Of a DNA stretch of 64,000 bases, positions 1 to 64,000 are shown one piece after another. The stretch is from Bacteroidota bacterium (GTDB taxonomy: Bacteria > Bacteroidota > Bacteroidia > JACCXN01): assembly GCA_013696965.1 (NCBI GenBank), contig JACCXN010000056.1, forward strand, positions 1 through 64,000, given 5' to 3'. Made by a program: the position numbers and the translations under genes. The first letter of the stretch is position 1; each line of letters opens with the position of its first letter. Below the pieces are notes generated by a model, which had not been told where the DNA came from, searched no databases, and worked only from the letters and a program-made list of their open reading frames with translations.

Positions 1-496
1 AAAATAGAAAAACAATTTTTGAACCTAAAAACAAATGATATACCTTTGACCAAATTGTGCACTCTTGTTTCCATTTTCTGTGCACTCTTATTTACCATTT
101 TCTGTGCATTGTTGATTACCGACTACACAGAGTAAAATTATTTAATCTTATCTTTTTTGAATAAAAACCGTATGAATTCGTTGATGGGTGTTGTGATTGT
201 GTTTTTTCTCAGATAAAACTATTAAAATGCTTTCTAAAATGTTTATGTTACTTGTTTTATTTTTTTGGTAAAATACAACTCTGAGTCCCACAGTATTTAT
301 ATGGTTTTTCCATTGAAATGATAGTAGTCTTGTGTATTATAATTACAATGTAAAACAACATGGTATCCACATTTTTTAGAAAGCCCAATATATTAGGCAA
401 GTTTACCCTTTTCGTATTAAAAAAATACACTTTTTCATGTGGTTTTTATGCCAGTTTTAAAATTAATTTTTAAATTGCAGCATAAAAAATAATACT
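1..496. other. Intergenic region, no gene seen
   Basis: No credible coding frame is seen before the lipoprotein gene at 497. The stretch is very AT-rich. It contains a short threefold tandem repeat at 56-125, listed separately. A promoter for the downstream gene must lie here, but no box is clear enough to call. Confidence 0.6.
56..125 (+). repeat. Short tandem repeat, three units of about 23 bp
   Basis: Units start at 56, 79 and 103, each opening with tgtgca. The first two are nearly identical (tgtgcactctt then ccattttc), and the third has diverged. Function is unknown. It could be a degenerate protein-binding array or replication slippage. Confidence 0.6.
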
Positions 497-1189
497 ATGA
501 TAACTTGCAGACGTTTTACCGCTCTTTTTCTTTTGCTTTTTTCTTTTACATTTTACAGTTGTATGGAGGAAGAAACTCCTACAAAAGTATTAATGCAGGG
601 TACTTGGGAATTAACTGAGGCCACGGATGAGAACGGTGCTGATATAAAATCAACAGTTGCTTTTCCCGTTTCTGCTATTCAATTAACCGATGATAACGGA
701 ATGTTAGGAACGCAAGGTCCTATGTTTACTTATGTAGTATATGGAGGAAGCAAATGGATCAATGCATCGGCAAAAATAAAGCAATCTTTCGATTATGCTA
801 ATTTCCGTTTTAATACGGGTGAGTTTTTTGTTGAAGGGGGCACTCCTGATAGGTTTACAGTGGAAGCAAAATTACAGGCAACAGCCGCAGTTGGAGGATT
901 AGTTGATATACTTACCATTTTTGGAGTTGGAAATGGATGGCTTCAACAGGTTGTTTACCATAAGTTCATTGATGTGAAAGTTACTTTTCCAACTGTGGAA
1001 AAATCAAAGGAGAGAAACATTATGATATGGGAACTTGATGATTTAACTACCGCTGCATATAATTATAAAGATGCCCAAGGAAATATTGTTTTATGGCAAG
1101 GATGGCCGGTGGATAAATTCACAAAAGGCAAATTTACTTTTACCAAAAGAATAAAAGGACTAAATGAAATAGTTCAGGAAAATATTTAA
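497..1189 (+). CDS. Outer-membrane-type lipoprotein, lipocalin-like
   Basis: A 230-residue secreted lipoprotein. Residues 1-21 form a basic then hydrophobic signal segment, and the lipobox FYSC places the lipidated Cys at about 22, followed by acidic residues (MEEE). The mature part begins with GTWELTEA, the kind of start seen in small Bacteroidota lipocalin-like lipoproteins. The rest is predicted mainly as beta strands with many aromatic residues. No catalytic motif is visible. The gene stands alone and converges on the nucleoid-associated protein gene, with a shared hairpin between them. Export and lipidation are well supported. The lipocalin assignment is a guess from the motif only. Confidence 0.75.
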   Translation: MITCRRFTALFLLLFSFTFYSCMEEETPTKVLMQGTWELTEATDENGADIKSTVAFPVSAIQLTDDNGMLGTQGPMFTYVVYGGSKWINASAKIKQSFDYANFRFNTGEFFVEGGTPDRFTVEAKLQATAAVGGLVDILTIFGVGNGWLQQVVYHKFIDVKVTFPTVEKSKERNIMIWELDDLTTAAYNYKDAQGNIVLWQGWPVDKFTKGKFTFTKRIKGLNEIVQENI

Positions 1190-1258
1190 TTTTATTATCT
1201 GTACTAATTATTTTTCCGGTTTAATCAAACTTGAATTTTATTAGATTCTGCATGATTT

Positions 1259-1303
1259 AATTCTGATTGTTCAACAGAAATAATTTGTTGAACAATCAGA
1301 ATT
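1259..1303. terminator. Bidirectional hairpin terminator
   Basis: A perfect 18-bp inverted repeat (1259-1276 with 1286-1303) around a 9-nt loop lies between two convergent genes. It can serve both the lipoprotein gene and the minus-strand gene ending at 1312. Confidence 0.8.
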
Positions 1304-1311
1304 ATTTGTGT

Positions 1312-2349
1312 TTAAGCCTCTTCATTGTAAAATATCTTATAAAATTTACGTCCTTTTTCATCTACACCCTTCTCAATCATTTCTTTATTTCCATGGATAT
1401 AGATATGAAAATTTTTATCCAGCTTAAGCACACTTTTAAACACCCGTTCTTGTTTTTTTACAGCAGGGGCTGAAATTTCAAAGTCATCTACAATATCAAA
1501 TTCTCTTTCCACTTGCAATTCCTCCTTGTATTTACTGAAAGATTGAATAAAATTTGTGTTTTCAAATACTTCCCCGGCAAATTCTTGTTCATTAAACTGT
1601 TCCTTATTTTTAAAATAATCCATTGAACGGTTTAAAATATCAATTTTCTCTGCCTTGCTTACTTCCTCAGGGAGTATTTCAGTAACAAATGCTTTTGTAA
1701 TATTCAGGTAATCCTTAGTGTGGTGGTAATTGTCGGAACAGGTTTTCAAATTCAAAAATTCTTCTTTCCAATAGTGGGCTTCTTCAGTTTTATTTGCTTT
1801 ATCCACAATACATACCCTATAACCTGATTCTTTTTCCATATTAAAGAGTATACAGCCCTTGTCTAATTTATTCACATTGATTCCTTTTTCAGAATCAATT
1901 TCAAAATTACCTTTTACTGGAGAAACCTTTAAAAATGTTTCTTTTCTTTCAGATTTAAATATCCCAATAGCATCAATAGTTTGATTTTCTACCCTACAAT
2001 TCCTAAGCAGGCAAACATAGAGTTCACCTGTTTTTATTTTCGGATGACTGGATTTTTCAAAAAGATGTTTGGCAATGGCAATTGATTGAATATAAAAATT
2101 GGCATCGTTACTGAAAATTTTATCACTGAAGGAGTATATTTCATTCAGATTAATATCTGTAGGATGGTTTAGGGTGTAAAACTCATTGATATTGAAAGGC
2201 GATAAAAAATACTTTAAAAGCAGTTCTCCGGTTGCTTGGTTTTCAATATCTGCAAGGCCTTTGGATATTTTCAGGCTATCTGCTTTTAATTTATTTCCAA
2301 CTTTATGTACAGCAAGTTTTTCAAGGGAAGTATTCGAAAAATCAATCAT
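1312..2349 (-). CDS. Nucleoid-associated protein, NdpA/YejK family
   Basis: A 345-residue soluble protein. The opening (IDFSNTSLEKLAVHKVGNK), a central stretch about responses to cell contents (GIFKSERKETFLKV) and the closing KVLKLDKNFHIYIHGN fit the 37-kDa nucleoid-associated protein family (NdpA/YejK), a group found in Bacteroidota at this length. Members bind DNA or sit on the nucleoid, but their exact role is not settled. No signal peptide or membrane segment is seen. The gene is monocistronic, divergent from the MazG-like gene at 2535, and ends at the shared hairpin at 1259-1303. The family call is by motif recognition and is fairly strong. Confidence 0.75.
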   Translation of the reverse strand: MIDFSNTSLEKLAVHKVGNKLKADSLKISKGLADIENQATGELLLKYFLSPFNINEFYTLNHPTDINLNEIYSFSDKIFSNDANFYIQSIAIAKHLFEKSSHPKIKTGELYVCLLRNCRVENQTIDAIGIFKSERKETFLKVSPVKGNFEIDSEKGINVNKLDKGCILFNMEKESGYRVCIVDKANKTEEAHYWKEEFLNLKTCSDNYHHTKDYLNITKAFVTEILPEEVSKAEKIDILNRSMDYFKNKEQFNEQEFAGEVFENTNFIQSFSKYKEELQVEREFDIVDDFEISAPAVKKQERVFKSVLKLDKNFHIYIHGNKEMIEKGVDEKGRKFYKIFYNEEA

Positions 2350-2534
2350 TGATAAAATTATATTAGATTACTACTCATTTTAATTATTGGGACAAAAGTA
2401 CAACCTGCAAATTTGAATTTTGCACATAGTTTATGTTTTATTGACCTAAATTTGATTATTGGAAATACTATTGTTTTTTTTAAAATCATTCAGATATTTA
2501 CATCTAATTATTTTACAACAAATATGCAATTAAA

Positions 2535-3005
2535 ATGAACGATCCAAAAGTATTAAGCAGCGTTGCTGAGTTTCACAAAACCTTTGAACATCCAATTGAA
2601 GCAAAACCCATTATTCCAGCTAAGGAAAGGTGTAATTTAAGAATTTCCCTTATTACCGAAGAATTAAAGGAGCTTGAGCAGGCCATAAATGATAATGACA
2701 TCATAGAAGTAGCAGATGCTCTATGTGATCTGCAATATGTACTTGCAGGAGCTATTCTTGAATTTGGGCTGGGAGAAAAATTCAAAATGCTTTTTGATGA
2801 AGTACAAAGATCTAACATGAGTAAGGCCTGTAATAATTTAGAAGAAGCAACAGCCACTGTTAATCACTATAAGGAAAAAAACAATGTGCATGCCATTGTA
2901 AAAGAAAAGGATGGAAAATTCCTGGTTTACCGGGAATCAGATAATAAAACGCTTAAATCAATTTACTATTCTCCGGCTGATATTTCTTCTGTAATGCAAG
3001 GCTAA
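2535..3005 (+). CDS. MazG-like / phosphoribosyl-ATP pyrophosphohydrolase-fold protein
   Basis: A 156-residue cytosolic protein. Residues 42-47 (EELKEL) and 58-65 (EVADALCD) form the paired acidic motif of the all-alpha NTP pyrophosphohydrolase superfamily (MazG/HisE), in which the Glu and Asp side chains bind Mg2+. About 45 residues follow the core as a small C-terminal extension (YKEKNNVHAIVKEKDGKFLVYR). The family hydrolyses nucleotide triphosphates, often non-canonical ones, or phosphoribosyl-ATP. No histidine-biosynthesis neighbours are present, so a house-cleaning role is more likely than HisE. The start ATG follows an A-rich leader, usual for this phylum. Confidence 0.8.
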   Translation: MNDPKVLSSVAEFHKTFEHPIEAKPIIPAKERCNLRISLITEELKELEQAINDNDIIEVADALCDLQYVLAGAILEFGLGEKFKMLFDEVQRSNMSKACNNLEEATATVNHYKEKNNVHAIVKEKDGKFLVYRESDNKTLKSIYYSPADISSVMQG

Positions 3006-3045
3006 TGGGAATTAAATTGAGGCGGGAAAAAGATGGCATTTACAA

Positions 3046-3717
3046 TTAATTGTGTAAATCACTTAGAGCAATTAAACCCTTAAAGTCAATAATGTTAATT
3101 TTAGACTTTGTTGTTGATATTAGTTTCTCATTTCTAAAATCTGAAAGTAATCGGTTTACCGTTTCTTTTGCTGTGCCGGTGTAACAGGCCAGATCTTTTC
3201 TTGAAATAAAAAAAGAATCAGTTAAATTTTCATTTTTTTGATTGTATCTGTTAAATAAATTGATAAGGGCATCGGCAAGCCTTGCCTTAACTGGTTTGTA
3301 GGCCATATCTGCAATCCTGGTTTCTGCGTCTGAGAGTTCCTTTGAAAGGAGTAAAATAAATTGTTCGGAAATTTTATTCTGAGTATTTATTAATTTGCGA
3401 AAAACTTGTTTTTCAATGAAACCTATGGTAGTATCTTCCAATGCCTGGGAAGTAGAATTAAATTTCATGTTTACGGCAAGTTCAGTAAAATTCAATAAAT
3501 CACCCTGGATTGAAATTCTAATAATCTGTTCTTTTCCTCCACTTCCTGTTTTCCTAATCTTTACACTTCCTTTTTTTACAAAATAAGCCCCTAATGAAGA
3601 GCTTCCCTGGCAATAAATGAGTTGGTCTTTTTTAAATTTAAACTCATCAAACCCCTTATCATCCATATTAATTCCCAAAAAAGGCATTAAACTATAATTC
3701 GAATAAGTTGAAATCAT
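3046..3717 (-). CDS. Crp/Fnr-family transcriptional regulator
   Basis: A 223-residue regulator. The N-terminal cyclic-nucleotide-binding-like beta barrel covers about residues 25-120 (YFVKKGSVKIRK, then ISIQGDLLNFTELA). A long dimerisation helix follows (about 120-145). The C-terminal Crp-type winged helix-turn-helix is at about 170-215 (ISRKDLACYTGTAKETVNRL). The N-terminal Cys cluster of oxygen-sensing FNR is absent, so an iron-sulfur sensor is unlikely. The ligand cannot be told. It converges with the MazG-like gene. The targets are unknown, but the nearby DUF892 gene is a reasonable candidate because of proximity only. Confidence 0.85.
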   Translation of the reverse strand: MISTYSNYSLMPFLGINMDDKGFDEFKFKKDQLIYCQGSSSLGAYFVKKGSVKIRKTGSGGKEQIIRISIQGDLLNFTELAVNMKFNSTSQALEDTTIGFIEKQVFRKLINTQNKISEQFILLLSKELSDAETRIADMAYKPVKARLADALINLFNRYNQKNENLTDSFFISRKDLACYTGTAKETVNRLLSDFRNEKLISTTKSKINIIDFKGLIALSDLHN

Positions 3718-4047
3718 AAAACTGCAATTTTTACCTAAATCTCTTAAAACAGTGGTATTTTATTTGTATAGTATTGATCCTATTAAATTAAGAAAATTTA
3801 TCAAGGATAAAAAGAGATTTTTCTTTTTATATTAATGAATTGATTAAAAATTGGTTGAAAATAACTTGAATGCAATAATTAGAATTCAGGGTGTGATTTA
3901 ACTCACATATACTTTGAGTTAAATCAATTAAACAAAAGACCGATAAGCTTTTTTATCAGTCTTTTGTTTAATTGAAAAATACCTTTAATGAATGAAAAAA
4001 TTATGAAATAGAATTGGTCTATTGTTAGGTATTAATTATAATCTCCC
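3718..4047. other. Intergenic region with one terminator
   Basis: AT-rich spacer of 330 bases between the regulator and the DUF892 gene, both on the minus strand. Apart from the strong hairpin at 3925-3974, nothing coding is seen. The promoter of the regulator should lie in its left part. Confidence 0.6.
3925..3974 (-). terminator. Hairpin terminator of the DUF892 gene
   Basis: A 16-bp perfect outer stem (3925-3940 with 3959-3974) is extended inside by a GATAA/TTATC pair. It lies 74 bases beyond the stop of the minus-strand gene at 4048 and is T-rich on that strand. Confidence 0.75.
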
Positions 4048-4554
4048 TTATGAAATAAGAGGTTCTTTTGCTTTTTTATTGACTTTTTCCTTTGCCATTT
4101 TTGTTAATTCCGCATCAAATTCTTTTTCCTCCATTAAAGAATAATGTAACAAATCAGCTATATCCTTAAATTGAAGTTCGTTTGCATAGGTACATGCAGA
4201 ACCATAACCGGCAATTTCAAAATGCTTTATATATTGAATAGTTGTAATTAGCGCTGCATCCATTATCTCCTTGTCGGCTGTTCTGCTTATTAGTTTAAAA
4301 CCTTCCCTTATTAATCCTTCCATAGAATCTGAATGTTCTCCAAAAGAGGAGACAGTGAGTAGGGTGGCAATTTTTTCCAATCGATTTATTTGTTGTTCGG
4401 TTGTTACTACATGGTTTTCAATTGCTAAAACAAGGTCACTGGAGTTGGCTCTTGGTACCATATCAATTAAGGCCCCAATTTGTTGTTTTTCTGCATTGTA
4501 CAATTCTTTAACTTGTTCTATTAGCAAATCTTTCAGGTTGTTTATCTTCTCCAT
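4048..4554 (-). CDS. Ferritin-like DUF892 (YciE/YciF) protein
   Basis: A 168-residue all-alpha protein. The opening (NNLKDLLIEQVKELYNAEKQ) and the later repeat of the theme (IENHVVTTEQQINRLEKI, TTIQYIKHFEIAGYGSA, EEKEFDAELTK) match the DUF892/YciF ferritin-like family. Glu and His residues on each helix could form a di-iron site. The family is induced by osmotic or general stress in enterobacteria, and its chemistry is poorly known. The C-terminus is lysine-rich (KKAKEPL). Monocistronic, with its own terminator at 3925-3974. Confidence 0.85.
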   Translation of the reverse strand: MEKINNLKDLLIEQVKELYNAEKQQIGALIDMVPRANSSDLVLAIENHVVTTEQQINRLEKIATLLTVSSFGEHSDSMEGLIREGFKLISRTADKEIMDAALITTIQYIKHFEIAGYGSACTYANELQFKDIADLLHYSLMEEKEFDAELTKMAKEKVNKKAKEPLIS

Positions 4555-4865
4555 ATATTATTTATTTGTATTTAGTTTAAATATATTTCTTATAATCCAA
4601 AATAGCGATGATTAAGGTTTGTGAGATCGATAATTTGTATCATCGAAATTTTAGAATTACTGTCAACTTTTAAGGAAGCAAGCTTTCCATTTGGATATTT
4701 TAATCAAACCTAACTTATACTCCAAGGCTGATAAAGCAAATGCTTAGTTCCAAAATACTTTATCCTTATTCAATTAATATTGAAGCAGCTGTATAGGAAT
4801 GAAAGTTTTAAAAAAAAGTAAAGTGAAAGTAATAAAGCTATATTGGTTTAATTTAATCAGGAAAG
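4555..4865. other. Intergenic region, nothing seen
   Basis: About 310 AT-rich bases between two minus-strand genes. No open frame of note, no strong hairpin. It must hold the promoter of the DUF892 gene at its left end. Confidence 0.5.
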
Positions 4866-5411
4866 TTAATCCAGCAAAACGGTTAAACATTTATCTCTTG
4901 TAACTTGTATGGAGTCCAGTATTACCGCTCCATAATTTGGAACAGAGGTGTATAAGTGGATGCCTGGTGGTAAAATAAAATTAGCGGAAGTTACTGGTTC
5001 ACAATCAAAAACTGTATCTGTATAATTTGTTATTTTTTTTACTCCATAATTACTTACGGTAACAGAAACAGGTATACTTAATGGCTTTTTTGACCAAAAA
5101 GTAACATGTCCTGAAGGCTGAATTACAGTATATTCAATTTTTGCCTTATCAGATACCAGTTCATTTTTAGAAAAAACAGTAAGGCTGGCTGAAAAATCCC
5201 CAGCTTTGTTCATATAAATGGAAACGCTTTCTTCCGTATATTTATCTCCTTGAATAAGCCATTCCCTGGAGAATGAGTTTTTTGAACAATCGGTAAAAGT
5301 AATTGTTTGACCAATATCAATGCTGTATTCAGAGGTTTCAATGCAAGCCTGGGGATATTTTTTACAAGAACAAACAAACACGATAAATAAGGGAAGAATA
5401 ATTATTTTCAT
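4866..5411 (-). CDS. PKD-domain lipoprotein (paralogue 1)
   Basis: A 181-residue lipoprotein. Residues 1-15 are the signal segment, and the lipobox VCSC puts the lipidated Cys at about 16. Residues 20-95 look like a single PKD-type Ig fold (SIDIGQTITFTDCSKNSFSREW, then SLTVFSKNELVSDKAKIEY). The last 80 residues form a second beta domain (FWSKKPLSIPVSVTVSNYG) ending with a Cys shortly before the C-terminus (RDKCLTVLLD). It shares this layout with the gene at 5650-6198, so the two look like tandem duplicates. A surface or periplasmic binding role is possible, but no ligand can be read from the sequence. Confidence 0.75.
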   Translation of the reverse strand: MKIIILPLFIVFVCSCKKYPQACIETSEYSIDIGQTITFTDCSKNSFSREWLIQGDKYTEESVSIYMNKAGDFSASLTVFSKNELVSDKAKIEYTVIQPSGHVTFWSKKPLSIPVSVTVSNYGVKKITNYTDTVFDCEPVTSANFILPPGIHLYTSVPNYGAVILDSIQVTRDKCLTVLLD

Positions 5412-5649
5412 AGGTGTTTTGTTTCTTGATTCTCATCCCGATTTATGGCAATTCATACTTGGTAATGATTGGCTTTTCATAACAATTCTTTGGCCTGATT
5501 TAAAATCAATAGTCAGGCTTTATTAAAGTTAAGAAAATTTATGGTGTTTATAAAATTAAGGAGGGTATGGAAATTTTAATAAATAAGAGTGTTTTATTCA
5601 AGCTTTAAAACACTTAAAATTTCAAATTAAAACTATTTATAAAGTGTAA

Positions 5650-6198
5650 TCACCTAAGATCAATTACATGGCATTGGCCTTTTTCAACAGTAACACTTCC
5701 ACTCCAGGAATAGGTGTTATCTCCGGCAAAATATTCATAGGTGCCGTCAGGAATATCTAAAAACAGAGCTCCTCCGGTTGAATTTTCACAGGTAGGGGGT
5801 ATTTCAAGTCTTACAGGAATTGGCTTATTTGTTTCTAAAAAATAAACAACAGTATTGGAAAGAGCAGATTTAGTGCTTAGGTAGAAAAGAACTGAACCTG
5901 AAAGGGGCTTTACTTTAATCGATTTTGTTATGTTATTATCTTCTTTTAGGTTTTTTGAAAAAGCTGTCAATTTTATATCCTTGGTTCCTGAGGTGGTTGG
6001 TATATAGGTAATATCCTTACTGTTTAACAATTCTCCTGAAGGTAGTTCCCAAATATAGGAATGCGCCTTGTCCGAAGAGTTAGTAATTGTTACTGTATCC
6101 CCAATAAAACATTCATTATCCATTTTAAATGCAGCAACAGGAGGTTTGGTACAGGCGGATAGGATTAAAATAAGGGTAGGAAACAAAAGCTTTTTCAT
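5650..6198 (-). CDS. PKD-domain lipoprotein (paralogue 2)
   Basis: A 182-residue lipoprotein, close in length and layout to the gene at 4866-5411. The signal segment ends in the lipobox LSAC (Cys at about 16), followed by a PKD-like Ig fold (FIGDTVTITNSSDKAHSYIW, LTAFSKNLKEDNNI) and a beta domain (VLFYLSTKSALSNTVVYFL) with a terminal EKGQCHVIDLR. Shared landmarks with paralogue 1 are the phrases TAFSKN/TVFSKN, SGxVxFxxSxK and a Cys near the C-terminus. The two genes are separated by 238 bases, so each may have its own promoter. Function is unknown. Confidence 0.75.
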   Translation of the reverse strand: MKKLLFPTLILILSACTKPPVAAFKMDNECFIGDTVTITNSSDKAHSYIWELPSGELLNSKDITYIPTTSGTKDIKLTAFSKNLKEDNNITKSIKVKPLSGSVLFYLSTKSALSNTVVYFLETNKPIPVRLEIPPTCENSTGGALFLDIPDGTYEYFAGDNTYSWSGSVTVEKGQCHVIDLR

Positions 6199-6480
6199 TG
6201 GATTTTTTTAATTTTCGAAGTTTCAAATTTATGAAAAATTAATCCATTTTGTTAATATTAATGAACTCAATCAATCATTTGCTATAGTGAACAGTTTGAT
6301 AGCTTCGGTTATTGCCCTTAAAAAGTATATTAATTAAAAAATAAAGGGCAAAATTTTATGAAAGTTTATAACTGTAAAAATCAAAGCAAAAAAAGTGCTT
6401 AAAGTGTAGGGATTATAATTAATTTCACAGCTTTATTTATTTTTACAATAAATGTTTTCCTCCAACATCTTTGCCTGTCT

Positions 6481-6957
6481 ATGAAAGCAATTAGCCTGAA
6501 TGATGTTAAAAAAGAATTAAGTGAACTGGCACCTTCTAAGTTACTTGAACTTATACTGCGCCTTGCAAAACACAAAAAGGAAAACAAAGAACTTTTATCT
6601 TATCTTCTCTTTGATGCTGAAAATGAAAACAAATTCATTGAAAACCAAAAATCTTATATGGATGAAGAGTTTGAAGTATTGAATAAAAAAACTATTTACC
6701 TAACTAAAAAGGGACTTCGAAGAATCCTTAGAAACATTAATAAAAACATTCGTTTTACCGGATCAAAAAAAACAGAAATAGAACTTCTTATCTATTTTAG
6801 CATAAAACTTAAAGATTCTGGTATCCGGCTTTCCGAAAGCAAGGTTTTAAGCAATCTTTACCAGCAGCAAATAATAAGGATTAATAAAGCTGTTGCGCTT
6901 TTACACGAGGAATTGCAAAGTGATTACAAGCAGGATATTGCCCAGTTAAACCTTTAA
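6481..6957 (+). CDS. Hypothetical protein, helical, 158 aa
   Basis: Not recognised. The protein is rich in Lys, Leu and Glu and appears all-alpha. It opens with SLNDVKKELSELAPSKLLEL, followed by LAKHKKENKELLSYLLFDAE. A central basic stretch (LTKKGLRRILRNINKNIRFT) could touch nucleic acid or ribosome. No signal peptide, membrane segment or Cys. The codon use and length look genuine, and the downstream gene follows on the same strand after about 90 bases. Similar uncharacterised proteins are, to my recollection, limited to Bacteroidota. Its role cannot be inferred. Confidence 0.65.
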   Translation: MKAISLNDVKKELSELAPSKLLELILRLAKHKKENKELLSYLLFDAENENKFIENQKSYMDEEFEVLNKKTIYLTKKGLRRILRNINKNIRFTGSKKTEIELLIYFSIKLKDSGIRLSESKVLSNLYQQQIIRINKAVALLHEELQSDYKQDIAQLNL

Positions 6958-7045
6958 TGGTTCCTTAAGTTTTTAGGTGAAAATAAAAATCAAAAAAATA
7001 GTGTGATATTTGTCTGAAATCATTTCAAAAAAAAAAATTAAAAAA

Positions 7046-7504
7046 ATGACTGATAAGCTTAATTTCCTGAACATCGATTTCCCTAAACTATTAGCAAAGT
7101 TAAATGCACAAGACAAAGGTGAGTGGGGCGTATTGAACGGACAGCAAATGGTTGAACACATGAGCGATTCGGTTAGAATTGCCAACGGAAAGGATAAAAT
7201 GGTATTACAATATCCCCCTGAAAAGGCTTTAGAATATAAAAAATTTGCTTTGAGCGATAGGGATTTTAAGCAGAATACCAAAAATTCCTTAATGTCAGAA
7301 ACCCCTGCAGCCATTAGAAAATCTAGTATGCAGGAGGCAATTAAAGAGCTCGAAAATGAATTAGCCTGCTTTAAAGATTTTTTTGAAACAAACAAGAATG
7401 CTACATTAACAAATCCATTTTTTGGTGATATGAATTTTGAAGAATGGACACATTTATTGCATAAGCATGCGCTGCATCATTGCAAACAGTTTAGATTGGT
7501 TTAG
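7046..7504 (+). CDS. DUF1569 / DinB-like protein
   Basis: About 152 residues. Motifs WGVLNGQQMVEHMSDSVRIANG near the start and WTHLLHKHALHHCKQFRLV at the end place His residues as in the DinB-like four-helix fold, where three His bind a metal. This layout fits DUF1569, seen in Bacteroidota and sometimes fused to or near phenylacetate-pathway genes. No such neighbour is here. The frame is open further upstream from a TTG at 7010, but the ATG at 7046, after an A-rich leader, is the better start. Activity is unknown; DinB-like enzymes include thiol-dependent transferases. Confidence 0.7.
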   Translation: MTDKLNFLNIDFPKLLAKLNAQDKGEWGVLNGQQMVEHMSDSVRIANGKDKMVLQYPPEKALEYKKFALSDRDFKQNTKNSLMSETPAAIRKSSMQEAIKELENELACFKDFFETNKNATLTNPFFGDMNFEEWTHLLHKHALHHCKQFRLV

Positions 7505-7679
7505 TATTTGAAAATCCAGAACTGATTTTCCAGCACAACAATAGGCTAAGATGATGTTCACGACTAAGGGGTTGCAAATGTATATTGCGTTTGATAGGCT
7601 TCTCTAGTGACTTTTTTTTTAAATTATTAATTCCAGTTTATATTTCTTTAAAAATAATTTTAATAAAGATTTTCACTTG

Positions 7680-7997
7680 TCAATTTTCTACAGAACCAAC
7701 CAGGAGTATGCATTCAGAGCTTGTATTGTTTTGAATAGAATGTTTGGTATTTACCGGAAAAACCAAAAAATCACCTGTTTCACTCGTGTGGTGGACACTA
7801 TCTATGATAAATTCAGGATTTCCCTGAATAACATAAGCGTATTCTGTTTTATCTGGATGAATGTGTTCGGGATAAACCGAAAGTGAATCAACCTTAACAA
7901 GTTTAAGTGTGCCCTTTTCTTGGTTTAATAATTCCTTTCCTGAAAAGCCTTTAACTTTTCCTGCTGTCCATTCAAACAAATCTGATTTAATTTTCAT
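7680..7997 (-). CDS. Small cupin-domain protein
   Basis: A 105-residue single-domain cupin. Motif 1 supplies His45, His47 and Glu52 (EHIHPDKTEYAYVIQG), and motif 2 supplies His86 (DFLVFPVNTKHSIQN), a complete metal-binding set. Single-domain cupins of this size may be isomerases, dioxygenases or sugar/metal binders, so the reaction cannot be assigned. Convergent with the DUF1569 gene. It is transcribed alone. Confidence 0.85.
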   Translation of the reverse strand: MKIKSDLFEWTAGKVKGFSGKELLNQEKGTLKLVKVDSLSVYPEHIHPDKTEYAYVIQGNPEFIIDSVHHTSETGDFLVFPVNTKHSIQNNTSSECILLVGSVEN

Positions 7998-8497
7998 CTT
8001 TTTTTAATATTAAAGTCTCTTGTTTTAGCATAAGTGCTAATCCAAATTACCTGCCTAATTTGAATAACACAAGGCCTGATGACGAAATTTTGTTTTTTTT
8101 ATCCTTTTTCCAAATTCTTTCAATATCGTTTAATTATTAGCAATAAAATAGGATTCAATTAAAAAGGAACAAATTATATTTATAAAATTAAAGTTAATTT
8201 AAGTGGAAAGCAATAATTAATAGGGTAGGGAGTACCTTTAGGAGAAATTTTCTTTGCCAAAGAATGAACTTAATTTGCAAGGGAATAAATTTACAAATTT
8301 TGTTTTTTTTTAATAATACAGCTATGTGATGAAAGAGTGTTTATCAAATGTAAGCCTGGCCAAAGAAAGGACAATGAAAATAATTTACTATTATTTTATC
8401 GTTTCTTTAAAAAAACAATTTGTAAAAATTATGGTTTGGCTATGGGGCATAAGATAGGCTGCAATGAAAATATATCTCTCCTGTAATAGTTTAGAAT
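7998..8497. other. Intergenic region, nothing seen
   Basis: About 500 bases of very AT-rich sequence upstream of the cupin gene. No coding frame longer than a few dozen codons shows plausible composition. The cupin promoter should be at its left end. Confidence 0.5.
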
Positions 8498-8531
8498 AAA
8501 ACCAAGCCATCAATTAATGAGGCTTGGTTTT
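8498..8531. terminator. Hairpin terminator
   Basis: An 11-bp stem (8498-8508 with 8521-8531; aaaaccaagcc) around a 12-nt loop, T-rich on both sides. It most likely ended the minus-strand membrane-protein gene before the duplication at 8601-8778 pushed the present stop about 170 bases away. Confidence 0.7.
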
Positions 8532-8600
8532 TTATAGTTGAACATAGTTATTTAAGAAGGATAAGATTGGCCTGTTTTCCAATTTTTAAACTGATACATT

Positions 8601-8778
8601 TTATGGTTTTTAGCCAATGATTTTTTTATCCTTTGCGTCATATTCTCTTTGCAAAAGCAGCTCCAAAAGCAGCAGCAATTGCTCCAATTTATGGTTTTTT
8701 AGACAATAATTTTTTTATCTGTTACGTCATATTCTCTTTTTGCAATACCAGCTCCAAAAGCAGCAGCAATTGCTCCAA
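8601..8778 (-). repeat. Tandem duplication of a gene 3' end
   Basis: Copy 1 at 8601-8687 and copy 2 at 8689-8778 are about 90 bp each and highly similar. Both contain the blocks tcatattctcttt and agctccaaaagcagcagcaa. Copy 2 is the live 3' end of the membrane-protein gene at 8699-9613, and copy 1 is a non-translated relic beyond its stop. Confidence 0.85.
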
Positions 8779-9613
8779 CAATCAAAGCAAAAAAAGTAAT
8801 AATTGCGGCTCTTGAAACTCCTTTTGCAACTCTATCTCCAGCCAGCCTTGCTTTTTCCTCTGCTTGCATTGTTATTTCATCTATTCTTCCTTCCAAATGA
8901 TCAATTTGAGCCTCTGCTTCTGCTCGGCTTTTGCCTGTTCTTGCAACAATTATATTAATTAGGTTCTCTCTGTCAACATTACCTGCTGATTTTCTATATT
9001 CTCTGAACGCTTGTGCAATTTCTGGTGCTGATTCCATTTGGCCTCCTGTTGTTGTAATTGTTTCAGAAATGCCCGATTGCTTTAAGAGCAATTCAACTTC
9101 TTGTTGGATAGTCTCCAATGTAATACCTCTTTGCTCTAACTGAGCTCCAATCACTGGGCCCATTTCAGATACGCCTTCGCCTGCAATTGCTAATGTTTTA
9201 CCTATCACACTTCCAACCCCACTTATTATTCCTCCAATAGCAGTTGTTAGTAAATAAAAGGATAATATGGTGTATAAGCCCCAGGTAAGAATTCCATGAA
9301 AAACTTTGCTGTAAGTATTTATAGCACCAGCAAATTTTCCAGCTACCCAACCTCCTGTAAACAGGGATAATAAAACTGTTACAACCCACCAGATTATGGC
9401 TCCGATACCCAAGCCTTCCATAGGATATTCCTGAGATAATGGATTAACAGTTGCCAGCCCAATTGAAATTCCCAATAGTGTTAATAGGAACTGAAAAATA
9501 AAAGCAATTATTAGTCCTGCAAACACACTGCTCCAGGAAATAAAATTTAAAAAACCTCTTCTGGGTTTTGTTCCTTCAGTATAAAATTCTGAATTTGTTG
9601 TTGGATTTTCCAT
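8699..9613 (-). CDS. Conserved integral membrane protein, 304 aa
   Basis: A multi-pass inner-membrane protein. After a short polar N-terminus come hydrophobic segments at roughly 27-55 (SVFAGLIIAFIFQFLLTLLG), 70-95, 105-130, and a Gly-rich stretch near 125-145. About 110 residues of polar, probably helical sequence follow (VELLLKQSGISETITTTGGQ; ARTGKSRAEAEAQIDHLEG), then a final membrane helix with a short basic tail (GAGIAKREYDVTDKK). The N-terminal WxSVFAGxxxA motif recurs in uncharacterised membrane proteins of many bacteria. Function unknown. Its 3' end is tandemly duplicated downstream. Confidence 0.75.
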   Translation of the reverse strand: MENPTTNSEFYTEGTKPRRGFLNFISWSSVFAGLIIAFIFQFLLTLLGISIGLATVNPLSQEYPMEGLGIGAIIWWVVTVLLSLFTGGWVAGKFAGAINTYSKVFHGILTWGLYTILSFYLLTTAIGGIISGVGSVIGKTLAIAGEGVSEMGPVIGAQLEQRGITLETIQQEVELLLKQSGISETITTTGGQMESAPEIAQAFREYRKSAGNVDRENLINIIVARTGKSRAEAEAQIDHLEGRIDEITMQAEEKARLAGDRVAKGVSRAAIITFFALIVGAIAAAFGAGIAKREYDVTDKKIIV

Positions 9614-9934
9614 TTTTTATGATTTAATATTTCTTGTTTGATTTATTTATTTATTTACTTCTATTGAAGGTAATTATTTTTGCTGCATTTACAAAGCTTC
9701 ACTTTTTGTGCCCTTGTTATTGATTCTAATAACATTACATTGAATTATTAAGTTGCAAATGCTTTCTCATAAATGCGACATTAATTATTTTATTATTTAA
9801 TTCCAGCAAGTTTAAACAACTGCTTAATCCTCTTGTTTTTTATTAGAATAAAAATCATGCCCTATATAAATTGGAATGAAAAACAATAAAAAATTATTAT
9901 TAACCAATTGTTTTTAAATTGTTTAAATATGTAA

Positions 9935-10111
9935 ATGGAAAGTGATAGTTTAATATTTAACACTAAACTTTATTCCCAAAAAGAGTATTGGGAGAAAAGA
10001 GAACGACTTTTGAAAAATGGAAGATTCTCCTGGTGTGCCCAATCAAAAGCTCCCTGCAAGAATAATTTTTATAATTCCTGTTTTTTTGGTAATTTAATGG
10101 AACAGAAATGA
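9935..10111 (+). CDS. Possible small Cys-containing protein, 58 aa
   Basis: An ATG-to-TGA frame of 58 codons. It is polar and aromatic at the start (LYSQKEYWEKRERLL) and then carries three Cys spaced C-x6-C-x7-C (residues 34, 41 and 49). The composition is unlike random AT-rich spacer, with several Trp, Arg and Cys. It starts 101 bases before the GH13 gene, on the same strand, and could be in the same transcript. No family recognised. It may also be chance, since the A-rich leader is weak evidence. Confidence 0.4.
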   Translation: MESDSLIFNTKLYSQKEYWEKRERLLKNGRFSWCAQSKAPCKNNFYNSCFFGNLMEQK

Positions 10112-10211
10112 AGATTTGGTCATTTTTCGAAGGTTTCTAATTCATTCATTGTAACACCTATTAGTTTGAAATAGAAATACAGTAAAAACCAATATTATTA
10201 AAGATTAGTTT

Positions 10212-11837
10212 ATGAAAGACCTATGGTACCATAATGCAATTATATATGCCCTTGATGTAGAAACATATATGGATTCCAACGGAAATGGCATAGGAGACTT
10301 TGAGGGTCTTGTGGAAAAGCTTGATTATCTCTCAGGTCTGGGAGTAAATTGTTTGTGGTTAAGGCCGTTTTTTCCGTCTCCCTTGGTGGATGATGGTTAT
10401 GATGTGAAGGATTATTACAATGTTGATCAGAGGTTTGGGAATTTAGGGGATTTCGTTAATTTTACTACCAAGGCAACTACATACGGAATCCGTGTAATAA
10501 TTGATCTTGTTGCCAATCACACATCCGATCAGCATGAATGGTTTCAACAGGCAAGAATGGATGTAAATTCCAAATATAGGAATTATTATATCTGGGCAGA
10601 TAAACCCCTGGAGGAATATAAACAGGAAAATATCCTTAAAGAAGAGGGAATATGGCATTTTGATAAACAAGCAGGTGCCTATTATTTGCATCATTTTTAC
10701 AAAGAACAACCCGATTTAAATATTTCTAATCCCGAAGTTAGAAAGGAGATAAAAAAAATTATGGGCTTTTGGTTAAAACTAGGAATTTCCGGGTTTCGCA
10801 TTGATGCTGCTCATATATTAATTAGAGAAATTGGGAATGAAAAAATAAATACAGCCAAAGTACTCGATGTGCTTGATGAAATGAGAGAATTTATAAATAG
10901 CCGAAACAGTGAGGCTGTTTTACTTGCGGAGGCAAATGTGAAGGTAGATGAACTTCACCTTTTTTTTGGAAATGGAAAAAGAATGCATTTGCTCTTTGAT
11001 TTTATAACCAATAAAAATTTGTTTTTAGCAATGGCCAGGGAAGATCCCCAGCCTCTTATATCTGCATTAAACAATATTAGGGGTATAAGCGGCCAATGGG
11101 TTAATTTTTTACGCCATCACGATGAACTTAACCTGGAGATGCTTGAAGAGAGTCAAAGGAATGAAGTTTTTGAGGCTTTTGCACCAGAACAGGACATGAG
11201 GATTTATGGCCATGGGATAAGAAGAAGGCTTCCACCTATGCTAAATGGGGACAGGAAAAAAATGGAATTAATTTATTCAGTAATGTTTAGTTTACCAGGA
11301 ATTCCATTAATTAATTATGGCGAAGAAATAGCAATGGGCGATGATCTTAGCCAAAAAGGCAGATCGAGTGTTAGAACAATTATGCAATGGGATAATTTAA
11401 AAAATTCCGGTTTTTCAAAAGCTCCAGCCTTGATGCTTGAACATTCATTAATTGACTTTGGGGAATTTGATTATAAAAAGATAAATGTGAATGAACAACA
11501 AAACAATCCGGATTCCTTTTTAAATTGGATGCAGCGCCTTATTAGTACCAGAAAACAATGCCCACAATTGGGTTATGGACAATGGAGAGTACTTGAAAGC
11601 GACACAAAGTCTGTTTTCTCTTTTTATTGTGAATATGAAAAGGATAGAATTGTTTTATTGCATAATTTTAAAGGAGTTAAGTGTGATATAAAGCTGGATG
11701 GTTCAGTTAAAAAGTTTGAAAATTTGATTGAAATATTCAGCAACCGAAAATACCCTACAATTGAAACACTTAATGCTCCAATATCCATTGATGAGTATGG
11801 ATATAGGTGGTTTAAATGCAATGCAGGCTTTGAATGA
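10212..11837 (+). CDS. GH13 alpha-amylase family enzyme, trehalose-synthase-like
   Basis: A 541-residue cytosolic enzyme with a (beta/alpha)8 barrel over about residues 5-430 and a beta-sandwich at the end. The opening (LWYHNAIIYALDVETYMDSN then GIGDFEGLVEKLDYL) and DDGYDVKDYYNVD closely resemble trehalose synthase (TreS, GH13_16), which interconverts maltose and trehalose. The catalytic triad is present: Asp198 (GFRIDAA), Glu240 (LLAEANV), Asp304 (RHHDE), with DLVANHTSDQH as region I. TreS-type synthases commonly have this length. An alpha-glucosidase or a related transferase specificity cannot be excluded. The gene stands apart from the trehalose cluster at 25-33 kb and is followed by a strong hairpin. 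Confidence 0.8.
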   Translation: MKDLWYHNAIIYALDVETYMDSNGNGIGDFEGLVEKLDYLSGLGVNCLWLRPFFPSPLVDDGYDVKDYYNVDQRFGNLGDFVNFTTKATTYGIRVIIDLVANHTSDQHEWFQQARMDVNSKYRNYYIWADKPLEEYKQENILKEEGIWHFDKQAGAYYLHHFYKEQPDLNISNPEVRKEIKKIMGFWLKLGISGFRIDAAHILIREIGNEKINTAKVLDVLDEMREFINSRNSEAVLLAEANVKVDELHLFFGNGKRMHLLFDFITNKNLFLAMAREDPQPLISALNNIRGISGQWVNFLRHHDELNLEMLEESQRNEVFEAFAPEQDMRIYGHGIRRRLPPMLNGDRKKMELIYSVMFSLPGIPLINYGEEIAMGDDLSQKGRSSVRTIMQWDNLKNSGFSKAPALMLEHSLIDFGEFDYKKINVNEQQNNPDSFLNWMQRLISTRKQCPQLGYGQWRVLESDTKSVFSFYCEYEKDRIVLLHNFKGVKCDIKLDGSVKKFENLIEIFSNRKYPTIETLNAPISIDEYGYRWFKCNAGFE

Positions 11838-11930
11838 AAATTCCACTTTGCATTATTAGGAAATTGCAGAAATTCCAGGTAGGTAAGGTGCTATAACAAT
11901 TGATTTTTGAATTATAGCAAATAGTTTAAG

Positions 11931-11958
11931 GGCCTGCAAATTATTTAATTTGCAGGCC
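11931..11958. terminator. Bidirectional hairpin terminator
   Basis: A perfect 13-bp inverted repeat (ggcctgcaaatta and its complement) lies between the convergent GH13 gene and the gene ending at 11972, and is followed by runs of A or T on either strand. Confidence 0.8.
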
Positions 11959-11971
11959 TTAAAACCATTTT

Positions 11972-12244
11972 TCATTTTGCTTTTTCTTTCTTTTTTGTTT
12001 CTGGTATTTTTGCTTTGGTTGCAGTTTTTGCTGCCTTAGAACTGCCTCCTGTTTTTTTCAAAATAGGAAGTCCGGTTCTTTCGCTTTCAATAACTTCATA
12101 CCCTTCCGGGAGTTTGTCTAAAGCGCTTTCTCTGGGTTCTTTTGCAAAGAAAAACAAATCTCTGTTTGAGGTTCCACCTCTTCCTGCTTTTCTTGAATGC
12201 AGGTAATAAGTTTGTCCTCTTGAATTTTTATGTGAATAAGCCAT
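11972..12244 (-). CDS. Small basic hypothetical protein, 90 aa
   Basis: A 90-residue soluble protein. The N-terminal half has a compact, conserved-looking pattern (HKNSRGQTYYLHSRKAGRGG then RDLFFFAKEP), with a predicted beta hairpin and the phrase LPEGYEVIESERTGLPILKK. The last 25 residues are a lysine- and alanine-rich tail (KAAKTATKAK). Similar small proteins are known from archaea and bacteria without a role. The basic tail suggests nucleic-acid or ribosome contact, which is only inference. Monocistronic, ending at the shared hairpin. Confidence 0.7.
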   Translation of the reverse strand: MAYSHKNSRGQTYYLHSRKAGRGGTSNRDLFFFAKEPRESALDKLPEGYEVIESERTGLPILKKTGGSSKAAKTATKAKIPETKKKEKAK

Positions 12245-12475
12245 ATCAATAAATGTTTAAAGTTTGATTAATACTTTTAAACTTTTATGCCTAACTCAAA
12301 CAATTGTTAAATAGGCTAACAATCAACAGGTTAAAATTCGTTAAAAGAAGACAGCTAAATATAATCAGGTAAAAACAAGGCATTTTTACCCAAAACGGGA
12401 AAAAATAACAACTCAATTCCTTAAAATCGAATCAAAACATACCAGAAATAGTTTTATTGAATTTTTACTGTTTTC

Positions 12476-12991
12476 TTATATTCGTTTCATGTGTTTTTCG
12501 AATTCCTTTACCTGGTCACTGAGCAACTTGTGCTTATCTGCTTTTTTAGCTTCCTGAAGGTAATGAGTAGCTACTTTTTTGTTTCTTTTGGAAAGATAAA
12601 TTCCAGCCAAATTAAGGTTTGCTATGGCCTGGTCATTTTTCATTCTTAGTCCGGTTGAAAGAGCCGTTTTAAAAAACTTTTCAGCCTTATTCATTCCTCT
12701 TAACTGGGTTTCAACCAATCCTTTAAGAAAATAATAATAGGCATGTTGGCTTTTAATTAATTTTTCAGGATGCTTGATTTTGTTTAAAATTTTTTCGCAT
12801 TTTTCCGGCTTACCCTTACGCATAAAATAAAAAGCAAGCATAATATACTCATTCTTGAAAATCGTTAGCAATATAAAACCCGATAGAAGTATTAGCAGAA
12901 TTCCGTAAAAGATATTAAAAAGATAAAACTGGTAAATGGCAAAAGCAGTAATAAGGGCAATTGAAACTATTTTTATTTGTTTATTGTACAT
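12476..12991 (-). CDS. Membrane-anchored TPR-like protein, 171 aa
   Basis: Two hydrophobic helices near the N-terminus (about residues 8-25 and 28-46) are followed by a cytosolic or periplasmic helical-repeat domain. At least two TPR-like pairs can be read (AYYYFLKGLVETQLRGMNKAEKFF and AIANLNLAGIYLSKRNKKVA). The protein probably tethers a partner at the membrane, but no partner is suggested by the neighbours. Divergent from the gene at 13111. Confidence 0.75.
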   Translation of the reverse strand: MYNKQIKIVSIALITAFAIYQFYLFNIFYGILLILLSGFILLTIFKNEYIMLAFYFMRKGKPEKCEKILNKIKHPEKLIKSQHAYYYFLKGLVETQLRGMNKAEKFFKTALSTGLRMKNDQAIANLNLAGIYLSKRNKKVATHYLQEAKKADKHKLLSDQVKEFEKHMKRI

Positions 12992-13110
12992 AACACTTTA
13001 CAGATTGATTGAATTTAGGGGGACAAAGGTAATGAAGCTTTCTAAAATTAAACTATAAATTCAATTGAAAATAATTAAAATGCTAGCTTTACTGTTTCAT
13101 AAGGCATTTG

Positions 13111-13836
13111 ATGAAGATTTCATTCTTTTTTTTCGCTTTTTTTATCCTTTTCACTGTAAATTGTTATGCCCAGGAGATAGGGGCAACCGAAAATCAAAAA
13201 ATTCATGTAAGTGGAATAGTTAAGGATGCAAATTCTGGCTATGCACTTGCTAATCTTATGATTATAAATAAAACAAGCAGTACAGGTTTTTTTTGTGGTT
13301 CCGATGGTAGGTTTTCCCATTATTTTTTAAAAAACGACTCCCTTATTTTTTCAGTTGTAAACTATAAGACTATAACCCTTTGTTTTAGGGATTCTTTATT
13401 AAGCAATACGTATGAGATCACTGTTCAAATGCAAGGCTTAATAATTGATTTGAATCAAGTTGATATTTTTCCCGAGAAGAGTTTTTCAGAGATACAAAAG
13501 CAAATTGATGAACTCGGGGTTGATTATCATTATAAGGTTCAGGGAATAAATGCAATTAGCAGTCCTATTACTTTTTTGTATGAGCGATTCAGCAGGTTTG
13601 AGCAGCAAAAAAAAATTGCAGCTGAATTATACAATGAAGACAATAAAAAAGAATTATTAAAAGATCTTTTTAAAAAATACATTAAAGCTGACATTATTGA
13701 TCTTAATGAAAAAGACTTTGAAGCATTTATCTTTTTTTGCAATTTGCCCCAAGAGTTCATTCAAAATGCTTCCCAATATGAGTTAACCATTACCATAAAG
13801 ACAAAGTATGCCCAGTTTTTAGTTTTAAATAAGTAA
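13111..13836 (+). CDS. Secreted protein with carboxypeptidase-regulatory-like domain
   Basis: A 241-residue exported protein. The signal peptide ends near CYAQ (residue about 21). Residues 30-115 form a carboxypeptidase-D regulatory-like beta sandwich (IHVSGIVKDANSGYALANLM, then SDGRFSHYF, FSVVNYKT), a module common at the N-terminus of Bacteroidota TonB receptors and surface proteins. The remainder is helical and polar (EKSFSEIQKQIDELGV; KKELLKDLFKKYIKADII), without an outer-membrane barrel. The start is the ATG at 13111; the frame also opens at an adjacent TTG at 13108. Likely periplasmic; role unknown. Confidence 0.8.
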   Translation: MKISFFFFAFFILFTVNCYAQEIGATENQKIHVSGIVKDANSGYALANLMIINKTSSTGFFCGSDGRFSHYFLKNDSLIFSVVNYKTITLCFRDSLLSNTYEITVQMQGLIIDLNQVDIFPEKSFSEIQKQIDELGVDYHYKVQGINAISSPITFLYERFSRFEQQKKIAAELYNEDNKKELLKDLFKKYIKADIIDLNEKDFEAFIFFCNLPQEFIQNASQYELTITIKTKYAQFLVLNK

Positions 13837-13873
13837 AAATCTAATGGTTTAATTTAACCCAGGAATAATCATT

Positions 13874-14103
13874 TTACTTGATAAACCCGCCTGCTATTAT
13901 AGTTTGAATAAGAAAAATAAGCAGCGGCCACAAAAACACATTAAGTTTAATTCCCCCTAAAGTCTTTTGTTTTAATTCAGGGGAAAATGCCACATCAGGT
14001 CCGGGTTCATTTGCTGTTGTTGCTGCAATCAAAACTGCAATTAAAATTGTAACTGCAAAAATACTGCTGTTACCGAGTAATTTTTATAAAGGGTTTTTAT
14101 CAT
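13874..14103 (-). pseudogene. Frameshifted small two-helix membrane protein
   Basis: An ATG at 14103-14101 overlaps the stop of the upstream fragment (TAATG) and encodes MIKTLYK, then leaves frame. One extra base in the A-run at about 14079-14083 restores a continuous 76-residue frame with two membrane helices (IFAVTILIAVLIAATTA and LNVFLWPLLIFLIQTIIAGG) separated by a polar loop (NEPGPDVAFSPELKQKT). The last 69 codons are open up to the stop at 13874. This is either a real frameshift or an indel in a homopolymer. Function unknown. Confidence 0.6.
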
Positions 14104-14750
14104 TATTTTGGCATAATAACCAGCTTATCTTTTACCGCTTTTTCTCCTTCTATTTCCAGCGAATATACATAAATTCCGGCAGGCAATTGAGTTAAAGAAA
14201 GTTGATGTGTGCCATTTCTTCCCTGCAACTCTACCTCAATAGCTTTTTGACCGGTTAAAGTGTAAAAAATTATCCTGGCATTTTCCGAAGGTAACTGATA
14301 GGATAAAGTAAGTATATCAGAAGCAGGATTAGGATAAACACTTACAAAATTTTCCATTTCTTTTTCTGAAGAAATAGTTGCAAGGGTTTCTGCATTTTCC
14401 TGTGCAGATGTTTTTGCTCCCGAAATATTTCCCGGCAACAGCTTCACTTCCTCCACATAAGTATCAAACACTTCATACAGCATAGCCTCGGCAGCAGTAT
14501 GGCCTTCTTTTTCCCTGTCTGCCGCTATTGTTTCCACTTCCAAACGTAAAAGCGTATCGGTTTCAAGTGTGTAAATGCCATCGGCAGATTGCCTCAGTTC
14601 CATATCAATTTGCCTGATTCTTATAAAATTAGTTAATTCAGATTGTTGCTGCAAATCAGTAAGTACCAATTCCGAATCAGCATACCTGCCTGCTTCCATG
14701 TAGGCATCTGCCAGCATTTTGCGTGCACTGATGTCCTGCCTGTTTTCCAA
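14103..14750 (-). pseudogene. C-terminal fragment of a T9SS-secreted protein
   Basis: 215 codons open from a TTG with an in-frame stop just upstream, and there is no signal peptide. The N-terminal part is helical and TPR-like (ARKMLADAYMEAGRYADSEL). The last 80 residues are a T9SS type A sorting domain (VSVYPNPASDILTLSYQLPS; LTQLPAGIYVYSLEIEGEKA). A cargo protein that lacks its signal peptide cannot be exported, so this is a 5'-truncated remnant of a larger surface protein. Its base composition is visibly more GC-rich than the flanks, consistent with acquisition or recombination. Confidence 0.75.
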
Positions 14751-14958
14751 AGTGGTTTTTTAATTTTCACAATCCCCACTTCCATTTTTATACCAGAAGT
14801 TCACTGTAAGAGATTTGATCCTTATAAGGCTTTTCACATGGAACATTCCTCCATAAAACAGGTGGTTTATTCCCCATTATTTTTCAAAACTCCACTTTTT
14901 CTTGCTCTGTATTTATTTGGTATAAAATTTCTGTCAATATGAATAGTATAAATTAAAA

Positions 14959-14966
14959 AAGGAGGG
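14959..14966 (+). promoter_or_regulatory. Strong Shine-Dalgarno sequence
   Basis: The sequence aaggaggg ends 8 bases before the ATG at 14975. Such a strong ribosome-binding site is unusual for this phylum and for this window, and it fixes the start of the Cys-rich gene. Confidence 0.7.
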
Positions 14967-14974
14967 AGTGCAAA

Positions 14975-15223
14975 ATGGGAAAATGTGAAAAATGTGGCAA
15001 TGATTATGACAATACTTTTGTTGTTGAACAAAATAATGAACAACACACCTTTGATAGCTTTGAATGTGCAATAAGCATGATGGCACCAAGATGTAAGCAT
15101 TGCAATTGCGCAATTATTGGCCATGGCGTTCAGGTGGTTGACAATATTTATTGTTGTGCACATTGTGCGCATGAAAGTGAACCAGCCAATGTGAAAGACA
15201 GGGTTTATAAAAATGAATTGTAA
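14975..15223 (+). CDS. Cys-rich zinc-ribbon / metallothionein-like protein, 82 aa
   Basis: A small cytosolic metal-binding protein with nine Cys. An N-terminal CxxC (Cys4, Cys7) pairs with Cys31, and the second half carries CKHCNC (40, 43, 45) and CCAHC (60, 61, 64), with His50 and others. The second half resembles bacterial metallothioneins in the order C-x2-C-x-C then YCCxxC. Similar proteins are annotated as hypothetical or metallothionein in proteobacteria and actinobacteria. A zinc or copper buffering role is likely but unproven. The strong Shine-Dalgarno and the broken-gene surroundings suggest possible transfer. Confidence 0.75.
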   Translation: MGKCEKCGNDYDNTFVVEQNNEQHTFDSFECAISMMAPRCKHCNCAIIGHGVQVVDNIYCCAHCAHESEPANVKDRVYKNEL

Positions 15224-15259
15224 TATTTGGAAATAGAGATTCTGATTAATCAATGAAAA

Positions 15260-15877
15260 ATGGTATTTTTGAAGGAAAATAACATTATGATGTTTCCTGT
15301 TGTCTATTTAATACTCACATTGATGCCAAATTCCCAATCCTTAAAAACAGAAACAGCCACTTTTGGAGCCGGCTGTTTTTGGTGTGTTGAAGCTGTTTTT
15401 GAAAGCCTTAAAGGTGTAGAATATGTTGTTTCAGGTTATTCAGGAGGAATGGTGAAAAATCCCGCATATAGGGAAGTGTGCATGGGTACAACCGGTCATG
15501 CCGAAGTTATTCAGGTTGTATTTAATCCGGAAATTATATCCTACAAAGAATTACTGGAGGTTTTTTGGAAAACACACGACCCAACTACCTTAAACAAACA
15601 AGGAGCAGATGTAGGTTCCCAATACCGATCAGCAATATTTTACCACGATGAAATGCAAAAAAAGCTTGCAAGCCAATATAAAGAAGCCCTTGATAAGTCA
15701 GGAATTTTTGACAAACCAATTGTAACAGAAATTAGCCCGCTAATAAATTTTTACAAAGCAGAGGAAACCCATCAGGATTACTATAGCAGAAACCCTAATC
15801 AGCCATACTGTTCAGTAGTAATAAATCCCAAACTCCAAAAATTAAGACAGGTATTTCAGGATAAATTGAAAGAATAA
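15260..15877 (+). CDS. msrA: Peptide-methionine (S)-S-oxide reductase
   Basis: Reduces methionine-S-sulfoxide in proteins. The signature GAGCFWCVEAVF puts the catalytic Cys at 39, followed by the family blocks SGYSGG, GHAEVIQV and DPTTLNKQGADVGSQYRSAI. The C-terminal part includes HQDYYSRNPNQPYCSVVI, with a possible recycling Cys. About 25 residues before the catalytic domain are hydrophobic (MMFPVVYLILTLMPNSQS), which suggests a periplasmic or membrane-anchored form. The start at 15260 or the internal ATG pair at 15287 are both possible. It lies 36 bases after the Cys-rich gene and may share its transcript, a plausible oxidative-stress pair. Confidence 0.92.
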   Translation: MVFLKENNIMMFPVVYLILTLMPNSQSLKTETATFGAGCFWCVEAVFESLKGVEYVVSGYSGGMVKNPAYREVCMGTTGHAEVIQVVFNPEIISYKELLEVFWKTHDPTTLNKQGADVGSQYRSAIFYHDEMQKKLASQYKEALDKSGIFDKPIVTEISPLINFYKAEETHQDYYSRNPNQPYCSVVINPKLQKLRQVFQDKLKE

Positions 15878-16347
15878 ATCGTATTAAGGATATTTATCCC
15901 TGTTGGTTTTCCATAAATTACCGGTGTTTATAATTTAAAAACTATTATTGTAAGGCAATACATATGAATTGCATGGAAAATTTATAAAAGTGTACTTTAA
16001 TCCTTGTTCTTTTTAATGCAATCGACCTGCTTTAATTTAAGAATAAAGCTTTGGATTCTTCTACAAAGGCAGCATTGTTTTTTACTTTAAACCCAAAGTA
16101 TTCTGCATGAAAAACTAGCCAAGTATAGTGTAATCCTTAAATTTATAAAATCATTAAATGTCCTTTTACTTTTCGGTATGTAGCTTATTTAAGGAATCTT
16201 AATCGCAATTTAAAGTACAATCAGGAAGGATGAATTAAATTAGAAAATTATTTGAAGATGGCTGGTTCTTTTGTTATTAACCCCAAAATTTTTAAGGAAT
16301 CTTTAGTAAATTAATATACTTTTACTTTCTAATTTAAAAAATTAAAC
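15878..16347. other. Intergenic region, nothing seen
   Basis: About 470 AT-rich bases between two plus-strand genes. I see no coding frame, repeat or strong hairpin. The promoter of the gene at 16348 is expected near the right end, where an AT-rich box (taatatactttta) lies about 35 bases upstream of the ATG. Confidence 0.5.
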
Positions 16348-17373
16348 ATGAAAGCACTTAAATACGTATTATTTTCAGTTATTGGAATTGTAGCAATTTT
16401 GTTAATAACAGGCTTGTTCTTATCCAAGGAAGCTCATTATGAACGATCCATTGTAATAAATGCACCTTTGGAATTGATAAATAAACAGATCAGCAGTCTG
16501 GAAAACATGAATTCATGGTCTCCCTGGAATGAATATGACCCTCAAATGAAGATAACTTATACGGGAAAAGATGGCCAGGTAGGTTCGGTGTTTCATTGGG
16601 AAGGGAATGAGGATGTTGGGAAAGGAAGTCAGGAAATTACCCTTATATCTGACACTAAAATTGAGACTAAGGTTATTTTTATTGAGCCTTGGAGCTCAGA
16701 AATGAAAGCCATATTTACATTGGAACCTGAAGCATCTGGAGTTAAGGTAACGTGGGCTTCGGATGGAACAAATCCTTATCCTTTTAATGTATTTTGTTTG
16801 TTTATGAATATGGATGAAATGATAGGAAAGGACTTTGAGAAAGGATTAAATAATTTGAAAGAAAAAGCAGAGAATTTAAATAAAGAGCAAAGGACATACA
16901 ATGGCTATACTATCAAAGAAATAACTCTTGAGCCACGTGTTTATTTGGCTAAAAAAGGAAATATTTCTTTTGATAAAATTGAGGGTTTTTACTTAGAAAA
17001 CCTTCCTGCAATTATGGAAAGCGTAAATAAAGCAGGAGTGGAGCTTTCAGGTGCTCCCTGTGGTTTGTTTTATCGTTGGGATACTGAAACTAATTCAGCA
17101 GAAATGGCCGCTGCAATGCCGGTAATTGAAAATGAAAAAATAAGTACGATAAAAAAGTTTGAGCGTATTGATGTAGGGGGAGGAAAAACATTACATATTG
17201 CTTTTTACGGATCCTATGAGAAAACAGAAGCAGCGCACAATGCAATGGATGAATACATGGTAGAAAAAGGACTCCATTTAAACGGAGAGGTTATAGAGGA
17301 ATATGTTACAGACCCATCAACTGAGCCAGATCCATCAAAATGGTTGACAAATATTTATTACGTTGTAAAGTAA
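16348..17373 (+). CDS. SRPBCC domain fused to GyrI-like effector-binding domain
   Basis: A 341-residue membrane-anchored protein. Residues 5-25 are a single hydrophobic helix (LFSVIGIVAILLITGLFL). Residues 30-170 are a START/polyketide-cyclase-like (SRPBCC) domain (YERSIVINAPLELINKQISS, MNSWSPWNEYDPQMK). Residues 180-341 are a GyrI-like/AraC effector-binding domain (GYTIKEITLEPRVYLAKKGN; YGSYEKTEAAHNAMDEYMV). Both domains bind small hydrophobic or cationic ligands in related proteins, but no DNA-binding region is present. This fusion is common in Bacteroidota and has no established role. Followed by a classic terminator. Confidence 0.85.
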   Translation: MKALKYVLFSVIGIVAILLITGLFLSKEAHYERSIVINAPLELINKQISSLENMNSWSPWNEYDPQMKITYTGKDGQVGSVFHWEGNEDVGKGSQEITLISDTKIETKVIFIEPWSSEMKAIFTLEPEASGVKVTWASDGTNPYPFNVFCLFMNMDEMIGKDFEKGLNNLKEKAENLNKEQRTYNGYTIKEITLEPRVYLAKKGNISFDKIEGFYLENLPAIMESVNKAGVELSGAPCGLFYRWDTETNSAEMAAAMPVIENEKISTIKKFERIDVGGGKTLHIAFYGSYEKTEAAHNAMDEYMVEKGLHLNGEVIEEYVTDPSTEPDPSKWLTNIYYVVK

Positions 17374-17395
17374 AATTTAATTTTTAATTTTTATC

Positions 17396-17421
17396 AAAGC
17401 TCCTTTTGGAGCTTTTTTTTT
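17396..17421 (+). terminator. Rho-independent terminator
   Basis: An 8-bp stem (aaagctcc / ggagcttt) with a TTTT loop, followed by a run of T. It ends the SRPBCC-GyrI gene. Confidence 0.9.
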
Positions 17422-17537
17422 GATTTGTAATTTTATTCATAAAAAAACAGGAATGAGGCTTTCGAATTGCTGATTTTTTTTAAATTTTTTTAGGGTAGGA
17501 TTTAATAAACATTTAGCTATAAGGATAAAGTGCACTA

Positions 17538-18767
17538 TTACAAACGAAATTTAAACAGTTGTACAAGCACTTGATGGTATTCTTTTTCTGTTTTCAGGTA
17601 TTCATCAAAAGAATTGTTGTAATAGCTCAACTCAAGAAAATATTCAATGGTTGAGATTTGGCCAAAAGCCAGGGCTTTGTTTAAAAGGTCAGTATTATTC
17701 AATGTTAAAAAAAAGGTTTGGTATTCCTTAAGTGTAATTTCCAGGTTCTTGTAATTTTCATACAGTTGTTTTATTTCGTGGTAATGCTCATTTCGATGCT
17801 CTTGTACTAGCAGTTCTTTAAAAATTAATCTTGCCTGCTGCGTTTTCACTGTGTTTTTGTTTTCCCAAATGGGTATTGTTATTCCAAAATGCACACCCTG
17901 GAATTTTTGACCTAAAATTCCCTGATAATGATACCCTGTTTCCATTTTTGGAAGTGCCAAAGCCTTACTTAATTCCAGCTGCTTTTGTCCAATAAGTTTT
18001 TCCAGTTCCAGGAATTTTCGTTTTGGGTCATTCTTCTCAATTTCATCCTCCAATTGTTCAAAGCCAGGAATAGGCGGTAACAATGGATAAAGAGTATCTG
18101 TAAATACAATTTGTTTTCCTCCATTAAGTGCGGTAAGTTTTTGATTTAGCTGGTTTATGAAAGACAGGTTTTGCTGGAAATTTTTATTGATTTCAATACC
18201 TTGCAACTGAACTTTATTTACTTCTAAAACAGTACCATCCCCTTTTTTAAGCCTGGTTTTATAATAATTTAATAAATTCTCCGAATTTTCCTTTCGTTTG
18301 AGTAGCTCCAAATGAAGTTTATTCCGGTAAATCAATTCAATACAAATAGCTTTTGCTTCAAGCAAAACATTTTGTTGTGTTTCAATAAATTGAAATTCAG
18401 TATTTTGAATTTGAAGTTCAGATACTTTTTTTCTTTTTATATAAGCAGTAGGGAAATCAAATGCCTGACTGATTGTAAAATCAGTTTGGTTTCCTGCTGT
18501 ACTTGGTGACCCTATCATGTAATCATAATTAATATCTGGATTATAAAGGGATAATCCTGTTTTAAAATGAAGTTTTTCTGCATCCAGATATTGCCTGTTG
18601 GCTGCAATTGTAAGATTGTTTTCTGCAATATTATAAAGTAAAGTATCCATATTTGATTGGGCTTCTGCCTTTATAGCATAAGTTAGGAGCGCAATTCCAA
18701 ATAAAATCTTGAATTTTAAACTTCGAATATTTAGTGTGGAAAAAATGCTGAATTTTAAATAATGCAT
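17538..18767 (-). CDS. TolC-type outer-membrane efflux protein of the RND system
   Basis: Outer-membrane channel of the tripartite pump. A signal peptide ends near residues 33-37 (KAEAQ) when translation starts at the ATG at 18767. A longer frame begins at 18836 and would overlap the permease gene, but it places the signal sequence internally. Two long helical hairpins with the usual alternation can be read (YRNKLHLELLKRKENSENLLN; LQGIEINKNFQQNLSFINQLNQ; EYHQVLVQLFKFRL). Length (about 409 residues) fits the CusC/CzcC group. It is the last gene of the operon lipoprotein-adaptor-permease-channel. Confidence 0.85.
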   Translation of the reverse strand: MHYLKFSIFSTLNIRSLKFKILFGIALLTYAIKAEAQSNMDTLLYNIAENNLTIAANRQYLDAEKLHFKTGLSLYNPDINYDYMIGSPSTAGNQTDFTISQAFDFPTAYIKRKKVSELQIQNTEFQFIETQQNVLLEAKAICIELIYRNKLHLELLKRKENSENLLNYYKTRLKKGDGTVLEVNKVQLQGIEINKNFQQNLSFINQLNQKLTALNGGKQIVFTDTLYPLLPPIPGFEQLEDEIEKNDPKRKFLELEKLIGQKQLELSKALALPKMETGYHYQGILGQKFQGVHFGITIPIWENKNTVKTQQARLIFKELLVQEHRNEHYHEIKQLYENYKNLEITLKEYQTFFLTLNNTDLLNKALAFGQISTIEYFLELSYYNNSFDEYLKTEKEYHQVLVQLFKFRL

Positions 18768-18795
18768 AATAAATTTCTTTAAATCCTTAATTGAT

Positions 18796-21700
18796 TCAAT
18801 GAATTGATGATTTAGACTGATTATTATTGTCAGCATTTACATTTGGGTTAACTAAATAATAAATCACAGGAACAATAAAGAGGTTAAGCACGGTTGATGT
18901 GAGCAATCCTCCAATTATAACTTTTGCCATTGGGCTTTGAATTTCATTACCAGGCAAATCGCTGGCCAGGGCAAGGGGAATCAATGCTAGGCCGGCAGTT
19001 AGAGCTGTCATTAATATAGGGCTAAGCCTGTCTTTGGATCCTTGTATAATTGTGTCAAACAAATTAAAACCTTCTTCTCTTAAAGTTTTATAGTGTGAAA
19101 CAAGTAAAATTCCATTTCGTGTAGCAATACCGAAAAGGGTAATAAAACCAATAATGGCTGGAATACTTAAAATTCCGCTTGTGAAAAAAATACTAAAAAC
19201 TCCACCAATTAATGCAAGTGGAAGGTTTAGCAAAATGATGGATGCAATTTTGAGGTTTTTAAACTCCTGGTAGAGCAGGAGGAAAATTACGAGTAAGGAG
19301 AGTAATGAGGTTACAAATAAGGTATTTGAGGCCGCCTCCTCAGATTCAAACTGGCCTCCATATTCAATATGATAATCAGAAGGAAAAGTAACCTTATTGG
19401 AGATAATTTCTTTTATTTCCTCAACGGCCCCTTTTTGGTCCCGGCCAGTAACATTAGCAGATACAACAGTTTTACGCTGAACTTTTTCACGGTTAATGGT
19501 ATTGGGACCAGAAGTACTTTCAATGTCTGCTATATAATGAAGGGGTATTTTAAAAGTTGAATTTTGACTATTTGAAGGCCCATATGCATCTATTAAAGTG
19601 TTTTTAATATTTTCAATTTTACCTCTGTTGGCATTATCAAAGCGAAGTATTAAATCAAAGGTTTTGTTCCCTTCATATATTTCAGCAACTTTTTCTCCGG
19701 CAAAAGCCACATCAACAAAAGTATTAAATGCACCAATAGTGATTCCATAATGATTTAATAATTCTCGTTTAGCCTTAATTTGCACTTGTGGAATTTCAAT
19801 TTGTTGTTCAACACTCACATCAACAAGTCCCTCAATGTTTTGGATTTTATTTTTGATTTCATTGGACAAAATAAAAAGTTGATGCAAGTCAGGTCCGAAT
19901 ATTTTAATGGCAATGTTTGCCCTTGTTCCAGACAACATATGGTCAATTCTATGACCAATTGGTTGTCCAATGGTAATATTTGTACCTGTTACTCCTGCAA
20001 GTTTTTCCCTGACCTCTTTCATGAATTCCTCACGGCTTCTTTTGTCAAGAACAAAAGGAGCATCAATTTCAGAAGAATTAACGCCCTGTGCATGTTCATC
20101 CAATTCAGCTCTTCCGGTTCTTCTTGTTGTAATTTGAATTTCAGGAACAGTGAGTAAAGCTTTTTCCACTTGTATGCCTATTTTATTGCTTTCTTCTAAA
20201 GAAATACCAGGTAAACTCACTGAACTTACCACAAGTGAACCTTCGTTAAATTCTGGAAGAAAACTCCTTCCTAATTGTGTTAAGGTAAAAAGAGCAATTA
20301 AGAATAAAACAAATGAAAATACAATTACTGTTTTCTTCACATGCATTATTTTAATAAGTGCCCAGGAATACAATTTTTGAAGCCTTTCTACCAGCCAACT
20401 TTCTTTATGGTGTTTTTTTAACATTTTATCATTTGTTAGTAGAAAGCTACAAAGTACTGGAGTTAGTGTAATGGAAACAATCAATGAAGCAAACAGGGAA
20501 ACAATAAAGGCAATGCCAAGAGGAGCCAAAAGTTTTCCTTCCATTCCCGAAAGAAAGAAAAGAGGAATAAATGCAACAATGATAATAAAAGTGGCATTGA
20601 TAATGGATGTTCTGATTTCAACCGAAGCATCAAAAATAACCCTGAGTTTATTGCTTTGTTCCTTTACAGGCTTTAAAGCGTTCTCCTTAAGCCGCTTAAA
20701 AACATTTTCTACATCAATAATAGCATCATCTACCAATGCGCCAATAGCGATTGCCATTCCTCCTAAACTCATTGTATTTATTGTAAAACCAAGCCATTGC
20801 AATGTTAAAATCGCAGTTATTAATGAAATGGGAATAGCTATTAATGAAATTACTGTTGTTCGCCAATTCATTAAAAAGATGAAAAGAATAAGCACCACAA
20901 AAATGCTCCCTTCCAATAGTGTTTTTTTTATATTGCTGATGGATGCGTTAATAAAATCAGCTTGTCGGAATATTTTTGTATTTATTCTGACGTCTTTTGA
21001 TAAATTATTTTGAATATCAGCAATAGCATTATCTATTTCTTCGGTTAGTTTCAGGGTATTAGTGCCAGGTTGCTTCATTACGGTCATTATCACAGCAGGA
21101 TTGCCATTTAATGACCCATCACCAATTTTGATGGATGAACCAATTGTAACATTAGCAAGATCTTCAATTTTTACAGGTTTTCCATTCACCATTTTCACAA
21201 CAGCTTTTCCAATTTCTTTTACATCATTTGTTCTCCCTATCCCTTTTACTATATATTCATTATTATATTCATTCATAAATCCACCCGAAGAATTTCCATT
21301 GGTTTGTTTACTTGCAATTAATAATTCAGAGAGTGTAACTGAGTAAAAGTTCATTTTTTGAGGGGAGGCAAGAATTTGGTATTGCTTGTATTCACCACCA
21401 ATTACAACAACTTGAGCAACACCACTTGTGGCTAATAACCTGGGCCTTATAACCCAATCAGCAAGGGTTCGTAAATCCATTAAAGATGTGCTGTAGGCTG
21501 TTAAACTAATAAGCATAATTTCTCCCATTATTGAGGATTGAGGTGCCAAAACAGGGTTGCCAGCTCCCTGAGGAAGCCTTTGTGCTACAGTTGCAATTTT
21601 TTCATTTATTATTTGTCTTGCCTTAAAGATGTCTGTATTCCATTCAAATTCAACCCAAACAATTGAAATCCCTGCAGAAGATGAACTTCTAACCCTGCGT

Positions 21701-21936
21701 ACATTTGTTCCTCCATTCACTGATGCTTCAATTGGAAAGCTAATTAGCTTTTCTACTTCTTCCGGGGCCATTCCATGGGCTTCTGTTAAAACCACAACAG
21801 TAGGAGCAGTGAGATCAGGAAAAACATCAACTTCCATGCGTGAGGCCACGAATGAACCGAATAGAATGAGAAGTACAGACCCTACAATTATCAGGAGGCG
21901 ATTGCTTAATGAAAAGTTGATTATTTTATTGAGCAC
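18796..21936 (-). CDS. RND efflux permease, CzcA/CusA-like
   Basis: A 1046-residue inner-membrane antiporter with the twelve-helix, two-fold RND layout. Hydrophobic blocks are near 12-30, 342-470, 525-550 and 870-1030. Porter domains carry the usual phrases (VFPDLTAPTVVVLTEAHGMAPEEVE; LPGISLEESNKIG). The central TM4 proton-relay motif, which is DFGxxxDGAxxxxEN in classical heavy-metal members, reads AIGALVDDAIIDVEN at 397-411, so the first Asp is replaced. Many Bacteroidota members share this variant. Starts at GTG 21936. Metal export is inferred from the His-rich partners in the operon. Drug export cannot be ruled out. Confidence 0.9.
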   Translation of the reverse strand: MLNKIINFSLSNRLLIIVGSVLLILFGSFVASRMEVDVFPDLTAPTVVVLTEAHGMAPEEVEKLISFPIEASVNGGTNVRRVRSSSSAGISIVWVEFEWNTDIFKARQIINEKIATVAQRLPQGAGNPVLAPQSSIMGEIMLISLTAYSTSLMDLRTLADWVIRPRLLATSGVAQVVVIGGEYKQYQILASPQKMNFYSVTLSELLIASKQTNGNSSGGFMNEYNNEYIVKGIGRTNDVKEIGKAVVKMVNGKPVKIEDLANVTIGSSIKIGDGSLNGNPAVIMTVMKQPGTNTLKLTEEIDNAIADIQNNLSKDVRINTKIFRQADFINASISNIKKTLLEGSIFVVLILFIFLMNWRTTVISLIAIPISLITAILTLQWLGFTINTMSLGGMAIAIGALVDDAIIDVENVFKRLKENALKPVKEQSNKLRVIFDASVEIRTSIINATFIIIVAFIPLFFLSGMEGKLLAPLGIAFIVSLFASLIVSITLTPVLCSFLLTNDKMLKKHHKESWLVERLQKLYSWALIKIMHVKKTVIVFSFVLFLIALFTLTQLGRSFLPEFNEGSLVVSSVSLPGISLEESNKIGIQVEKALLTVPEIQITTRRTGRAELDEHAQGVNSSEIDAPFVLDKRSREEFMKEVREKLAGVTGTNITIGQPIGHRIDHMLSGTRANIAIKIFGPDLHQLFILSNEIKNKIQNIEGLVDVSVEQQIEIPQVQIKAKRELLNHYGITIGAFNTFVDVAFAGEKVAEIYEGNKTFDLILRFDNANRGKIENIKNTLIDAYGPSNSQNSTFKIPLHYIADIESTSGPNTINREKVQRKTVVSANVTGRDQKGAVEEIKEIISNKVTFPSDYHIEYGGQFESEEAASNTLFVTSLLSLLVIFLLLYQEFKNLKIASIILLNLPLALIGGVFSIFFTSGILSIPAIIGFITLFGIATRNGILLVSHYKTLREEGFNLFDTIIQGSKDRLSPILMTALTAGLALIPLALASDLPGNEIQSPMAKVIIGGLLTSTVLNLFIVPVIYYLVNPNVNADNNNQSKSSIH

Positions 21937-22043
21937 TTATTTCTCTTTTTAATTAATAATACTTTCAGAAGATTTAAAACTTGAATAAAATAGTTTAGAA
22001 TTTCAATTGTTAATTTAAATCCTCAGCAATATTCAAAATTCCA

Positions 22044-23546
22044 TTAATGTTCGTGTCCATGTGCTGGTAAAGTGCCAGAGGCGGTGGATAACTTAATTTG
22101 ATAAGCTCCCTTTGTTACTATCCTTTCTCCTTCATCAACACCACTTAAAACCTGAACATTTAACCCATCACTTGCACCAATTTTTACTTCGCGTTTTTGA
22201 AAACTTTCCCCGGCAGTTTGCACATATACAAAAAAGTTTCCTTGCTCTTCAATTAAAGCGGAAATGGGAATTACCAATGCATTTGGAATGGGTAATGATT
22301 TCAGGTAAACCTCTACAACTGATCCAGGAATGAGAGATCCAGTGTTTTCAATTTCAAAAGTAATGGGAATGAATGGAGAATTGGCAGATGCGCTTTTTCC
22401 ATAAGTAATAACTTTACCATTTAACTCCTGAGTGCTATAAATTGCTTCGTTTCCAGGTAATTTAAAATTGGCAGAATGAATGGATGGCAGTTTTTCAAAA
22501 TATTTTTGTGAAATATTGGATTGAAGAATAAGCTTTTTATTTTTTGAAAGGGTTGCCAATGGTGTTCCCGCTTCAACGAATTGTCCTTCATTGACCAAAA
22601 TATTTTTAACAAAACCATTAATAGGAGATGAAATCAATTGCCCTCCTGCGGAATAATTTTTTGAAATTGTGTTAAATACAGTTTGCGCCTGGTCAAAATT
22701 AAGTTTGATGTTTAGAAAATCTTTTTCAGAAACGATTTTGTCCTCCACCAATTCCTTTGCACGTTCATAATCGGCCTTTGCTTTTTCGAAATTTATTTTT
22801 GCTTCCTTGTATTTTGCATCGATGTTTCCTTGAGCTAAGTCACCACCTGTAACGGTAAATAAATTTGTTCCTGCCATTACTTCTGAACCGATAATTGTAT
22901 TATTTCCAGAAAACAAAACAATTCCACTGGCCTTTGCAGTAACAATCATTTCATCACCAGGAGCAGCCAAAATTTCACCGCTGGTTTTAATAACCTCATT
23001 AAAAGTTTTCTTTTCTAAAGGTGTATTTGCAAATTCAACTTTCCATGCTTGTTCTTTTAAATATGGAATGTCATCTGCCGTTTCTTCTTTTGTTTGGGCT
23101 ACTAATGCCGATTTTTCATCAGTAAATACCATCACATTTTCAATACTCACACGATCCGTAAAATTCGGGGTTTTAATATCGAAAATGAGTTTCCCTTTAC
23201 CTGCTGTAGTAGGGGATAAACTTAAACGGAAAATCCCGGGAGAACTTGGTTTATTAACCGTGTTTTTTATCCCCTTGTTATTTAAAATTAAACTAACAGT
23301 TATTTCTCCCTCCTTTAAAGGATAGAAGTTTTCACCCAATACTGTAATGTGTGCAGTAAAGTTGGAAATTGAATTTAAAACCAGGGGTTTAAACTCAACA
23401 AACAATTCTGTTTTGTCTGAATAAATTGTAAAAGAAAGAGGATCAAGGCCCTTTGTTCCTTGTTCATGAGCATTTTCATGGGAATTGTTATTACACCCTA
23501 TCAAAATGCTTATTAAAAGGGTGAAAAATAGTATTTTACTTCTCAT
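22044..23546 (-). CDS. RND periplasmic adaptor lipoprotein, CusB/CzcB-like
   Basis: A 500-residue membrane-fusion protein. The lipobox LIGC (Cys at about 18) ends the signal segment, followed by a His/Asn-rich linker (NNNSHENAHEQG). An extra N-terminal beta domain (about 40-150) precedes the usual barrel-sandwich hybrid (GEILAAPGDEMIVTAKASG; ISSPINGFVKNILVNEGQFV), a helical hairpin (AKINFEKAKADYERAKELVE) and a membrane-proximal domain. The C-terminus ends in HGHEH, a potential metal site. The extra N-terminal domain and the His-rich tail fit heavy-metal adaptors. Located between the His-rich lipoprotein and the permease. Confidence 0.88.
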   Translation of the reverse strand: MRSKILFFTLLISILIGCNNNSHENAHEQGTKGLDPLSFTIYSDKTELFVEFKPLVLNSISNFTAHITVLGENFYPLKEGEITVSLILNNKGIKNTVNKPSSPGIFRLSLSPTTAGKGKLIFDIKTPNFTDRVSIENVMVFTDEKSALVAQTKEETADDIPYLKEQAWKVEFANTPLEKKTFNEVIKTSGEILAAPGDEMIVTAKASGIVLFSGNNTIIGSEVMAGTNLFTVTGGDLAQGNIDAKYKEAKINFEKAKADYERAKELVEDKIVSEKDFLNIKLNFDQAQTVFNTISKNYSAGGQLISSPINGFVKNILVNEGQFVEAGTPLATLSKNKKLILQSNISQKYFEKLPSIHSANFKLPGNEAIYSTQELNGKVITYGKSASANSPFIPITFEIENTGSLIPGSVVEVYLKSLPIPNALVIPISALIEEQGNFFVYVQTAGESFQKREVKIGASDGLNVQVLSGVDEGERIVTKGAYQIKLSTASGTLPAHGHEH

Positions 23547-23563
23547 GATGTTACCTCAAATAG

Positions 23564-23794
23564 TTAATGCTCGTGTTTATGGCCTTCATCTTCATGATTG
23601 TGTTCATGGTCATGTTCTGAATTTTCAATACTGTCAACCGAAAACTCTTCCTGGTGGTGCTGGTCCTCATTATGGTGTTCATGCATTGTTCCGTCTTCAT
23701 GCTGATGGTGTTTATGGTTGTGTTCTTCACTTTGATTGTTGTTGCATGAGCTTACAAAAGCAAGTACTGCGATGGATAGTAATATTCTTTTCAT
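23564..23794 (-). CDS. Very His-rich small lipoprotein
   Basis: A 76-residue lipoprotein. The signal segment ends in the lipobox VSSC (Cys at about 17), and the mature part is almost entirely His, Glu, Asp, Gln and Asn, with runs such as EEHNHKHHQHEDG, HEHHNEDQHHQ and HDHEHNHEDEGHKHEH. More than twenty His residues make it a strong candidate zinc, nickel or copper binder in the periplasm. First gene of the RND operon, ending 18 bases before the adaptor, so probably co-transcribed. Not recognised as a named family. Metal choice cannot be read from composition. Confidence 0.85.
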   Translation of the reverse strand: MKRILLSIAVLAFVSSCNNNQSEEHNHKHHQHEDGTMHEHHNEDQHHQEEFSVDSIENSEHDHEHNHEDEGHKHEH

Positions 23795-23870
23795 TACTTT
23801 ATAATTTTTGGTTAAGAAATAGATTCAATATGTACTCTTACAATAGTTATATGGCACAGGTTAGCCGATT

Positions 23871-23996
23871 TCAAAATGGAATTGTTTGAATTGTAAAAAC
23901 GGGAGGAGCTCGTAATCCTGAAAAAAGGGCAGGAGGAGAGGCGTATTTTTTTTCAACATCCCTGCAAATATAAATAAAAAATAACTGTATGCTACC
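23871..23996 (-). other. Open frame upstream of the RND operon, possible gene remnant
   Basis: A minus-strand frame of 41 codons without a start ends in the phrase KKYASPPALFSGLRAPPVF followed by TIQTIPF and a stop. It ends 77 bases before the His-rich lipoprotein gene. The Pro- and aromatic-rich end resembles the C-terminus of small unnamed proteins encoded first in Bacteroidota metal-efflux operons. Upstream is a stop codon, so it is either a decayed gene or a chance frame. Confidence 0.3.
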
Positions 23997-24090
23997 TTAA
24001 GGAGTTTGAAATAAGGAGAAGAACTATTGAACCCCATACAGCTCTAATTCCTTGCATAAAAAAAGCAATTATCTTATAATATTACTGTTT

Positions 24091-24795
24091 CTAAATCTTT
24101 TTTTTATTCGATTTTTTTTGTTTTGTTTTTTCCTGCTTTATAAGCTTTTTAATTTTTTTTCCTCTGGTTCCCTGAAGCCTCGTTCTAAATTTTTCTCTTT
24201 CAATTATGGAAACAAAATCTTGCTCAAATGCTTTTTTCTCATCAATCTCAGGGTCAATTTTAGGGATAGTTTTAAGTAAATCATATTTCATTGGTATAAA
24301 TTGAACGTCCAATCCAAATTTATTGTTTACACTTTTAATAAAACTAGACTGGGGAACATCAGTTGCAAGGGCTATTGTTTTGAATCCTTTATCCTGTGCT
24401 AGTTTATAGGAATAATAGAGATTTTCTGTACTATGTTCTGCTTTAGTTTCTATAAATATATTGTTTTCAGGAATGCCTAATGCTTGTGCATATAAGGCCA
24501 TTATTTTACTTTCTACATAGGGGCTGTAAACTGCGCTTCCCGAAAAAATTATATTTTTAACCATTCCCTGCTCATAGAGATAAATTCCCCAATAAACCCT
24601 TGCCTTTAAAGTTGCATTCCAACCGCCTTTGTTATAAGGAAAACCAGTTACAATAACTGCATCGAAAGGGGCTTTTGCCAAGGCTTCTGTATAATATAGT
24701 TCAGGATCAGTATAGTATTTGGAATAAAATTTAGCACAACCTGTTATCATGCAAATAAAAATTGCCAGGATTAAATAAAAAGGAAGTTTAATCAT
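24091..24795 (-). CDS. YdcF/SanA-family (DUF218) lipoprotein
   Basis: A 234-residue protein with lipobox ITGC (Cys at about 20). The DUF218 core is clear: FDAVIVTGFPYNKGG, then ARVYWGIYLYEQGMVKNIIFSG, ESKIMALYAQALGIPENNIFIETKAEHSTENL, and FKTIALATDVPQSSFIK. The family includes ElyC, SanA and YdcF, which affect envelope integrity, with poorly known chemistry. The C-terminus is unusually lysine-rich (KKIKKLIKQEKTKQKKSNKK). Upstream is a 388-base spacer. Monocistronic, with the RND operon downstream on the same strand. Confidence 0.85.
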   Translation of the reverse strand: MIKLPFYLILAIFICMITGCAKFYSKYYTDPELYYTEALAKAPFDAVIVTGFPYNKGGWNATLKARVYWGIYLYEQGMVKNIIFSGSAVYSPYVESKIMALYAQALGIPENNIFIETKAEHSTENLYYSYKLAQDKGFKTIALATDVPQSSFIKSVNNKFGLDVQFIPMKYDLLKTIPKIDPEIDEKKAFEQDFVSIIEREKFRTRLQGTRGKKIKKLIKQEKTKQKKSNKKKI

Positions 24796-25183
24796 TTAAA
24801 AATGGAGCTTGTAATTGTTTTTATGGATTTATATTAAGCAAATATAAGCCATATTAAATAAAATGAATTCCATTAAAAAAGCAATTTAAAACATAGCCCA
24901 ATAGGTTTTTTATCACACAAAGTTAAAAGAAGCTCTTCTCTCATTCAAAGGATTGATTATACAGATTTCTGTCAACTAGAAATTATTTCCTCAAAAAGGG
25001 GAATTCCAAGAACAATTATCTCAAAAATGGAATATTTATTTCGCCAGGCTTGCTTTGTTTTTGTGCTTATGCACAACCAAAACTATTGATTGCAATAAAG
25101 GAGAAATAAGTGGTTTTTATAGTACGGAATTTGTTGAAATGGTTTGGTAAAAATCTTAATCAACCAATTAAATACATTTTACT
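24796..25183. other. Intergenic region between divergent genes
   Basis: About 390 bases with no coding frame seen. It should hold the promoter of the minus-strand YdcF gene and that of the plus-strand glycolytic/trehalose cluster, whose first gene starts at 25184. No motif is strong enough to call. Confidence 0.5.
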
Positions 25184-26203
25184 ATGACAAGAGTTGCAAT
25201 TAATGGACTTGGACGTATAGGCCGGGCTGCTTTTAAAATTATAATGAACACAAAAGAATTGGAACTAGTAGCTGTAAATGATATTTCTTCTCCCGATGAT
25301 ATTCTTTATTTACTAAAACACGATTCAGTTTATGGAATTTATGATAAATTTCTGGAATACAACAAGAACAGCAATGAAATAAAAATTGACGGAAAAATCA
25401 TTAAAGTTTACAGCGAAAAAGAACCTGTAAACTTGCCCTGGAAAGAACAAAATATTGACATTGTTTTTGAATGTTCAGGAAAGTTCACAAATAAGCAGGA
25501 TATGCAAAAACACCTTGATGCTGGTGCAGAATATGTAATTCTTTCTGCCCCTGGCAAAGGTGATAATATTCCAACTGTTATTCCCGGAGTAAACGAACCC
25601 AACTCAGAAGATAGATTAATTTCCACTGCCAGTTGCACAACAAACTGTATTGCACCTGTTATGGAAATAATGGACCGCAATATTGGAATTAAAAAGGCTA
25701 TTATGACCACAATTCATGCTTATACTTCATCTCAGGCTGTTGTTGATATGCCGAATAAAAGCAGAAGAAGAGGAAGGTCTGCCGGGCTTAATCTTGTACC
25801 TACAAGTACTGGAGCAGCCAAGGCAACCTCAAAAGCTTTACCTCAATTCGAAAATATTTTTGACGGTGTAGCAATCAGAGGACCTGTTCCCTCAGGATCA
25901 ATAGCTGATATTACCTTAATTACAAATAGAGATACCTCTGTGGAGGAGATTAATAAAATTTTCCAGCAAGAATCAATTAGCAGACGCTATGATGGTATAC
26001 TTGGTACAACAGGCGAGGATTTGGTTTCATCGGATATTATCAAAGATCCCAGGGCTTCAATTGTAGATACTCAAATGACAATGGTGGTTGACGGCAACCT
26101 GGTGAAGATTATGAGCTGGTATGATAATGAATGGGGATACGTAAATCAAATGGTAAAAGCAGGCATTAGCCTGGCACAAAAGATAAAAGAACCTGTTTCT
26201 TAA
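25184..26203 (+). CDS. gap: Glyceraldehyde-3-phosphate dehydrogenase, type I
   Basis: Glycolytic enzyme converting glyceraldehyde-3-P, NAD and Pi to 1,3-bisphosphoglycerate. The Rossmann motif INGLGRIGRAAFK opens the protein. The catalytic Cys is residue 151 in STASCTTNC, and the assisting His is residue 178 (TTIHAYTSSQ). The adenine-ribose Asp33 (VNDIS) points to NAD use. Length 339 is normal. First gene of a five-gene plus-strand cluster; the next gene starts 18 bases later. A second gap may exist elsewhere in the genome, as many Bacteroidota have two. Confidence 0.95.
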   Translation: MTRVAINGLGRIGRAAFKIIMNTKELELVAVNDISSPDDILYLLKHDSVYGIYDKFLEYNKNSNEIKIDGKIIKVYSEKEPVNLPWKEQNIDIVFECSGKFTNKQDMQKHLDAGAEYVILSAPGKGDNIPTVIPGVNEPNSEDRLISTASCTTNCIAPVMEIMDRNIGIKKAIMTTIHAYTSSQAVVDMPNKSRRRGRSAGLNLVPTSTGAAKATSKALPQFENIFDGVAIRGPVPSGSIADITLITNRDTSVEEINKIFQQESISRRYDGILGTTGEDLVSSDIIKDPRASIVDTQMTMVVDGNLVKIMSWYDNEWGYVNQMVKAGISLAQKIKEPVS

Positions 26204-26221
26204 TTCTGTAAATTTTCGGTG

Positions 26222-27154
26222 ATGATAGTAACTTTAACTGTTAACCCAGCATTGGATATTTACACAAGCGTTGATCAAATTGAGTCAAACAAAAAGTTAA
26301 AATGTGCCCCTTCACGCATGGATCCTGGAGGTGGAGGAATCAATGTTTCCAGGGTTATCCAGAGACTTGGTGGAAAATCTTTAGCCATTTATACCAGGGG
26401 AGGGTATACTGGAAAAATGTATAGTGAATTACTGGACAAGGAAAATGTAAACCAGGATCCTGTAGATGTCAAAAATGACCTAAGGCAAAACTTTGCTGTA
26501 AGGGAAACTTCGAGTGGGAATTTGTTCCGCTTTGGTATGCCGGGTGCAGTTTTAGAAGAAGCTGATTATCAAATTATTTTAGAAAAAATTGAACACTATA
26601 ATAAGGCTGAATTTTTAGTAGTAAGTGGCAGCTTACCTCCTGATGCCCCACATGATTTTTATGTTCAAGTTGCCAAAAAAGCAAGAATCAACAAACAGAA
26701 ATTTATTTTGGATACATCTGGTAAAGCATTATCAGGAATACTGGAGGAAGGTGCATATCTTATAAAGCCCAGTATTGATGAACTTAAGGATTTAACAGGA
26801 GAAAATGCAGAGGATGAACAAGAACAAAGAAATTTGTTACTAAAAGTAATAGAAAACTATGATGTCAATATTATTGTTCTTTCACTTGGTGCAAAAGGGG
26901 CATTAGTGGCAACACAAAACAGAGTTGATCATTTTCAGGCACCTTCTGTGGAATCAAAAAGTTCAATTGGTGCAGGAGACAGTATGGTGGCAGGAATTGT
27001 ATTTAGTTTGGCTCAAGGAAAGTCCTTAACAAAAGCTGTTTTATTTGGACTTGCCTGCGGAAGTGCTACCATTAAAACTCCCGGTACACAACTACTTTAT
27101 AAACAAGATGCAGAACAACTCTATAATGAGCTGATTTCTTTGCAGTTAAAATAA
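26222..27154 (+). CDS. PfkB-family hexose-phosphate kinase (1-phosphofructokinase / Pfk-2 type)
   Basis: A 310-residue ribokinase-fold enzyme. The N-terminal substrate motif TVNPALDIYTSVDQI and RMDPGGGGINVSRVIQRLGG are typical of the 1-phosphofructokinase, tagatose-6-P kinase and Pfk-2 group. The C-terminal anion hole and catalytic base are in SSIGAGDSMVAGIVFSLAQG (Asp in GAGD). The exact substrate (fructose-6-P or fructose-1-P) cannot be decided by reading. Context with gap and pgi favours fructose-6-P. The start is the ATG at 26222, one codon after a GTG. A true PfkA lies at 49930. Confidence 0.88.
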   Translation: MIVTLTVNPALDIYTSVDQIESNKKLKCAPSRMDPGGGGINVSRVIQRLGGKSLAIYTRGGYTGKMYSELLDKENVNQDPVDVKNDLRQNFAVRETSSGNLFRFGMPGAVLEEADYQIILEKIEHYNKAEFLVVSGSLPPDAPHDFYVQVAKKARINKQKFILDTSGKALSGILEEGAYLIKPSIDELKDLTGENAEDEQEQRNLLLKVIENYDVNIIVLSLGAKGALVATQNRVDHFQAPSVESKSSIGAGDSMVAGIVFSLAQGKSLTKAVLFGLACGSATIKTPGTQLLYKQDAEQLYNELISLQLK

Positions 27155-27168
27155 TAATTAATATAAGT

Positions 27169-28839
27169 ATGGAAAAATTAACTGAAAATTCTGTCTGGCA
27201 AGAACTTACAGCACATTATCAAAAAACAAAAAAACTTGAAATAAAAGAGTTGTTTGAAAATGATTCTCAACGGTTTAATAAATTTTCAATTCAACACGAA
27301 AACCTGTTGGTTGACTTTTCAAAAAACAGAGCAAATGAACAAACTATTGCCTTATTATTGGAATTGGCAAAAAGCAGGAATGTTCATAAGGCTATCAATG
27401 ACCTGTTTTTAGGAGAAAAAATCAATTTAACTGAAAAACGATCTGTTCTTCATACTGCTTTAAGAAATTTTTCACACGAGCCGATTTCTGTAAATGGAAA
27501 AGATGTAATGCCCGAAGTTTTTAAGGAAAGGGAACAAGTGCGAAGGCTTTCAGAAAAAATAAGAAATCAACAGTGGAAAGGATTTACAGGGAAAACGATA
27601 AACTGTTTGGTAAACATTGGAATAGGAGGTTCGTATTTAGGTCCAAGAATGGTAACTGAAGCATTAAAAGATTATGAAAATACCACTATTCAGATTGAAT
27701 TTATTGCAAATATTGATGGCGCAGATTTACGCCAAGCCCTTAAAAATACCGATCCTGAAACAACACTTTTTATCGTTTCTTCCAAATCATTCAATACTCC
27801 CGAAACATTAATCAATGCTTCCATTATTAGAAATTTGTTAATGACAAGATTTCAGGATGAAAAGGCAATTGCTTCACATTTTATAGCCATAACTGCAAAT
27901 CCTGAAAAAGCAATGGAATTTGGAATTCCTTATCAAAACATATTAAAATTATGGGACTGGGTAGGCGGTAGGTTTTCTATTTGGTCTTCGATGGGTTTTG
28001 TTTTGGCAGTACAAATAGGTTATGCCCGTTTTGAAGAATTTTTAGAAGGAGCAAACGATATGGATGAACATTTTAGAAACACACCTTTAAATAAAAACAT
28101 TCCTGTTATTCTTGCCCTTTTAGGAATCTGGTACAATAATTTTTTTAATGCTCAAACATATGCTTTGCTGCCTTATAGCCAGCATCTTCGTTTACTGCCT
28201 GCTTATTTTCAACAGGTTGATATGGAAAGCAATGGAAAAAGTGTATCTAAATCCAATGAAATAATCGATTATTCAACTGGTCCTGTTATTTGGGGACAGC
28301 AAGGAACAAACGGCCAACATGCTTTTTTTCAACATTTGCATCAAGGCACAAAAATGATTCCTTTTGATTTAATTGGTTTTGTAAACAGTATGGAAGAATA
28401 CGAACACCATGACGAACAACATGAATTTCTATTTGCCAATTTATTAGCCCAATCAAAGGCGTTTGTTGAAGGAAAAAATTCAACCCAATTGCTGGATGAA
28501 CTGTTATCAAAAGGATTTTCCACCGAGGAAGCAAAAGGTTTGCTATTACACAAATCATTACAAGGAAACCATCCTCACAATGTGATACTTTTTGATCAAT
28601 TGAATCCCAGGAACCTTGGAATGGTTATGGCCATGTACGAACATAAAATTTTTATACAAGGAATTATTTGGGACATTAATTCTTTTGATCAATTTGGAGT
28701 AGAACTCGGAAAAGAACTTGCCGATGATTTAATGCCCTATTTAAAAAATGAAAGGGAGAATGATAATTTGGATAATTCTACAAAGGGTTTGATAAATTTT
28801 TATAGAAACCAAAGATTCAGTATAAAGGCAAATTTATAA
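27169..28839 (+). CDS. pgi: Glucose-6-phosphate isomerase
   Basis: Interconverts glucose-6-P and fructose-6-P. A 556-residue long-form enzyme. Signatures seen are VNIGIGGSYLGPRMV, FIVSSKSFNTPETL, DWVGGRFSIWSSMGFVLA and the active-site stretch GTNGQHAFFQHLHQGT, and the late FDQFGVELGKELADDL. The gene starts 14 bases after the kinase. It supplies or drains the G6P used by the beta-PGM and trehalose steps encoded downstream, which explains its presence here. Confidence 0.95.
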   Translation: MEKLTENSVWQELTAHYQKTKKLEIKELFENDSQRFNKFSIQHENLLVDFSKNRANEQTIALLLELAKSRNVHKAINDLFLGEKINLTEKRSVLHTALRNFSHEPISVNGKDVMPEVFKEREQVRRLSEKIRNQQWKGFTGKTINCLVNIGIGGSYLGPRMVTEALKDYENTTIQIEFIANIDGADLRQALKNTDPETTLFIVSSKSFNTPETLINASIIRNLLMTRFQDEKAIASHFIAITANPEKAMEFGIPYQNILKLWDWVGGRFSIWSSMGFVLAVQIGYARFEEFLEGANDMDEHFRNTPLNKNIPVILALLGIWYNNFFNAQTYALLPYSQHLRLLPAYFQQVDMESNGKSVSKSNEIIDYSTGPVIWGQQGTNGQHAFFQHLHQGTKMIPFDLIGFVNSMEEYEHHDEQHEFLFANLLAQSKAFVEGKNSTQLLDELLSKGFSTEEAKGLLLHKSLQGNHPHNVILFDQLNPRNLGMVMAMYEHKIFIQGIIWDINSFDQFGVELGKELADDLMPYLKNERENDNLDNSTKGLINFYRNQRFSIKANL

Positions 28840-29076
28840 AAAACAGGTTTTAACACTTGTAATAACCTTTCATGTTTTAGAAGGAAAAACAATATTCAAT
28901 TCTATCGATAAAATAGGTCCCCGTGTTGTCAAAAAACAATAGGTTTTATTTTTAAATAATAAAAAAAGAAGCGAATAATTGAAACTCAAAAACAAAAAAT
29001 AGCGAAATGGATTACTTTAAGTAATAGTTAAGATGATAAATGATAAGAATCTGTAAATGAACTTGAACAATTATAT

Positions 29077-30603
29077 ATGAAAAATAATTTACAAGCTGCA
29101 ATTGTTGATCTTGATGGGGTAATTACCAACACTGCAATTCAGCATGCAAAGGCTTGGAAGATTATGTTCGATCAATACAACAAACAAAGAGAACAAGAAG
29201 GAAACAAAAAGTTTCTCCCCTTTTCTATAGAATCAGATTATCCTAAATATATTGATGGTATTCCAAGATATGATGGTGTTCGGGAATTTTTAAAATCTAG
29301 AGAAATAGAAATTCCTTATGGAGATCCTAAGGATAATGCTGGAAAAGAAACGATTTGTGGATTGGGAAACTGGAAAAACGAACTTTTTCATAAAGTAATA
29401 AAAGATGAAGGGATACAGGTGATCGAAAAAAATATAGAAGCAATAAAAAATTGGAAAAAGCTTGGATTAAAGACTGCTGTAATTTCATCCAGCAAAAACT
29501 GTAAGCAAATTCTTGAAGCTACGGGATATGAATATTTGTTTGACACACGTGTAGATGGTATTATTTCAGTAGAAAGAAACATAAAAGGCAAACCAGCCCC
29601 GGATATATTTTTGGAAGCAGCCAGGGAATTAAATGTAAAACCTGAAAATGCACTGATTGTGGAAGATTCACTCGCTGGAGTTGAAGCCGGCAAAAAAGGG
29701 GATTTTGCACTTGTTGTTGGAATAAAGAATGGTTCAAATACAGCAGAATTGTTAAAAAAAGGGGCAGATGAAGTAGTTGACAATCTACAACAGGTTGATA
29801 TTAACCTTAAAAAGGCAAAATTACCCAAGTATTTACCACTTGCTATTAAACATATTCCAGAACTCAAAGAAAAGTTTAAAAATAACAAAGCCCTTTTATT
29901 TCTTGATTTTGACGGAACATTAGCTCCTATTGTTGAATTTTTCGAGGATGCTGCAATGTCTGAGGAAATGAAGGAGCTTTTGGAACGATTAGCTTCTAAA
30001 TACCAGGTAGCAGTAATAAGCGGAAGAGGGCTTAGTGATGTAAAAAACAGGGTTGGATTAAACAATATTTATTATGCAGGAAGCCACGGCTTTGAAATTT
30101 CTGGACCAAATGGTTTTTACCAGGAACATGAACTTGCCCATAAAATAATCCCTGTTTTTGATGTATTAATACCTGAATTGAATCAAAAACTAAAATCAAT
30201 TCCTGGGCTAAAATTGGAAAGAAAAAAATTCACTCTTGCCGTTCATTACCGCCAGGTTGCTCAAGAAAAGCAACAAGAAGTAATTGATGCAGTTGAAAAT
30301 GCCTTAAAAAAACACAGGGAAGTAAAAGCAGGAAAAGGAAAAAAAGTGATTGAGATTCGCCCAAATATTGATTGGGATAAAGGAAAGGCAGTTTCAATGT
30401 TAATTCATAAGCTTGACCACTCAAAAAATGAGTATTTACCGGTTTATATCGGAGATGACATTACAGATGAGGATGTATTTATTATACTGGATAATGGACT
30501 AGGTATACTCGTAGGGGAGCATGGAAGCCAAACCTATGCCGATTATTACCTGAGGGATGTTCAGGATGTTCAGAATTTTTTAAACCAATTGTTAATCGAA
30601 TAA
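29077..30603 (+). CDS. Beta-phosphoglucomutase / trehalose-6-phosphate phosphatase fusion
   Basis: A 508-residue two-domain HAD protein. Residues 1-245 are beta-phosphoglucomutase-like: nucleophile Asp11 and acid Asp13 (VDLDGVITNTA), cap residues DGIPRYDGVREFLKSR, then ISSSK, GKPAPDIFLEAAREL and VEDSLAGVEAG. Residues 270-508 are a trehalose-phosphatase: Asp277 and Asp279 (LFLDFDGTLAPIV), ISGR, GSHGFEI, and YIGDDITDEDVF. Reactions expected are G6P to beta-G1P interconversion and trehalose-6-P to trehalose. This order matches the first two domains of mycobacterial OtsB1. The 3' neighbour starts 7 bases later. Confidence 0.9.
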   Translation: MKNNLQAAIVDLDGVITNTAIQHAKAWKIMFDQYNKQREQEGNKKFLPFSIESDYPKYIDGIPRYDGVREFLKSREIEIPYGDPKDNAGKETICGLGNWKNELFHKVIKDEGIQVIEKNIEAIKNWKKLGLKTAVISSSKNCKQILEATGYEYLFDTRVDGIISVERNIKGKPAPDIFLEAARELNVKPENALIVEDSLAGVEAGKKGDFALVVGIKNGSNTAELLKKGADEVVDNLQQVDINLKKAKLPKYLPLAIKHIPELKEKFKNNKALLFLDFDGTLAPIVEFFEDAAMSEEMKELLERLASKYQVAVISGRGLSDVKNRVGLNNIYYAGSHGFEISGPNGFYQEHELAHKIIPVFDVLIPELNQKLKSIPGLKLERKKFTLAVHYRQVAQEKQQEVIDAVENALKKHREVKAGKGKKVIEIRPNIDWDKGKAVSMLIHKLDHSKNEYLPVYIGDDITDEDVFIILDNGLGILVGEHGSQTYADYYLRDVQDVQNFLNQLLIE

Positions 30604-30610
30604 AAGGACT

Positions 30611-33031
30611 ATGGAAGAATGGATAATTAAATATTCAGAATACATTCCTGAGAAAGAACTTTTAAGAGAGGCTTTATGTACTGTGGGTAATGGTTATTTT
30701 GCAACACGGGGAGCAGCAGAGGAAAGTCAACCGGGAAAAAATCATTATCCTGGAACTTATCTGGCAGGTGGATACAATCGATTAGAAACCGAAATTGCAG
30801 GTAAAATAATAGAAAATGAAGATCTTGTAAACTGGCCCAATTGGACTATTTTAAAATTTAAGCCCGAAAATGGAACATGGTTAGACATGGATAAATTTAC
30901 AATTCTTAGTTATGAACAAGATCTGAATTTAAAAGAAGGGATTTTCGAACGTAGAATTCATTTTAAGGATGAGGAAAAAAGGGAAACAAAGCTTGTAACA
31001 CGAAGAATAGTAAGCCTAAGAAATATGCATTTAGCTGCTATTGAATGGGAACTAACACCTCAAAACTGGTCGGGAAATATAACCCTGCATTCTGCATTGG
31101 ATGGCTCTGTTATTAACAATGGAGTTGAAAGATACCGTGAATTAAACAGCAAACATTTAATACCATTGGAAAAAGGGCATTTTGAAGAAGATTGCATTTT
31201 TTTAAAGGTAATGACAAATCAATCAGAAATTGTAATGGCTCAGGCAGCAGCAACAACTGTATATTTTGATCAATACGATTCCCCTATAACAAGAACCACT
31301 GTGTTGGAAGAGGCTTACATAGGGCAGGAATTAACTTTTGCAGCAGAAGTTAATAAAACCATTAAAATAGAAAAGATTGTTGTAGTGTATACTTCTAAGG
31401 ACAAAGCAGTTTCAGAGCCCTTAAGTGAAGCTAAAAAAGAAGTTAAGCGTACGGGTAATTTCCAAAAAATCAAACAGGACCAAATTGCAGAGTGGAAAGA
31501 ACTTTGGGATCAATGTGATATTCTTTTGGAAGCAGATGACTCCGAAGATCAATTGTTGCTTCGCTTTCACATATTCCATCTTTTTCAAACCTATTCATTA
31601 AACACTATTGATCTTGATGCAGGCATACCTGCCAGAGGATGGCATGGTGAAGCATACAGAGGACATATTCTTTGGGATGAACTTTTTATTTTTCCATTCT
31701 TTAACATTAGTATTCCTGAGCTCACACGCTCGTTGCTTATGTACAGGTATAGAAGATTACCAGAGGCGCGTTTTGCAGCTACCAACAACGGTTACCAAGG
31801 TGCAATGTTCCCTTGGCAAAGTGGTAGCAATGGGAGGGAAGAGAGTCAAGTAATTCACCTGAATCCGGAATCTGGAAGATGGGTTGATGACAATACTTAT
31901 TTGCAAAGGCATGTGAATTCAGCCATTGCTTACAACATTTGGCAATACTTTGAAACAAGCGGTGACCTTGAATTCCTATCTTTTTATGGAGCGGAGCTTT
32001 TAATGGATATAACAAAATTTTGGGCAAGTAAGGTTATTTACAATAAAGACAGAAAGCGTTACGAGATCCATAATATAGTTGGCCCCGATGAATATCATAC
32101 CCACTATCCAGGATCATTGGAAATAGGCTTAAGAAACAATGCCTATACTAATGTAATGGTAGTATGGACTCTCATTCATGCCCTTAAAGCAATGGAAAGG
32201 CTGGACAATAGAAGAAGAAATGAACTGATGCATAAATTAAACATAAATCAGGAAGATATTTCCCGTTGGAATAACATTAGCAGGAATATGTTTGTTCCAT
32301 TTATTAATCAAGGAACCATAATTGAACAATTTGAAGGATTTGAAAATTTAAAAGACCTTAATTGGGAAGAATATCATACTAAATATGGAGAAATGCTTCG
32401 TTTGGACCGGATACTTGAAAAGGAAGGAGATGAAGTAAATAGGTATAAGGCTGTAAAGCAAGCAGATGTTTTAATGCTCTTTTACCTTTTCTCAACAGAG
32501 GAATTAACAGAGTTATTCGAACATATGGCTTATGATTTTAACCCTTATGAATCAATTCCTCTGAATATTGACTATTATGAGAAAATTTCGTCACATGGTT
32601 CCACATTAAGTAAACTGGTTTATTCCTGGGTATTCGCGCGTACTCACAGGGAAAAATCATGGCATCATTTTAAAAAGGCACTACTTAGTGACTTTAAAGA
32701 CGTGCAGGGAGGAACTACACCTGAAGGTATTCATTTAGGGGCCATGGCAGGAACCATTGATCTTATCCAAAGGTGTTATACAGGAATAGAGTTCAGAGAA
32801 GAAGAACTCTTTTTTAATCCCCAACTGCCTGAAAACGTGAAGCAAATTAAATTCCGGCTACGCTATAGAGAGCACTGGCTTGAAGTGAAATTAACCAAAG
32901 ATAATTTGTACCTCAAAAGCCATGGAGGTTGGGAAAATGAAATAAGAATTATTGTTGGTGGACAAGCCTTTTTAATGCGAAAAGGGGAAGAAAGGGTAAT
33001 TGATTATGCTAAACATATGATTGGAAGTTGA
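30611..33031 (+). CDS. Glycoside hydrolase family 65 phosphorylase (trehalose/trehalose-6-P-type)
   Basis: An 806-residue enzyme. An N-terminal beta-sandwich (about 1-290) leads to an (alpha/alpha)6 barrel with GH65 blocks GWHGEAYRGHILWDELF, GAMFPWQSGSNGREES, NPESGRW and, at the catalytic acid, VGPDEYH with Glu494. The phosphate-handling region is HGSTLSKL. GH65 phosphorylases cleave trehalose, trehalose-6-P, maltose or kojibiose to beta-G1P and a sugar, reversibly. Next to a beta-PGM, a trehalose-type substrate is likely. Acceptor (glucose or G6P) cannot be read. The layout matches the C-terminal domain of mycobacterial OtsB1. Confidence 0.9.
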   Translation: MEEWIIKYSEYIPEKELLREALCTVGNGYFATRGAAEESQPGKNHYPGTYLAGGYNRLETEIAGKIIENEDLVNWPNWTILKFKPENGTWLDMDKFTILSYEQDLNLKEGIFERRIHFKDEEKRETKLVTRRIVSLRNMHLAAIEWELTPQNWSGNITLHSALDGSVINNGVERYRELNSKHLIPLEKGHFEEDCIFLKVMTNQSEIVMAQAAATTVYFDQYDSPITRTTVLEEAYIGQELTFAAEVNKTIKIEKIVVVYTSKDKAVSEPLSEAKKEVKRTGNFQKIKQDQIAEWKELWDQCDILLEADDSEDQLLLRFHIFHLFQTYSLNTIDLDAGIPARGWHGEAYRGHILWDELFIFPFFNISIPELTRSLLMYRYRRLPEARFAATNNGYQGAMFPWQSGSNGREESQVIHLNPESGRWVDDNTYLQRHVNSAIAYNIWQYFETSGDLEFLSFYGAELLMDITKFWASKVIYNKDRKRYEIHNIVGPDEYHTHYPGSLEIGLRNNAYTNVMVVWTLIHALKAMERLDNRRRNELMHKLNINQEDISRWNNISRNMFVPFINQGTIIEQFEGFENLKDLNWEEYHTKYGEMLRLDRILEKEGDEVNRYKAVKQADVLMLFYLFSTEELTELFEHMAYDFNPYESIPLNIDYYEKISSHGSTLSKLVYSWVFARTHREKSWHHFKKALLSDFKDVQGGTTPEGIHLGAMAGTIDLIQRCYTGIEFREEELFFNPQLPENVKQIKFRLRYREHWLEVKLTKDNLYLKSHGGWENEIRIIVGGQAFLMRKGEERVIDYAKHMIGS

Positions 33032-33074
33032 AAAGATAATGGATTTGATCCACTTTCAAATTCGATTCAGTATT

Positions 33075-33425
33075 TTATAGATTAAATTTCAAATTTGAAG
33101 AGGAAAGTAAAAACTCCAGTTCATCCACCTGTTTTTTTAAGACAACCATCTCCGCTTGCATTTGGGTAATCAGCTGAGATATATCCTGATGATGATCACC
33201 GCTAATTACTATAAATTTTTCAGCCATGTAGTTTCCATTAATATTGGCTCCGTTGTTGTTTAACCGCATACGCTGGTTGGCTTCCGTACGTATTAAAAAC
33301 CATTTCGCCTGAACTTGCCTGAAAGGTTACATCATCAATGCTTGCAGGCACAAACAAGGAAAAACGCTCAATGCCATTGCCTGCACCTTTAAATAAACGT
33401 CAGGCGTTGATATTACCTGCCGGGG
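33075..33425 (-). pseudogene. Decayed C-terminus of a surface protein
   Basis: Minus-strand remnants in two frames. The 3' part (64 codons from 33269) reads RMRLNNNGANINGNYMAEKF and ends in a coiled coil (QLITQMQAEMVVLKKQVDEL). Upstream, in another frame, GAGNGIERFSLFVPASIDD and VTFQASSGEMVF can be read, with an in-frame TGA at 33400-33402 before it. The phrases are typical of Bacteroidota proteins with a tail-fibre or GIGT-type C-terminus. One nonsense codon, one frameshift and the missing N-terminus mark it as a pseudogene. More GC-rich than its flanks. Confidence 0.65.
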
Positions 33426-33545
33426 TTTAGATGCAAAAAAATAATGGTCAAGCAACCATTAAGAAAAACCCACGTCTTATTTTTTAAACCATTAAAAATT
33501 GGAAAAATTCATTGCGAGTTCCTCAAGTAAAACCATTAAACGAAG

Positions 33546-33595
33546 TATGAAATAGCCATGCACCTTCACAAACATCAATGAATATAACATGGCTA
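33546..33595 (-). repeat. Dispersed leader repeat, copy A
   Basis: A 50-bp sequence with inverted ends (tagccatg at 33553-33560 and catggcta at 33588-33595). It matches, in the opposite strand, the two copies at 41111-41160 and 41195-41251, but lacks an 8-bp inner block. The downstream 40 bases also match. Confidence 0.7.
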
Positions 33596-33644
33596 TCCCG
33601 ATTAATCTTGATGGCAGTTAAAAACAAATTATATACATATACAT

Positions 33645-33749
33645 ATGAATAAAAAAATCAAAGAAAAACAAAAGCAAAAAGAAGTACAGCGTTGTATTGC
33701 AAAATTAAGTCAATTGGGCTTCACGGTAAGATTAACGCCAGTATATTAA
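33645..33749 (+). CDS. Possible 34-aa ORF at a duplicated leader
   Basis: A short frame starts exactly where the matching leader at 41059 has its gene start. It is very basic at first (NKKIKEKQKQKEVQRC) and then reads IAKLSQLGFTVRLTPVY. It may be a real small protein or the relic of a gene that once used this leader. There is no family match that I recognise. Confidence 0.3.
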   Translation: MNKKIKEKQKQKEVQRCIAKLSQLGFTVRLTPVY

Positions 33750-33959
33750 ATAAAAATTTAAAAAACCAAAAGCTCGACTTTTTTTCTGGAATAATAAATC
33801 CGTGTATGAAATTGAGCTAACAATAGGTTAAGCACAAACACTTGTAGCAAAGCAAACGTAGCAATACCAAGCCGAAGCACGAATATGAAAATTTACAATC
33901 TCTTAACCTGTTTTAAAAACAAGATGAAAAACTATTGAATAAAAACAAAAAAAACACAT

Positions 33960-36653
33960 ATGAAAAAACATCTATCTATTCTTTTTATTTCCATCACTTT
34001 ATTGGGGCTGAAAATTTCATCTGCACAGGTCTTTGAATGGGGCATTTCTCAATCCTGGCTCAGCGTGGATGTCGACATTGATAATTTTGGAAATTCCTTC
34101 AATGCCGGCTCTTTCCAGGGAACTACTGTAGTGGGGAGTAATTCCTATACCAGTGCTGGAGGAGTGGATGTAATAATATCAAAAATCAATCCTTCCGGCA
34201 CGCTGCTTTGGTCAACGGTAATGGGAGGGGTACAAAACGACAATGTAGCACAAATTCACTATGACGGCAATGGGAATGTTTGGGTGATTGGTAATTTCTC
34301 AGGTGTAATGACTATAGGGACATTCACAATTTCGGCTGGTGGAGGTACTGATGTATTTATTGCCAAACTAGATGCCGCATCGGGAACTGTTCTTGCCGCG
34401 TTGAAGGGAGGGGGATCCGGGAACGACCAGGCAATACAATTAGCTTCCGATGCAGCAGGGAACATTTACGTATGTGGAACATATGTTAGTTCTTTTACTA
34501 TAGGAACAGTTAATATTACCGGATCCGGTTCGCTGGCTGTTTTTCTTACCAAGCTTGATGCAGCAGCTGTGCCACAGTGGGGAACGAGCATACATAATCA
34601 AAGTTTAGCAACAACCTGGACAATGAACGTGGATGCAGCCGGAAATTCATATATTGGTGGCTTTGCCAATTCAGTAACTTCTAATTTTGGTTCTACTGTT
34701 GTAACAATGAATCAAACTAAAACGTTTATAGCAAAATTTAACACTTTAGGTGTGTATCAATGGGCCGCCCTGGCACAAATGATGGGTGAGCTAATGGGTG
34801 TGTGCAATGATGCAGCAGGAAACACCTATGTCTCCGGAAATTTTAATGCAACAGCTGTTTTTGGATCCACTACTTTAAATGGCCCTCCATTGAATGATGA
34901 TATTCTTTTGGCCAAAGTAGATGCTTCTGGAAACTGGGTTTGGGCCAAACAATATGGCGGTAATGGCAATGATGGCGGTTACGATCTAACCTGCAATGCC
35001 AATGGAAACCTTTTTTTGGCAGCCTCCATAGAGGCATCATTTACTTTAGGAAATACCAATGTTAGCTCCGGTGGATATAAAGAGGTAGTTATTGCCGGAT
35101 TCAATAGCAATGGTGATGACCTTTGGGTAATTCAAACATTAGGACCGGGGTCTAATTTCATATATTCAATTACACATGATGACGCAGGCGGCATCTATAT
35201 ATGTGGCTATGGCCAGGCCTCCATGACCTTTGCAGGAGCACCAGTGCTGACAAGCGGGGGCGAGTACCTGATAAAAATATCAAATAACGCCAATACCATA
35301 AGTGGAACCGTATTTCGCGATTATAACAATGATGGAATAATGAACGGTGCCGATAGTGGGATACCCAATGTTATGACTGAATTAAACCCGGGATCATCAC
35401 TTTTTAGCTCCTCTTACAACGGCAAATATAACGCTTATGCTCTTGCAGGCAGCTGGATAGTTCAATTGCCTGTTTTACCACCTTATTACTCATTAACCAC
35501 CCCTGCCACACAATCAGGGGTTTTTACCGGTATTGGTCAGTTAGACACTGCCAACCATTTCGGGCTTTACGCGATACCCAACATGAATGATCTTCGTGTA
35601 ACTGTTACTCCCCTAACTTCTCCCAAAGCGGGATTCGTATTAAATTACTATGTTACTTATGAAAACACGGGAACTACTACACTGAACGGAAATATTGATT
35701 TTACATTTCCCAGTTTATTGAGCTATATCGGAGCTTCTCCTCCACAGACTTCCCAGGTAGGACAAACCCTGAGCTGGAACATTGGAAGCATCCCTCCTCA
35801 GACAATTGGAACCATCAATGTGTTATTTAATATTCCAACTTCAGTTACAATTGGAACTCCTGTAAATTCAATCGCAACCATAACACCTGTTGTAGGCGAC
35901 ATGGTATCCGGTGATAATACCGATCAGTCTTTGTTAGTGGTGGTAGGGCCTTATGACCCAAACTACAAGGAAGTTGACCCGTTAGAAATGACACCAACTG
36001 CTGTTAGTGAGGGGACCTGGCTTAATTATACCGTTCACTTCCAAAATGTAGGAAATGCCCCGGCCCATACCGTTATTTTAAAAGATTCACTTTCGCAAAA
36101 TCTTCTTCGTTCAAGTTTACAAATATTGGCCTATAGTCACCCGGTGGCATTTAATATAAATCCCTCGGGCATTGCGGAATTTAGATTTGACAACATTATG
36201 TTAATTGACAGTGTTTCTGACCCTGTGGCAAGTTGTGGCTTTGTAAAGTTCAGGGTTAAGCCTATTCCCACTTTGCAGCTGGGAGACTCTATTCCTAATT
36301 TTGCAGACATTTATTTTGATTATAACCCACCCATTACTACCAATACAGCGGTAACAAGAATCGAACTTCCGGCAGGTATCAAAAACACATCTGATTCGCC
36401 ATTTTCTGTAAAGATTTATCCTGTTCCTTCCCCTGGAAAATTTACCTTGGAATTGGAAACAGATAATGCCGAGGACATGCAAATAAGCATTTACAATGCA
36501 TTGGGGCAGCAAGTTTACAATGAAACAATAAATAAAATTTCGGGATTATTTTTAAAAGAAATTGACCTGCAGCAAAGGAACAATGGAATTTATTTTATCC
36601 AGGTAGCTCATGATGGAAAAACATCGACTCAAAAAATATTGCTTCACAGATAA
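33960..36653 (+). CDS. T9SS-secreted beta-propeller (SBBP-repeat) protein
   Basis: An 897-residue surface or extracellular protein. Signal peptide ends near SSAQ (residue about 23). Residues 25-440 hold propeller-like SBBP repeats (SKINPSGTLLWSTVMGG, LTKLDAAAVPQWGTSI, AKVDASGNWVWAKQYGG). A Ca-binding-like loop follows (FRDYNNDGIMNGADSG), then two Ig-like domains (PNYKEVDPLEMTP, WLNYTVHFQNVGNAPAHTV). Residues 820-897 are a T9SS type A sorting domain (VKIYPVPSPGKFTLELE; NGIYFIQVAHDGKTS). Ligand unknown. A PorP/SprF-like protein is encoded downstream. Confidence 0.85.
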   Translation: MKKHLSILFISITLLGLKISSAQVFEWGISQSWLSVDVDIDNFGNSFNAGSFQGTTVVGSNSYTSAGGVDVIISKINPSGTLLWSTVMGGVQNDNVAQIHYDGNGNVWVIGNFSGVMTIGTFTISAGGGTDVFIAKLDAASGTVLAALKGGGSGNDQAIQLASDAAGNIYVCGTYVSSFTIGTVNITGSGSLAVFLTKLDAAAVPQWGTSIHNQSLATTWTMNVDAAGNSYIGGFANSVTSNFGSTVVTMNQTKTFIAKFNTLGVYQWAALAQMMGELMGVCNDAAGNTYVSGNFNATAVFGSTTLNGPPLNDDILLAKVDASGNWVWAKQYGGNGNDGGYDLTCNANGNLFLAASIEASFTLGNTNVSSGGYKEVVIAGFNSNGDDLWVIQTLGPGSNFIYSITHDDAGGIYICGYGQASMTFAGAPVLTSGGEYLIKISNNANTISGTVFRDYNNDGIMNGADSGIPNVMTELNPGSSLFSSSYNGKYNAYALAGSWIVQLPVLPPYYSLTTPATQSGVFTGIGQLDTANHFGLYAIPNMNDLRVTVTPLTSPKAGFVLNYYVTYENTGTTTLNGNIDFTFPSLLSYIGASPPQTSQVGQTLSWNIGSIPPQTIGTINVLFNIPTSVTIGTPVNSIATITPVVGDMVSGDNTDQSLLVVVGPYDPNYKEVDPLEMTPTAVSEGTWLNYTVHFQNVGNAPAHTVILKDSLSQNLLRSSLQILAYSHPVAFNINPSGIAEFRFDNIMLIDSVSDPVASCGFVKFRVKPIPTLQLGDSIPNFADIYFDYNPPITTNTAVTRIELPAGIKNTSDSPFSVKIYPVPSPGKFTLELETDNAEDMQISIYNALGQQVYNETINKISGLFLKEIDLQQRNNGIYFIQVAHDGKTSTQKILLHR

Positions 36654-36892
36654 TAATTAATCTGTTTGTAAAGAAATCGAAAGAGAAAATAACAACAATC
36701 TCCAGTGGGAAGGCACTACAACATTTTAGAACGCTTGATCCAAATAGGGAAGTAAAACCTGGTTGAAATCCTGGTTTAAGTCTGTTAGTGGCTGTTGTAT
36801 TCCTGCCACCAAGACACCAGGACACAAAGCAAACAATAAGAATTAATCTTTTACATAAAAACTTTGTGATTTTGTGGCCATTATATATGCCT

Positions 36893-37171
36893 TTAATGAT
36901 TTTCTTTCAACCATTCCTGCTCCAAGTCTCCTTGCCAGACTTCAAGTACTTTTTCTATGATGCTTTTTTGCTCCTCCATTGTTTTATCAAACATGGAAAT
37001 CAGTAAGGATTTTAATTGGCTATACTTGAATTTTTTTCCTTTTGGCCCGCCAAATTGATCAGCATAACCATCAGTGAAAATATAAATTTCATCTCCTTTT
37101 TTTAAAGGGATTGAATAAATTTTTTCATGCAATTCTTTTAGGCAACACGCTTTCTGCACTGTGTTTAACAT
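36893..37171 (-). pseudogene. Truncated copy of a SpoIIE-type phosphatase C-terminus
   Basis: A 92-codon frame. From IPLKKGDEIYIFTDGYADQF to WQGDLEQ it is almost identical to the end of the gene at 44397-46604, with only a few substitutions (for example D/K, M/L, I/M, V/A). It then departs (EWLKENH) and lacks the VDDICIVGVHI end, which closes the PP2C fold. The first 20 codons are unrelated. About 210 bp of near-identical DNA (36915-37128) lies in the opposite orientation to the parent. A non-functional partial duplicate. Confidence 0.85.
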
Positions 37172-37216
37172 TTTATTTGCTACTAAATTTTTTTCAAAGC
37201 AATAATTTTTTAAAAT

Positions 37217-37256
37217 AATAAATGGGTCGCTTACGATAAGTTAATGACCCTTTATT
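37217..37256 (+). terminator. Hairpin terminator
   Basis: A 12-bp stem with one bulge (aataaatgggtc with gaccctttattt) is followed by a T-run on the plus strand. It precedes the PorP/SprF gene and lies after the truncated phosphatase copy, so it may belong to a plus-strand transcript now interrupted. Confidence 0.6.
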
Positions 37257-37418
37257 TTTTCTTTATCGTGTTGGGATCTTTATGGCAGTTGAAAAGATAA
37301 TGGTTCAATTTGAAAGCTTTTTAATTTGATGAAATATATTAAGTTTGTGAGGAAATAAATTTTAGGTTCTTGATTTTTGTAAAACCTCAAAAAATCCTGA
37401 ATTCATTCTTAAAATAGT

Positions 37419-38381
37419 ATGAAAAGAATCCTTCTTATTTTATTTTTTTTCACAGCAACATCCTCCCTTGCCCAGGATCCTTTGCATATGCAGGCATATA
37501 GCAACCCTATAGTATTAAATCCTGCATTTAGCGGAGGGAGTGAAGGGCCTACATTATATTCTAACTACAGATACCAATGGCCTGGAGTTTCAGCTCCCTA
37601 TAAAACTTTTCGTCTTTCCATGGATATTCCTGTGGATAAAATGAACAACGGTTTTGGATTCTTTTTTGAAGACGATAGATCAGGGGATATACTAACTAAA
37701 AATGCATACCTGCTTTCTTATGGTTATTCCTTAAATTTAGGAGAGACTATCTCCATCAGGGCAGGTTTAAAAGGTGGGATTAGGCGTTCAAAACTAGATG
37801 TTAGTAAACTTACCTATGGAGATATGATTGATCCAAGAAGAGGATTTATCTATGAAACAAACAATCCAAATAATTCAATAAACACATATAAAACGTATGC
37901 TGATTTAGGTGCAGGGCTTTTATTAAGTGCGAATAAGTTTGATTTTGGATTTGCAATGGACCATTTAAACAGGCCTAACATAAGTCATTCCAATAGTAGT
38001 TCCCGGCTTGCGGTATTAGCAAGCTTTCATGGAAGCTATACTGCTGGATCAGAAAGGTTAAATGTGTCCCCTTATTTTATTTTCAAAAAACATCAGCAGT
38101 TTCAACACCTTATTTTAGGTACTTATTTTAATGTAAAAAAAGTATTTTGTGGTTTAGCCTATTATAGTCCTGGTAATTCAACAAATGGCGCTGTTGTTTG
38201 TGCAGGTTTAAATTTAAAATATGTAAGAATTGGTTATAGTTATGATATTATGTTCCTTTCATTTTTACCAAAACCCTTAGGAAGCCATGAAATGATGTTA
38301 TCGGTTTTTTTACCTGGTAAAAAAGAAAGGAAAAAATTAAGGGTAGCACATAATCCATTATATTCTCCAATGGCTTTTTGA
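37419..38381 (+). CDS. PorP/SprF-family outer-membrane protein (T9SS)
   Basis: A 320-residue outer-membrane beta barrel. Signal peptide ends near SLAQ (residue about 18). The start of the mature protein, DPLHMQAYSNPIVLNPAFSG, is the hallmark of the PorP/SprF family, which acts with the type IX secretion machinery and often pairs with individual T9SS cargo. Repeated amphipathic strands run to the C-terminus (GFAMDHLNRPNISHS; IRIGYSYDI-type ends). Its neighbour 765 bases upstream is a T9SS cargo protein, a plausible pair, although a phosphatase fragment lies between. Confidence 0.88.
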   Translation: MKRILLILFFFTATSSLAQDPLHMQAYSNPIVLNPAFSGGSEGPTLYSNYRYQWPGVSAPYKTFRLSMDIPVDKMNNGFGFFFEDDRSGDILTKNAYLLSYGYSLNLGETISIRAGLKGGIRRSKLDVSKLTYGDMIDPRRGFIYETNNPNNSINTYKTYADLGAGLLLSANKFDFGFAMDHLNRPNISHSNSSSRLAVLASFHGSYTAGSERLNVSPYFIFKKHQQFQHLILGTYFNVKKVFCGLAYYSPGNSTNGAVVCAGLNLKYVRIGYSYDIMFLSFLPKPLGSHEMMLSVFLPGKKERKKLRVAHNPLYSPMAF

Positions 38382-38550
38382 AAAATATTTTTTTTCAACT
38401 TTTTAAATCAAACCTTTAAATACCATAAGAGCACTCGTAATAGTTTGTGTTTTAATTTTCTTTGTCGTTTCTGTTAAAGGACAAAATACAAACCCAAACC
38501 CCAACTTTAAACCAGAGCTTGCAAAATCCTTAGGTGCAGATGATTATGGA

Positions 38551-38889
38551 ATGAAAAGTTATATATTGGTTATACTTAAAACAGGCACAAACAAAACTAC
38601 TGACAAAACTTTCATAGATAGTTGTTTTAATGGGCACATGACCAATATTGGACTTTTAGTAGAAAAAGGATTGCTTGTAGTGGCAGGGCCAATTGGAAAA
38701 AACGAGAATTCCTACCGTGGAATTTTTATTCTAAACGTAACAACTTTCGAAGATGCAAATGAACTTCTACAGACAGACCCAGCAATAAAAGAAAGGCTCC
38801 TGGAAGCAGAAATTTACAAATGGTATGGCTCGGCAGCACTTCCTGAATACCTTAAAGCTTCAGATGAAATATGGAAGCTTAAGCCATAA
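38551..38889 (+). CDS. YciI-like protein, probably with an upstream signal peptide
   Basis: A 112-residue YciI-like (dimeric alpha/beta barrel) domain: YILVILKTGTNKTT, FNGHMTNIGLLVEKGLLVVAGP and YRGIFILNVTTFEDANELLQ. The usual His of the family is at HMTNIG. The frame stays open upstream to 38407, and residues encoded from 38425 read as a signal peptide (RALVIVCVLIFFVVSVKGQN). No ATG, GTG or TTG precedes it; the codon at the expected start is ATA. Either translation starts at 38551, giving a cytosolic form, or an ATA start gives a secreted form, or the original start was lost. Confidence 0.75.
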   Translation: MKSYILVILKTGTNKTTDKTFIDSCFNGHMTNIGLLVEKGLLVVAGPIGKNENSYRGIFILNVTTFEDANELLQTDPAIKERLLEAEIYKWYGSAALPEYLKASDEIWKLKP

Positions 38890-38983
38890 AATAAATAAGT
38901 GCTAATTCATTAAAAAATAAACTCTACGCTTATTTTTTAATTTTTTTTAAAATATAAGGGCAAAAAACTAGTGCTGTTTATAG

Positions 38984-39029
38984 AAAAACCCAGACTATTT
39001 TCAAGTTTTTGAAAACCATCTGGGTTTTT
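38984..39029. terminator. Bidirectional hairpin terminator
   Basis: An 11-bp stem (aaaaacccaga with tctgggttttt) lies between the plus-strand YciI gene and the minus-strand VOC gene, with T-runs on both sides. Confidence 0.8.
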
Positions 39030-39069
39030 TATAGGTGATTTAATGACTTTGTAGAAAAAAAATATTTTT

Positions 39070-39549
39070 CTATTTATGCTCAGCAAACATGGCATCAGAG
39101 CGCTTTTGCATCTCTTCAAATGATACATCTTCAATATGAGTAGCAATAGTCCATTTATGTCCAAATGGATCAATTAAACTACCTGAACGGTCTCCATAAA
39201 ACTGATCCTTTACATCCATGTTATTATCTATTTTGGCACCGGCCTCTATGGCTTGCTTAAATACCTTATCAACATCTTCAACATATATACACAAAGCTAC
39301 AGGGGAACCTCCCAATGTTTCAGGACCTTTATTTCCCCAATCAGGAAATTCTTCTGCCAGCATTATCCTGGAATTGCCAATTTCAATTTCCGCATGGCCA
39401 ATTTTTCCATCTCCCATTGAAATACGTCCGATTTCCTTTGCTCCAAAGGCTTTTTTATAAAATTCAATTGCTTGTTCCGCTCCTTTTATATTTAAATAAG
39501 GGGTTACACTATGGTATCCTTCAGGAATTGGATTTGTATTTTTTGTCAT
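39070..39549 (-). CDS. VOC-family (glyoxalase/PhnB-like) protein
   Basis: A 159-residue protein of the vicinal-oxygen-chelate fold. It starts with YHSVTPYLNIKGAEQAIEFYKKAFGAKE, continues with GHAEIEIGNSRIMLAEEFP, then VEDVDKVFKQAIEAGAKI and RSGSLIDPFGHKWTIATH. This is the PhnB-like group used as a general annotation for small glyoxalase or antibiotic-resistance relatives. A metal-binding His/Glu set appears (GHAEIE, DPFGHKW). Substrate unknown. Convergent with the YciI gene. Confidence 0.85.
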   Translation of the reverse strand: MTKNTNPIPEGYHSVTPYLNIKGAEQAIEFYKKAFGAKEIGRISMGDGKIGHAEIEIGNSRIMLAEEFPDWGNKGPETLGGSPVALCIYVEDVDKVFKQAIEAGAKIDNNMDVKDQFYGDRSGSLIDPFGHKWTIATHIEDVSFEEMQKRSDAMFAEHK

Positions 39550-39766
39550 AATTGTATAAAGTTTTAAATATAATTTATTAATGCTTTTAACAAATATACA
39601 AAATTTGATATTTATTTATTTCATGTTTTTGATAGGATCCTGAATTGGAAATGTGATCAGCATTGCGTGAAGATTAAGAGAAAAAAGTAAAATGTGTCTA
39701 AGCAAAATATTACTGCTTTTCGAAATACTAACTCTTGTTTTTTTATACCATCCTAACTTTGAAAAA

Positions 39767-39812
39767 AAAGCAGGTTTTTAATTATTAGGATTAATAATTA
39801 AAAACCTGCTTT
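39767..39812 (-). terminator. Strong hairpin terminator
   Basis: A perfect 21-bp inverted repeat (39767-39787 with 39792-39812) around a 4-nt loop lies 50 bases after the stop of the minus-strand gene at 39863. Confidence 0.85.
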
Positions 39813-39862
39813 CTTAAATTCGAAATTTGTAATGCAAATAATAATCAGGGTATTATCCTTAA

Positions 39863-41059
39863 TTATTGCTTTATCATCTTTTGTAAATGACTATTGTTAT
39901 GATTGTAAACCCTTACAAAATATAAACCAGAAGATAGTTGTGAAATATCAATTGTTAAGGAGGTTAAGGTTTCCGAAATCACTTTTTTCCCCAATGAGTT
40001 TACGATCTCAACATGGGTGAATTCCTCTGAATTAACAAGTTTTATTTCATTGATAGCAGGATTAGGGTAAATGAAAAAAGCATTTTTATCAGTGACTTTA
40101 TTTGAGGTTTCAGTAATTAAGGAACCAGCTGATTCAATTGCAAAAAGCTCATTAATAGTTGATAAATAGGAATAATCAATATTACCATTGCTTATATTGA
40201 TAGAAATTAAATTCTCATTTCCTAATAAATCATAACCAATGGTAATAAAACGCTTGTTAAGTGTATCAAAACTTGTTGCTTGGGGATTATAATCATCCAA
40301 GTCAGAGGGTAAATAAGTTTTTATGATAGTTTCTGTTTCCAGTATTAAGTTTATTTCAACCAACTGTAAATCTCCTCCACCTAATGGTCTTGCCAAAGAA
40401 TACACCTTGCCATTGGCATTCTGAGGGCTAAAAATTTCTAGAGCTGGTGAAACATAGGAATAATCAACATTTCCGGAAGTGGTATTTATTGCAATTACAC
40501 TTTCATCATAATTTAAATCATATCCAATTGCAATAATTCGATTGTTTTGATGATCAAAACTGGTAGATTCAGGATTGTAATCATATAATTCAGTATCTAA
40601 GTACGTTTTAATTACAGTTTCTGCGCTTAAGGATAAATCAAATTCAATTAATTGTAAATCTCCATTCGTTAAATTTCTTGCAAGGGAATAAATTTTTCCG
40701 TTTCCATATACCAGGCTAAAAGGTTCAACATTAGGGGAATTGTATGAATAATCTATATTTCCGGTAGTTGTGTTTATAGAAATAATACTTTCATTACCCA
40801 ATAAATCATATCCAACCGTTAAAAATCGATTGTATTGAAAATCAAATGATGTTATTTCGGGATTATAATCATTGAGTTCTGCAGGTGTGTAAGTCTTAAT
40901 TAAAGATTCTGTTCCTGATGTCAAATTAATTTCAATAAGTTTCAAATCACCGCCTCCAAGCGGTCTTACTAATGAATAAATTGGAGAATTCTGAGCTGTA
41001 AGTACTGGAGTTAATATTGAAAAACTAAGTAATAAGAAAAGAGTAATTTTTGTTTTCAT
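39863..41059 (-). CDS. T9SS-secreted repeat protein
   Basis: A 398-residue secreted protein. The signal peptide ends near LTAQ (residue about 22). Three repeats of about 97 residues follow, each with the order YSLxRPLGGGDLQLxEI, IKTYxxxELxDYNP, SFDxxxNRxxxxGYDLLGNE, and IsGNIDYSY, a beta-propeller-like pattern. The last 75 residues are a T9SS type A sorting domain (FIYPNPAINEIKLVNSEEFT; LSSGLYFVRVYNHNN). The ATG at 41059 is the real start. A longer frame from 41089 begins in the shared leader. Upstream lie copies of a dispersed leader repeat. Function unknown. Confidence 0.85.
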   Translation of the reverse strand: MKTKITLFLLLSFSILTPVLTAQNSPIYSLVRPLGGGDLKLIEINLTSGTESLIKTYTPAELNDYNPEITSFDFQYNRFLTVGYDLLGNESIISINTTTGNIDYSYNSPNVEPFSLVYGNGKIYSLARNLTNGDLQLIEFDLSLSAETVIKTYLDTELYDYNPESTSFDHQNNRIIAIGYDLNYDESVIAINTTSGNVDYSYVSPALEIFSPQNANGKVYSLARPLGGGDLQLVEINLILETETIIKTYLPSDLDDYNPQATSFDTLNKRFITIGYDLLGNENLISINISNGNIDYSYLSTINELFAIESAGSLITETSNKVTDKNAFFIYPNPAINEIKLVNSEEFTHVEIVNSLGKKVISETLTSLTIDISQLSSGLYFVRVYNHNNSHLQKMIKQ

Positions 41060-41082
41060 ATGTATATAATTTGTTTTTTTAG

Positions 41083-41110
41083 TTGTCATCCCGATTTATC
41101 GGGACGACAA
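41083..41110. repeat. Hairpin near the start of a T9SS cargo gene
   Basis: An imperfect inverted repeat (ttgtc-a-tcccgat with atcggga-c-gacaa) lies 24-51 bases upstream of the start at 41059. On the transcript it could form a 5'-leader stem. A decayed version of the same tcccgat block lies at 33596. Confidence 0.6.
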
Positions 41111-41160
41111 GTTATCTTTATTATTGTTTGTGCACTGTTCGGTGCATGGCTATTTCATAT
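41111..41160 (+). repeat. Dispersed leader repeat, copy B1
   Basis: About 50 bp (gttatctttattatt, gtttgtgcactgttcggtgc, atggctatttcatat). It is nearly identical to copy B2 at 41195-41251 and similar to copy A at 33546-33595. It lies upstream of the minus-strand gene at 41059, in the same orientation relative to the gene as copy A is to its downstream start. Confidence 0.75.
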
Positions 41161-41194
41161 GTGTTTTTTTTTGTTTTTTAACTGTCATTTGGTA

Positions 41195-41251
41195 TAGCCA
41201 TGTTATCTTTATTAGTGTTTGTGCACTGTTCGGTGCATGGCTATTTCATAT
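41195..41251 (+). repeat. Dispersed leader repeat, copy B2
   Basis: A 57-bp copy with complete inverted ends (tagccatg and catggcta) and an inner inverted pair (gcac/gtgc). Matches B1 over about 50 bp almost base for base. The layout resembles a tiny non-autonomous element or a regulatory hairpin. Confidence 0.75.
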
Positions 41252-41324
41252 TATTTTGTTTTTACCTGTTTTCCCATTTCTAATGTACTTTTTTTGTTTG
41301 CCATTTTTTATTTTCCACTAATTA

Positions 41325-43697
41325 CTAAAAACTAAAATTCCAAGTTAAAGAAGGAAGTATTGGGAAAAGAGAAACTTGTATTGCCTTTACCTCAAGGTTT
41401 CCTTTAGAGATATCTCCTGCATTATCAAAATAAATAAAATAGGGATTGTACCTGTTATAAACATTAAAAACAGAAAAATTCCAACTCGAGCGGAACTTGC
41501 CTTCTCTTTTGGTGTTATAAGTAACAGAAACATCGGCTCTATGATAAGCAGGCATACGGAAAGAGTTGCGTGCGCCATATTCGCTAATAAGAAAACCATC
41601 AATAGTATAGCGGGTTACAGGAAGGGTGATTGCATTGCCTGTACCATAAATAAAAATGGCAGAAAAGGTCCATTTGGGATTTAAATCATAAATCAACACC
41701 ACTGACATATCATGTCTTCGGTCAAATTTTGCAAAAAACTCTTTGCCAGCATTTATTTCAGGGAAAATTCGGGTTGTGCGGGAAAGTGTATAACCAATCC
41801 AGCCATGTACCTTACCCTTTCTTTTTTTAATAAAAAATTCCGAACCGTAAGCTTGTCCATCACCAAATGTAAGTCCTTGATCAGGATTATCGAACATTCC
41901 GTTTTCCGGAAGATAGCCTTCTTTGTATTCTACCTGGTTTTTCATTTCCTTATAATAGAGTTCAACAGAAGTTTCAAAAGTATTGTCAAAGAAGTTTCTG
42001 AAATAGCCAATGGCGTACTGGGTGCCTAGTTGAGGGCTTACAAGTGAAGTACTAGGAACCCATATATCCGTAGGAAGGGAAACAGCAGACAAAGATGCCA
42101 TATGAATGTATTGGTAGTTCCTGGTATAAGAGGCCTTTATTGAAGAATTACGATTTAGAGCATATCTTAAAGAAAGTCGTGGTTCCGGTCCACCATGGTC
42201 AATTACTTTTTCTCCTGAATTATAGAAAATGGTATCAGTTGTTTCTCCACGATCATCTTTCACAAATCTGTTAAAAGGCCCAACCTGGCGAAAAAAGGAA
42301 TACCTTATTCCTGCATTCAAAGAAAGTTTATCGGTTATTGTAAATTCATCAGTAATGTAAATTGCAGCCTCATGGGCATATAAACGTGTAATACTTCCAG
42401 TATCAAAAATAACATCACCCTGTTTTGCAGTGGCATTGCTCGGAGTAAAGGTGTGGTAGTTGTAATTTGCACCGAATTTAACATTGTGGCGGATACTTGG
42501 AAACCAATTGAAATCAACTTTCCCATTCCAACTCCTGATTCCTGAAAATAATCTAAATTCAAAATCTGACTGCATGGCTTCAAATGCAAACTGATAATCG
42601 CTAAAAATAGCAGTTGCGTTCATGAATAATTTATCATTGAACAAATGGTTCCAACGTGCCGAAGCAGTTGAATTTCCCCAGGGAATATCAACATTAAAGC
42701 CGGCTTTTTTGTTTCGGTATGAGAAAACATCCCTGCCAAAGTATCCGCTAAGAAACAACCTGTCCTTATCGGAAATCCTGTAATTTACCTTCCCGTTTAA
42801 ATCATAAAAATAATAGCCTGAACCTTTAAAGGGAGAAGTATCTTTAATAAACTGTTTTGCCAGCACATCAATATAGGTTCTTCTGCCGGAGATAATAAAA
42901 GAAGAGGTGTCTTTTATTAAAGGCCCTTGAATAGTAAGCCTGGAGGAAATAAGGCCAAGGCCTCCATCAACCTGAAGTTTTTTACTGTTTCCCTCCTTCA
43001 TGGAAACGTCAATTACTGAGGCAAGTCTGCCACCATAATTTGCTGGCATTCCACCTTTAATGAGTTGAATGTTTTTAACAGCATCGGAATTGAATACTGA
43101 AAAAAATCCGAAAAGATGGGAAGCGTTGTAAACAACAGCTTCATCAAGCAGGATTAAATTTTGGTCAGGCCCTCCACCTCGAACGTAAAAGCCCGAATTG
43201 CCTTCCCCAGCTGATTGTATCCCGGGCAAAAGCTGCAATGCTTTCAGAATATCCACCTCTCCCATGAATGCTGGAAGAGTTTTTATTTGTTCCACATCCA
43301 TTTCTATTCGGCCCATTTCTGTGCTTTGAATATTTTTATCTTCTTTTTCACCAGTTATAACTACCTCTTTCCCCAAAATGGATTTGGGATTAAGTGCAAT
43401 ATTTATTCTTTTGTTCTCATTAAGTAGTATGGCCTGGGAATAATCCTGAAAACCAAGAAAGGATGCAATAAGGGTGTGTTCTCCTTTATCAAGGGTAATT
43501 GAATAAAAGCCATATTGATTGGAAGTAGCACCTTTTAAAATCTCCTTTACATATATATTGGCTCCGGTAAGAAATTCACCAGTATTATCATCTTTGACAT
43601 AACCACTGATTGTGAATTTGTTTTGAGCTAGGAGTGAGCTGGAAGCAAATAAAAAACAAGTAAGTAAAAAATATCTACCACTCAATAATATTCTCAC
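41325..43697 (-). CDS. TonB-dependent receptor
   Basis: A 790-residue outer-membrane transporter. Signal peptide ends near LLAQ (residue about 25). Residues 28-115 form a carboxypeptidase-regulatory-like domain (FTISGYVKDDNTGEFLTGAN; GEHTLIASFLGFQDYS). A plug domain follows (GEVDILKALQLLPGIQSAGE, GFYVRGGGPDQNLILLDEAV). The remainder is a 22-strand-type barrel ending in an aromatic residue (SLTWNFSF). The substrate cannot be told; no SusD partner is encoded nearby, so glycan import of the SusCD type is unlikely. The upstream spacer to the tRNA is AT-rich. Confidence 0.9.
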   Translation of the reverse strand: MRILLSGRYFLLTCFLFASSSLLAQNKFTISGYVKDDNTGEFLTGANIYVKEILKGATSNQYGFYSITLDKGEHTLIASFLGFQDYSQAILLNENKRINIALNPKSILGKEVVITGEKEDKNIQSTEMGRIEMDVEQIKTLPAFMGEVDILKALQLLPGIQSAGEGNSGFYVRGGGPDQNLILLDEAVVYNASHLFGFFSVFNSDAVKNIQLIKGGMPANYGGRLASVIDVSMKEGNSKKLQVDGGLGLISSRLTIQGPLIKDTSSFIISGRRTYIDVLAKQFIKDTSPFKGSGYYFYDLNGKVNYRISDKDRLFLSGYFGRDVFSYRNKKAGFNVDIPWGNSTASARWNHLFNDKLFMNATAIFSDYQFAFEAMQSDFEFRLFSGIRSWNGKVDFNWFPSIRHNVKFGANYNYHTFTPSNATAKQGDVIFDTGSITRLYAHEAAIYITDEFTITDKLSLNAGIRYSFFRQVGPFNRFVKDDRGETTDTIFYNSGEKVIDHGGPEPRLSLRYALNRNSSIKASYTRNYQYIHMASLSAVSLPTDIWVPSTSLVSPQLGTQYAIGYFRNFFDNTFETSVELYYKEMKNQVEYKEGYLPENGMFDNPDQGLTFGDGQAYGSEFFIKKRKGKVHGWIGYTLSRTTRIFPEINAGKEFFAKFDRRHDMSVVLIYDLNPKWTFSAIFIYGTGNAITLPVTRYTIDGFLISEYGARNSFRMPAYHRADVSVTYNTKREGKFRSSWNFSVFNVYNRYNPYFIYFDNAGDISKGNLEVKAIQVSLFPILPSLTWNFSF

Positions 43698-43806
43698 AAA
43701 TACAGTTTTATAAATGTTTTGTTTTAATAACTTTGCAAAGTTAATTTTTAAATATAATTAATATTCTATTGCGTTAAAGTTTTTAAAATCTTTAAAATAT
43801 CTATTT

Positions 43807-43880
43807 CGGGGTGTAGCGTAGCCCGGTATCGCGCCAGCCTGGGGGGCTGGAGGTCGTCAGTTCAAATCTGGCCATCCCGA
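43807..43880 (+). tRNA. tRNA-Pro(GGG)
   Basis: A complete cloverleaf. The 7-bp acceptor stem is cggggtg with catcccg, the anticodon stem is ccagc with gctgg, the loop is ctggggg giving anticodon GGG, and the T arm is gtcag-ttcaaat-ctggc. The discriminator is A and CCA is not encoded. It reads CCC and CCU proline codons. Its own terminator follows at 43883-43929. Confidence 0.93.
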
Positions 43881-43882
43881 CT

Positions 43883-43929
43883 AAAAAGAGGCCGTTCACA
43901 AAAGTAAAATTTTGAGACGGCCTCTTTTT
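43883..43929 (+). terminator. Terminator of the tRNA-Pro gene
   Basis: A 13-bp stem (aaaaagaggccgt with acggcctcttttt) starts 3 bases after the tRNA and is followed by a T-run. Confidence 0.88.
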
Positions 43930-44097
43930 TTATGGGTTATCGAGAAATTTTTATCCATTTATATTTCTTCAGCCAGGCATTTAAACCTTTTTCTTTTTTT
44001 GTATCAAATAGTTTTTAAAACGAACAAAAATACTTGAATACTATGATTTTATTATACCGAATTGCTAGTAATGCGAATCAAGGGTTGGATTTTTATA

Positions 44098-44200
44098 GTC
44101 CCGAAGGGACGAAATATTAATAGCCCCGACATTTCTGTCGGGGATTCATTCACCCTGATTACATCGGGGATTACCAATATTACACTCCTACGGAGTGTAA
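44098..44200. repeat. Cluster of three short palindromes
   Basis: Three hairpins lie in a row in spacer DNA: gtcccgaagggac (44098-44110), ccccgac-gtcgggg (44124-44143), and ttacactcc-ggagtgtaa (44180-44200). Such GC-rich palindromes separated by AT-rich DNA resemble the small REP-like elements dispersed in many Bacteroidota genomes. Confidence 0.7.
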
Positions 44201-44396
44201 TAAGAACAATAATTCAACTCTTGATGAGCATTAGTACTTAATAATGCTAATTAATAATTCTACTATTTTTAAAAATGAATAAGGAAATAGGAGTGTTTTT
44301 CTTGAATTGCATAGACAATCCAACTTTTTTCCATAAAGATTTTCTTTGTAATGAAAATAAATTTTAATTTGGCACTATGGTATTTTTTAATAAATC

Positions 44397-46604
44397 ATGA
44401 TGAGAAATTTGCTTCTCGTTTTCCTTGTATTCTTTTTTCTTACATTAACCAATAATGCAGCTTTTGCTGATATTGATAGCCTTTTAACTGTTTTAAATGG
44501 ATCAAAAGGGGAGAAAAAAGCAGAAGTTCAGCTTGAACTTTGTAAGCAATATAAAGGAAAGGATACAGAAAAAGCACTTGAATTTTGTACAATTGCTACC
44601 CGTTTTTATACAGAATCAGGAAATGAAAAAGCCCTTTCAGAATGCTACCATTGCACAGGAAATGTTTATTATGTTAAGGGAGAATATCCTAAAGCTATCG
44701 TTTTTTTTAAAGATGCATTAAAAATAAGAAATTCCATAGGTGATGATGAGGGGGCAGCCAATTCCTTAAACAATCTTGGAGTAATGCATCGAAAAATCGG
44801 GCAATTGGAAATGGCTTTGGAATATTATATAAAAGCCCTTGAGTTAAAAGAAAAAAATGGTGCCAATGAAGATATAATTGGAACCATAAATAACATTGGA
44901 AGTCTTTATTATACCCAGAAGAATTATGACAAGGCCCTGAAATATTTTGAAAGGGCTCAGTTTCTTTACCAGGGACAAAAGGATAAAAATGGCCTTGCTG
45001 CCACTTACAATAACTTATCACTTATTTATTTTGAGCAAAATGACAAAAGCAAGGCTTTTGAATACAATAAGCTATCCTATGATTTAAGAAAAGAAATGGG
45101 GGATGATCATGGAATGGGGGTTTCATTGAACAATTTCGGAAGAATATATGAATTGGATAACAATTATGAAAAGGCCCTGGAAAATTATTTTGAATCGGAA
45201 AAAACATATAAAACCATTGGAGATTTAATAAACCAGGCGAATGTTTTAAATAATATCGGGGGAATTTACATTAAACTCAAAAATTATAAAAAAGCAAAAG
45301 AATATATTTTCCGTAGTTTAACCCTGGCTCAAAATCTTGATAATATGCCCCAGGTAAAGGATAATTACCTAAGCCTTTCGGAAGTGAATTTTGCCTTGGG
45401 TAATTATAGGGATGCATACGATTACCTGAAAGAATACAATGTGCTTAAAGATTCTGTCTTAAATGAACAAAGCAAGGCCAGAGTAGAGGAGTTGGAAACG
45501 AAGTATGAGTCGGGACGCAAAGAAAAGGAGATTGCATTATTGACGAAAGAAAAAGAAATGGAACAGTTAAGCCGTTTCACTGAACAAAACAAGAATAAAC
45601 TTATTTTAAATTCGCTCTCTGCAGGTTTTTTCCTGATTATTATCATTGCTGTGCTATTATTTTTTATAAACAGACAAAAGCAAAAGGCAAACAAAGTTCT
45701 GGAAAAACAAAATGCGGAGATAAATCTTCAAAAAGTTGAAATACAGGGAAAGAATAATGAACTTGGAATTAAAAACAAAGAAATTACGGATAGTATAATC
45801 TATGCTAAAAGAATACAGGAGGCTATTTTCCCTGCCGACAATTTTTTTAGTGACCTTTTGCCCGATTCTTTTGTTCTTTTTAGGCCAAAAGATATTGTAA
45901 GTGGTGATTTTTATTGGGCAAACAAGATTAATTCAAATGAGAATTCCGCACCGGGAACTTTATTGTTTGCTGCTGTAGATTGTACTGGCCATGGTGTTCC
46001 AGGGGCATTCATGAGTTTGGTGGGTTATAACTTGTTAAATCAGGCAGTAAAGGAGCATCAGCTCTGCAAACCCTCCGAAATTCTTGATTATCTTAATGTA
46101 AGTTTGAATGAAACCTTAAGGCAGACCTATGATGAAAGCATGGTTAAGGATGGGATGGATATTTCTTTGTGCTCATTAAGTTACTCTAAAAACAAAAGTG
46201 AACAGGAGAATGAGTATACTATAAATTTAGAATTTGCCGGAGCTTATAACCCTGTATGGATTTTAAGAAAAGATAAAAACAATGCAGTACCTGAATTGAT
46301 TGAAATAAAACCAAATAAACATCCTGTTGGAGCTTTTCTTGGTGAGGAGTTAAAATCATTTACAAACAATGAAATCCCATTAAAAAAAGGAGATAAAATT
46401 TATATTTTCACTGATGGTTATGCTGATCAATTTGGCGGGCCAAAAGGAAAAAAATTCAAATATAGCCAATTAAAATCCCTACTGATTTCCTTGTTTGATA
46501 AAACAATGGAGGAGCAAAAAAGCATCATGGAGAAAGTACTTGAAGCCTGGCAAGGAGACTTGGAGCAGGTTGATGATATTTGTATTGTTGGAGTTCATAT
46601 TTGA
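44397..46604 (+). CDS. TPR protein with C-terminal SpoIIE-type PP2C phosphatase
   Basis: A 735-residue membrane-anchored signalling protein. Signal peptide ends near AFA (about residue 23). At least seven TPR repeats run over 30-350 (ALSECYHCTGNVYYVKGEYPKA; SLNNLGVMHRKIGQLEMALEYY). A single membrane helix lies at about 405-425 (AGFFLIIIIAVLLFF), and a coiled coil follows (VLEKQNAEINLQKVEIQGKN). The C-terminal 260 residues are a SpoIIE-like PP2C (FRPKDIVSGDFYW, AAVDCTGHGVPGAFMSLVG, DDICIVGV). It probably dephosphorylates a Ser/Thr protein in response to a periplasmic signal. A truncated copy lies at 36893. Confidence 0.9.
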   Translation: MMRNLLLVFLVFFFLTLTNNAAFADIDSLLTVLNGSKGEKKAEVQLELCKQYKGKDTEKALEFCTIATRFYTESGNEKALSECYHCTGNVYYVKGEYPKAIVFFKDALKIRNSIGDDEGAANSLNNLGVMHRKIGQLEMALEYYIKALELKEKNGANEDIIGTINNIGSLYYTQKNYDKALKYFERAQFLYQGQKDKNGLAATYNNLSLIYFEQNDKSKAFEYNKLSYDLRKEMGDDHGMGVSLNNFGRIYELDNNYEKALENYFESEKTYKTIGDLINQANVLNNIGGIYIKLKNYKKAKEYIFRSLTLAQNLDNMPQVKDNYLSLSEVNFALGNYRDAYDYLKEYNVLKDSVLNEQSKARVEELETKYESGRKEKEIALLTKEKEMEQLSRFTEQNKNKLILNSLSAGFFLIIIIAVLLFFINRQKQKANKVLEKQNAEINLQKVEIQGKNNELGIKNKEITDSIIYAKRIQEAIFPADNFFSDLLPDSFVLFRPKDIVSGDFYWANKINSNENSAPGTLLFAAVDCTGHGVPGAFMSLVGYNLLNQAVKEHQLCKPSEILDYLNVSLNETLRQTYDESMVKDGMDISLCSLSYSKNKSEQENEYTINLEFAGAYNPVWILRKDKNNAVPELIEIKPNKHPVGAFLGEELKSFTNNEIPLKKGDKIYIFTDGYADQFGGPKGKKFKYSQLKSLLISLFDKTMEEQKSIMEKVLEAWQGDLEQVDDICIVGVHI

Positions 46605-46636
46605 TGGGTGTAACAGGAATAAAAAGCCTGCATAAC

Positions 46637-48412
46637 TCAATCCCCAAAAATGTTGGTTTTTTTAACAAAATACCTTAAAACAAGAAAAGAAACCAAGGCT
46701 GTAGCAAACCAAATTAAAGCATCATACCATTCCCTGAAAATAATTTTTCCACTTAAAAACAGAATGGAATAGGTCATAAGTACTGCACTTAGCCAACAAA
46801 TTACAAGGTTTCCTATTCTTCCGGGTTTAATATCCAGGGCAAAATGTTTGCTTATTGGATTCCAATATCCTTCTGGCTTTACTTTTTTGTAGAAATCAAA
46901 GAGTTTTTGTTCTTCAACAGGTTTGGTAAAAAAGGTAACAGCAAGCCATATTATGGTTGTTACTCCTGCAGTAAGAAAAAAACTATCTGGAAACTGCATA
47001 TCAAAACCAAAACGAGTCACTGCATAAACGATAAATGGGGTAATGGTAGCGGCAATTTCGCTCCATGCATTAATTCTCCACCAATACCATCTTAAAATAA
47101 GTACAAGGCCTAATCCTGCACCACATTCAATAATAAAACTCCAAACTCCGGAAATAGTCTGAATGAGCGAGGTAACATAAATAGCAATAAGCATTATAAC
47201 CACAGTAGCAATTCTGCTGGCCTTTACGTAAGTTTTATTCGCTTTTTCAGGGTTTTCAAAACTATTTTCAGGTTTAATGAATCTTTTATAGAAATCATTT
47301 ACAACATAACTTGCCCCCCAATTTAATTGAGTTGAGATAGTACTCATGTATGCCGCAAAAAAAGAAACAAGTAAAAGTCCTTTTAAACCGGGAGGCAGAA
47401 ATTCTTTCATGGCCATAACATAGCCTAGTTTTTTATCTGCTTCACCCAATTCAGGATAAAGTACTATTACGGATAATCCAACTAAAATCCAGGGCCAGGG
47501 ACGAAGGCTATAATGTGCAATTTGGAAGAACAAAGTAGCATAGATTGAATGTTTTTCATTTTTAGCACTCATCATCCTTTGGGCAATGTATCCTCCTCCT
47601 CCTGGTTCTGCTCCTGGGTACCAGCTAGCCCACCAAATACTAAGGTAAGCCAGGAATGCACCAATAGTAATGGTTAGGATTCCACCAGCTTCAATTAAAG
47701 TGGTATTGGTTGTAATTACGGGGAAAAAATCCAGTGTGTTTGGAGGAAGTTTATCTTTTAAGCCAGCAATTCCACCTATTTTTTCAGAAGAAACCACAAT
47801 TACGGCAAGAACAATACTACCCGTCATAGCAATTACAAATTGAATTACGTCCGTAACGGCTACCCCCCATAATCCTGAAATGGTGGAATAAGTTGCAGCA
47901 ACAACCATTGCTCCTGCTACATACCAAAGGGCTTCAGTTTCTGATATCTCAAAAAACACAACCAATATGGCGCGTAGTGCAACATTTACCCATCCAATAA
48001 TTAAACAATTTATAAACAAACCAAGATAAAGAGATTTAAAACCTCTTAGAAAGGCAGCACTTTTGCCACTGTATCTTAATTCAATGAATTCTACCTCTGT
48101 AAGAATTTCTGCTCTTCTCCATAAACGGGCGAAGAAAAAGGTAGTTAACATCCCACCAAAAAGCATATTCCACCACAACCAGTTTCCAGAAATCCCGCTT
48201 TGGCCCACAAGTTCGGTAACTGCTAAAGGGGTATCTGCGGCAAATGTAGTAGCCACCATGGAAATACCGGCTATATACCAGGGTAAATTTCTTCCCCCCA
48301 AAAAGAAATCAGAAAGACTTCCGCTTGCTTTATCCTTGTATAATAAACCAATTATAAGTGAAAGAAAGAAAAACACCGCGATTAGCAGCCAGTCAATAAA
48401 TTCTAAAGTCAT
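46637..48412 (-). CDS. Sodium:solute symporter (SSS family)
   Basis: A 591-residue inner-membrane transporter with 13-14 hydrophobic segments. The opening (LEFIDWLLIAVFFFLSLIIGLLY) and SDFFLGGRNLPWYIAGISMVATTFAADTPLA are the SSS signature (YdjN/SGLT-like fold), with LNWGASYVVNDFYKRF later. It moves an organic solute with Na+. The substrate (sugar, nucleobase or acid) cannot be told by reading. It converges with the TPR-PP2C gene with only 32 bases between stops, without an obvious hairpin. Upstream is an AT-rich spacer shared with the divergent methyltransferase gene. Confidence 0.9.
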   Translation of the reverse strand: MTLEFIDWLLIAVFFFLSLIIGLLYKDKASGSLSDFFLGGRNLPWYIAGISMVATTFAADTPLAVTELVGQSGISGNWLWWNMLFGGMLTTFFFARLWRRAEILTEVEFIELRYSGKSAAFLRGFKSLYLGLFINCLIIGWVNVALRAILVVFFEISETEALWYVAGAMVVAATYSTISGLWGVAVTDVIQFVIAMTGSIVLAVIVVSSEKIGGIAGLKDKLPPNTLDFFPVITTNTTLIEAGGILTITIGAFLAYLSIWWASWYPGAEPGGGGYIAQRMMSAKNEKHSIYATLFFQIAHYSLRPWPWILVGLSVIVLYPELGEADKKLGYVMAMKEFLPPGLKGLLLVSFFAAYMSTISTQLNWGASYVVNDFYKRFIKPENSFENPEKANKTYVKASRIATVVIMLIAIYVTSLIQTISGVWSFIIECGAGLGLVLILRWYWWRINAWSEIAATITPFIVYAVTRFGFDMQFPDSFFLTAGVTTIIWLAVTFFTKPVEEQKLFDFYKKVKPEGYWNPISKHFALDIKPGRIGNLVICWLSAVLMTYSILFLSGKIIFREWYDALIWFATALVSFLVLRYFVKKTNIFGD

Positions 48413-48644
48413 ATGAATTCCAGGATTAGGGACAAATATAAAAAATAAGATTATTCATTTTTTTAAATTTAACAGTTCAAGCAATTCTTATTTTTACTAT
48501 ATAATATTAAACAATTTGGTCTTCATTTTTCATTACATTGTTTAACTTTGTAGATTATTGTAGGCTCATTTTTTATTTGGAAAAAATTTAATTTTCAATA
48601 AATAATTTACACAGAGGGGACAAAAAACATTATATTTAACTGAA

Positions 48645-49856
48645 ATGAACAAAATTAAAACAGAACAAGCAGGAGATTTTAAAATGATAGCCAAGACCAT
48701 ATATGGTTTGGAAGATATACTTGCTTCAGAATTACTAAAGCTGGGTGCAAAGGGAATTGAAACGCATAACCGGGCGGTATTGTTCACGGGGGATATGGGT
48801 TTCATGTACAAGGCAAATTTAAGTCTTCGCACTGCTTTACGGATATTAAAACCTATTTTTAGTTTTGAGGTACAGGATGAGCAATCGCTTTACAAGGAAA
48901 TAAACAATTATGAATGGGAATCATTAATAAGCCCTGAGAATACTATTGCAGTGGATTGTGTGTTAAATACACCACTTTTTAGCCACAGTATGTATATCTC
49001 CCAAAAAACAAAGGATGCTATTGTTGATCGTTTTAGGGATAAGTTTGAAAAAAGGCCATCTGTAGAGCTTAACAATCCTGATTTACGAATAAACATTCAT
49101 ATTTCCGGAACCACATGTTCTGTGGCTCTTGATAGTTCAGGATATTCCTTACATAAAAGGGGGTATCGTGAAACAACGGGTATTGCACCAATAAATGAAG
49201 TGCTGGCAGCAGGTTTAATTATGCTAACAGGATGGGAGAGGCATCTTCCTTTAATTGATCCAATGTGCGGCTCAGGGACTATTTTAATAGAGGCTGCACT
49301 AATGGCCAATAACATTCCTCCGGGTTACTTCAGGGAAAGTTTTGGGTTTCAGAAGTGGAAAGATTATGATGAAAAGCTTTTTGAAATGATTTTGGAATCA
49401 TCCGTTAACAAGATCCGTAATGATGATTATGTAAAAATTCTTGGATGTGAAAAAGATGCTGAGGTAGCGAAAATTGCTGTTGAAAACGTAAAGCATGCAA
49501 AAGTAAATGATGTGGTTAATATTACTAAAGGTGATTACGAAGAGTTTGAACCTCCTCAATCAAGAGGGGTTGTAATTATGAATCCTCCATACGGAGAAAG
49601 GATGGAGGACCAGGACATCAGCGCTTTGTATAAAAAAATAGGCGACACATTAAAGCAAAAATACCAGGGCTATGATGCCTGGATCATAAGTTCAAATCCT
49701 GAAGCCTTTAAAAGTGTTGGGTTAAGGCCTTCAAGAAAGATAACTGTTTTTAATGGTCCTTTGGAATGCCGTTTTATGAAATTTGAAATGTATGCAGGAA
49801 CCAAAAAGTTGCATAAGGTTAGAGAACGTGAGGATAGGGAGAATGGGCAAAAATGA
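48645..49856 (+). CDS. THUMP-domain class I RNA methyltransferase (RlmL N-terminal-like)
   Basis: A 403-residue cytosolic enzyme. An N-terminal THUMP RNA-binding domain (about 15-165: AKTIYGLEDILASELLKLGA; NNPDLRINIHISGTTCSVAL) precedes a Rossmann-fold methyltransferase. SAM-binding motif I is LIDPMCGSGTILIEAALMAN and the catalytic motif is IMNPPYGERM, typical of N2-methylguanine enzymes of 23S rRNA. It resembles the first half of E. coli RlmL (m2G2445). The exact rRNA target in this phylum is inferred. It ends about 73 bases before pfkA. Confidence 0.9.
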   Translation: MNKIKTEQAGDFKMIAKTIYGLEDILASELLKLGAKGIETHNRAVLFTGDMGFMYKANLSLRTALRILKPIFSFEVQDEQSLYKEINNYEWESLISPENTIAVDCVLNTPLFSHSMYISQKTKDAIVDRFRDKFEKRPSVELNNPDLRINIHISGTTCSVALDSSGYSLHKRGYRETTGIAPINEVLAAGLIMLTGWERHLPLIDPMCGSGTILIEAALMANNIPPGYFRESFGFQKWKDYDEKLFEMILESSVNKIRNDDYVKILGCEKDAEVAKIAVENVKHAKVNDVVNITKGDYEEFEPPQSRGVVIMNPPYGERMEDQDISALYKKIGDTLKQKYQGYDAWIISSNPEAFKSVGLRPSRKITVFNGPLECRFMKFEMYAGTKKLHKVREREDRENGQK

Positions 49857-49929
49857 TGATAAGGCTAAAAGTTTTTTTTAGTAAATCGTTTAGCTAAAGC
49901 CCAGTATTAACAATCAATATCAATTATTA

Positions 49930-50901
49930 ATGAAAAAAATAGCAGTTTTTACATCTGGAGGAGATTCACCCGGCATGAATGCAGCAATAAGGGCAGTAGT
50001 GCGTGCAGGGATTTATAATGGACTAGATGTTTATGGTATTGTGCGTGGATACGATGGAATGATTAATGGGGATATAATTAAAATGGAATCTCATTCAGTA
50101 GGTAATATTATCCAAAGAGGAGGAACTATATTAAAGTCAGCACGTAGCGCCCGTTTTTTTACTTATGAGGGTAGGAAGCAAGCTTTTGAAAAATTACAGG
50201 AATTTGGAATTGAAGCTTTGGTTGCAATAGGTGGTGATGGTACATTTAAAGGTGCCGAAGCCTTAAGTAAGGAATTTGGGGTGAAAGTAATTGGCTTACC
50301 TGGTACTATTGATAATGATTTGCGTGGAACGGATTTTACAATTGGTTATGATACTGCAATTAATACGGTAGTTGAAGCTGTAGATAAATTGCGGGATACA
50401 GCCGATTCGCACGACAGGTTGTTTGTGGTTGAGGTTATGGGCCGTGATGCAGGATTTATTGCCATGCGAAGTGGTATTGGAGCAGGGGCCGAAGCAGTGC
50501 TTGTTCCTGAAAATCCTACCTATATCGATCAATTGGTTAAAGTTCTTGACAGGGGCTGGAGACGACAGAAAATGAGCAGTATAATTATTGTTGCTGAAGG
50601 CGATGAATCAGGTGGTGCTTTTGAAGTTGCCAGGAAAATCAAGGAAAAACTCACGAATTACGACATAAGAGTTACTATTCTTGGTCATGTACAAAGGGGG
50701 GGAAGTCCTAGCTGTATGGACAGGTTATTGGCCAGCAGATTAGGAGTGGCTGCAGTAGAAGGATTAATTGAAGGAAAAACAAATGTAATGGCAGGAGTGG
50801 TAGATAAAAATATTAAGTTTACTCCATTCTCTGAGGCTATAAAGCATCACACCGTTCTAAATGGAGATATGATGCGATTGGTGGAAATTCTTTCAATCTG
50901 A
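49930..50901 (+). CDS. pfkA: ATP-dependent 6-phosphofructokinase
   Basis: Phosphorylates fructose-6-P to fructose-1,6-bisP. A 323-residue enzyme of E. coli PfkA length. The glycine-rich start GGDSPGMNAAIRAVVR and GGDGTFKGA (Gly104) bind ATP; Gly104 and Gly125 (PGTIDND) mark the ATP form, since PPi-dependent enzymes have Asp and Lys there. Catalytic Asp128 is in PGTIDND. Substrate residues include MGRDAGFIA and GHVQRGGSPSC. A second phosphofructokinase-type enzyme lies at 26222. The gap to priA is 9 bases, so they are probably co-transcribed. Confidence 0.96.
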   Translation: MKKIAVFTSGGDSPGMNAAIRAVVRAGIYNGLDVYGIVRGYDGMINGDIIKMESHSVGNIIQRGGTILKSARSARFFTYEGRKQAFEKLQEFGIEALVAIGGDGTFKGAEALSKEFGVKVIGLPGTIDNDLRGTDFTIGYDTAINTVVEAVDKLRDTADSHDRLFVVEVMGRDAGFIAMRSGIGAGAEAVLVPENPTYIDQLVKVLDRGWRRQKMSSIIIVAEGDESGGAFEVARKIKEKLTNYDIRVTILGHVQRGGSPSCMDRLLASRLGVAAVEGLIEGKTNVMAGVVDKNIKFTPFSEAIKHHTVLNGDMMRLVEILSI

Positions 50902-50910
50902 TATTTCAGC

Positions 50911-53436
50911 ATGCAGGAAACGCTTTTTATAGATGTAATTCTTCCATTGCCTGTTCCCAGATTATACACCTACAGGATTCCTTTTGATTCAAATGCATTG
51001 ATTAAAACAGGAATCAGGGTTGTTGTTCAGTTTGGACCAAATAAGTTATATACTGGCTTGGTTCGAAAAATTCATCAAACCCCACCCAAAGAATACGAAG
51101 CCAAATATATAGAACAGATACTGGATTTAAATCCTGTTGTGAATGAAAAACAATTTGTTTTTTGGGAATGGCTTTCCTCTTATTATATGTGCAATATAGG
51201 TGAAGTAATGAATGCCGCTTTACCGGGGGGATTAAAAATTTCAAGCGAAACCAAAGTAATATTAAATCCTTATTTCGGAAGTGATTATACAAGCTTAAAT
51301 GATAAAGAATTTCTTATTGTAGAAGCTTTGGAACTTAACCAGGTTCTTACCCTTGACCAGGTAAGTGAAATCATTGATCAGAAAACAACTTATTCTGTAA
51401 TAAAATCATTACTAGAAAAAGGAGCCATTGTAGTTGAGGAAGAAATTAAAGAAAAATTCAAACCAAAAACGGAAACTTTTATTCGTCTTACTGAAACCTC
51501 AACAAAGGATGAATTCCTTAAAGAATTGTTTGATGGATTAGAAAAAAAAGCACCAAGACAGCTTGATGTTCTCATGGCAATATTAAGTTTAGGCAGGGGC
51601 GAGGGAGGATCTGCACGAAATGTAAAAAAATCGGAAGTGCTTAAGAAGGCCGAAGGAGCAGAAGGGGCAATAAATGCCTTGGTCAAAAAAGGAATCCTGG
51701 AGGTGTTTTCCAGGGAAACAGGCCGTCTTGAAATGGGAGAGGCAATAAGTGGCTATTCGAAAAAATTAAATGAATTTCAACAAAAAGCATATGATGAGAT
51801 AACAGCTCAGTTTAAAGAAAAGGATGTAGTGCTGCTTCATGGGGTTACTTCAAGTGGAAAAACTGAGATTTACATAAAACTAATTGAAAAAACCCTTGCT
51901 CAGGGAAAGCAAGTATTGTACCTGTTACCTGAAATAGCACTTACTGCTCAAATAATTAACAGGCTAAGGAATATATTAGGAGACAAGGCAGGGATATATC
52001 ATTCAAAATACAATGGCAATGAAAGGGTAGAGGTTTGGCAAAAATTAATTGGAACTAAAAACGGGTTGAATCCAAAAGATGAAGAAGTACCTGGTGATGA
52101 TCAAAAGGAAAATGCGCCTTACAGTGTAATACTTGGAGCGCGTTCTGCTTTGTTTCTTCCTTTCGATAACCTTGGTTTAATCATTGTTGATGAGGAACAT
52201 GAGACCTCGTTTAAACAATTTGAGCCAGCGCCCAGGTATCATGCAAGGGATGCGGCAATTGTACTTGGAAATTTTCATAAGGCAGATGTGTTACTTGGAT
52301 CAGCCACACCTTCCATTGAAAGTTATTATAACGCCCAATCAGGGAAATACGGGTTTGTTGAGTTAATGAAAAGGTTTGGAGGCATGCAAATGCCGGAAAT
52401 TTTAGTTGCAGATTTAACCGAAGCAAGCCGTAAGAAGCTTATGAAATCTCATTATTCTCCCCTTTTGCTTGAAAACATTAGCCTTGCCATGGAAAACAAA
52501 GAACAGGTTATACTTTTTCAAAACAGGCGGGGATTCGCTCCTCAGATAAACTGCTCTATGTGCGGCTGGATTCCTCAATGCACCCGTTGTGATGTTAGCC
52601 TTACTTACCATAAAAACATCAACCAGTTAAAATGCCATTACTGCGGATATAGCCATAGGCCTCCTTCTACCTGCAGTGCTTGTGGTAGTGCTGAGGTAAA
52701 AATGAGAGGTTTTGGGACGGAAAAGATCGAAGATGAACTTTCCATATTCTTTCCTAATGCCAAAGTTGGTAGAATGGACCTTGACACTACCAGGGGAAAA
52801 AATTCATACAAGCAGATAATAAGCGATTTTGAAGAACATAAAATAGATATACTTGTTGGAACCCAAATGGTAACAAAGGGGCTTGATTTTGATAATGTTG
52901 GGTTGGTTGGAATTTTAAGTGCAGACAGTATGCTTCAATTCCCGGATTTTCGTGCAAATGAAAGAAGTTTTCAACTTATGGCGCAGGTATCCGGTAGGGC
53001 AGGACGAAAAAATAAACGGGGAAAGGTAGTGATACAAGCTTTTAAACCAGAGCATCCCATTATAAAAAATGTAATTGCCAATGATTACCTCTCCATGTAT
53101 ATTTGGGAGATGATGGAACGGAAAAACTTTTTTTACCCTCCCTTCCATCGGTTAATTGGCTTTACCCTAAGGCATAAGGATATTGATGTTTTGAATCAAG
53201 GGGCAAAGTATTTCGGTGATTTGCTAAAGAAACAGCTTGGAAACAGAGTACTTGGCCCTGAATTTCCTACTATTGCTAGGATAAGGAATTTGTACAACAA
53301 AAAAATACTTGTTAAAATAGAAAAAGAGGCATCAATTGGTACCGTGAAAAGTCAAATTCAGGAGATGCAAAATATTTTTAGTCACCATAAAGAGTTTAAA
53401 TCTGTGAGGATAATAACGGATATTGACCCTTTGTAG
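50911..53436 (+). CDS. priA: Primosomal protein N' (PriA helicase)
   Basis: An 841-residue replication-restart helicase. The N-terminal DNA-binding region (about 1-200) is followed by a DEAH-type helicase: Walker A GVTSSGKTEIYIKL, VDEEHETSFKQ, LGSATPSIES. A zinc-binding insert supplies four CxxC pairs (CSMCGWIPQCTRCD; CHYCGYSHRPPSTCSACGS). The second RecA fold has VGTQMVTKGLDFDNVGLVG and VSGRAGRKNKRG. It reloads DnaB at stalled forks. Directly behind pfkA, and about 37 bases before the YheT-like gene. Confidence 0.95.
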   Translation: MQETLFIDVILPLPVPRLYTYRIPFDSNALIKTGIRVVVQFGPNKLYTGLVRKIHQTPPKEYEAKYIEQILDLNPVVNEKQFVFWEWLSSYYMCNIGEVMNAALPGGLKISSETKVILNPYFGSDYTSLNDKEFLIVEALELNQVLTLDQVSEIIDQKTTYSVIKSLLEKGAIVVEEEIKEKFKPKTETFIRLTETSTKDEFLKELFDGLEKKAPRQLDVLMAILSLGRGEGGSARNVKKSEVLKKAEGAEGAINALVKKGILEVFSRETGRLEMGEAISGYSKKLNEFQQKAYDEITAQFKEKDVVLLHGVTSSGKTEIYIKLIEKTLAQGKQVLYLLPEIALTAQIINRLRNILGDKAGIYHSKYNGNERVEVWQKLIGTKNGLNPKDEEVPGDDQKENAPYSVILGARSALFLPFDNLGLIIVDEEHETSFKQFEPAPRYHARDAAIVLGNFHKADVLLGSATPSIESYYNAQSGKYGFVELMKRFGGMQMPEILVADLTEASRKKLMKSHYSPLLLENISLAMENKEQVILFQNRRGFAPQINCSMCGWIPQCTRCDVSLTYHKNINQLKCHYCGYSHRPPSTCSACGSAEVKMRGFGTEKIEDELSIFFPNAKVGRMDLDTTRGKNSYKQIISDFEEHKIDILVGTQMVTKGLDFDNVGLVGILSADSMLQFPDFRANERSFQLMAQVSGRAGRKNKRGKVVIQAFKPEHPIIKNVIANDYLSMYIWEMMERKNFFYPPFHRLIGFTLRHKDIDVLNQGAKYFGDLLKKQLGNRVLGPEFPTIARIRNLYNKKILVKIEKEASIGTVKSQIQEMQNIFSHHKEFKSVRIITDIDPL

Positions 53437-53473
53437 ATGGAACAATGTTTGCTTGTTATAGTTTAAATTAGAA

Positions 53474-54418
53474 ATGCAGGAATATAAATCCCCTTTATAT
53501 CTTTTAAATGGCCATGCGGCAACAATGTATCCTGCCTTATTTCGTAATCTTCCTGTAGTTGAGTTAATTGGAGAAAGAATAGATACTCCCGATGATGATT
53601 TTTTGCAATTAGACTGGGTAAAGAATGGAAGTAAAAAACTTGTTATTGTTTCCCATGGCCTTGAGGGCAATTCCAGAAGGCATTATATGCTTGGCATGGC
53701 AAAAACTTTTTCGGAAAATAATTTTGATGTATTGTTATGGAATTACAGGAGTTGTGGGCCGGTTATGAACCGAACCTTGCGTTTTTACCATAGCGGAGCC
53801 ACGGATGATCTTACAACAGTAATAAATCATGCAATTAATAAGGGTTATTCTGAAATTTCCTTGATTGGTTTTAGTTTAGGTGGTAATTTAACCTTAAAAT
53901 ACCTTGGTGAAAAAGCTCAAAATATTCCCACTCAAATTAAAAAGTCCGTTGTTTTTTCAGTACCCTGTGATTTGTCTGCAAGTGCTGCTCATTTGAACAA
54001 GTGGTATAACAAGATATATTGCAATCGTTTTTTAAATAGCCTTAAATTTAAAGTAACTTTTAAATCACAAAAGTTTGAGATACTTCAAGAGAGGCTTCAT
54101 TTGTTAAAGACGATAAAAACATTAAGAGAATTTGATGATAATTTCACCGCCCCCCTTCATGGCTTTGATGATGCCGCTGATTACTATGAGCAGTGTAGTT
54201 CAATTAATTATATCGACAAAATAACAGTTCCTTGTTTAATAATAAATGCGTTAAACGATCCATTTCTTCCAACGGATTGCTACCCTATTAAAGCAGTTGA
54301 AAACAATGCTATGGTTTTCCTTGAAATGCCAAATGATGGTGGACATTGTGGTTTTACCAGCAGCGGGGAAGCATACTGGTCAGAAATTAGGGCAGTTGAT
54401 TTTTGTGTTGGATTATAA
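53474..54418 (+). CDS. YheT-family alpha/beta hydrolase
   Basis: A 314-residue alpha/beta-hydrolase. The opening GHAATMYPALFRNLP matches the YheT (predicted esterase) family. The nucleophile elbow is GFSLGGNLTL with Ser, the oxyanion region LVIVSHGLEGNS, and the catalytic Asp/His are likely in NALNDPFLP and DGGHCGF. Substrates of this family are not established. The gene probably ends the pfkA-priA transcript. It converges with the CDF gene with only 4 bases between the annotated ends. Confidence 0.88.
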   Translation: MQEYKSPLYLLNGHAATMYPALFRNLPVVELIGERIDTPDDDFLQLDWVKNGSKKLVIVSHGLEGNSRRHYMLGMAKTFSENNFDVLLWNYRSCGPVMNRTLRFYHSGATDDLTTVINHAINKGYSEISLIGFSLGGNLTLKYLGEKAQNIPTQIKKSVVFSVPCDLSASAAHLNKWYNKIYCNRFLNSLKFKVTFKSQKFEILQERLHLLKTIKTLREFDDNFTAPLHGFDDAADYYEQCSSINYIDKITVPCLIINALNDPFLPTDCYPIKAVENNAMVFLEMPNDGGHCGFTSSGEAYWSEIRAVDFCVGL

Positions 54419-54422
54419 ACCT

Positions 54423-55418
54423 TCAATTTTCTACCAGGGAATGCTTTTTATTACTTGTAATATTGCTTAAAGTCCAGATTATTTTTTGGGAAACTGATTG
54501 CTTTCTAACAGGACAATCAATTACCTGGCAAATCTGGCATGATTGAGCAACACAGGGGTCAGCATGTATAAAGATTTCAATTCTGCTGCTTGATTTAGAA
54601 AGAATAATATCTTCAATTATTTTTAATTCATCGTGGCATTTTTTTAAATCATAATACCAGGGAAGTGTAATGTGGCAGTCAATATGCAAGTCAGAGCCAT
54701 ATTTAATCACCCTGAAATTATGAATGTCAATCCAATTGTCTTTCCGGTTTTGGTTTAAAACCACTATTATTTTTTCTATTATCTCATTGTCGGCCTCATC
54801 CATTACGCCAGCAATAGATTTTCTCACAAGATTATAACCTGTATAAACTATAAACCCTCCAAAACCTATTGCCACAATATTATCAATCCATGCAATGGAA
54901 GTAAAAAAGATTAATAAAAGACCTAATAACAATCCTAAACTGGATAAAGCATCAGACATAATATGCTTTCCATTTGCATTAATTGTAATTGAATTTAGTT
55001 TTTTGCCTTCATACTTAAGATATAAAGCGAGAAGAAAATTTATAAGGCCAGTAGCCGCAATAAGGTATATACCAATATCGATATTTTTTAAATCCTGGGG
55101 ATTGATGAGGTTGTAAATTGCTTTTGACACTATGTAAACCCCTGCAATTGCAACTAAAAAACCTTCAAAACCAGAGGAAAGGAATTCGATTTTACCGTGA
55201 CCATAAGGATGATTATTGTCTTTAGGCTTTGAAGCAACTGAAACACTATACAAGGCAAATGCACCAGCTGTTACATTTACAATACTTTCCAATGCATCAG
55301 ATAAAATGGAGTTTGAGGCAGTAATAAAGTATGCAAGCATTTTAGCTGCCATCACCAGGATGCTGACAATCAATGCAAGAATTAATGCTTTCTGTTTATC
55401 GCTTATCATTTTTGACAA
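54423..55418 (-). CDS. Cation diffusion facilitator (CDF) transporter
   Basis: A 331-residue metal/proton antiporter of the inner membrane. Six membrane helices span about 10-215. The metal site is carried by helices 2 and 5: SILSDALESIVNV and NGKHIMSDALSSLGL, with His and Asp residues. The cytosolic ferredoxin-like domain follows (FRVIKYGSDLHIDCHITLPW). The C-terminus adds a Cys-rich tail (ADPCVAQSCQICQVIDC, then PVRK), with four Cys in a C-x4-C-x2-C-x4-C spacing, common in Bacteroidota members. It exports Zn2+, Fe2+, Mn2+ or similar; which one cannot be decided. Confidence 0.9.
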   Translation of the reverse strand: MSKMISDKQKALILALIVSILVMAAKMLAYFITASNSILSDALESIVNVTAGAFALYSVSVASKPKDNNHPYGHGKIEFLSSGFEGFLVAIAGVYIVSKAIYNLINPQDLKNIDIGIYLIAATGLINFLLALYLKYEGKKLNSITINANGKHIMSDALSSLGLLLGLLLIFFTSIAWIDNIVAIGFGGFIVYTGYNLVRKSIAGVMDEADNEIIEKIIVVLNQNRKDNWIDIHNFRVIKYGSDLHIDCHITLPWYYDLKKCHDELKIIEDIILSKSSSRIEIFIHADPCVAQSCQICQVIDCPVRKQSVSQKIIWTLSNITSNKKHSLVEN

Positions 55419-55656
55419 TTCGTAATTTTCCCGGGTTCATTTTTTGATAGCACTTGTTCAGAATAAATACTCAAATCCAGAACGAGAACGATTAATTTTA
55501 GCCTCAGTTTTGATGGTGTTCTACTTTTCTTGTTCAAATAAATGCCTCACTACTATTAGGTAAACTAAACAAATAATAACGAATGGGAAGGTAAATAATT
55601 TTATAAAGCAATTTGATAATTATTTAAAAATAGAAGGAATTGATTAGATTTGATAG

Positions 55657-56061
55657 ATGGAAATAGAACAAGTGGATTTTTTACCCGAGCTTAAATTTAA
55701 AACTAGCAGGAGCGGAGGAAGCGGGGGGCAGAATGTAAATAAAGTTTCAACTAAGGTTGAATTGAATTTTGATGTGCTTAATTCCTCTATTCTTGATGCA
55801 CAGCAGAAAATAAAGGTTCTTAAAAAACTAGAAAAAAGAATTACAAAAGAAGGAATTTTACAAGTAATTGTGCAAACTGAGCGCACCCAACTAGGTAATA
55901 AAAGGATTGCCATTGAAAAATTCCATGAATTAATTGCAAAATCCTTTGTGGAAAAAAAGAAAAGAAAAGCCACCAAACCAGGTAAGGCTGCAAAAGAAAA
56001 AAGACTTAAGGAAAAAAAAATCCAAGGGGAAAAGAAAAAATACAGAAAATTAGATGTTTAA
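55657..56061 (+). CDS. arfB: Alternative ribosome-rescue factor ArfB
   Basis: A 134-residue peptidyl-tRNA hydrolase (ICT1/YaeJ type) that frees stalled ribosomes. The GGQ loop is RSGGSGGQNVNKVST with GGQ at 23-25. The family core KVELNFDVLNSSILD and VQTERTQLGNKRIAI follow. The last 35 residues are very basic (KKKRKATKPGKAAKEKRLKE), the tail that enters the empty mRNA channel. The length fits the family, and no stop-codon-recognition domain is present, so this is not a release factor. Monocistronic. Confidence 0.95.
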   Translation: MEIEQVDFLPELKFKTSRSGGSGGQNVNKVSTKVELNFDVLNSSILDAQQKIKVLKKLEKRITKEGILQVIVQTERTQLGNKRIAIEKFHELIAKSFVEKKKRKATKPGKAAKEKRLKEKKIQGEKKKYRKLDV

Positions 56062-56185
56062 TTATCAATCTCTCACAATTAAAAAGAGTATGAAAATAGC
56101 ATTTGCTAAATCTTTTTTATTTCTGATTTGAATATCATCTTATCCTCAAAGAATGTAATCGAATAAATGTATTAAGCTGCATCAA

Positions 56186-56881
56186 TTAATCTGCTTTTTG
56201 TAAAAAATCATTCCACAAGGCATCCTCTTTGGGAGGATTCGCTATTATTTCAATTTGTTCTTTTTTTACAGGATGCATAAACCTTACTTTTCTGGCATGT
56301 AGGTGAATGGAAGCATCTTTATTGCTGCGGGCAAACCCATACTTTAAATCTCCTTTAATAGGGCATCCAATTGATGCAAGCTGGACTCTTATCTGGTGAT
56401 GTCTTCCAGTTTGTGGATTTATTTCCAATAAATGGTAATTGTCAGAAGAAGCGATTAGCTGATAATGAAGTTCTGACCTTAAAGCTCCCGGTTTTTCTAC
56501 CAAAGAAGCCCTGGATTTGTTTTTTTCTTCATTTTTAATTAAATAATGAATTAGGGTGCCATTTTCCACAGAAGGCCTCTGCTTTACAACTGCCCAATAT
56601 GTTTTTTCAACTTCCTTGTTTCTAAACATTTCATTGAGCCTGGTAAGGGATTTGCTGGTTCGCGCAAACAATACAATTCCGCTTACCGGGCGGTCTATCC
56701 GGTGCACGGTTCCTAAAAACACATCGCCCGGTTTATTGTATTTGTCTTTTATATAGTCCTTCACATAATCGCTAAGCGGTTTATCCCCGGTTTTATCACC
56801 CTGAACAATATCGGATGGCCTCTTATTTACAGCTATAATATGATTGTCCTCATAAAGAACTTCTAATTTGGTATTCAGCAT
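56186..56881 (-). CDS. RluA-family pseudouridine synthase
   Basis: A 231-residue enzyme that isomerises uridine in rRNA or tRNA. The catalytic motif HRIDRPVSGIVLFARTSKSL carries Asp63. Further family blocks are VLYEDNHIIAVNKRPSDIVQ, INPQTGRHHQIRVQLASIGCPIKGDLKYG and HLHARKVRFMHPV. There is no S4 domain at the N-terminus, which fits the short RluA/TruC-like forms. The target uridine cannot be assigned. Monocistronic, with the YugP gene behind it on the same strand ending in its own hairpin. Confidence 0.93.
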   Translation of the reverse strand: MLNTKLEVLYEDNHIIAVNKRPSDIVQGDKTGDKPLSDYVKDYIKDKYNKPGDVFLGTVHRIDRPVSGIVLFARTSKSLTRLNEMFRNKEVEKTYWAVVKQRPSVENGTLIHYLIKNEEKNKSRASLVEKPGALRSELHYQLIASSDNYHLLEINPQTGRHHQIRVQLASIGCPIKGDLKYGFARSNKDASIHLHARKVRFMHPVKKEQIEIIANPPKEDALWNDFLQKAD

Positions 56882-56911
56882 TTAAAGTTTGAATTTTCAG
56901 GTATAAAATAA

Positions 56912-56943
56912 AAAATCCGAAACTCCTTAAAGTCCCGGATTTT
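56912..56943 (-). terminator. Hairpin terminator of the YugP gene
   Basis: An 8-bp stem (aaaatccg with cggatttt) lies 21 bases after the stop of the minus-strand YugP gene and 31 bases before the pseudouridine-synthase start. Confidence 0.7.
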
Positions 56944-56963
56944 CTCAATGAATGGTCCGGATA

Positions 56964-57644
56964 TTAATTTCTCCTGCCAAGGTAAATCATAATGTAATAA
57001 GCCAGTGTTGCAAGGGATGCAAGCGCGGCAACAACATAAGTTAAGGCTGCCCATTTTAAGGCGTCCTTGGCTTGAGCGTTTTCAGTACCCCTTGTAATTC
57101 CTGCGGAATTAATCCAAACAAGAGCTCTTCTGGATGCATCAAACTCTACAGGTAAAGTAATAAAACTAAAGAGTGTTGTGGTGGCAAACATTAAAATACC
57201 AATAAGAAGTAATTGAGGGAAAGCATTGAAAAACAAAATACCTCCGAGCAATACCCATTGCATGTATTTTGAAGAAACACTTACAACAGGAACCAGGGTG
57301 GAGCGCATTTGTAACCAGGCATAGGCATGGGCATGTTGAACAGCGTGACCAACCTCATGAGAGGAAACAGCAGCAGCAGCTACACTTTTTCCCATGTATA
57401 CATCAGGGCTTAAATTTACTGTTTTGTTAGTTGGATTATAATGATCAGAAAGATGACCATCAACCGAAATAACTTTGACATCATAGATATCATTGTCTTT
57501 TAGCATTTTTTCTGCTATCTCTTTTCCAGTTAAACCCGCACCATTTGGCACCAGTGAGTACTCTTTGAATTTTTTCTTTAGTTTGCTTCCAATCAACCAG
57601 CTTAAAAGCATGAAAAATCCAAAAATTAAATAAATTCCGATCAT
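56964..57644 (-). CDS. Zinc metallopeptidase, YugP family
   Basis: A 226-residue membrane peptidase. Hydrophobic helices lie at about 3-20, 120-150 and 205-220. The zinc-binding HEXXH is residues 96-100 (SSHEVGHAVQHA). The preceding phrase SLVPNGAGLTGKEIAEKML and the closing FDASRRALVWINSAGITRG match the DUF2268-like YugP family. The expected third ligand is downstream of HEXXH. The substrates are not known. An A-rich leader precedes the ATG. Confidence 0.92.
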   Translation of the reverse strand: MIGIYLIFGFFMLLSWLIGSKLKKKFKEYSLVPNGAGLTGKEIAEKMLKDNDIYDVKVISVDGHLSDHYNPTNKTVNLSPDVYMGKSVAAAAVSSHEVGHAVQHAHAYAWLQMRSTLVPVVSVSSKYMQWVLLGGILFFNAFPQLLLIGILMFATTTLFSFITLPVEFDASRRALVWINSAGITRGTENAQAKDALKWAALTYVVAALASLATLAYYIMIYLGRRN

Positions 57645-58022
57645 CGTTTTTTAGTGTTAATTTTTTATAATTATTTGCAAATATACTCTCAATAAACGTT
57701 CCCAAGGATTCAATATTTTATTTTTTATCCTAATTTAATTAACAAATGACAATTGTGGCAGGTAGAAAAGGCCTTAAAGTGCCATATTGACAACTAGATT
57801 AACACTTTTGATTTAAAAACTGAATTTTTTTATACGATTTGAAAAAAAAATTGGCACCCTGAGTTTTGCGGTTTTTTTTGTTCGGTATTTCATTTTTCAA
57901 AGTAAAACAAATAATGAATGAAAGGCCTGTCAGTAAAGGTTTTCGGCACATTTTTTGATATTTAAAATAAGGAAAAACAAGGAAAATTTAAACATTTAAT
58001 TAGAAAAAAGGAGGAACAAACA
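57645..58022. other. Intergenic region upstream of hsp20
   Basis: About 380 bases with no coding frame. The divergent promoters of the YugP and hsp20 genes must lie here. The only strong element seen is the Shine-Dalgarno at 58008. A TTGGCAC box at 57851 was considered and rejected as a sigma-54 promoter. Confidence 0.55.
58008..58015 (+). promoter_or_regulatory. Strong Shine-Dalgarno of hsp20
   Basis: The sequence aaggagga ends 7 bases before the ATG at 58023. It is unusually strong for this phylum and supports the start chosen. Confidence 0.75.
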
Positions 58023-58475
58023 ATGGCACTAACAGAATTAAAGAAAAGAAGAGACGAAGAACGAGTTCCGGATGTATTTAGGGGTGTTTCCAACTTGTTT
58101 GATGAATTTTTACGAAACGAATTTTTAACAAGGGAAACAGGTTTTGTCCCCGGAGTGAATATTAGCGAGGACAACGAAAACTTTTTTGTTGAAGTTGCTG
58201 TTCCGGGTTATACAAAAGAGGATATTAAGGTTGAAATGAATAATCATATACTTACCATATCTGCTGAGAAAAAAGAGGAAGAAGTGATGGAAGTAGAAAA
58301 AACCTTTACAAGGAGAGAGTTTAGTTATGGATCATTTTCCAGGACTTTAGCTCTTCCAGAAACGGTAAGGGAAGAAAAGATTAAAGCTAAATATGAAAAT
58401 GGAATACTTAGGTTTGTGTTACCTAAAAAGGAAGAGGCAAAACCACAGCCAGCCAAAACAATAGAGATCGAATAA
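58023..58475 (+). CDS. Small heat-shock protein (Hsp20 / alpha-crystallin)
   Basis: A 150-residue ATP-independent holdase. A short N-terminal arm (RVPDVFRGVSNLFDEFLRNE) precedes the alpha-crystallin domain at about 45-135 (GVNISEDNENFFVEVAVPGYTKEDIKVE; RREFSYGSFSRTLALPETV), and the C-terminal tail has an I-x-I-like end (AKTIEIE). The GxxR and ALP phrases of the family are present. The start follows a strong Shine-Dalgarno. An imperfect inverted repeat at 58502-58571 may end the transcript. Confidence 0.95.
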   Translation: MALTELKKRRDEERVPDVFRGVSNLFDEFLRNEFLTRETGFVPGVNISEDNENFFVEVAVPGYTKEDIKVEMNNHILTISAEKKEEEVMEVEKTFTRREFSYGSFSRTLALPETVREEKIKAKYENGILRFVLPKKEEAKPQPAKTIEIE

Positions 58476-58501
58476 TTTGGGAAGTAGTGATTTTTATTAA
58501 A

Positions 58502-58571
58502 AAGAGGTTAAATGAAAAAGCAGTCTATAATTGTATCATCCCTTCGTGATTAGCTTTTTCAGTGGCCTCTT
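58502..58571. terminator. Imperfect hairpin downstream of hsp20
   Basis: Outer arms aagagg/cctctt and inner arms tgaaaaagc/gctttttca lie 27 bases beyond the hsp20 stop, with an internal loop. A plausible but weak terminator or a REP-like element. Confidence 0.4.
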
Positions 58572-58679
58572 GAAAAAGCAGCCTCGTTTTTTTTGAATTT
58601 CACGGTAAAAAAAACAAAAGTAGAAATCGGCATCTTTGCGGAAAGTTTTGGGTTTTTTGCGAGAAAAATATTTCTTTTC

Positions 58680-58864
58680 CAAAGCCGTAAAGAAAATTCA
58701 AAGCTGCAAAAGAAAGTTTCATGCAAAGAGCGCAAAGAAAATTTCACGCAAAGCCGCAAAGAAAGTTTCATGCAAAGAGCGCAAAGAAAATTTCACGCAA
58801 AGCCGCAAAGAAAATATCACGTAAAGAGCGCAAAGAAAATTTCACGCAAAGAGAGCAAAGAAGT
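58680..58864. repeat. Tandem 24-25-bp repeat array, six units
   Basis: Six units start at 58709, 58734, 58758, 58783, 58807 and 58832, each beginning with aaagaaaa or aaagaaag and containing ttcacgcaaag or ttcatgcaaag. Two types alternate (tail agcgc or ccgc), making a 49-bp higher-order period in the first four. A degenerate seventh unit lies at 58680-58708. Several short open frames cross the array in different frames and are not genes. The unit resembles the widespread ttcacgcaaag intergenic repeats. There are no spacers, so it is not CRISPR. Confidence 0.85.
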
Positions 58865-59029
58865 AAATTCAAAATGAAATTTTAATTTTAAGAAAGAAAA
58901 GGATATCTTTTTACATTACCTTTAGCCGGAAAAATCAACATATTGCAATTAAATAGAAAAATAGCAGGAAATAACCTTCAGGGTAGAAAGCTGGTTTAAT
59001 TTATGAAAAAGACAAATTCGAATCAATAA

Positions 59030-59809
59030 ATGGACAAACCTCTAATTTTAGTAACCAATGATGATGGTGTAAACGCACCGGGAATACGAGCGTTGATAGA
59101 AATTGTTCGTCCTTTTGGGCAGGTTGTAGTAGTGGCTCCAGATAAACCTCAGTCGGGAATGGGACATGCAATTACTATAAATAACACATTAAGAGTAAAT
59201 CATATAAAATCCGAAGAAAACTACCAGGAGTACAGTTGTAGTGGCACACCAGTGGATTGCGTTAAACTTGCAGTAAAAAAAATAATGCACAGAAAGCCCG
59301 ATATACTGGTATCTGGAATTAATCACGGTTCAAATTCTTCCATTAATGTTATTTATTCCGGAACAATGTCGGCTGCAATAGAGGGAGCATTGGAGAATAT
59401 TCCATCCATTGGCTTTTCACTTTGTGATCATTCCATTGAGGCTGATTTTTCTGCTTCAAAAAAATATGTTGCCATTATCGTTGAAACTGCATTGAAAAAT
59501 AAAATTCCAGATAATATTTGTCTCAATGTTAATATCCCTGCAATTGATTATCAGGAAATTAATGGAATAAAAATTTGCAGACAATCCGATGCCAATTGGG
59601 ATGAGAATTTTGATGAGCGGGTTGATCCCTCAGGAAAAAAGTATTACTGGCTTACTGGTGTTTTTAAAAATTATGATGAGGGACAAGATACAGATATGTG
59701 GGCCCTTTCCAATAATTATGTAAGCATTGTGCCTGTTCAATATGATCTTACCGCATATAAAGCAATTGAATCTATCCAAAAGTGGAATACTGGAAGTTGG
59801 ATCAAATAA
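59030..59809 (+). CDS. surE: 5'/3'-nucleotidase SurE
   Basis: A 259-residue metal-dependent phosphatase of nucleoside monophosphates. The opening LILVTNDDGVNAPGIRALIEI puts the metal-binding Asp pair at residues 11-12, followed by VVAPDKPQSGMGHAITIN, SGTPVDCVKLAVKK and VSGINHGSNSSINVIYSGTMSAA, all family hallmarks. Length is normal. It is followed 129 bases later by a small membrane protein and then lpxB, an order often seen in Bacteroidota. Confidence 0.95.
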   Translation: MDKPLILVTNDDGVNAPGIRALIEIVRPFGQVVVVAPDKPQSGMGHAITINNTLRVNHIKSEENYQEYSCSGTPVDCVKLAVKKIMHRKPDILVSGINHGSNSSINVIYSGTMSAAIEGALENIPSIGFSLCDHSIEADFSASKKYVAIIVETALKNKIPDNICLNVNIPAIDYQEINGIKICRQSDANWDENFDERVDPSGKKYYWLTGVFKNYDEGQDTDMWALSNNYVSIVPVQYDLTAYKAIESIQKWNTGSWIK

Positions 59810-59938
59810 AAAATCACTGGATAAACAAGGGAGTAAAAAATGAAAATAAATTGTTTGCTAAAGCATATTTAATATAAATATTTGAACCTAGAAAGTAAAA
59901 ATCATTTCTATTTACAATACCAGAAAAATCATTTTCCT

Positions 59939-60235
59939 ATGAATTCTAAAATAAATTTAAATACACTTCCCCTGGGCATAGCTGTTGGATTAATGGGTCC
60001 TATCCTTGTTCTTCTTGCTTTTTATGGGATAAAATTTAGTCATTTAACACTCATGGAGTTTTTAAAAGCTTTTATAACAAATAATGTTTTTGTGCAGTTG
60101 ATTAGTTTGTGTGTGATAATTAACCTCTTTGTTTTTTTTATTTTCATATGGACTCACCGTTATTATGCAGCAAGAGGGGTTATAATGTCCACTTTTATCT
60201 ATACAATTGGCGTTGTAATTTATAAATTCATTTAA
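59939..60235 (+). CDS. Small membrane protein between surE and lpxB
   Basis: A 98-residue protein with three hydrophobic helices: about 10-30 (LGIAVGLMGPILVLLAFYGI), 48-70 (VFVQLISLCVIINLFVFFIF) and 80-98 (GVIMSTFIYTIGVVIYKFI). The ATG at 59939 is preferred. The frame is also open from a TTG at 59882. It ends 25 bases before lpxB, which suggests co-expression and a possible lipid-A or envelope role. The family is unrecognised. Confidence 0.75.
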   Translation: MNSKINLNTLPLGIAVGLMGPILVLLAFYGIKFSHLTLMEFLKAFITNNVFVQLISLCVIINLFVFFIFIWTHRYYAARGVIMSTFIYTIGVVIYKFI

Positions 60236-60260
60236 TTACTAACATTCAGAAATAAAGGGA

Positions 60261-61379
60261 ATGAATTATTACATAATTGCAGGAGAGGCATCGGGAGATT
60301 TACATGCATCTAACCTAATGAAATCCATTACTCGTTTAGATGGGAAAGCAAAATTCAGGTGTTGGGGAGGTGATTTAATGCAGGCTCAGGGAGGTGTTTT
60401 AGTTAAACATTACCGCGAATTGGCATTTATGGGATTTGCAGAGGTTCTGTTGAATATTTCAACTATTTTAAAAAATTTAAAATTCTGCAAAAAAGATATT
60501 TCCGAAAATAAGCCTGATGTGCTAATTCTGGTGGACTATCCTGGTTTTAACCTTAGAATTGCAGATTTTGCTAAAAAAAAGGGGATAAAGGTTTTCTATT
60601 ATATATCGCCTCAAATCTGGGCATGGAAACAAAACAGGGTACATAAGATAAAGCGGATAGTAGATAAGATGTTCGTAATTCTTCCCTTTGAAGAAGATTT
60701 TTATGCAAGATTCAATTATAAGGTAGATTATGTAGGACATCCGTTGTTGGATGCAATTGAAGAATTCAACACTACCAAGCTGCCTTTTGAAGAATTTACT
60801 AAAAAACACAAACTTGGTTCAAAGCCTATTGTTGCGATTTTACCTGGTAGCAGAAAACAGGAAATAAGCAAAATGCTAGAGATAATGTTGAGCATTTCTC
60901 CATTTTATGCTAATTATCAATTCGTAATAGCCCGGGCTCCTTCAATTGATGCTGAATTTTATTCCACTTTTATCAAACAGGGTGATGTGAAAATTATTAG
61001 CAACAGCACTTATGAATTGCTTCAGCATTCAACTGCTGCACTAGTAACCTCAGGTACGGCTACGCTTGAAACGGCATTGTTTGAAGTTCCCCAGGTGGTT
61101 TGTTATTCTGGTGGAATTATCTCCTATACCATTGCAAAAGCACTTATTAAAGTGAAATATATTTCCCTGGTTAATTTAGTGATGGATGAAAAGGTTGTAA
61201 CGGAATTGATTCAGGATGATTTCAATGCTGAAAACCTTAAGCAGCAGCTGGATATCCTGCTTTTTAATGAACAAGACAAGCAAAGACTTTCCAATAAATA
61301 TAAGGAATTAAGAAAAAAATTAGGAAACTGCGGTGCTTCCAACAAAACAGCAAGTCTTATGGTTAATAATCTTCCTTAA
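60261..61379 (+). CDS. lpxB: Lipid-A-disaccharide synthase
   Basis: A 372-residue membrane-associated glycosyltransferase joining two acylated glucosamine units in lipid A synthesis. Signatures are YYIIAGEASGDLHASNLMKS, ELAFMGFAEVL, LVDYPGFNLRIADFAKKKGI, YYISPQIWAWKQNRV, VGHPLLD, LPGSRKQEI and VTSGTATLETALFEVPQVV. Length is normal. It belongs to the envelope-biogenesis transcript after surE and its small membrane protein, followed 41 bases later by the SpoIID-like gene. Confidence 0.95.
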   Translation: MNYYIIAGEASGDLHASNLMKSITRLDGKAKFRCWGGDLMQAQGGVLVKHYRELAFMGFAEVLLNISTILKNLKFCKKDISENKPDVLILVDYPGFNLRIADFAKKKGIKVFYYISPQIWAWKQNRVHKIKRIVDKMFVILPFEEDFYARFNYKVDYVGHPLLDAIEEFNTTKLPFEEFTKKHKLGSKPIVAILPGSRKQEISKMLEIMLSISPFYANYQFVIARAPSIDAEFYSTFIKQGDVKIISNSTYELLQHSTAALVTSGTATLETALFEVPQVVCYSGGIISYTIAKALIKVKYISLVNLVMDEKVVTELIQDDFNAENLKQQLDILLFNEQDKQRLSNKYKELRKKLGNCGASNKTASLMVNNLP

Positions 61380-61420
61380 GATTCAAGCATAGTTTAAGGT
61401 TTATTTCTATTTTTGCAGCC

Positions 61421-62593
61421 ATGAAGCAGTTGTTGTATTCCTTTTTTAGCCTTATTCTAAGCCTTTTTTTAATTTCATCCCAAAACATTAGCTCAGCCAC
61501 TACTGTTAATATTGGAATTTTAACAGAACTTAAGATTTCATCTCTTATACTTTCAGCCCACTATGGCGATTATTATTTATATGGTGATGGTAACCGTATT
61601 ATCTTAATTTCGGGTAATGAAAGCCTTTTATGCCAGGTAAAGGAGGATTCTGTACTTGTGAAAAAGCAAAACACAACAATCGGTACATATAAAATAGTAA
61701 AACTAATTGGTAAAAATGCTCCCAATAGTTTTAATATTAAACCGATGAAACCGGAAAAACCTTTGACTATTTTTGATCATAACCTGGATTTGAGTGTTTC
61801 AAATAAATTTTTTAAAATCATAAACAGGGTAAATATAGAGTATTATGTAGCAGGGGTTGTTGAGGCAGAGAATGGTATTAGTCAAAATTACGAATATTAT
61901 AGGATGAAGTCCATAATTTGCAGGACATATGCTTTAAACAATTTGAGAAGGCACGAAGCCGAAGAATACAATCTTTGTAATACAGTGCATTGCCAAGTAT
62001 ATAAGGCCAAGAATAGGCACAATGATGATATATTAATGGCAGCTTTTGCAACAACAGGAATGGTAATAGTGGATACTAATTTGCAATTGATAACAGCAGC
62101 TTTTCATTCCAATTGTGGTGGACAGACTGTAAATTCAGAATCAGTATGGTCCTTACCTACAAGTTATTTAAAATCGGTTGATGATACATTTTGTTTGAAT
62201 ATGCCACACGCAACCTGGGAACACCGAATAAATAAGAATGATTGGCTGAATTACCTGAAAAAAGATTTCCCTATCCTTTCGGATTCCGCCAGTACTTGTT
62301 GCAATCTAACCTATTCACAAAATAGGAGGGAGATAGATTTTTTAAACGATAGCCTAAGGATACCCTTGAAAAAAATTCGCAATGATTTCAGACTAAAATC
62401 TACTTTTTTTGTTTTTGAACCTCATGGAGATTCAATTCTGTTAAAGGGAAAAGGATTTGGCCATGGTGTAGGGCTTTGCCAGGAGGGAGCAATGCGTATG
62501 GCAAAGCTGGGGTTTAAGTTCAATGAGATTTTGCATTTTTATTATAAAGATGTATATTTAGTAGACCTATCTGTTATTAATTCTAATCAGTAG
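61421..62593 (+). CDS. SpoIID/LytB-domain protein
   Basis: A 390-residue exported protein. A signal peptide covers about residues 1-27. The SpoIID/LytB domain is at about 125-385: RVNIEYYVAGVVEAENGISQNYEYYRMKSIICRTYALNN, FHSNCGGQTVNSESVW and GKGFGHGVGLCQEGAMRMAKLGFK, which match the family. SpoIID is a peptidoglycan lytic transglycosylase. In non-sporulating Bacteroidota the role is envelope-related and not known. A Cys pair (STCCNL) lies before the domain end. Followed 22 bases later by comEC. Confidence 0.9.
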   Translation: MKQLLYSFFSLILSLFLISSQNISSATTVNIGILTELKISSLILSAHYGDYYLYGDGNRIILISGNESLLCQVKEDSVLVKKQNTTIGTYKIVKLIGKNAPNSFNIKPMKPEKPLTIFDHNLDLSVSNKFFKIINRVNIEYYVAGVVEAENGISQNYEYYRMKSIICRTYALNNLRRHEAEEYNLCNTVHCQVYKAKNRHNDDILMAAFATTGMVIVDTNLQLITAAFHSNCGGQTVNSESVWSLPTSYLKSVDDTFCLNMPHATWEHRINKNDWLNYLKKDFPILSDSASTCCNLTYSQNRREIDFLNDSLRIPLKKIRNDFRLKSTFFVFEPHGDSILLKGKGFGHGVGLCQEGAMRMAKLGFKFNEILHFYYKDVYLVDLSVINSNQ

Positions 62594-62615
62594 GAGAACT
62601 AAATATGCTGTAAAA

Positions 62616-64000
62616 ATGAATTACTTTAGCCGTGCTCCTCTTATACGGCTGATAATCCCCTTTACAGCAGGAATTCTTTGTTTTGTTTATAGTCAGTATC
62701 CTGTTAAAAATCTTTCTTTTTTCATAGCTTTTCTTGTTTCAATCCTATTTGTATATAAAATTACCTTTTCAGGAAAATATAGATTTAGATGGGTTTGGGG
62801 ATTTTTAACTTCTATATTTCTGTTTTTAGCCGGTTATGAATTAACAGCAATTAAAACCCAGAAATTTAATCCTAAGCATTTCAGTAATTATGCGGTGAAT
62901 AACAATCCTATAATAGGCCGTATAGTTGAACCACTTATTGAAAAAGAAAATTCATATAAAACTACAATTGAAATAATAGGAGTTAGGGAGAATGGGATTT
63001 GGAAGGAAACCATGGGAAAGGTAATGGTTTATTTTCAAAAAGATACGCTGTGTAGCATCCTGGAATTAAATGATAAATTAATAGTGGATGCAATTTTCAA
63101 AGATATTGATCCTCCATCCAATCCCGATGAATTTAATTATAAAAAGTATCTCTCAAATCATTTCATTTACCAGCAAACCTATATTAAATCCGGTGAATGG
63201 AAAACAACAGCCAAGGATCAGCAAATATCATTGTTTAAAATAGCGAATAAGACAAGGAATACTTTATTGAATATTTTCACCAAATATGGAATTAAAGACA
63301 AAGAATTTGCTGTTGCTTCAGCCCTTATAATGGGTTATAAAGACAAGTTAGATCCTGAAATAATTAGGGCTTATTCTGGTGCGGGGGCTATGCATTTGCT
63401 TGCAGTATCCGGATTACATGTGGGCATTGTTTTTTTTGTTTTCAATTTCATGTTGTTATTTCTGAATAAACTACCCTTTGGCCAAATTATAAAAGCCGTG
63501 ATCCTACTTTTGGCTTTGTGGGCATATGCAGTATTAACAGGTCTTTCCCCATCCGTTTTAAGGGCAGCAACAATGTTCAGTTTTATTATTATTGGAAAAG
63601 CATTCAACAGAAACACTAACATCTACAATACCCTGGGTGCATCAGCATTTATCTTGCTTTTATTCAATCCCTATTTGATTATGGAGGTTGGATTCCAACT
63701 TTCCTACCTGGCGGTAATTGGCATAGTTTATTTACAGCCAAAAATCTACAACCTTTACAATCCATCCAATTGGCTTATAGATAAAGTATGGGGACTCACA
63801 GCAGTTTCACTTGCTGCTCAACTTGCAACATTTCCCCTTGGTTTACTGTATTTTCATCAATTTCCCAATTATTTTATTATTTCAAATATAGTTGTAATAC
63901 CTGCGGCAACAATGGTTATTTATTCAGGAATGGTATTGATGGCTGTATCCGGGGTTGAAGTTTTAGCGGAACTTGTGTCAAAATTCTTTTATATACTTAT
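62616..64000 (+). CDS. comEC: ComEC/Rec2-family DNA-uptake channel (5' part)
   Basis: The first 461 codons of a multi-pass membrane protein; it continues beyond the window. The opening NYFSRAPLIRLIIPFTAGIL is hydrophobic. A predicted OB-like segment covers about 85-200 (IVEPLIEKENSYKTTI; YKKYLSNHFIYQQTY). The Competence domain begins near residue 255 with AMHLLAVSGLHVGIVFFV, and more helices follow (LTGLSPSVLRAATMFSFI). The family forms the inner-membrane channel for transforming DNA. The C-terminal metallo-beta-lactamase-like part, if present, lies outside. Confidence 0.92.
   Translation, partial: MNYFSRAPLIRLIIPFTAGILCFVYSQYPVKNLSFFIAFLVSILFVYKITFSGKYRFRWVWGFLTSIFLFLAGYELTAIKTQKFNPKHFSNYAVNNNPIIGRIVEPLIEKENSYKTTIEIIGVRENGIWKETMGKVMVYFQKDTLCSILELNDKLIVDAIFKDIDPPSNPDEFNYKKYLSNHFIYQQTYIKSGEWKTTAKDQQISLFKIANKTRNTLLNIFTKYGIKDKEFAVASALIMGYKDKLDPEIIRAYSGAGAMHLLAVSGLHVGIVFFVFNFMLLFLNKLPFGQIIKAVILLLALWAYAVLTGLSPSVLRAATMFSFIIIGKAFNRNTNIYNTLGASAFILLLFNPYLIMEVGFQLSYLAVIGIVYLQPKIYNLYNPSNWLIDKVWGLTAVSLAAQLATFPLGLLYFHQFPNYFIISNIVVIPAATMVIYSGMVLMAVSGVEVLAELVSKFFYIL

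Follow-up and report, generated by a model that had tools for sequence, protein, structure and literature searches.

Two adjacent genes in the genome of a Bacteroidota bacterium encode what we predict to be a three-activity module acting on trehalose 6-phosphate (T6P). The first gene joins a beta-phosphoglucomutase (bPGM) to a trehalose-6-phosphate phosphatase (TPP); the second encodes a GH65 protein with the sequence fingerprint of a trehalose-6-phosphate phosphorylase (TrePP). Judging from the sequences, the net flux through this module is probably synthetic, with the phosphatase of the fusion serving both OtsA and TrePP. Enzyme activities, direction of flux and physiological role are what we infer from the comparisons below. 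By the window we mean the whole stretch of DNA that was analysed, 64,000 nucleotides of contig JACCXN010000056.1.

How would such a module make trehalose? bPGM would interconvert glucose 6-phosphate (G6P) and beta-glucose 1-phosphate (bG1P). TrePP would reversibly join bG1P and G6P, yielding T6P and Pi, and TPP would then hydrolyze T6P to trehalose and Pi. The net reaction, 2 G6P + H2O -> trehalose + 2 Pi, would be pulled forward by the irreversible phosphatase. The stoichiometry of this route needs no UDP-glucose. The bPGM step favours G6P; summed with the irreversible phosphatase, we infer, the bPGM and TrePP steps are favourable. A second source of T6P would be the OtsA half of an OtsAB protein whose phosphatase half is dead, and the TPP of the fusion would be the working OtsB for T6P from both sources. 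The module may provide an energy-cheap supply of trehalose under stress.

A bPGM-TPP fusion and its neighbours

All features described here lie on the forward strand of the window. In the list of open reading frames, the fusion (29077-30603) encodes 508 amino acids. Seven bases on, the next gene (30611..33031) encodes the 806 amino acids of the GH65 protein, predicted to be TrePP from Pfam, PDB entry 9lb6 and its fingerprint. This is the layout given in the original prediction, and the open reading frames and domain models agree with it. Matches to solved structures are decisive for the predicted folds of GH65, bPGM and TPP.

The bPGM domain takes up residues 1-245 of the fusion (29077..29811), as judged by Pfam and NCBIfam models, the best PDB match and the aligned catalytic residues. 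Residues 6-214 form a bPGM-family HAD region scoring 153.1 bits with TIGR02009 against a cut-off of 153.35; the bPGM equivalog TIGR01990 gives 102.1 bits against 189.4. The best PDB match is a beta-phosphoglucomutase, 8h5s (214.9 bits). We take the active site of the Lactococcus lactis enzyme to comprise D8, D10, T16, H20, G46, R49, S114, K145, E169 and D170. Aligned with these in the fusion are D11, D13, T19, H23, G61, R64, S137, K172, E196 and D197, and the catalytic DxD, His, Arg, Lys and ED are all kept. K45 of the L. lactis enzyme is replaced by D60, as it is in 8h5s.

The TPP domain (residues 263-508; 29863..30603) was assigned from the TIGR00685 equivalog, the nearest solved structure (OtsB2, 5gvx) and a motif alignment. 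TIGR00685 matches residues 271-506 with 191.6 bits against a cut-off of 68. The motifs DFDGT, SGR, K435 and GDDITDED are intact.

Upstream of the fusion lie genes for a type I GAPDH (25184..26203; TIGR01534 above cut-off), a PfkB-family hexose kinase (26219..27154; TIGR03168 above cut-off, the closest equivalogs below theirs) and glucose-6-phosphate isomerase, pgi (27169..28839; NF001211 above cut-off), with gaps of 15 and 14 bases within the trio. The module had been placed in a glycolytic operon. The glycolytic genes are indeed there on the same strand, but the sequence has an AT-rich spacer of 237 bases (28840..29076) between pgi and the fusion, so that a single five-gene operon is only a possibility. 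Joint transcription of the trio with the fusion and GH65 genes is possible; the spacer may also hold a separate promoter. A scan for promoters and terminators, of a kind ill suited to Bacteroidota, gave matches no better than those in shuffled sequence. The glycolytic neighbours are absent beside the homologous loci of Litoribacter and of another Bacteroidia genome, G456, which rules out a conserved glycolytic operon for these Bacteroidota relatives.

The predicted substrate of the GH65 protein

The GH65 protein contains all three Pfam domains of the family (65N, 65m and 65C). Its general acid, E494 in GPDEYH, had been singled out beforehand; the residue is present and is invariant among the homologues compared. 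Specificities within GH65 are separated by six positions (CsKP 64, 392, 394, 402, 416 and 585), and predictions made from them by De Beul et al. were confirmed at the bench (PMC8537180). DQGQDE is the T6P phosphorylase motif, and the Caldithrix abyssi enzyme CaGP made T6P from bG1P and G6P (PMC8537180). In the window's protein the residues are D71, Q403, G405, Q413, D427 and E605, that is, DQGQDE. Five of the six are robust to alignment. Position 416 varies with it, being D427 when placed by its distance before the conserved His, and W424 in a gapped alignment; 9lb6 and the Lactiplantibacillus GH65 beside pgmB show the same D-or-W ambiguity.

GH65 phosphorylases are typified by a phosphate-binding Lys, Ser-Ser(Thr) and His (PMC8626586), which are present here as K616 (KQAD), S664/T665 (HGST) and H708 (EGIH). 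The closest solved relative is 9lb6 (473.7 bits), named trehalose-6-phosphate hydrolase by its depositors. We predict with good confidence that the substrate is T6P and the activity T6P <-> bG1P + G6P. Given DQGQDE and the phosphorylase residues, the predicted substrate is other than maltose or kojibiose; restriction to these sugars had been named as a finding that would weaken the case for synthesis, and the fingerprint speaks against it. Assignment as a maltose, kojibiose, nigerose or trehalose phosphorylase, or as a GH65 hydrolase, was rejected on the fingerprint and phosphate-site residues.

The likeness to lactic acid bacteria is close. There, too, a DQGQDE GH65 lies beside a bPGM, and TrePP (EC 2.4.1.216) and the pgmB product of Lactococcus and Lactiplantibacillus catalyse the two reactions between G6P, bG1P and T6P that are predicted here. 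The window's GH65 is 37% identical to the Lactiplantibacillus enzyme. Lactococcus, however, obtains T6P from a PTS, unlike the source proposed here, and the Lactiplantibacillus TrePP gene has no TPP beside it, whereas in the window TPP and bPGM form one protein, encoded next to GH65. One study measured 109 U/mg for TrePP working towards T6P and gives a computed estimate of 760 for Keq (PMC13121652). In bPGM-deficient L. lactis, TrePP makes T6P from bG1P and G6P (PMC7608592).

OtsA and the source of trehalose 6-phosphate

The original prediction held that bG1P and G6P would give T6P and then trehalose without an OtsA synthase. The route itself is chemically coherent, and the GH65 protein has the TrePP fingerprint. 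The search of the genome for otsA, though, found one GT20 protein, part of a 742-aa OtsAB fusion with intact GT20 motifs. A missing OtsA is thereby ruled out, and since otsA is present the module route is no stand-in for it. OtsAB ends in the same step from T6P to trehalose but, unlike the module, uses UDP-glucose.

The phosphatase half of this OtsAB is degenerate. It has FLNHDNSIF where FLDxDGTxx is expected (DxDGT to NHDNS), SNM for SGR and GNDRNDED for GDDxTDED, and its score of 100.8 bits is the lowest among the 24 TPP matches compared. The OtsAB of G456 has lost the nucleophile through a change of Asp to Gly (LGYDGT). In 19 sampled Bacteroidia genomes lacking the triad of bPGM, TPP and GH65, the nucleophile is kept in all 20 TPP domains; losses of 2/2 vs 0/20 would have a probability of 1/231 if independent of the triad, with kinship uncontrolled. 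The GT20 tree places the OtsABs of the window genome and G456 together with intact ones, in a group whose branching it does not settle; the losses number one or two. No TPP at all was found in order-level relatives of these two genomes. Because the OtsAB phosphatase half is degenerate, the module TPP is the only predicted T6P phosphatase with intact residues in the window genome; the same is true of G456.

Some observations count against synthesis as the best reading. All four triad genomes examined have OtsA, so they do not depend on the module for T6P. Litoribacter retains an intact OtsAB, which stands beside one altered copy. And the TrePP/bPGM pair with a known role in vivo, that of Lactococcus, is catabolic.

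The main rival to synthesis is recycling of T6P. OtsA would be the sole physiological source of T6P and the fusion TPP its partner, while TrePP and bPGM would return excess T6P to G6P, and so control how much T6P there is and how carbon flows through the G6P node, next to PGI. Intact motifs in the OtsA half together with a degenerate phosphatase half are in keeping with this, as are the catabolic TrePP of L. lactis and a 2025 review that places TrePP among the enzymes of T6P degradation (PMC12125463). Yet this would be a futile cycle burning UTP-derived T6P, the estimated equilibrium lies on the T6P side, and the module is carried on plasmids without otsA. We regard recycling as possible but unlikely.

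Less probable still is catabolism of trehalose or T6P as in Lactococcus, which resembles the degradation with a phosphatase brake offered as an alternative in the original prediction. TrePP would phosphorolyse T6P, bG1P would pass into glycolysis by way of bPGM, and TPP would act as a brake. The fingerprint identical to that of the Lactiplantibacillus GH65 beside pgmB would suit such a role, as would the glycolytic genes upstream. It requires, however, T6P from a PTS or a kinase, and neither was seen near the module; a trehalose PTS was not among the neighbouring genes scanned. A GH37 search of the window genome found no full-length trehalase, only a 19.6-bit partial match. The fused, fully conserved phosphatase opposes catabolism, and the decayed OtsAB phosphatase implies that the fusion TPP is needed for synthesis. 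As far as we found, T6P comes only from OtsA or TrePP, and the phosphatase would compete with phosphorolysis; degradation therefore strikes us as improbable. Synthesis is consistent with all the parts. As for a GH65 that acts on a different glucoside (maltose, kojibiose, nigerose, trehalose or glucosylglycerol) and is linked to TPP only incidentally, GH65 is polyspecific and position 416 is alignment-dependent, but the five robust positions match TrePP and differ from maltose (KV[MF]NES), kojibiose (EEAP), trehalose (TRIGPP) and oligo-nigerose (FAITQA) phosphorylases (PMC8537180), which leaves this reading a very slim chance.

Distribution and the relation to OtsB1

Only 3 of 396 sampled Bacteroidia genomes have this GH65, and bPGM and TPP adjoin it in all three. 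Litoribacter populi is a fourth genome with the GH65 module, and the only one returned by a scan of genome contigs with the fusion alignment and two narrow patterns. In Litoribacter, bPGM and TPP each have a gene of their own, and the GH65 gene comes directly after these two neighbours; G456 has bPGM and TPP in one fused gene. The fusions of Chlorobia join bPGM to GH65, lack TPP and mostly have Ala at position 394. As in the window, a bPGM-TPP fusion and then GH65 are encoded on plasmids of Croceicoccus, Indioceanicola and Legionella lytica, in genes that overlap or are adjacent, with identities to the window of 38-47% (bPGM), 41-46% (TPP) and 44-54% (GH65); the Legionella fingerprint is DQAQDE. 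Rubrobacter plasmids have TPP and GH65, and Rhodococcus plasmids have TPP-GH65 chains of the OtsB1 type, in which bPGM is a remnant or absent. GT20/otsA is absent from six plasmid records searched, these proteobacterial plasmids included, a result that covers the plasmid sequences alone. PfkB/GAPDH/PGK or phosphoketolase genes turn up repeatedly near some plasmid copies.

Fused, split or OtsB1-like, the module thus spans Bacteroidota, Alphaproteobacteria, Legionella and Actinomycetota. Since the two-gene form recurs in other genera and phyla, the arrangement is not due to chance. The distribution was drawn from plasmid records and the sampled genome set, and chromosomal copies elsewhere are probably under-counted. 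Among 13 loci with TPP either next to this GH65 or in one chain with it, the fingerprint is DQGQDE in 9, DQAQDE in 1 and SQGQDE in 3. TPP-associated proteins cluster in the GH65 tree (3 changes; 0/500 shuffles as low), to which near-copies contribute.

In the TPP tree, the triad TPPs group with Mycobacterium tuberculosis OtsB2 (100/100 with Rhodococcus), apart from the OtsAB TPP domains, which form a separate clade. OtsB2 partners an OtsA. The HAD region at its N terminus can be aligned with the C-terminal part of the fusion's bPGM domain but, unlike the fusion locus, OtsB2 has no catalytic bPGM motif aligned and no GH65.

Is the locus a split OtsB1, as first proposed? OtsB1-type proteins of Mycobacteriales (the Rv2006 class, represented in the comparison by the Rhodococcus plasmid homologues L051, L060 and L061) have the same GH65 lineage and TPP-GH65 order, and keep the TPP motifs; to this extent the proposal holds. 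The Rhodococcus plasmid homologues, however, are single polypeptides with the fingerprint SQGQDE, in contrast to the two reading frames here, and their bPGM is absent or a remnant: the first HAD region lacks the bPGM catalytic motif. Because of this remnant, the mycobacterial-type proteins are not simply a joined version of this pair. OtsB1 has been reported to lack TPP activity, its function being unknown (PMC11046441), and Rv2006 is listed among DosR-regulated genes (PMC2867773).

The component families are known already. The open-access literature searched gave no description of them arranged as a synthetic module, though earlier mention elsewhere is possible, and the 2025 review of T6P metabolism lists TrePP under T6P degradation only (PMC12125463). 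We see an even chance that bPGM, T6P phosphorylase and TPP form a natural, nucleotide-sugar-independent trehalose route (2 G6P -> trehalose + 2 Pi) that is missing from that review's list of pathways, that as a mobile module has moved from one phylum to another, that probably gave rise to the orphan OtsB1 of mycobacteria, and that in some hosts now performs the phosphatase step in place of the decayed phosphatase domain of OtsAB. If so, TrePP, bPGM and a phosphatase would together supply a major stress protectant at lower cost, and the death of the OtsAB phosphatase half in genomes carrying a second phosphatase would be an unusual functional takeover. For M. tuberculosis OtsB1 (Rv2006), the module offers a concrete, testable hypothesis.

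OtsAB and a GH13 enzyme

The window genome (G000) and G456, a second genome with the bPGM-TPP-GH65 triad, each encode an OtsAB fusion, in which a GT20 trehalose-6-phosphate synthase and a phosphatase (TPP) share one chain (G000:C94:97607-99676, equivalent to L038:9602-11830, and G456:C17:73224-75296). Catalytic residues have been lost from the TPP half, which reads NHDNS in G000 and GYDGT in G456; the GT20 half is apparently intact in both. Within the sample compared, loss of the TPP nucleophile in OtsAB is confined to genomes with the bPGM-TPP fusion. In the window, 17 kb upstream of the module, lies a GH13 enzyme (10212-11837) whose nearest family is trehalose synthase. It scores 536.8 bits against TIGR02456, under the cut-off of 678.35; predicted maltose/trehalose interconversion is possible.

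Related fusions

Residues 86-153 of Mycobacterium tuberculosis OtsB2 (5gvx), its N-terminal HAD-like part, align to the C-terminal part of the window bPGM domain. This alignment suggests an origin of OtsB2 in a bPGM-TPP fusion whose mutase active site was lost. Nitrobacter hamburgensis plasmid 2 (L050) encodes a bPGM-GH65 fusion with the trehalose-6-phosphate phosphorylase fingerprint DQGQDE, followed by a non-TPP phosphatase of the HAD-IIB family (L050:10496-11272); the product made at this locus may be a different one. One Chlorobia genome (G071; L032, G071:C41) carries, alongside the usual type, an extra bPGM-GH65 fusion whose WQSGSDGQEETQ loop resembles that of Nitrobacter.

Gene neighbourhood

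Around plasmid GH65/bPGM loci (L046, L047, L050, L060, L061, L063-L065, L068-L070), the recurrent neighbours are universal stress proteins, phosphoketolase, PfkB, GAPDH/PGK, hydrogenase, Crp/Fnr-type regulators and copper/heavy-metal efflux genes. In the window, a Crp/Fnr-type regulator (3046-3717, minus strand) lies about 22 kb upstream. Positions 18796-23546, only a few kb before the module, encode an RND efflux pump of the AcrB family together with a CusB/HlyD-like adaptor. Such stress and metal-efflux surroundings of GH65/bPGM loci may represent a low-oxygen or metal-stress island.
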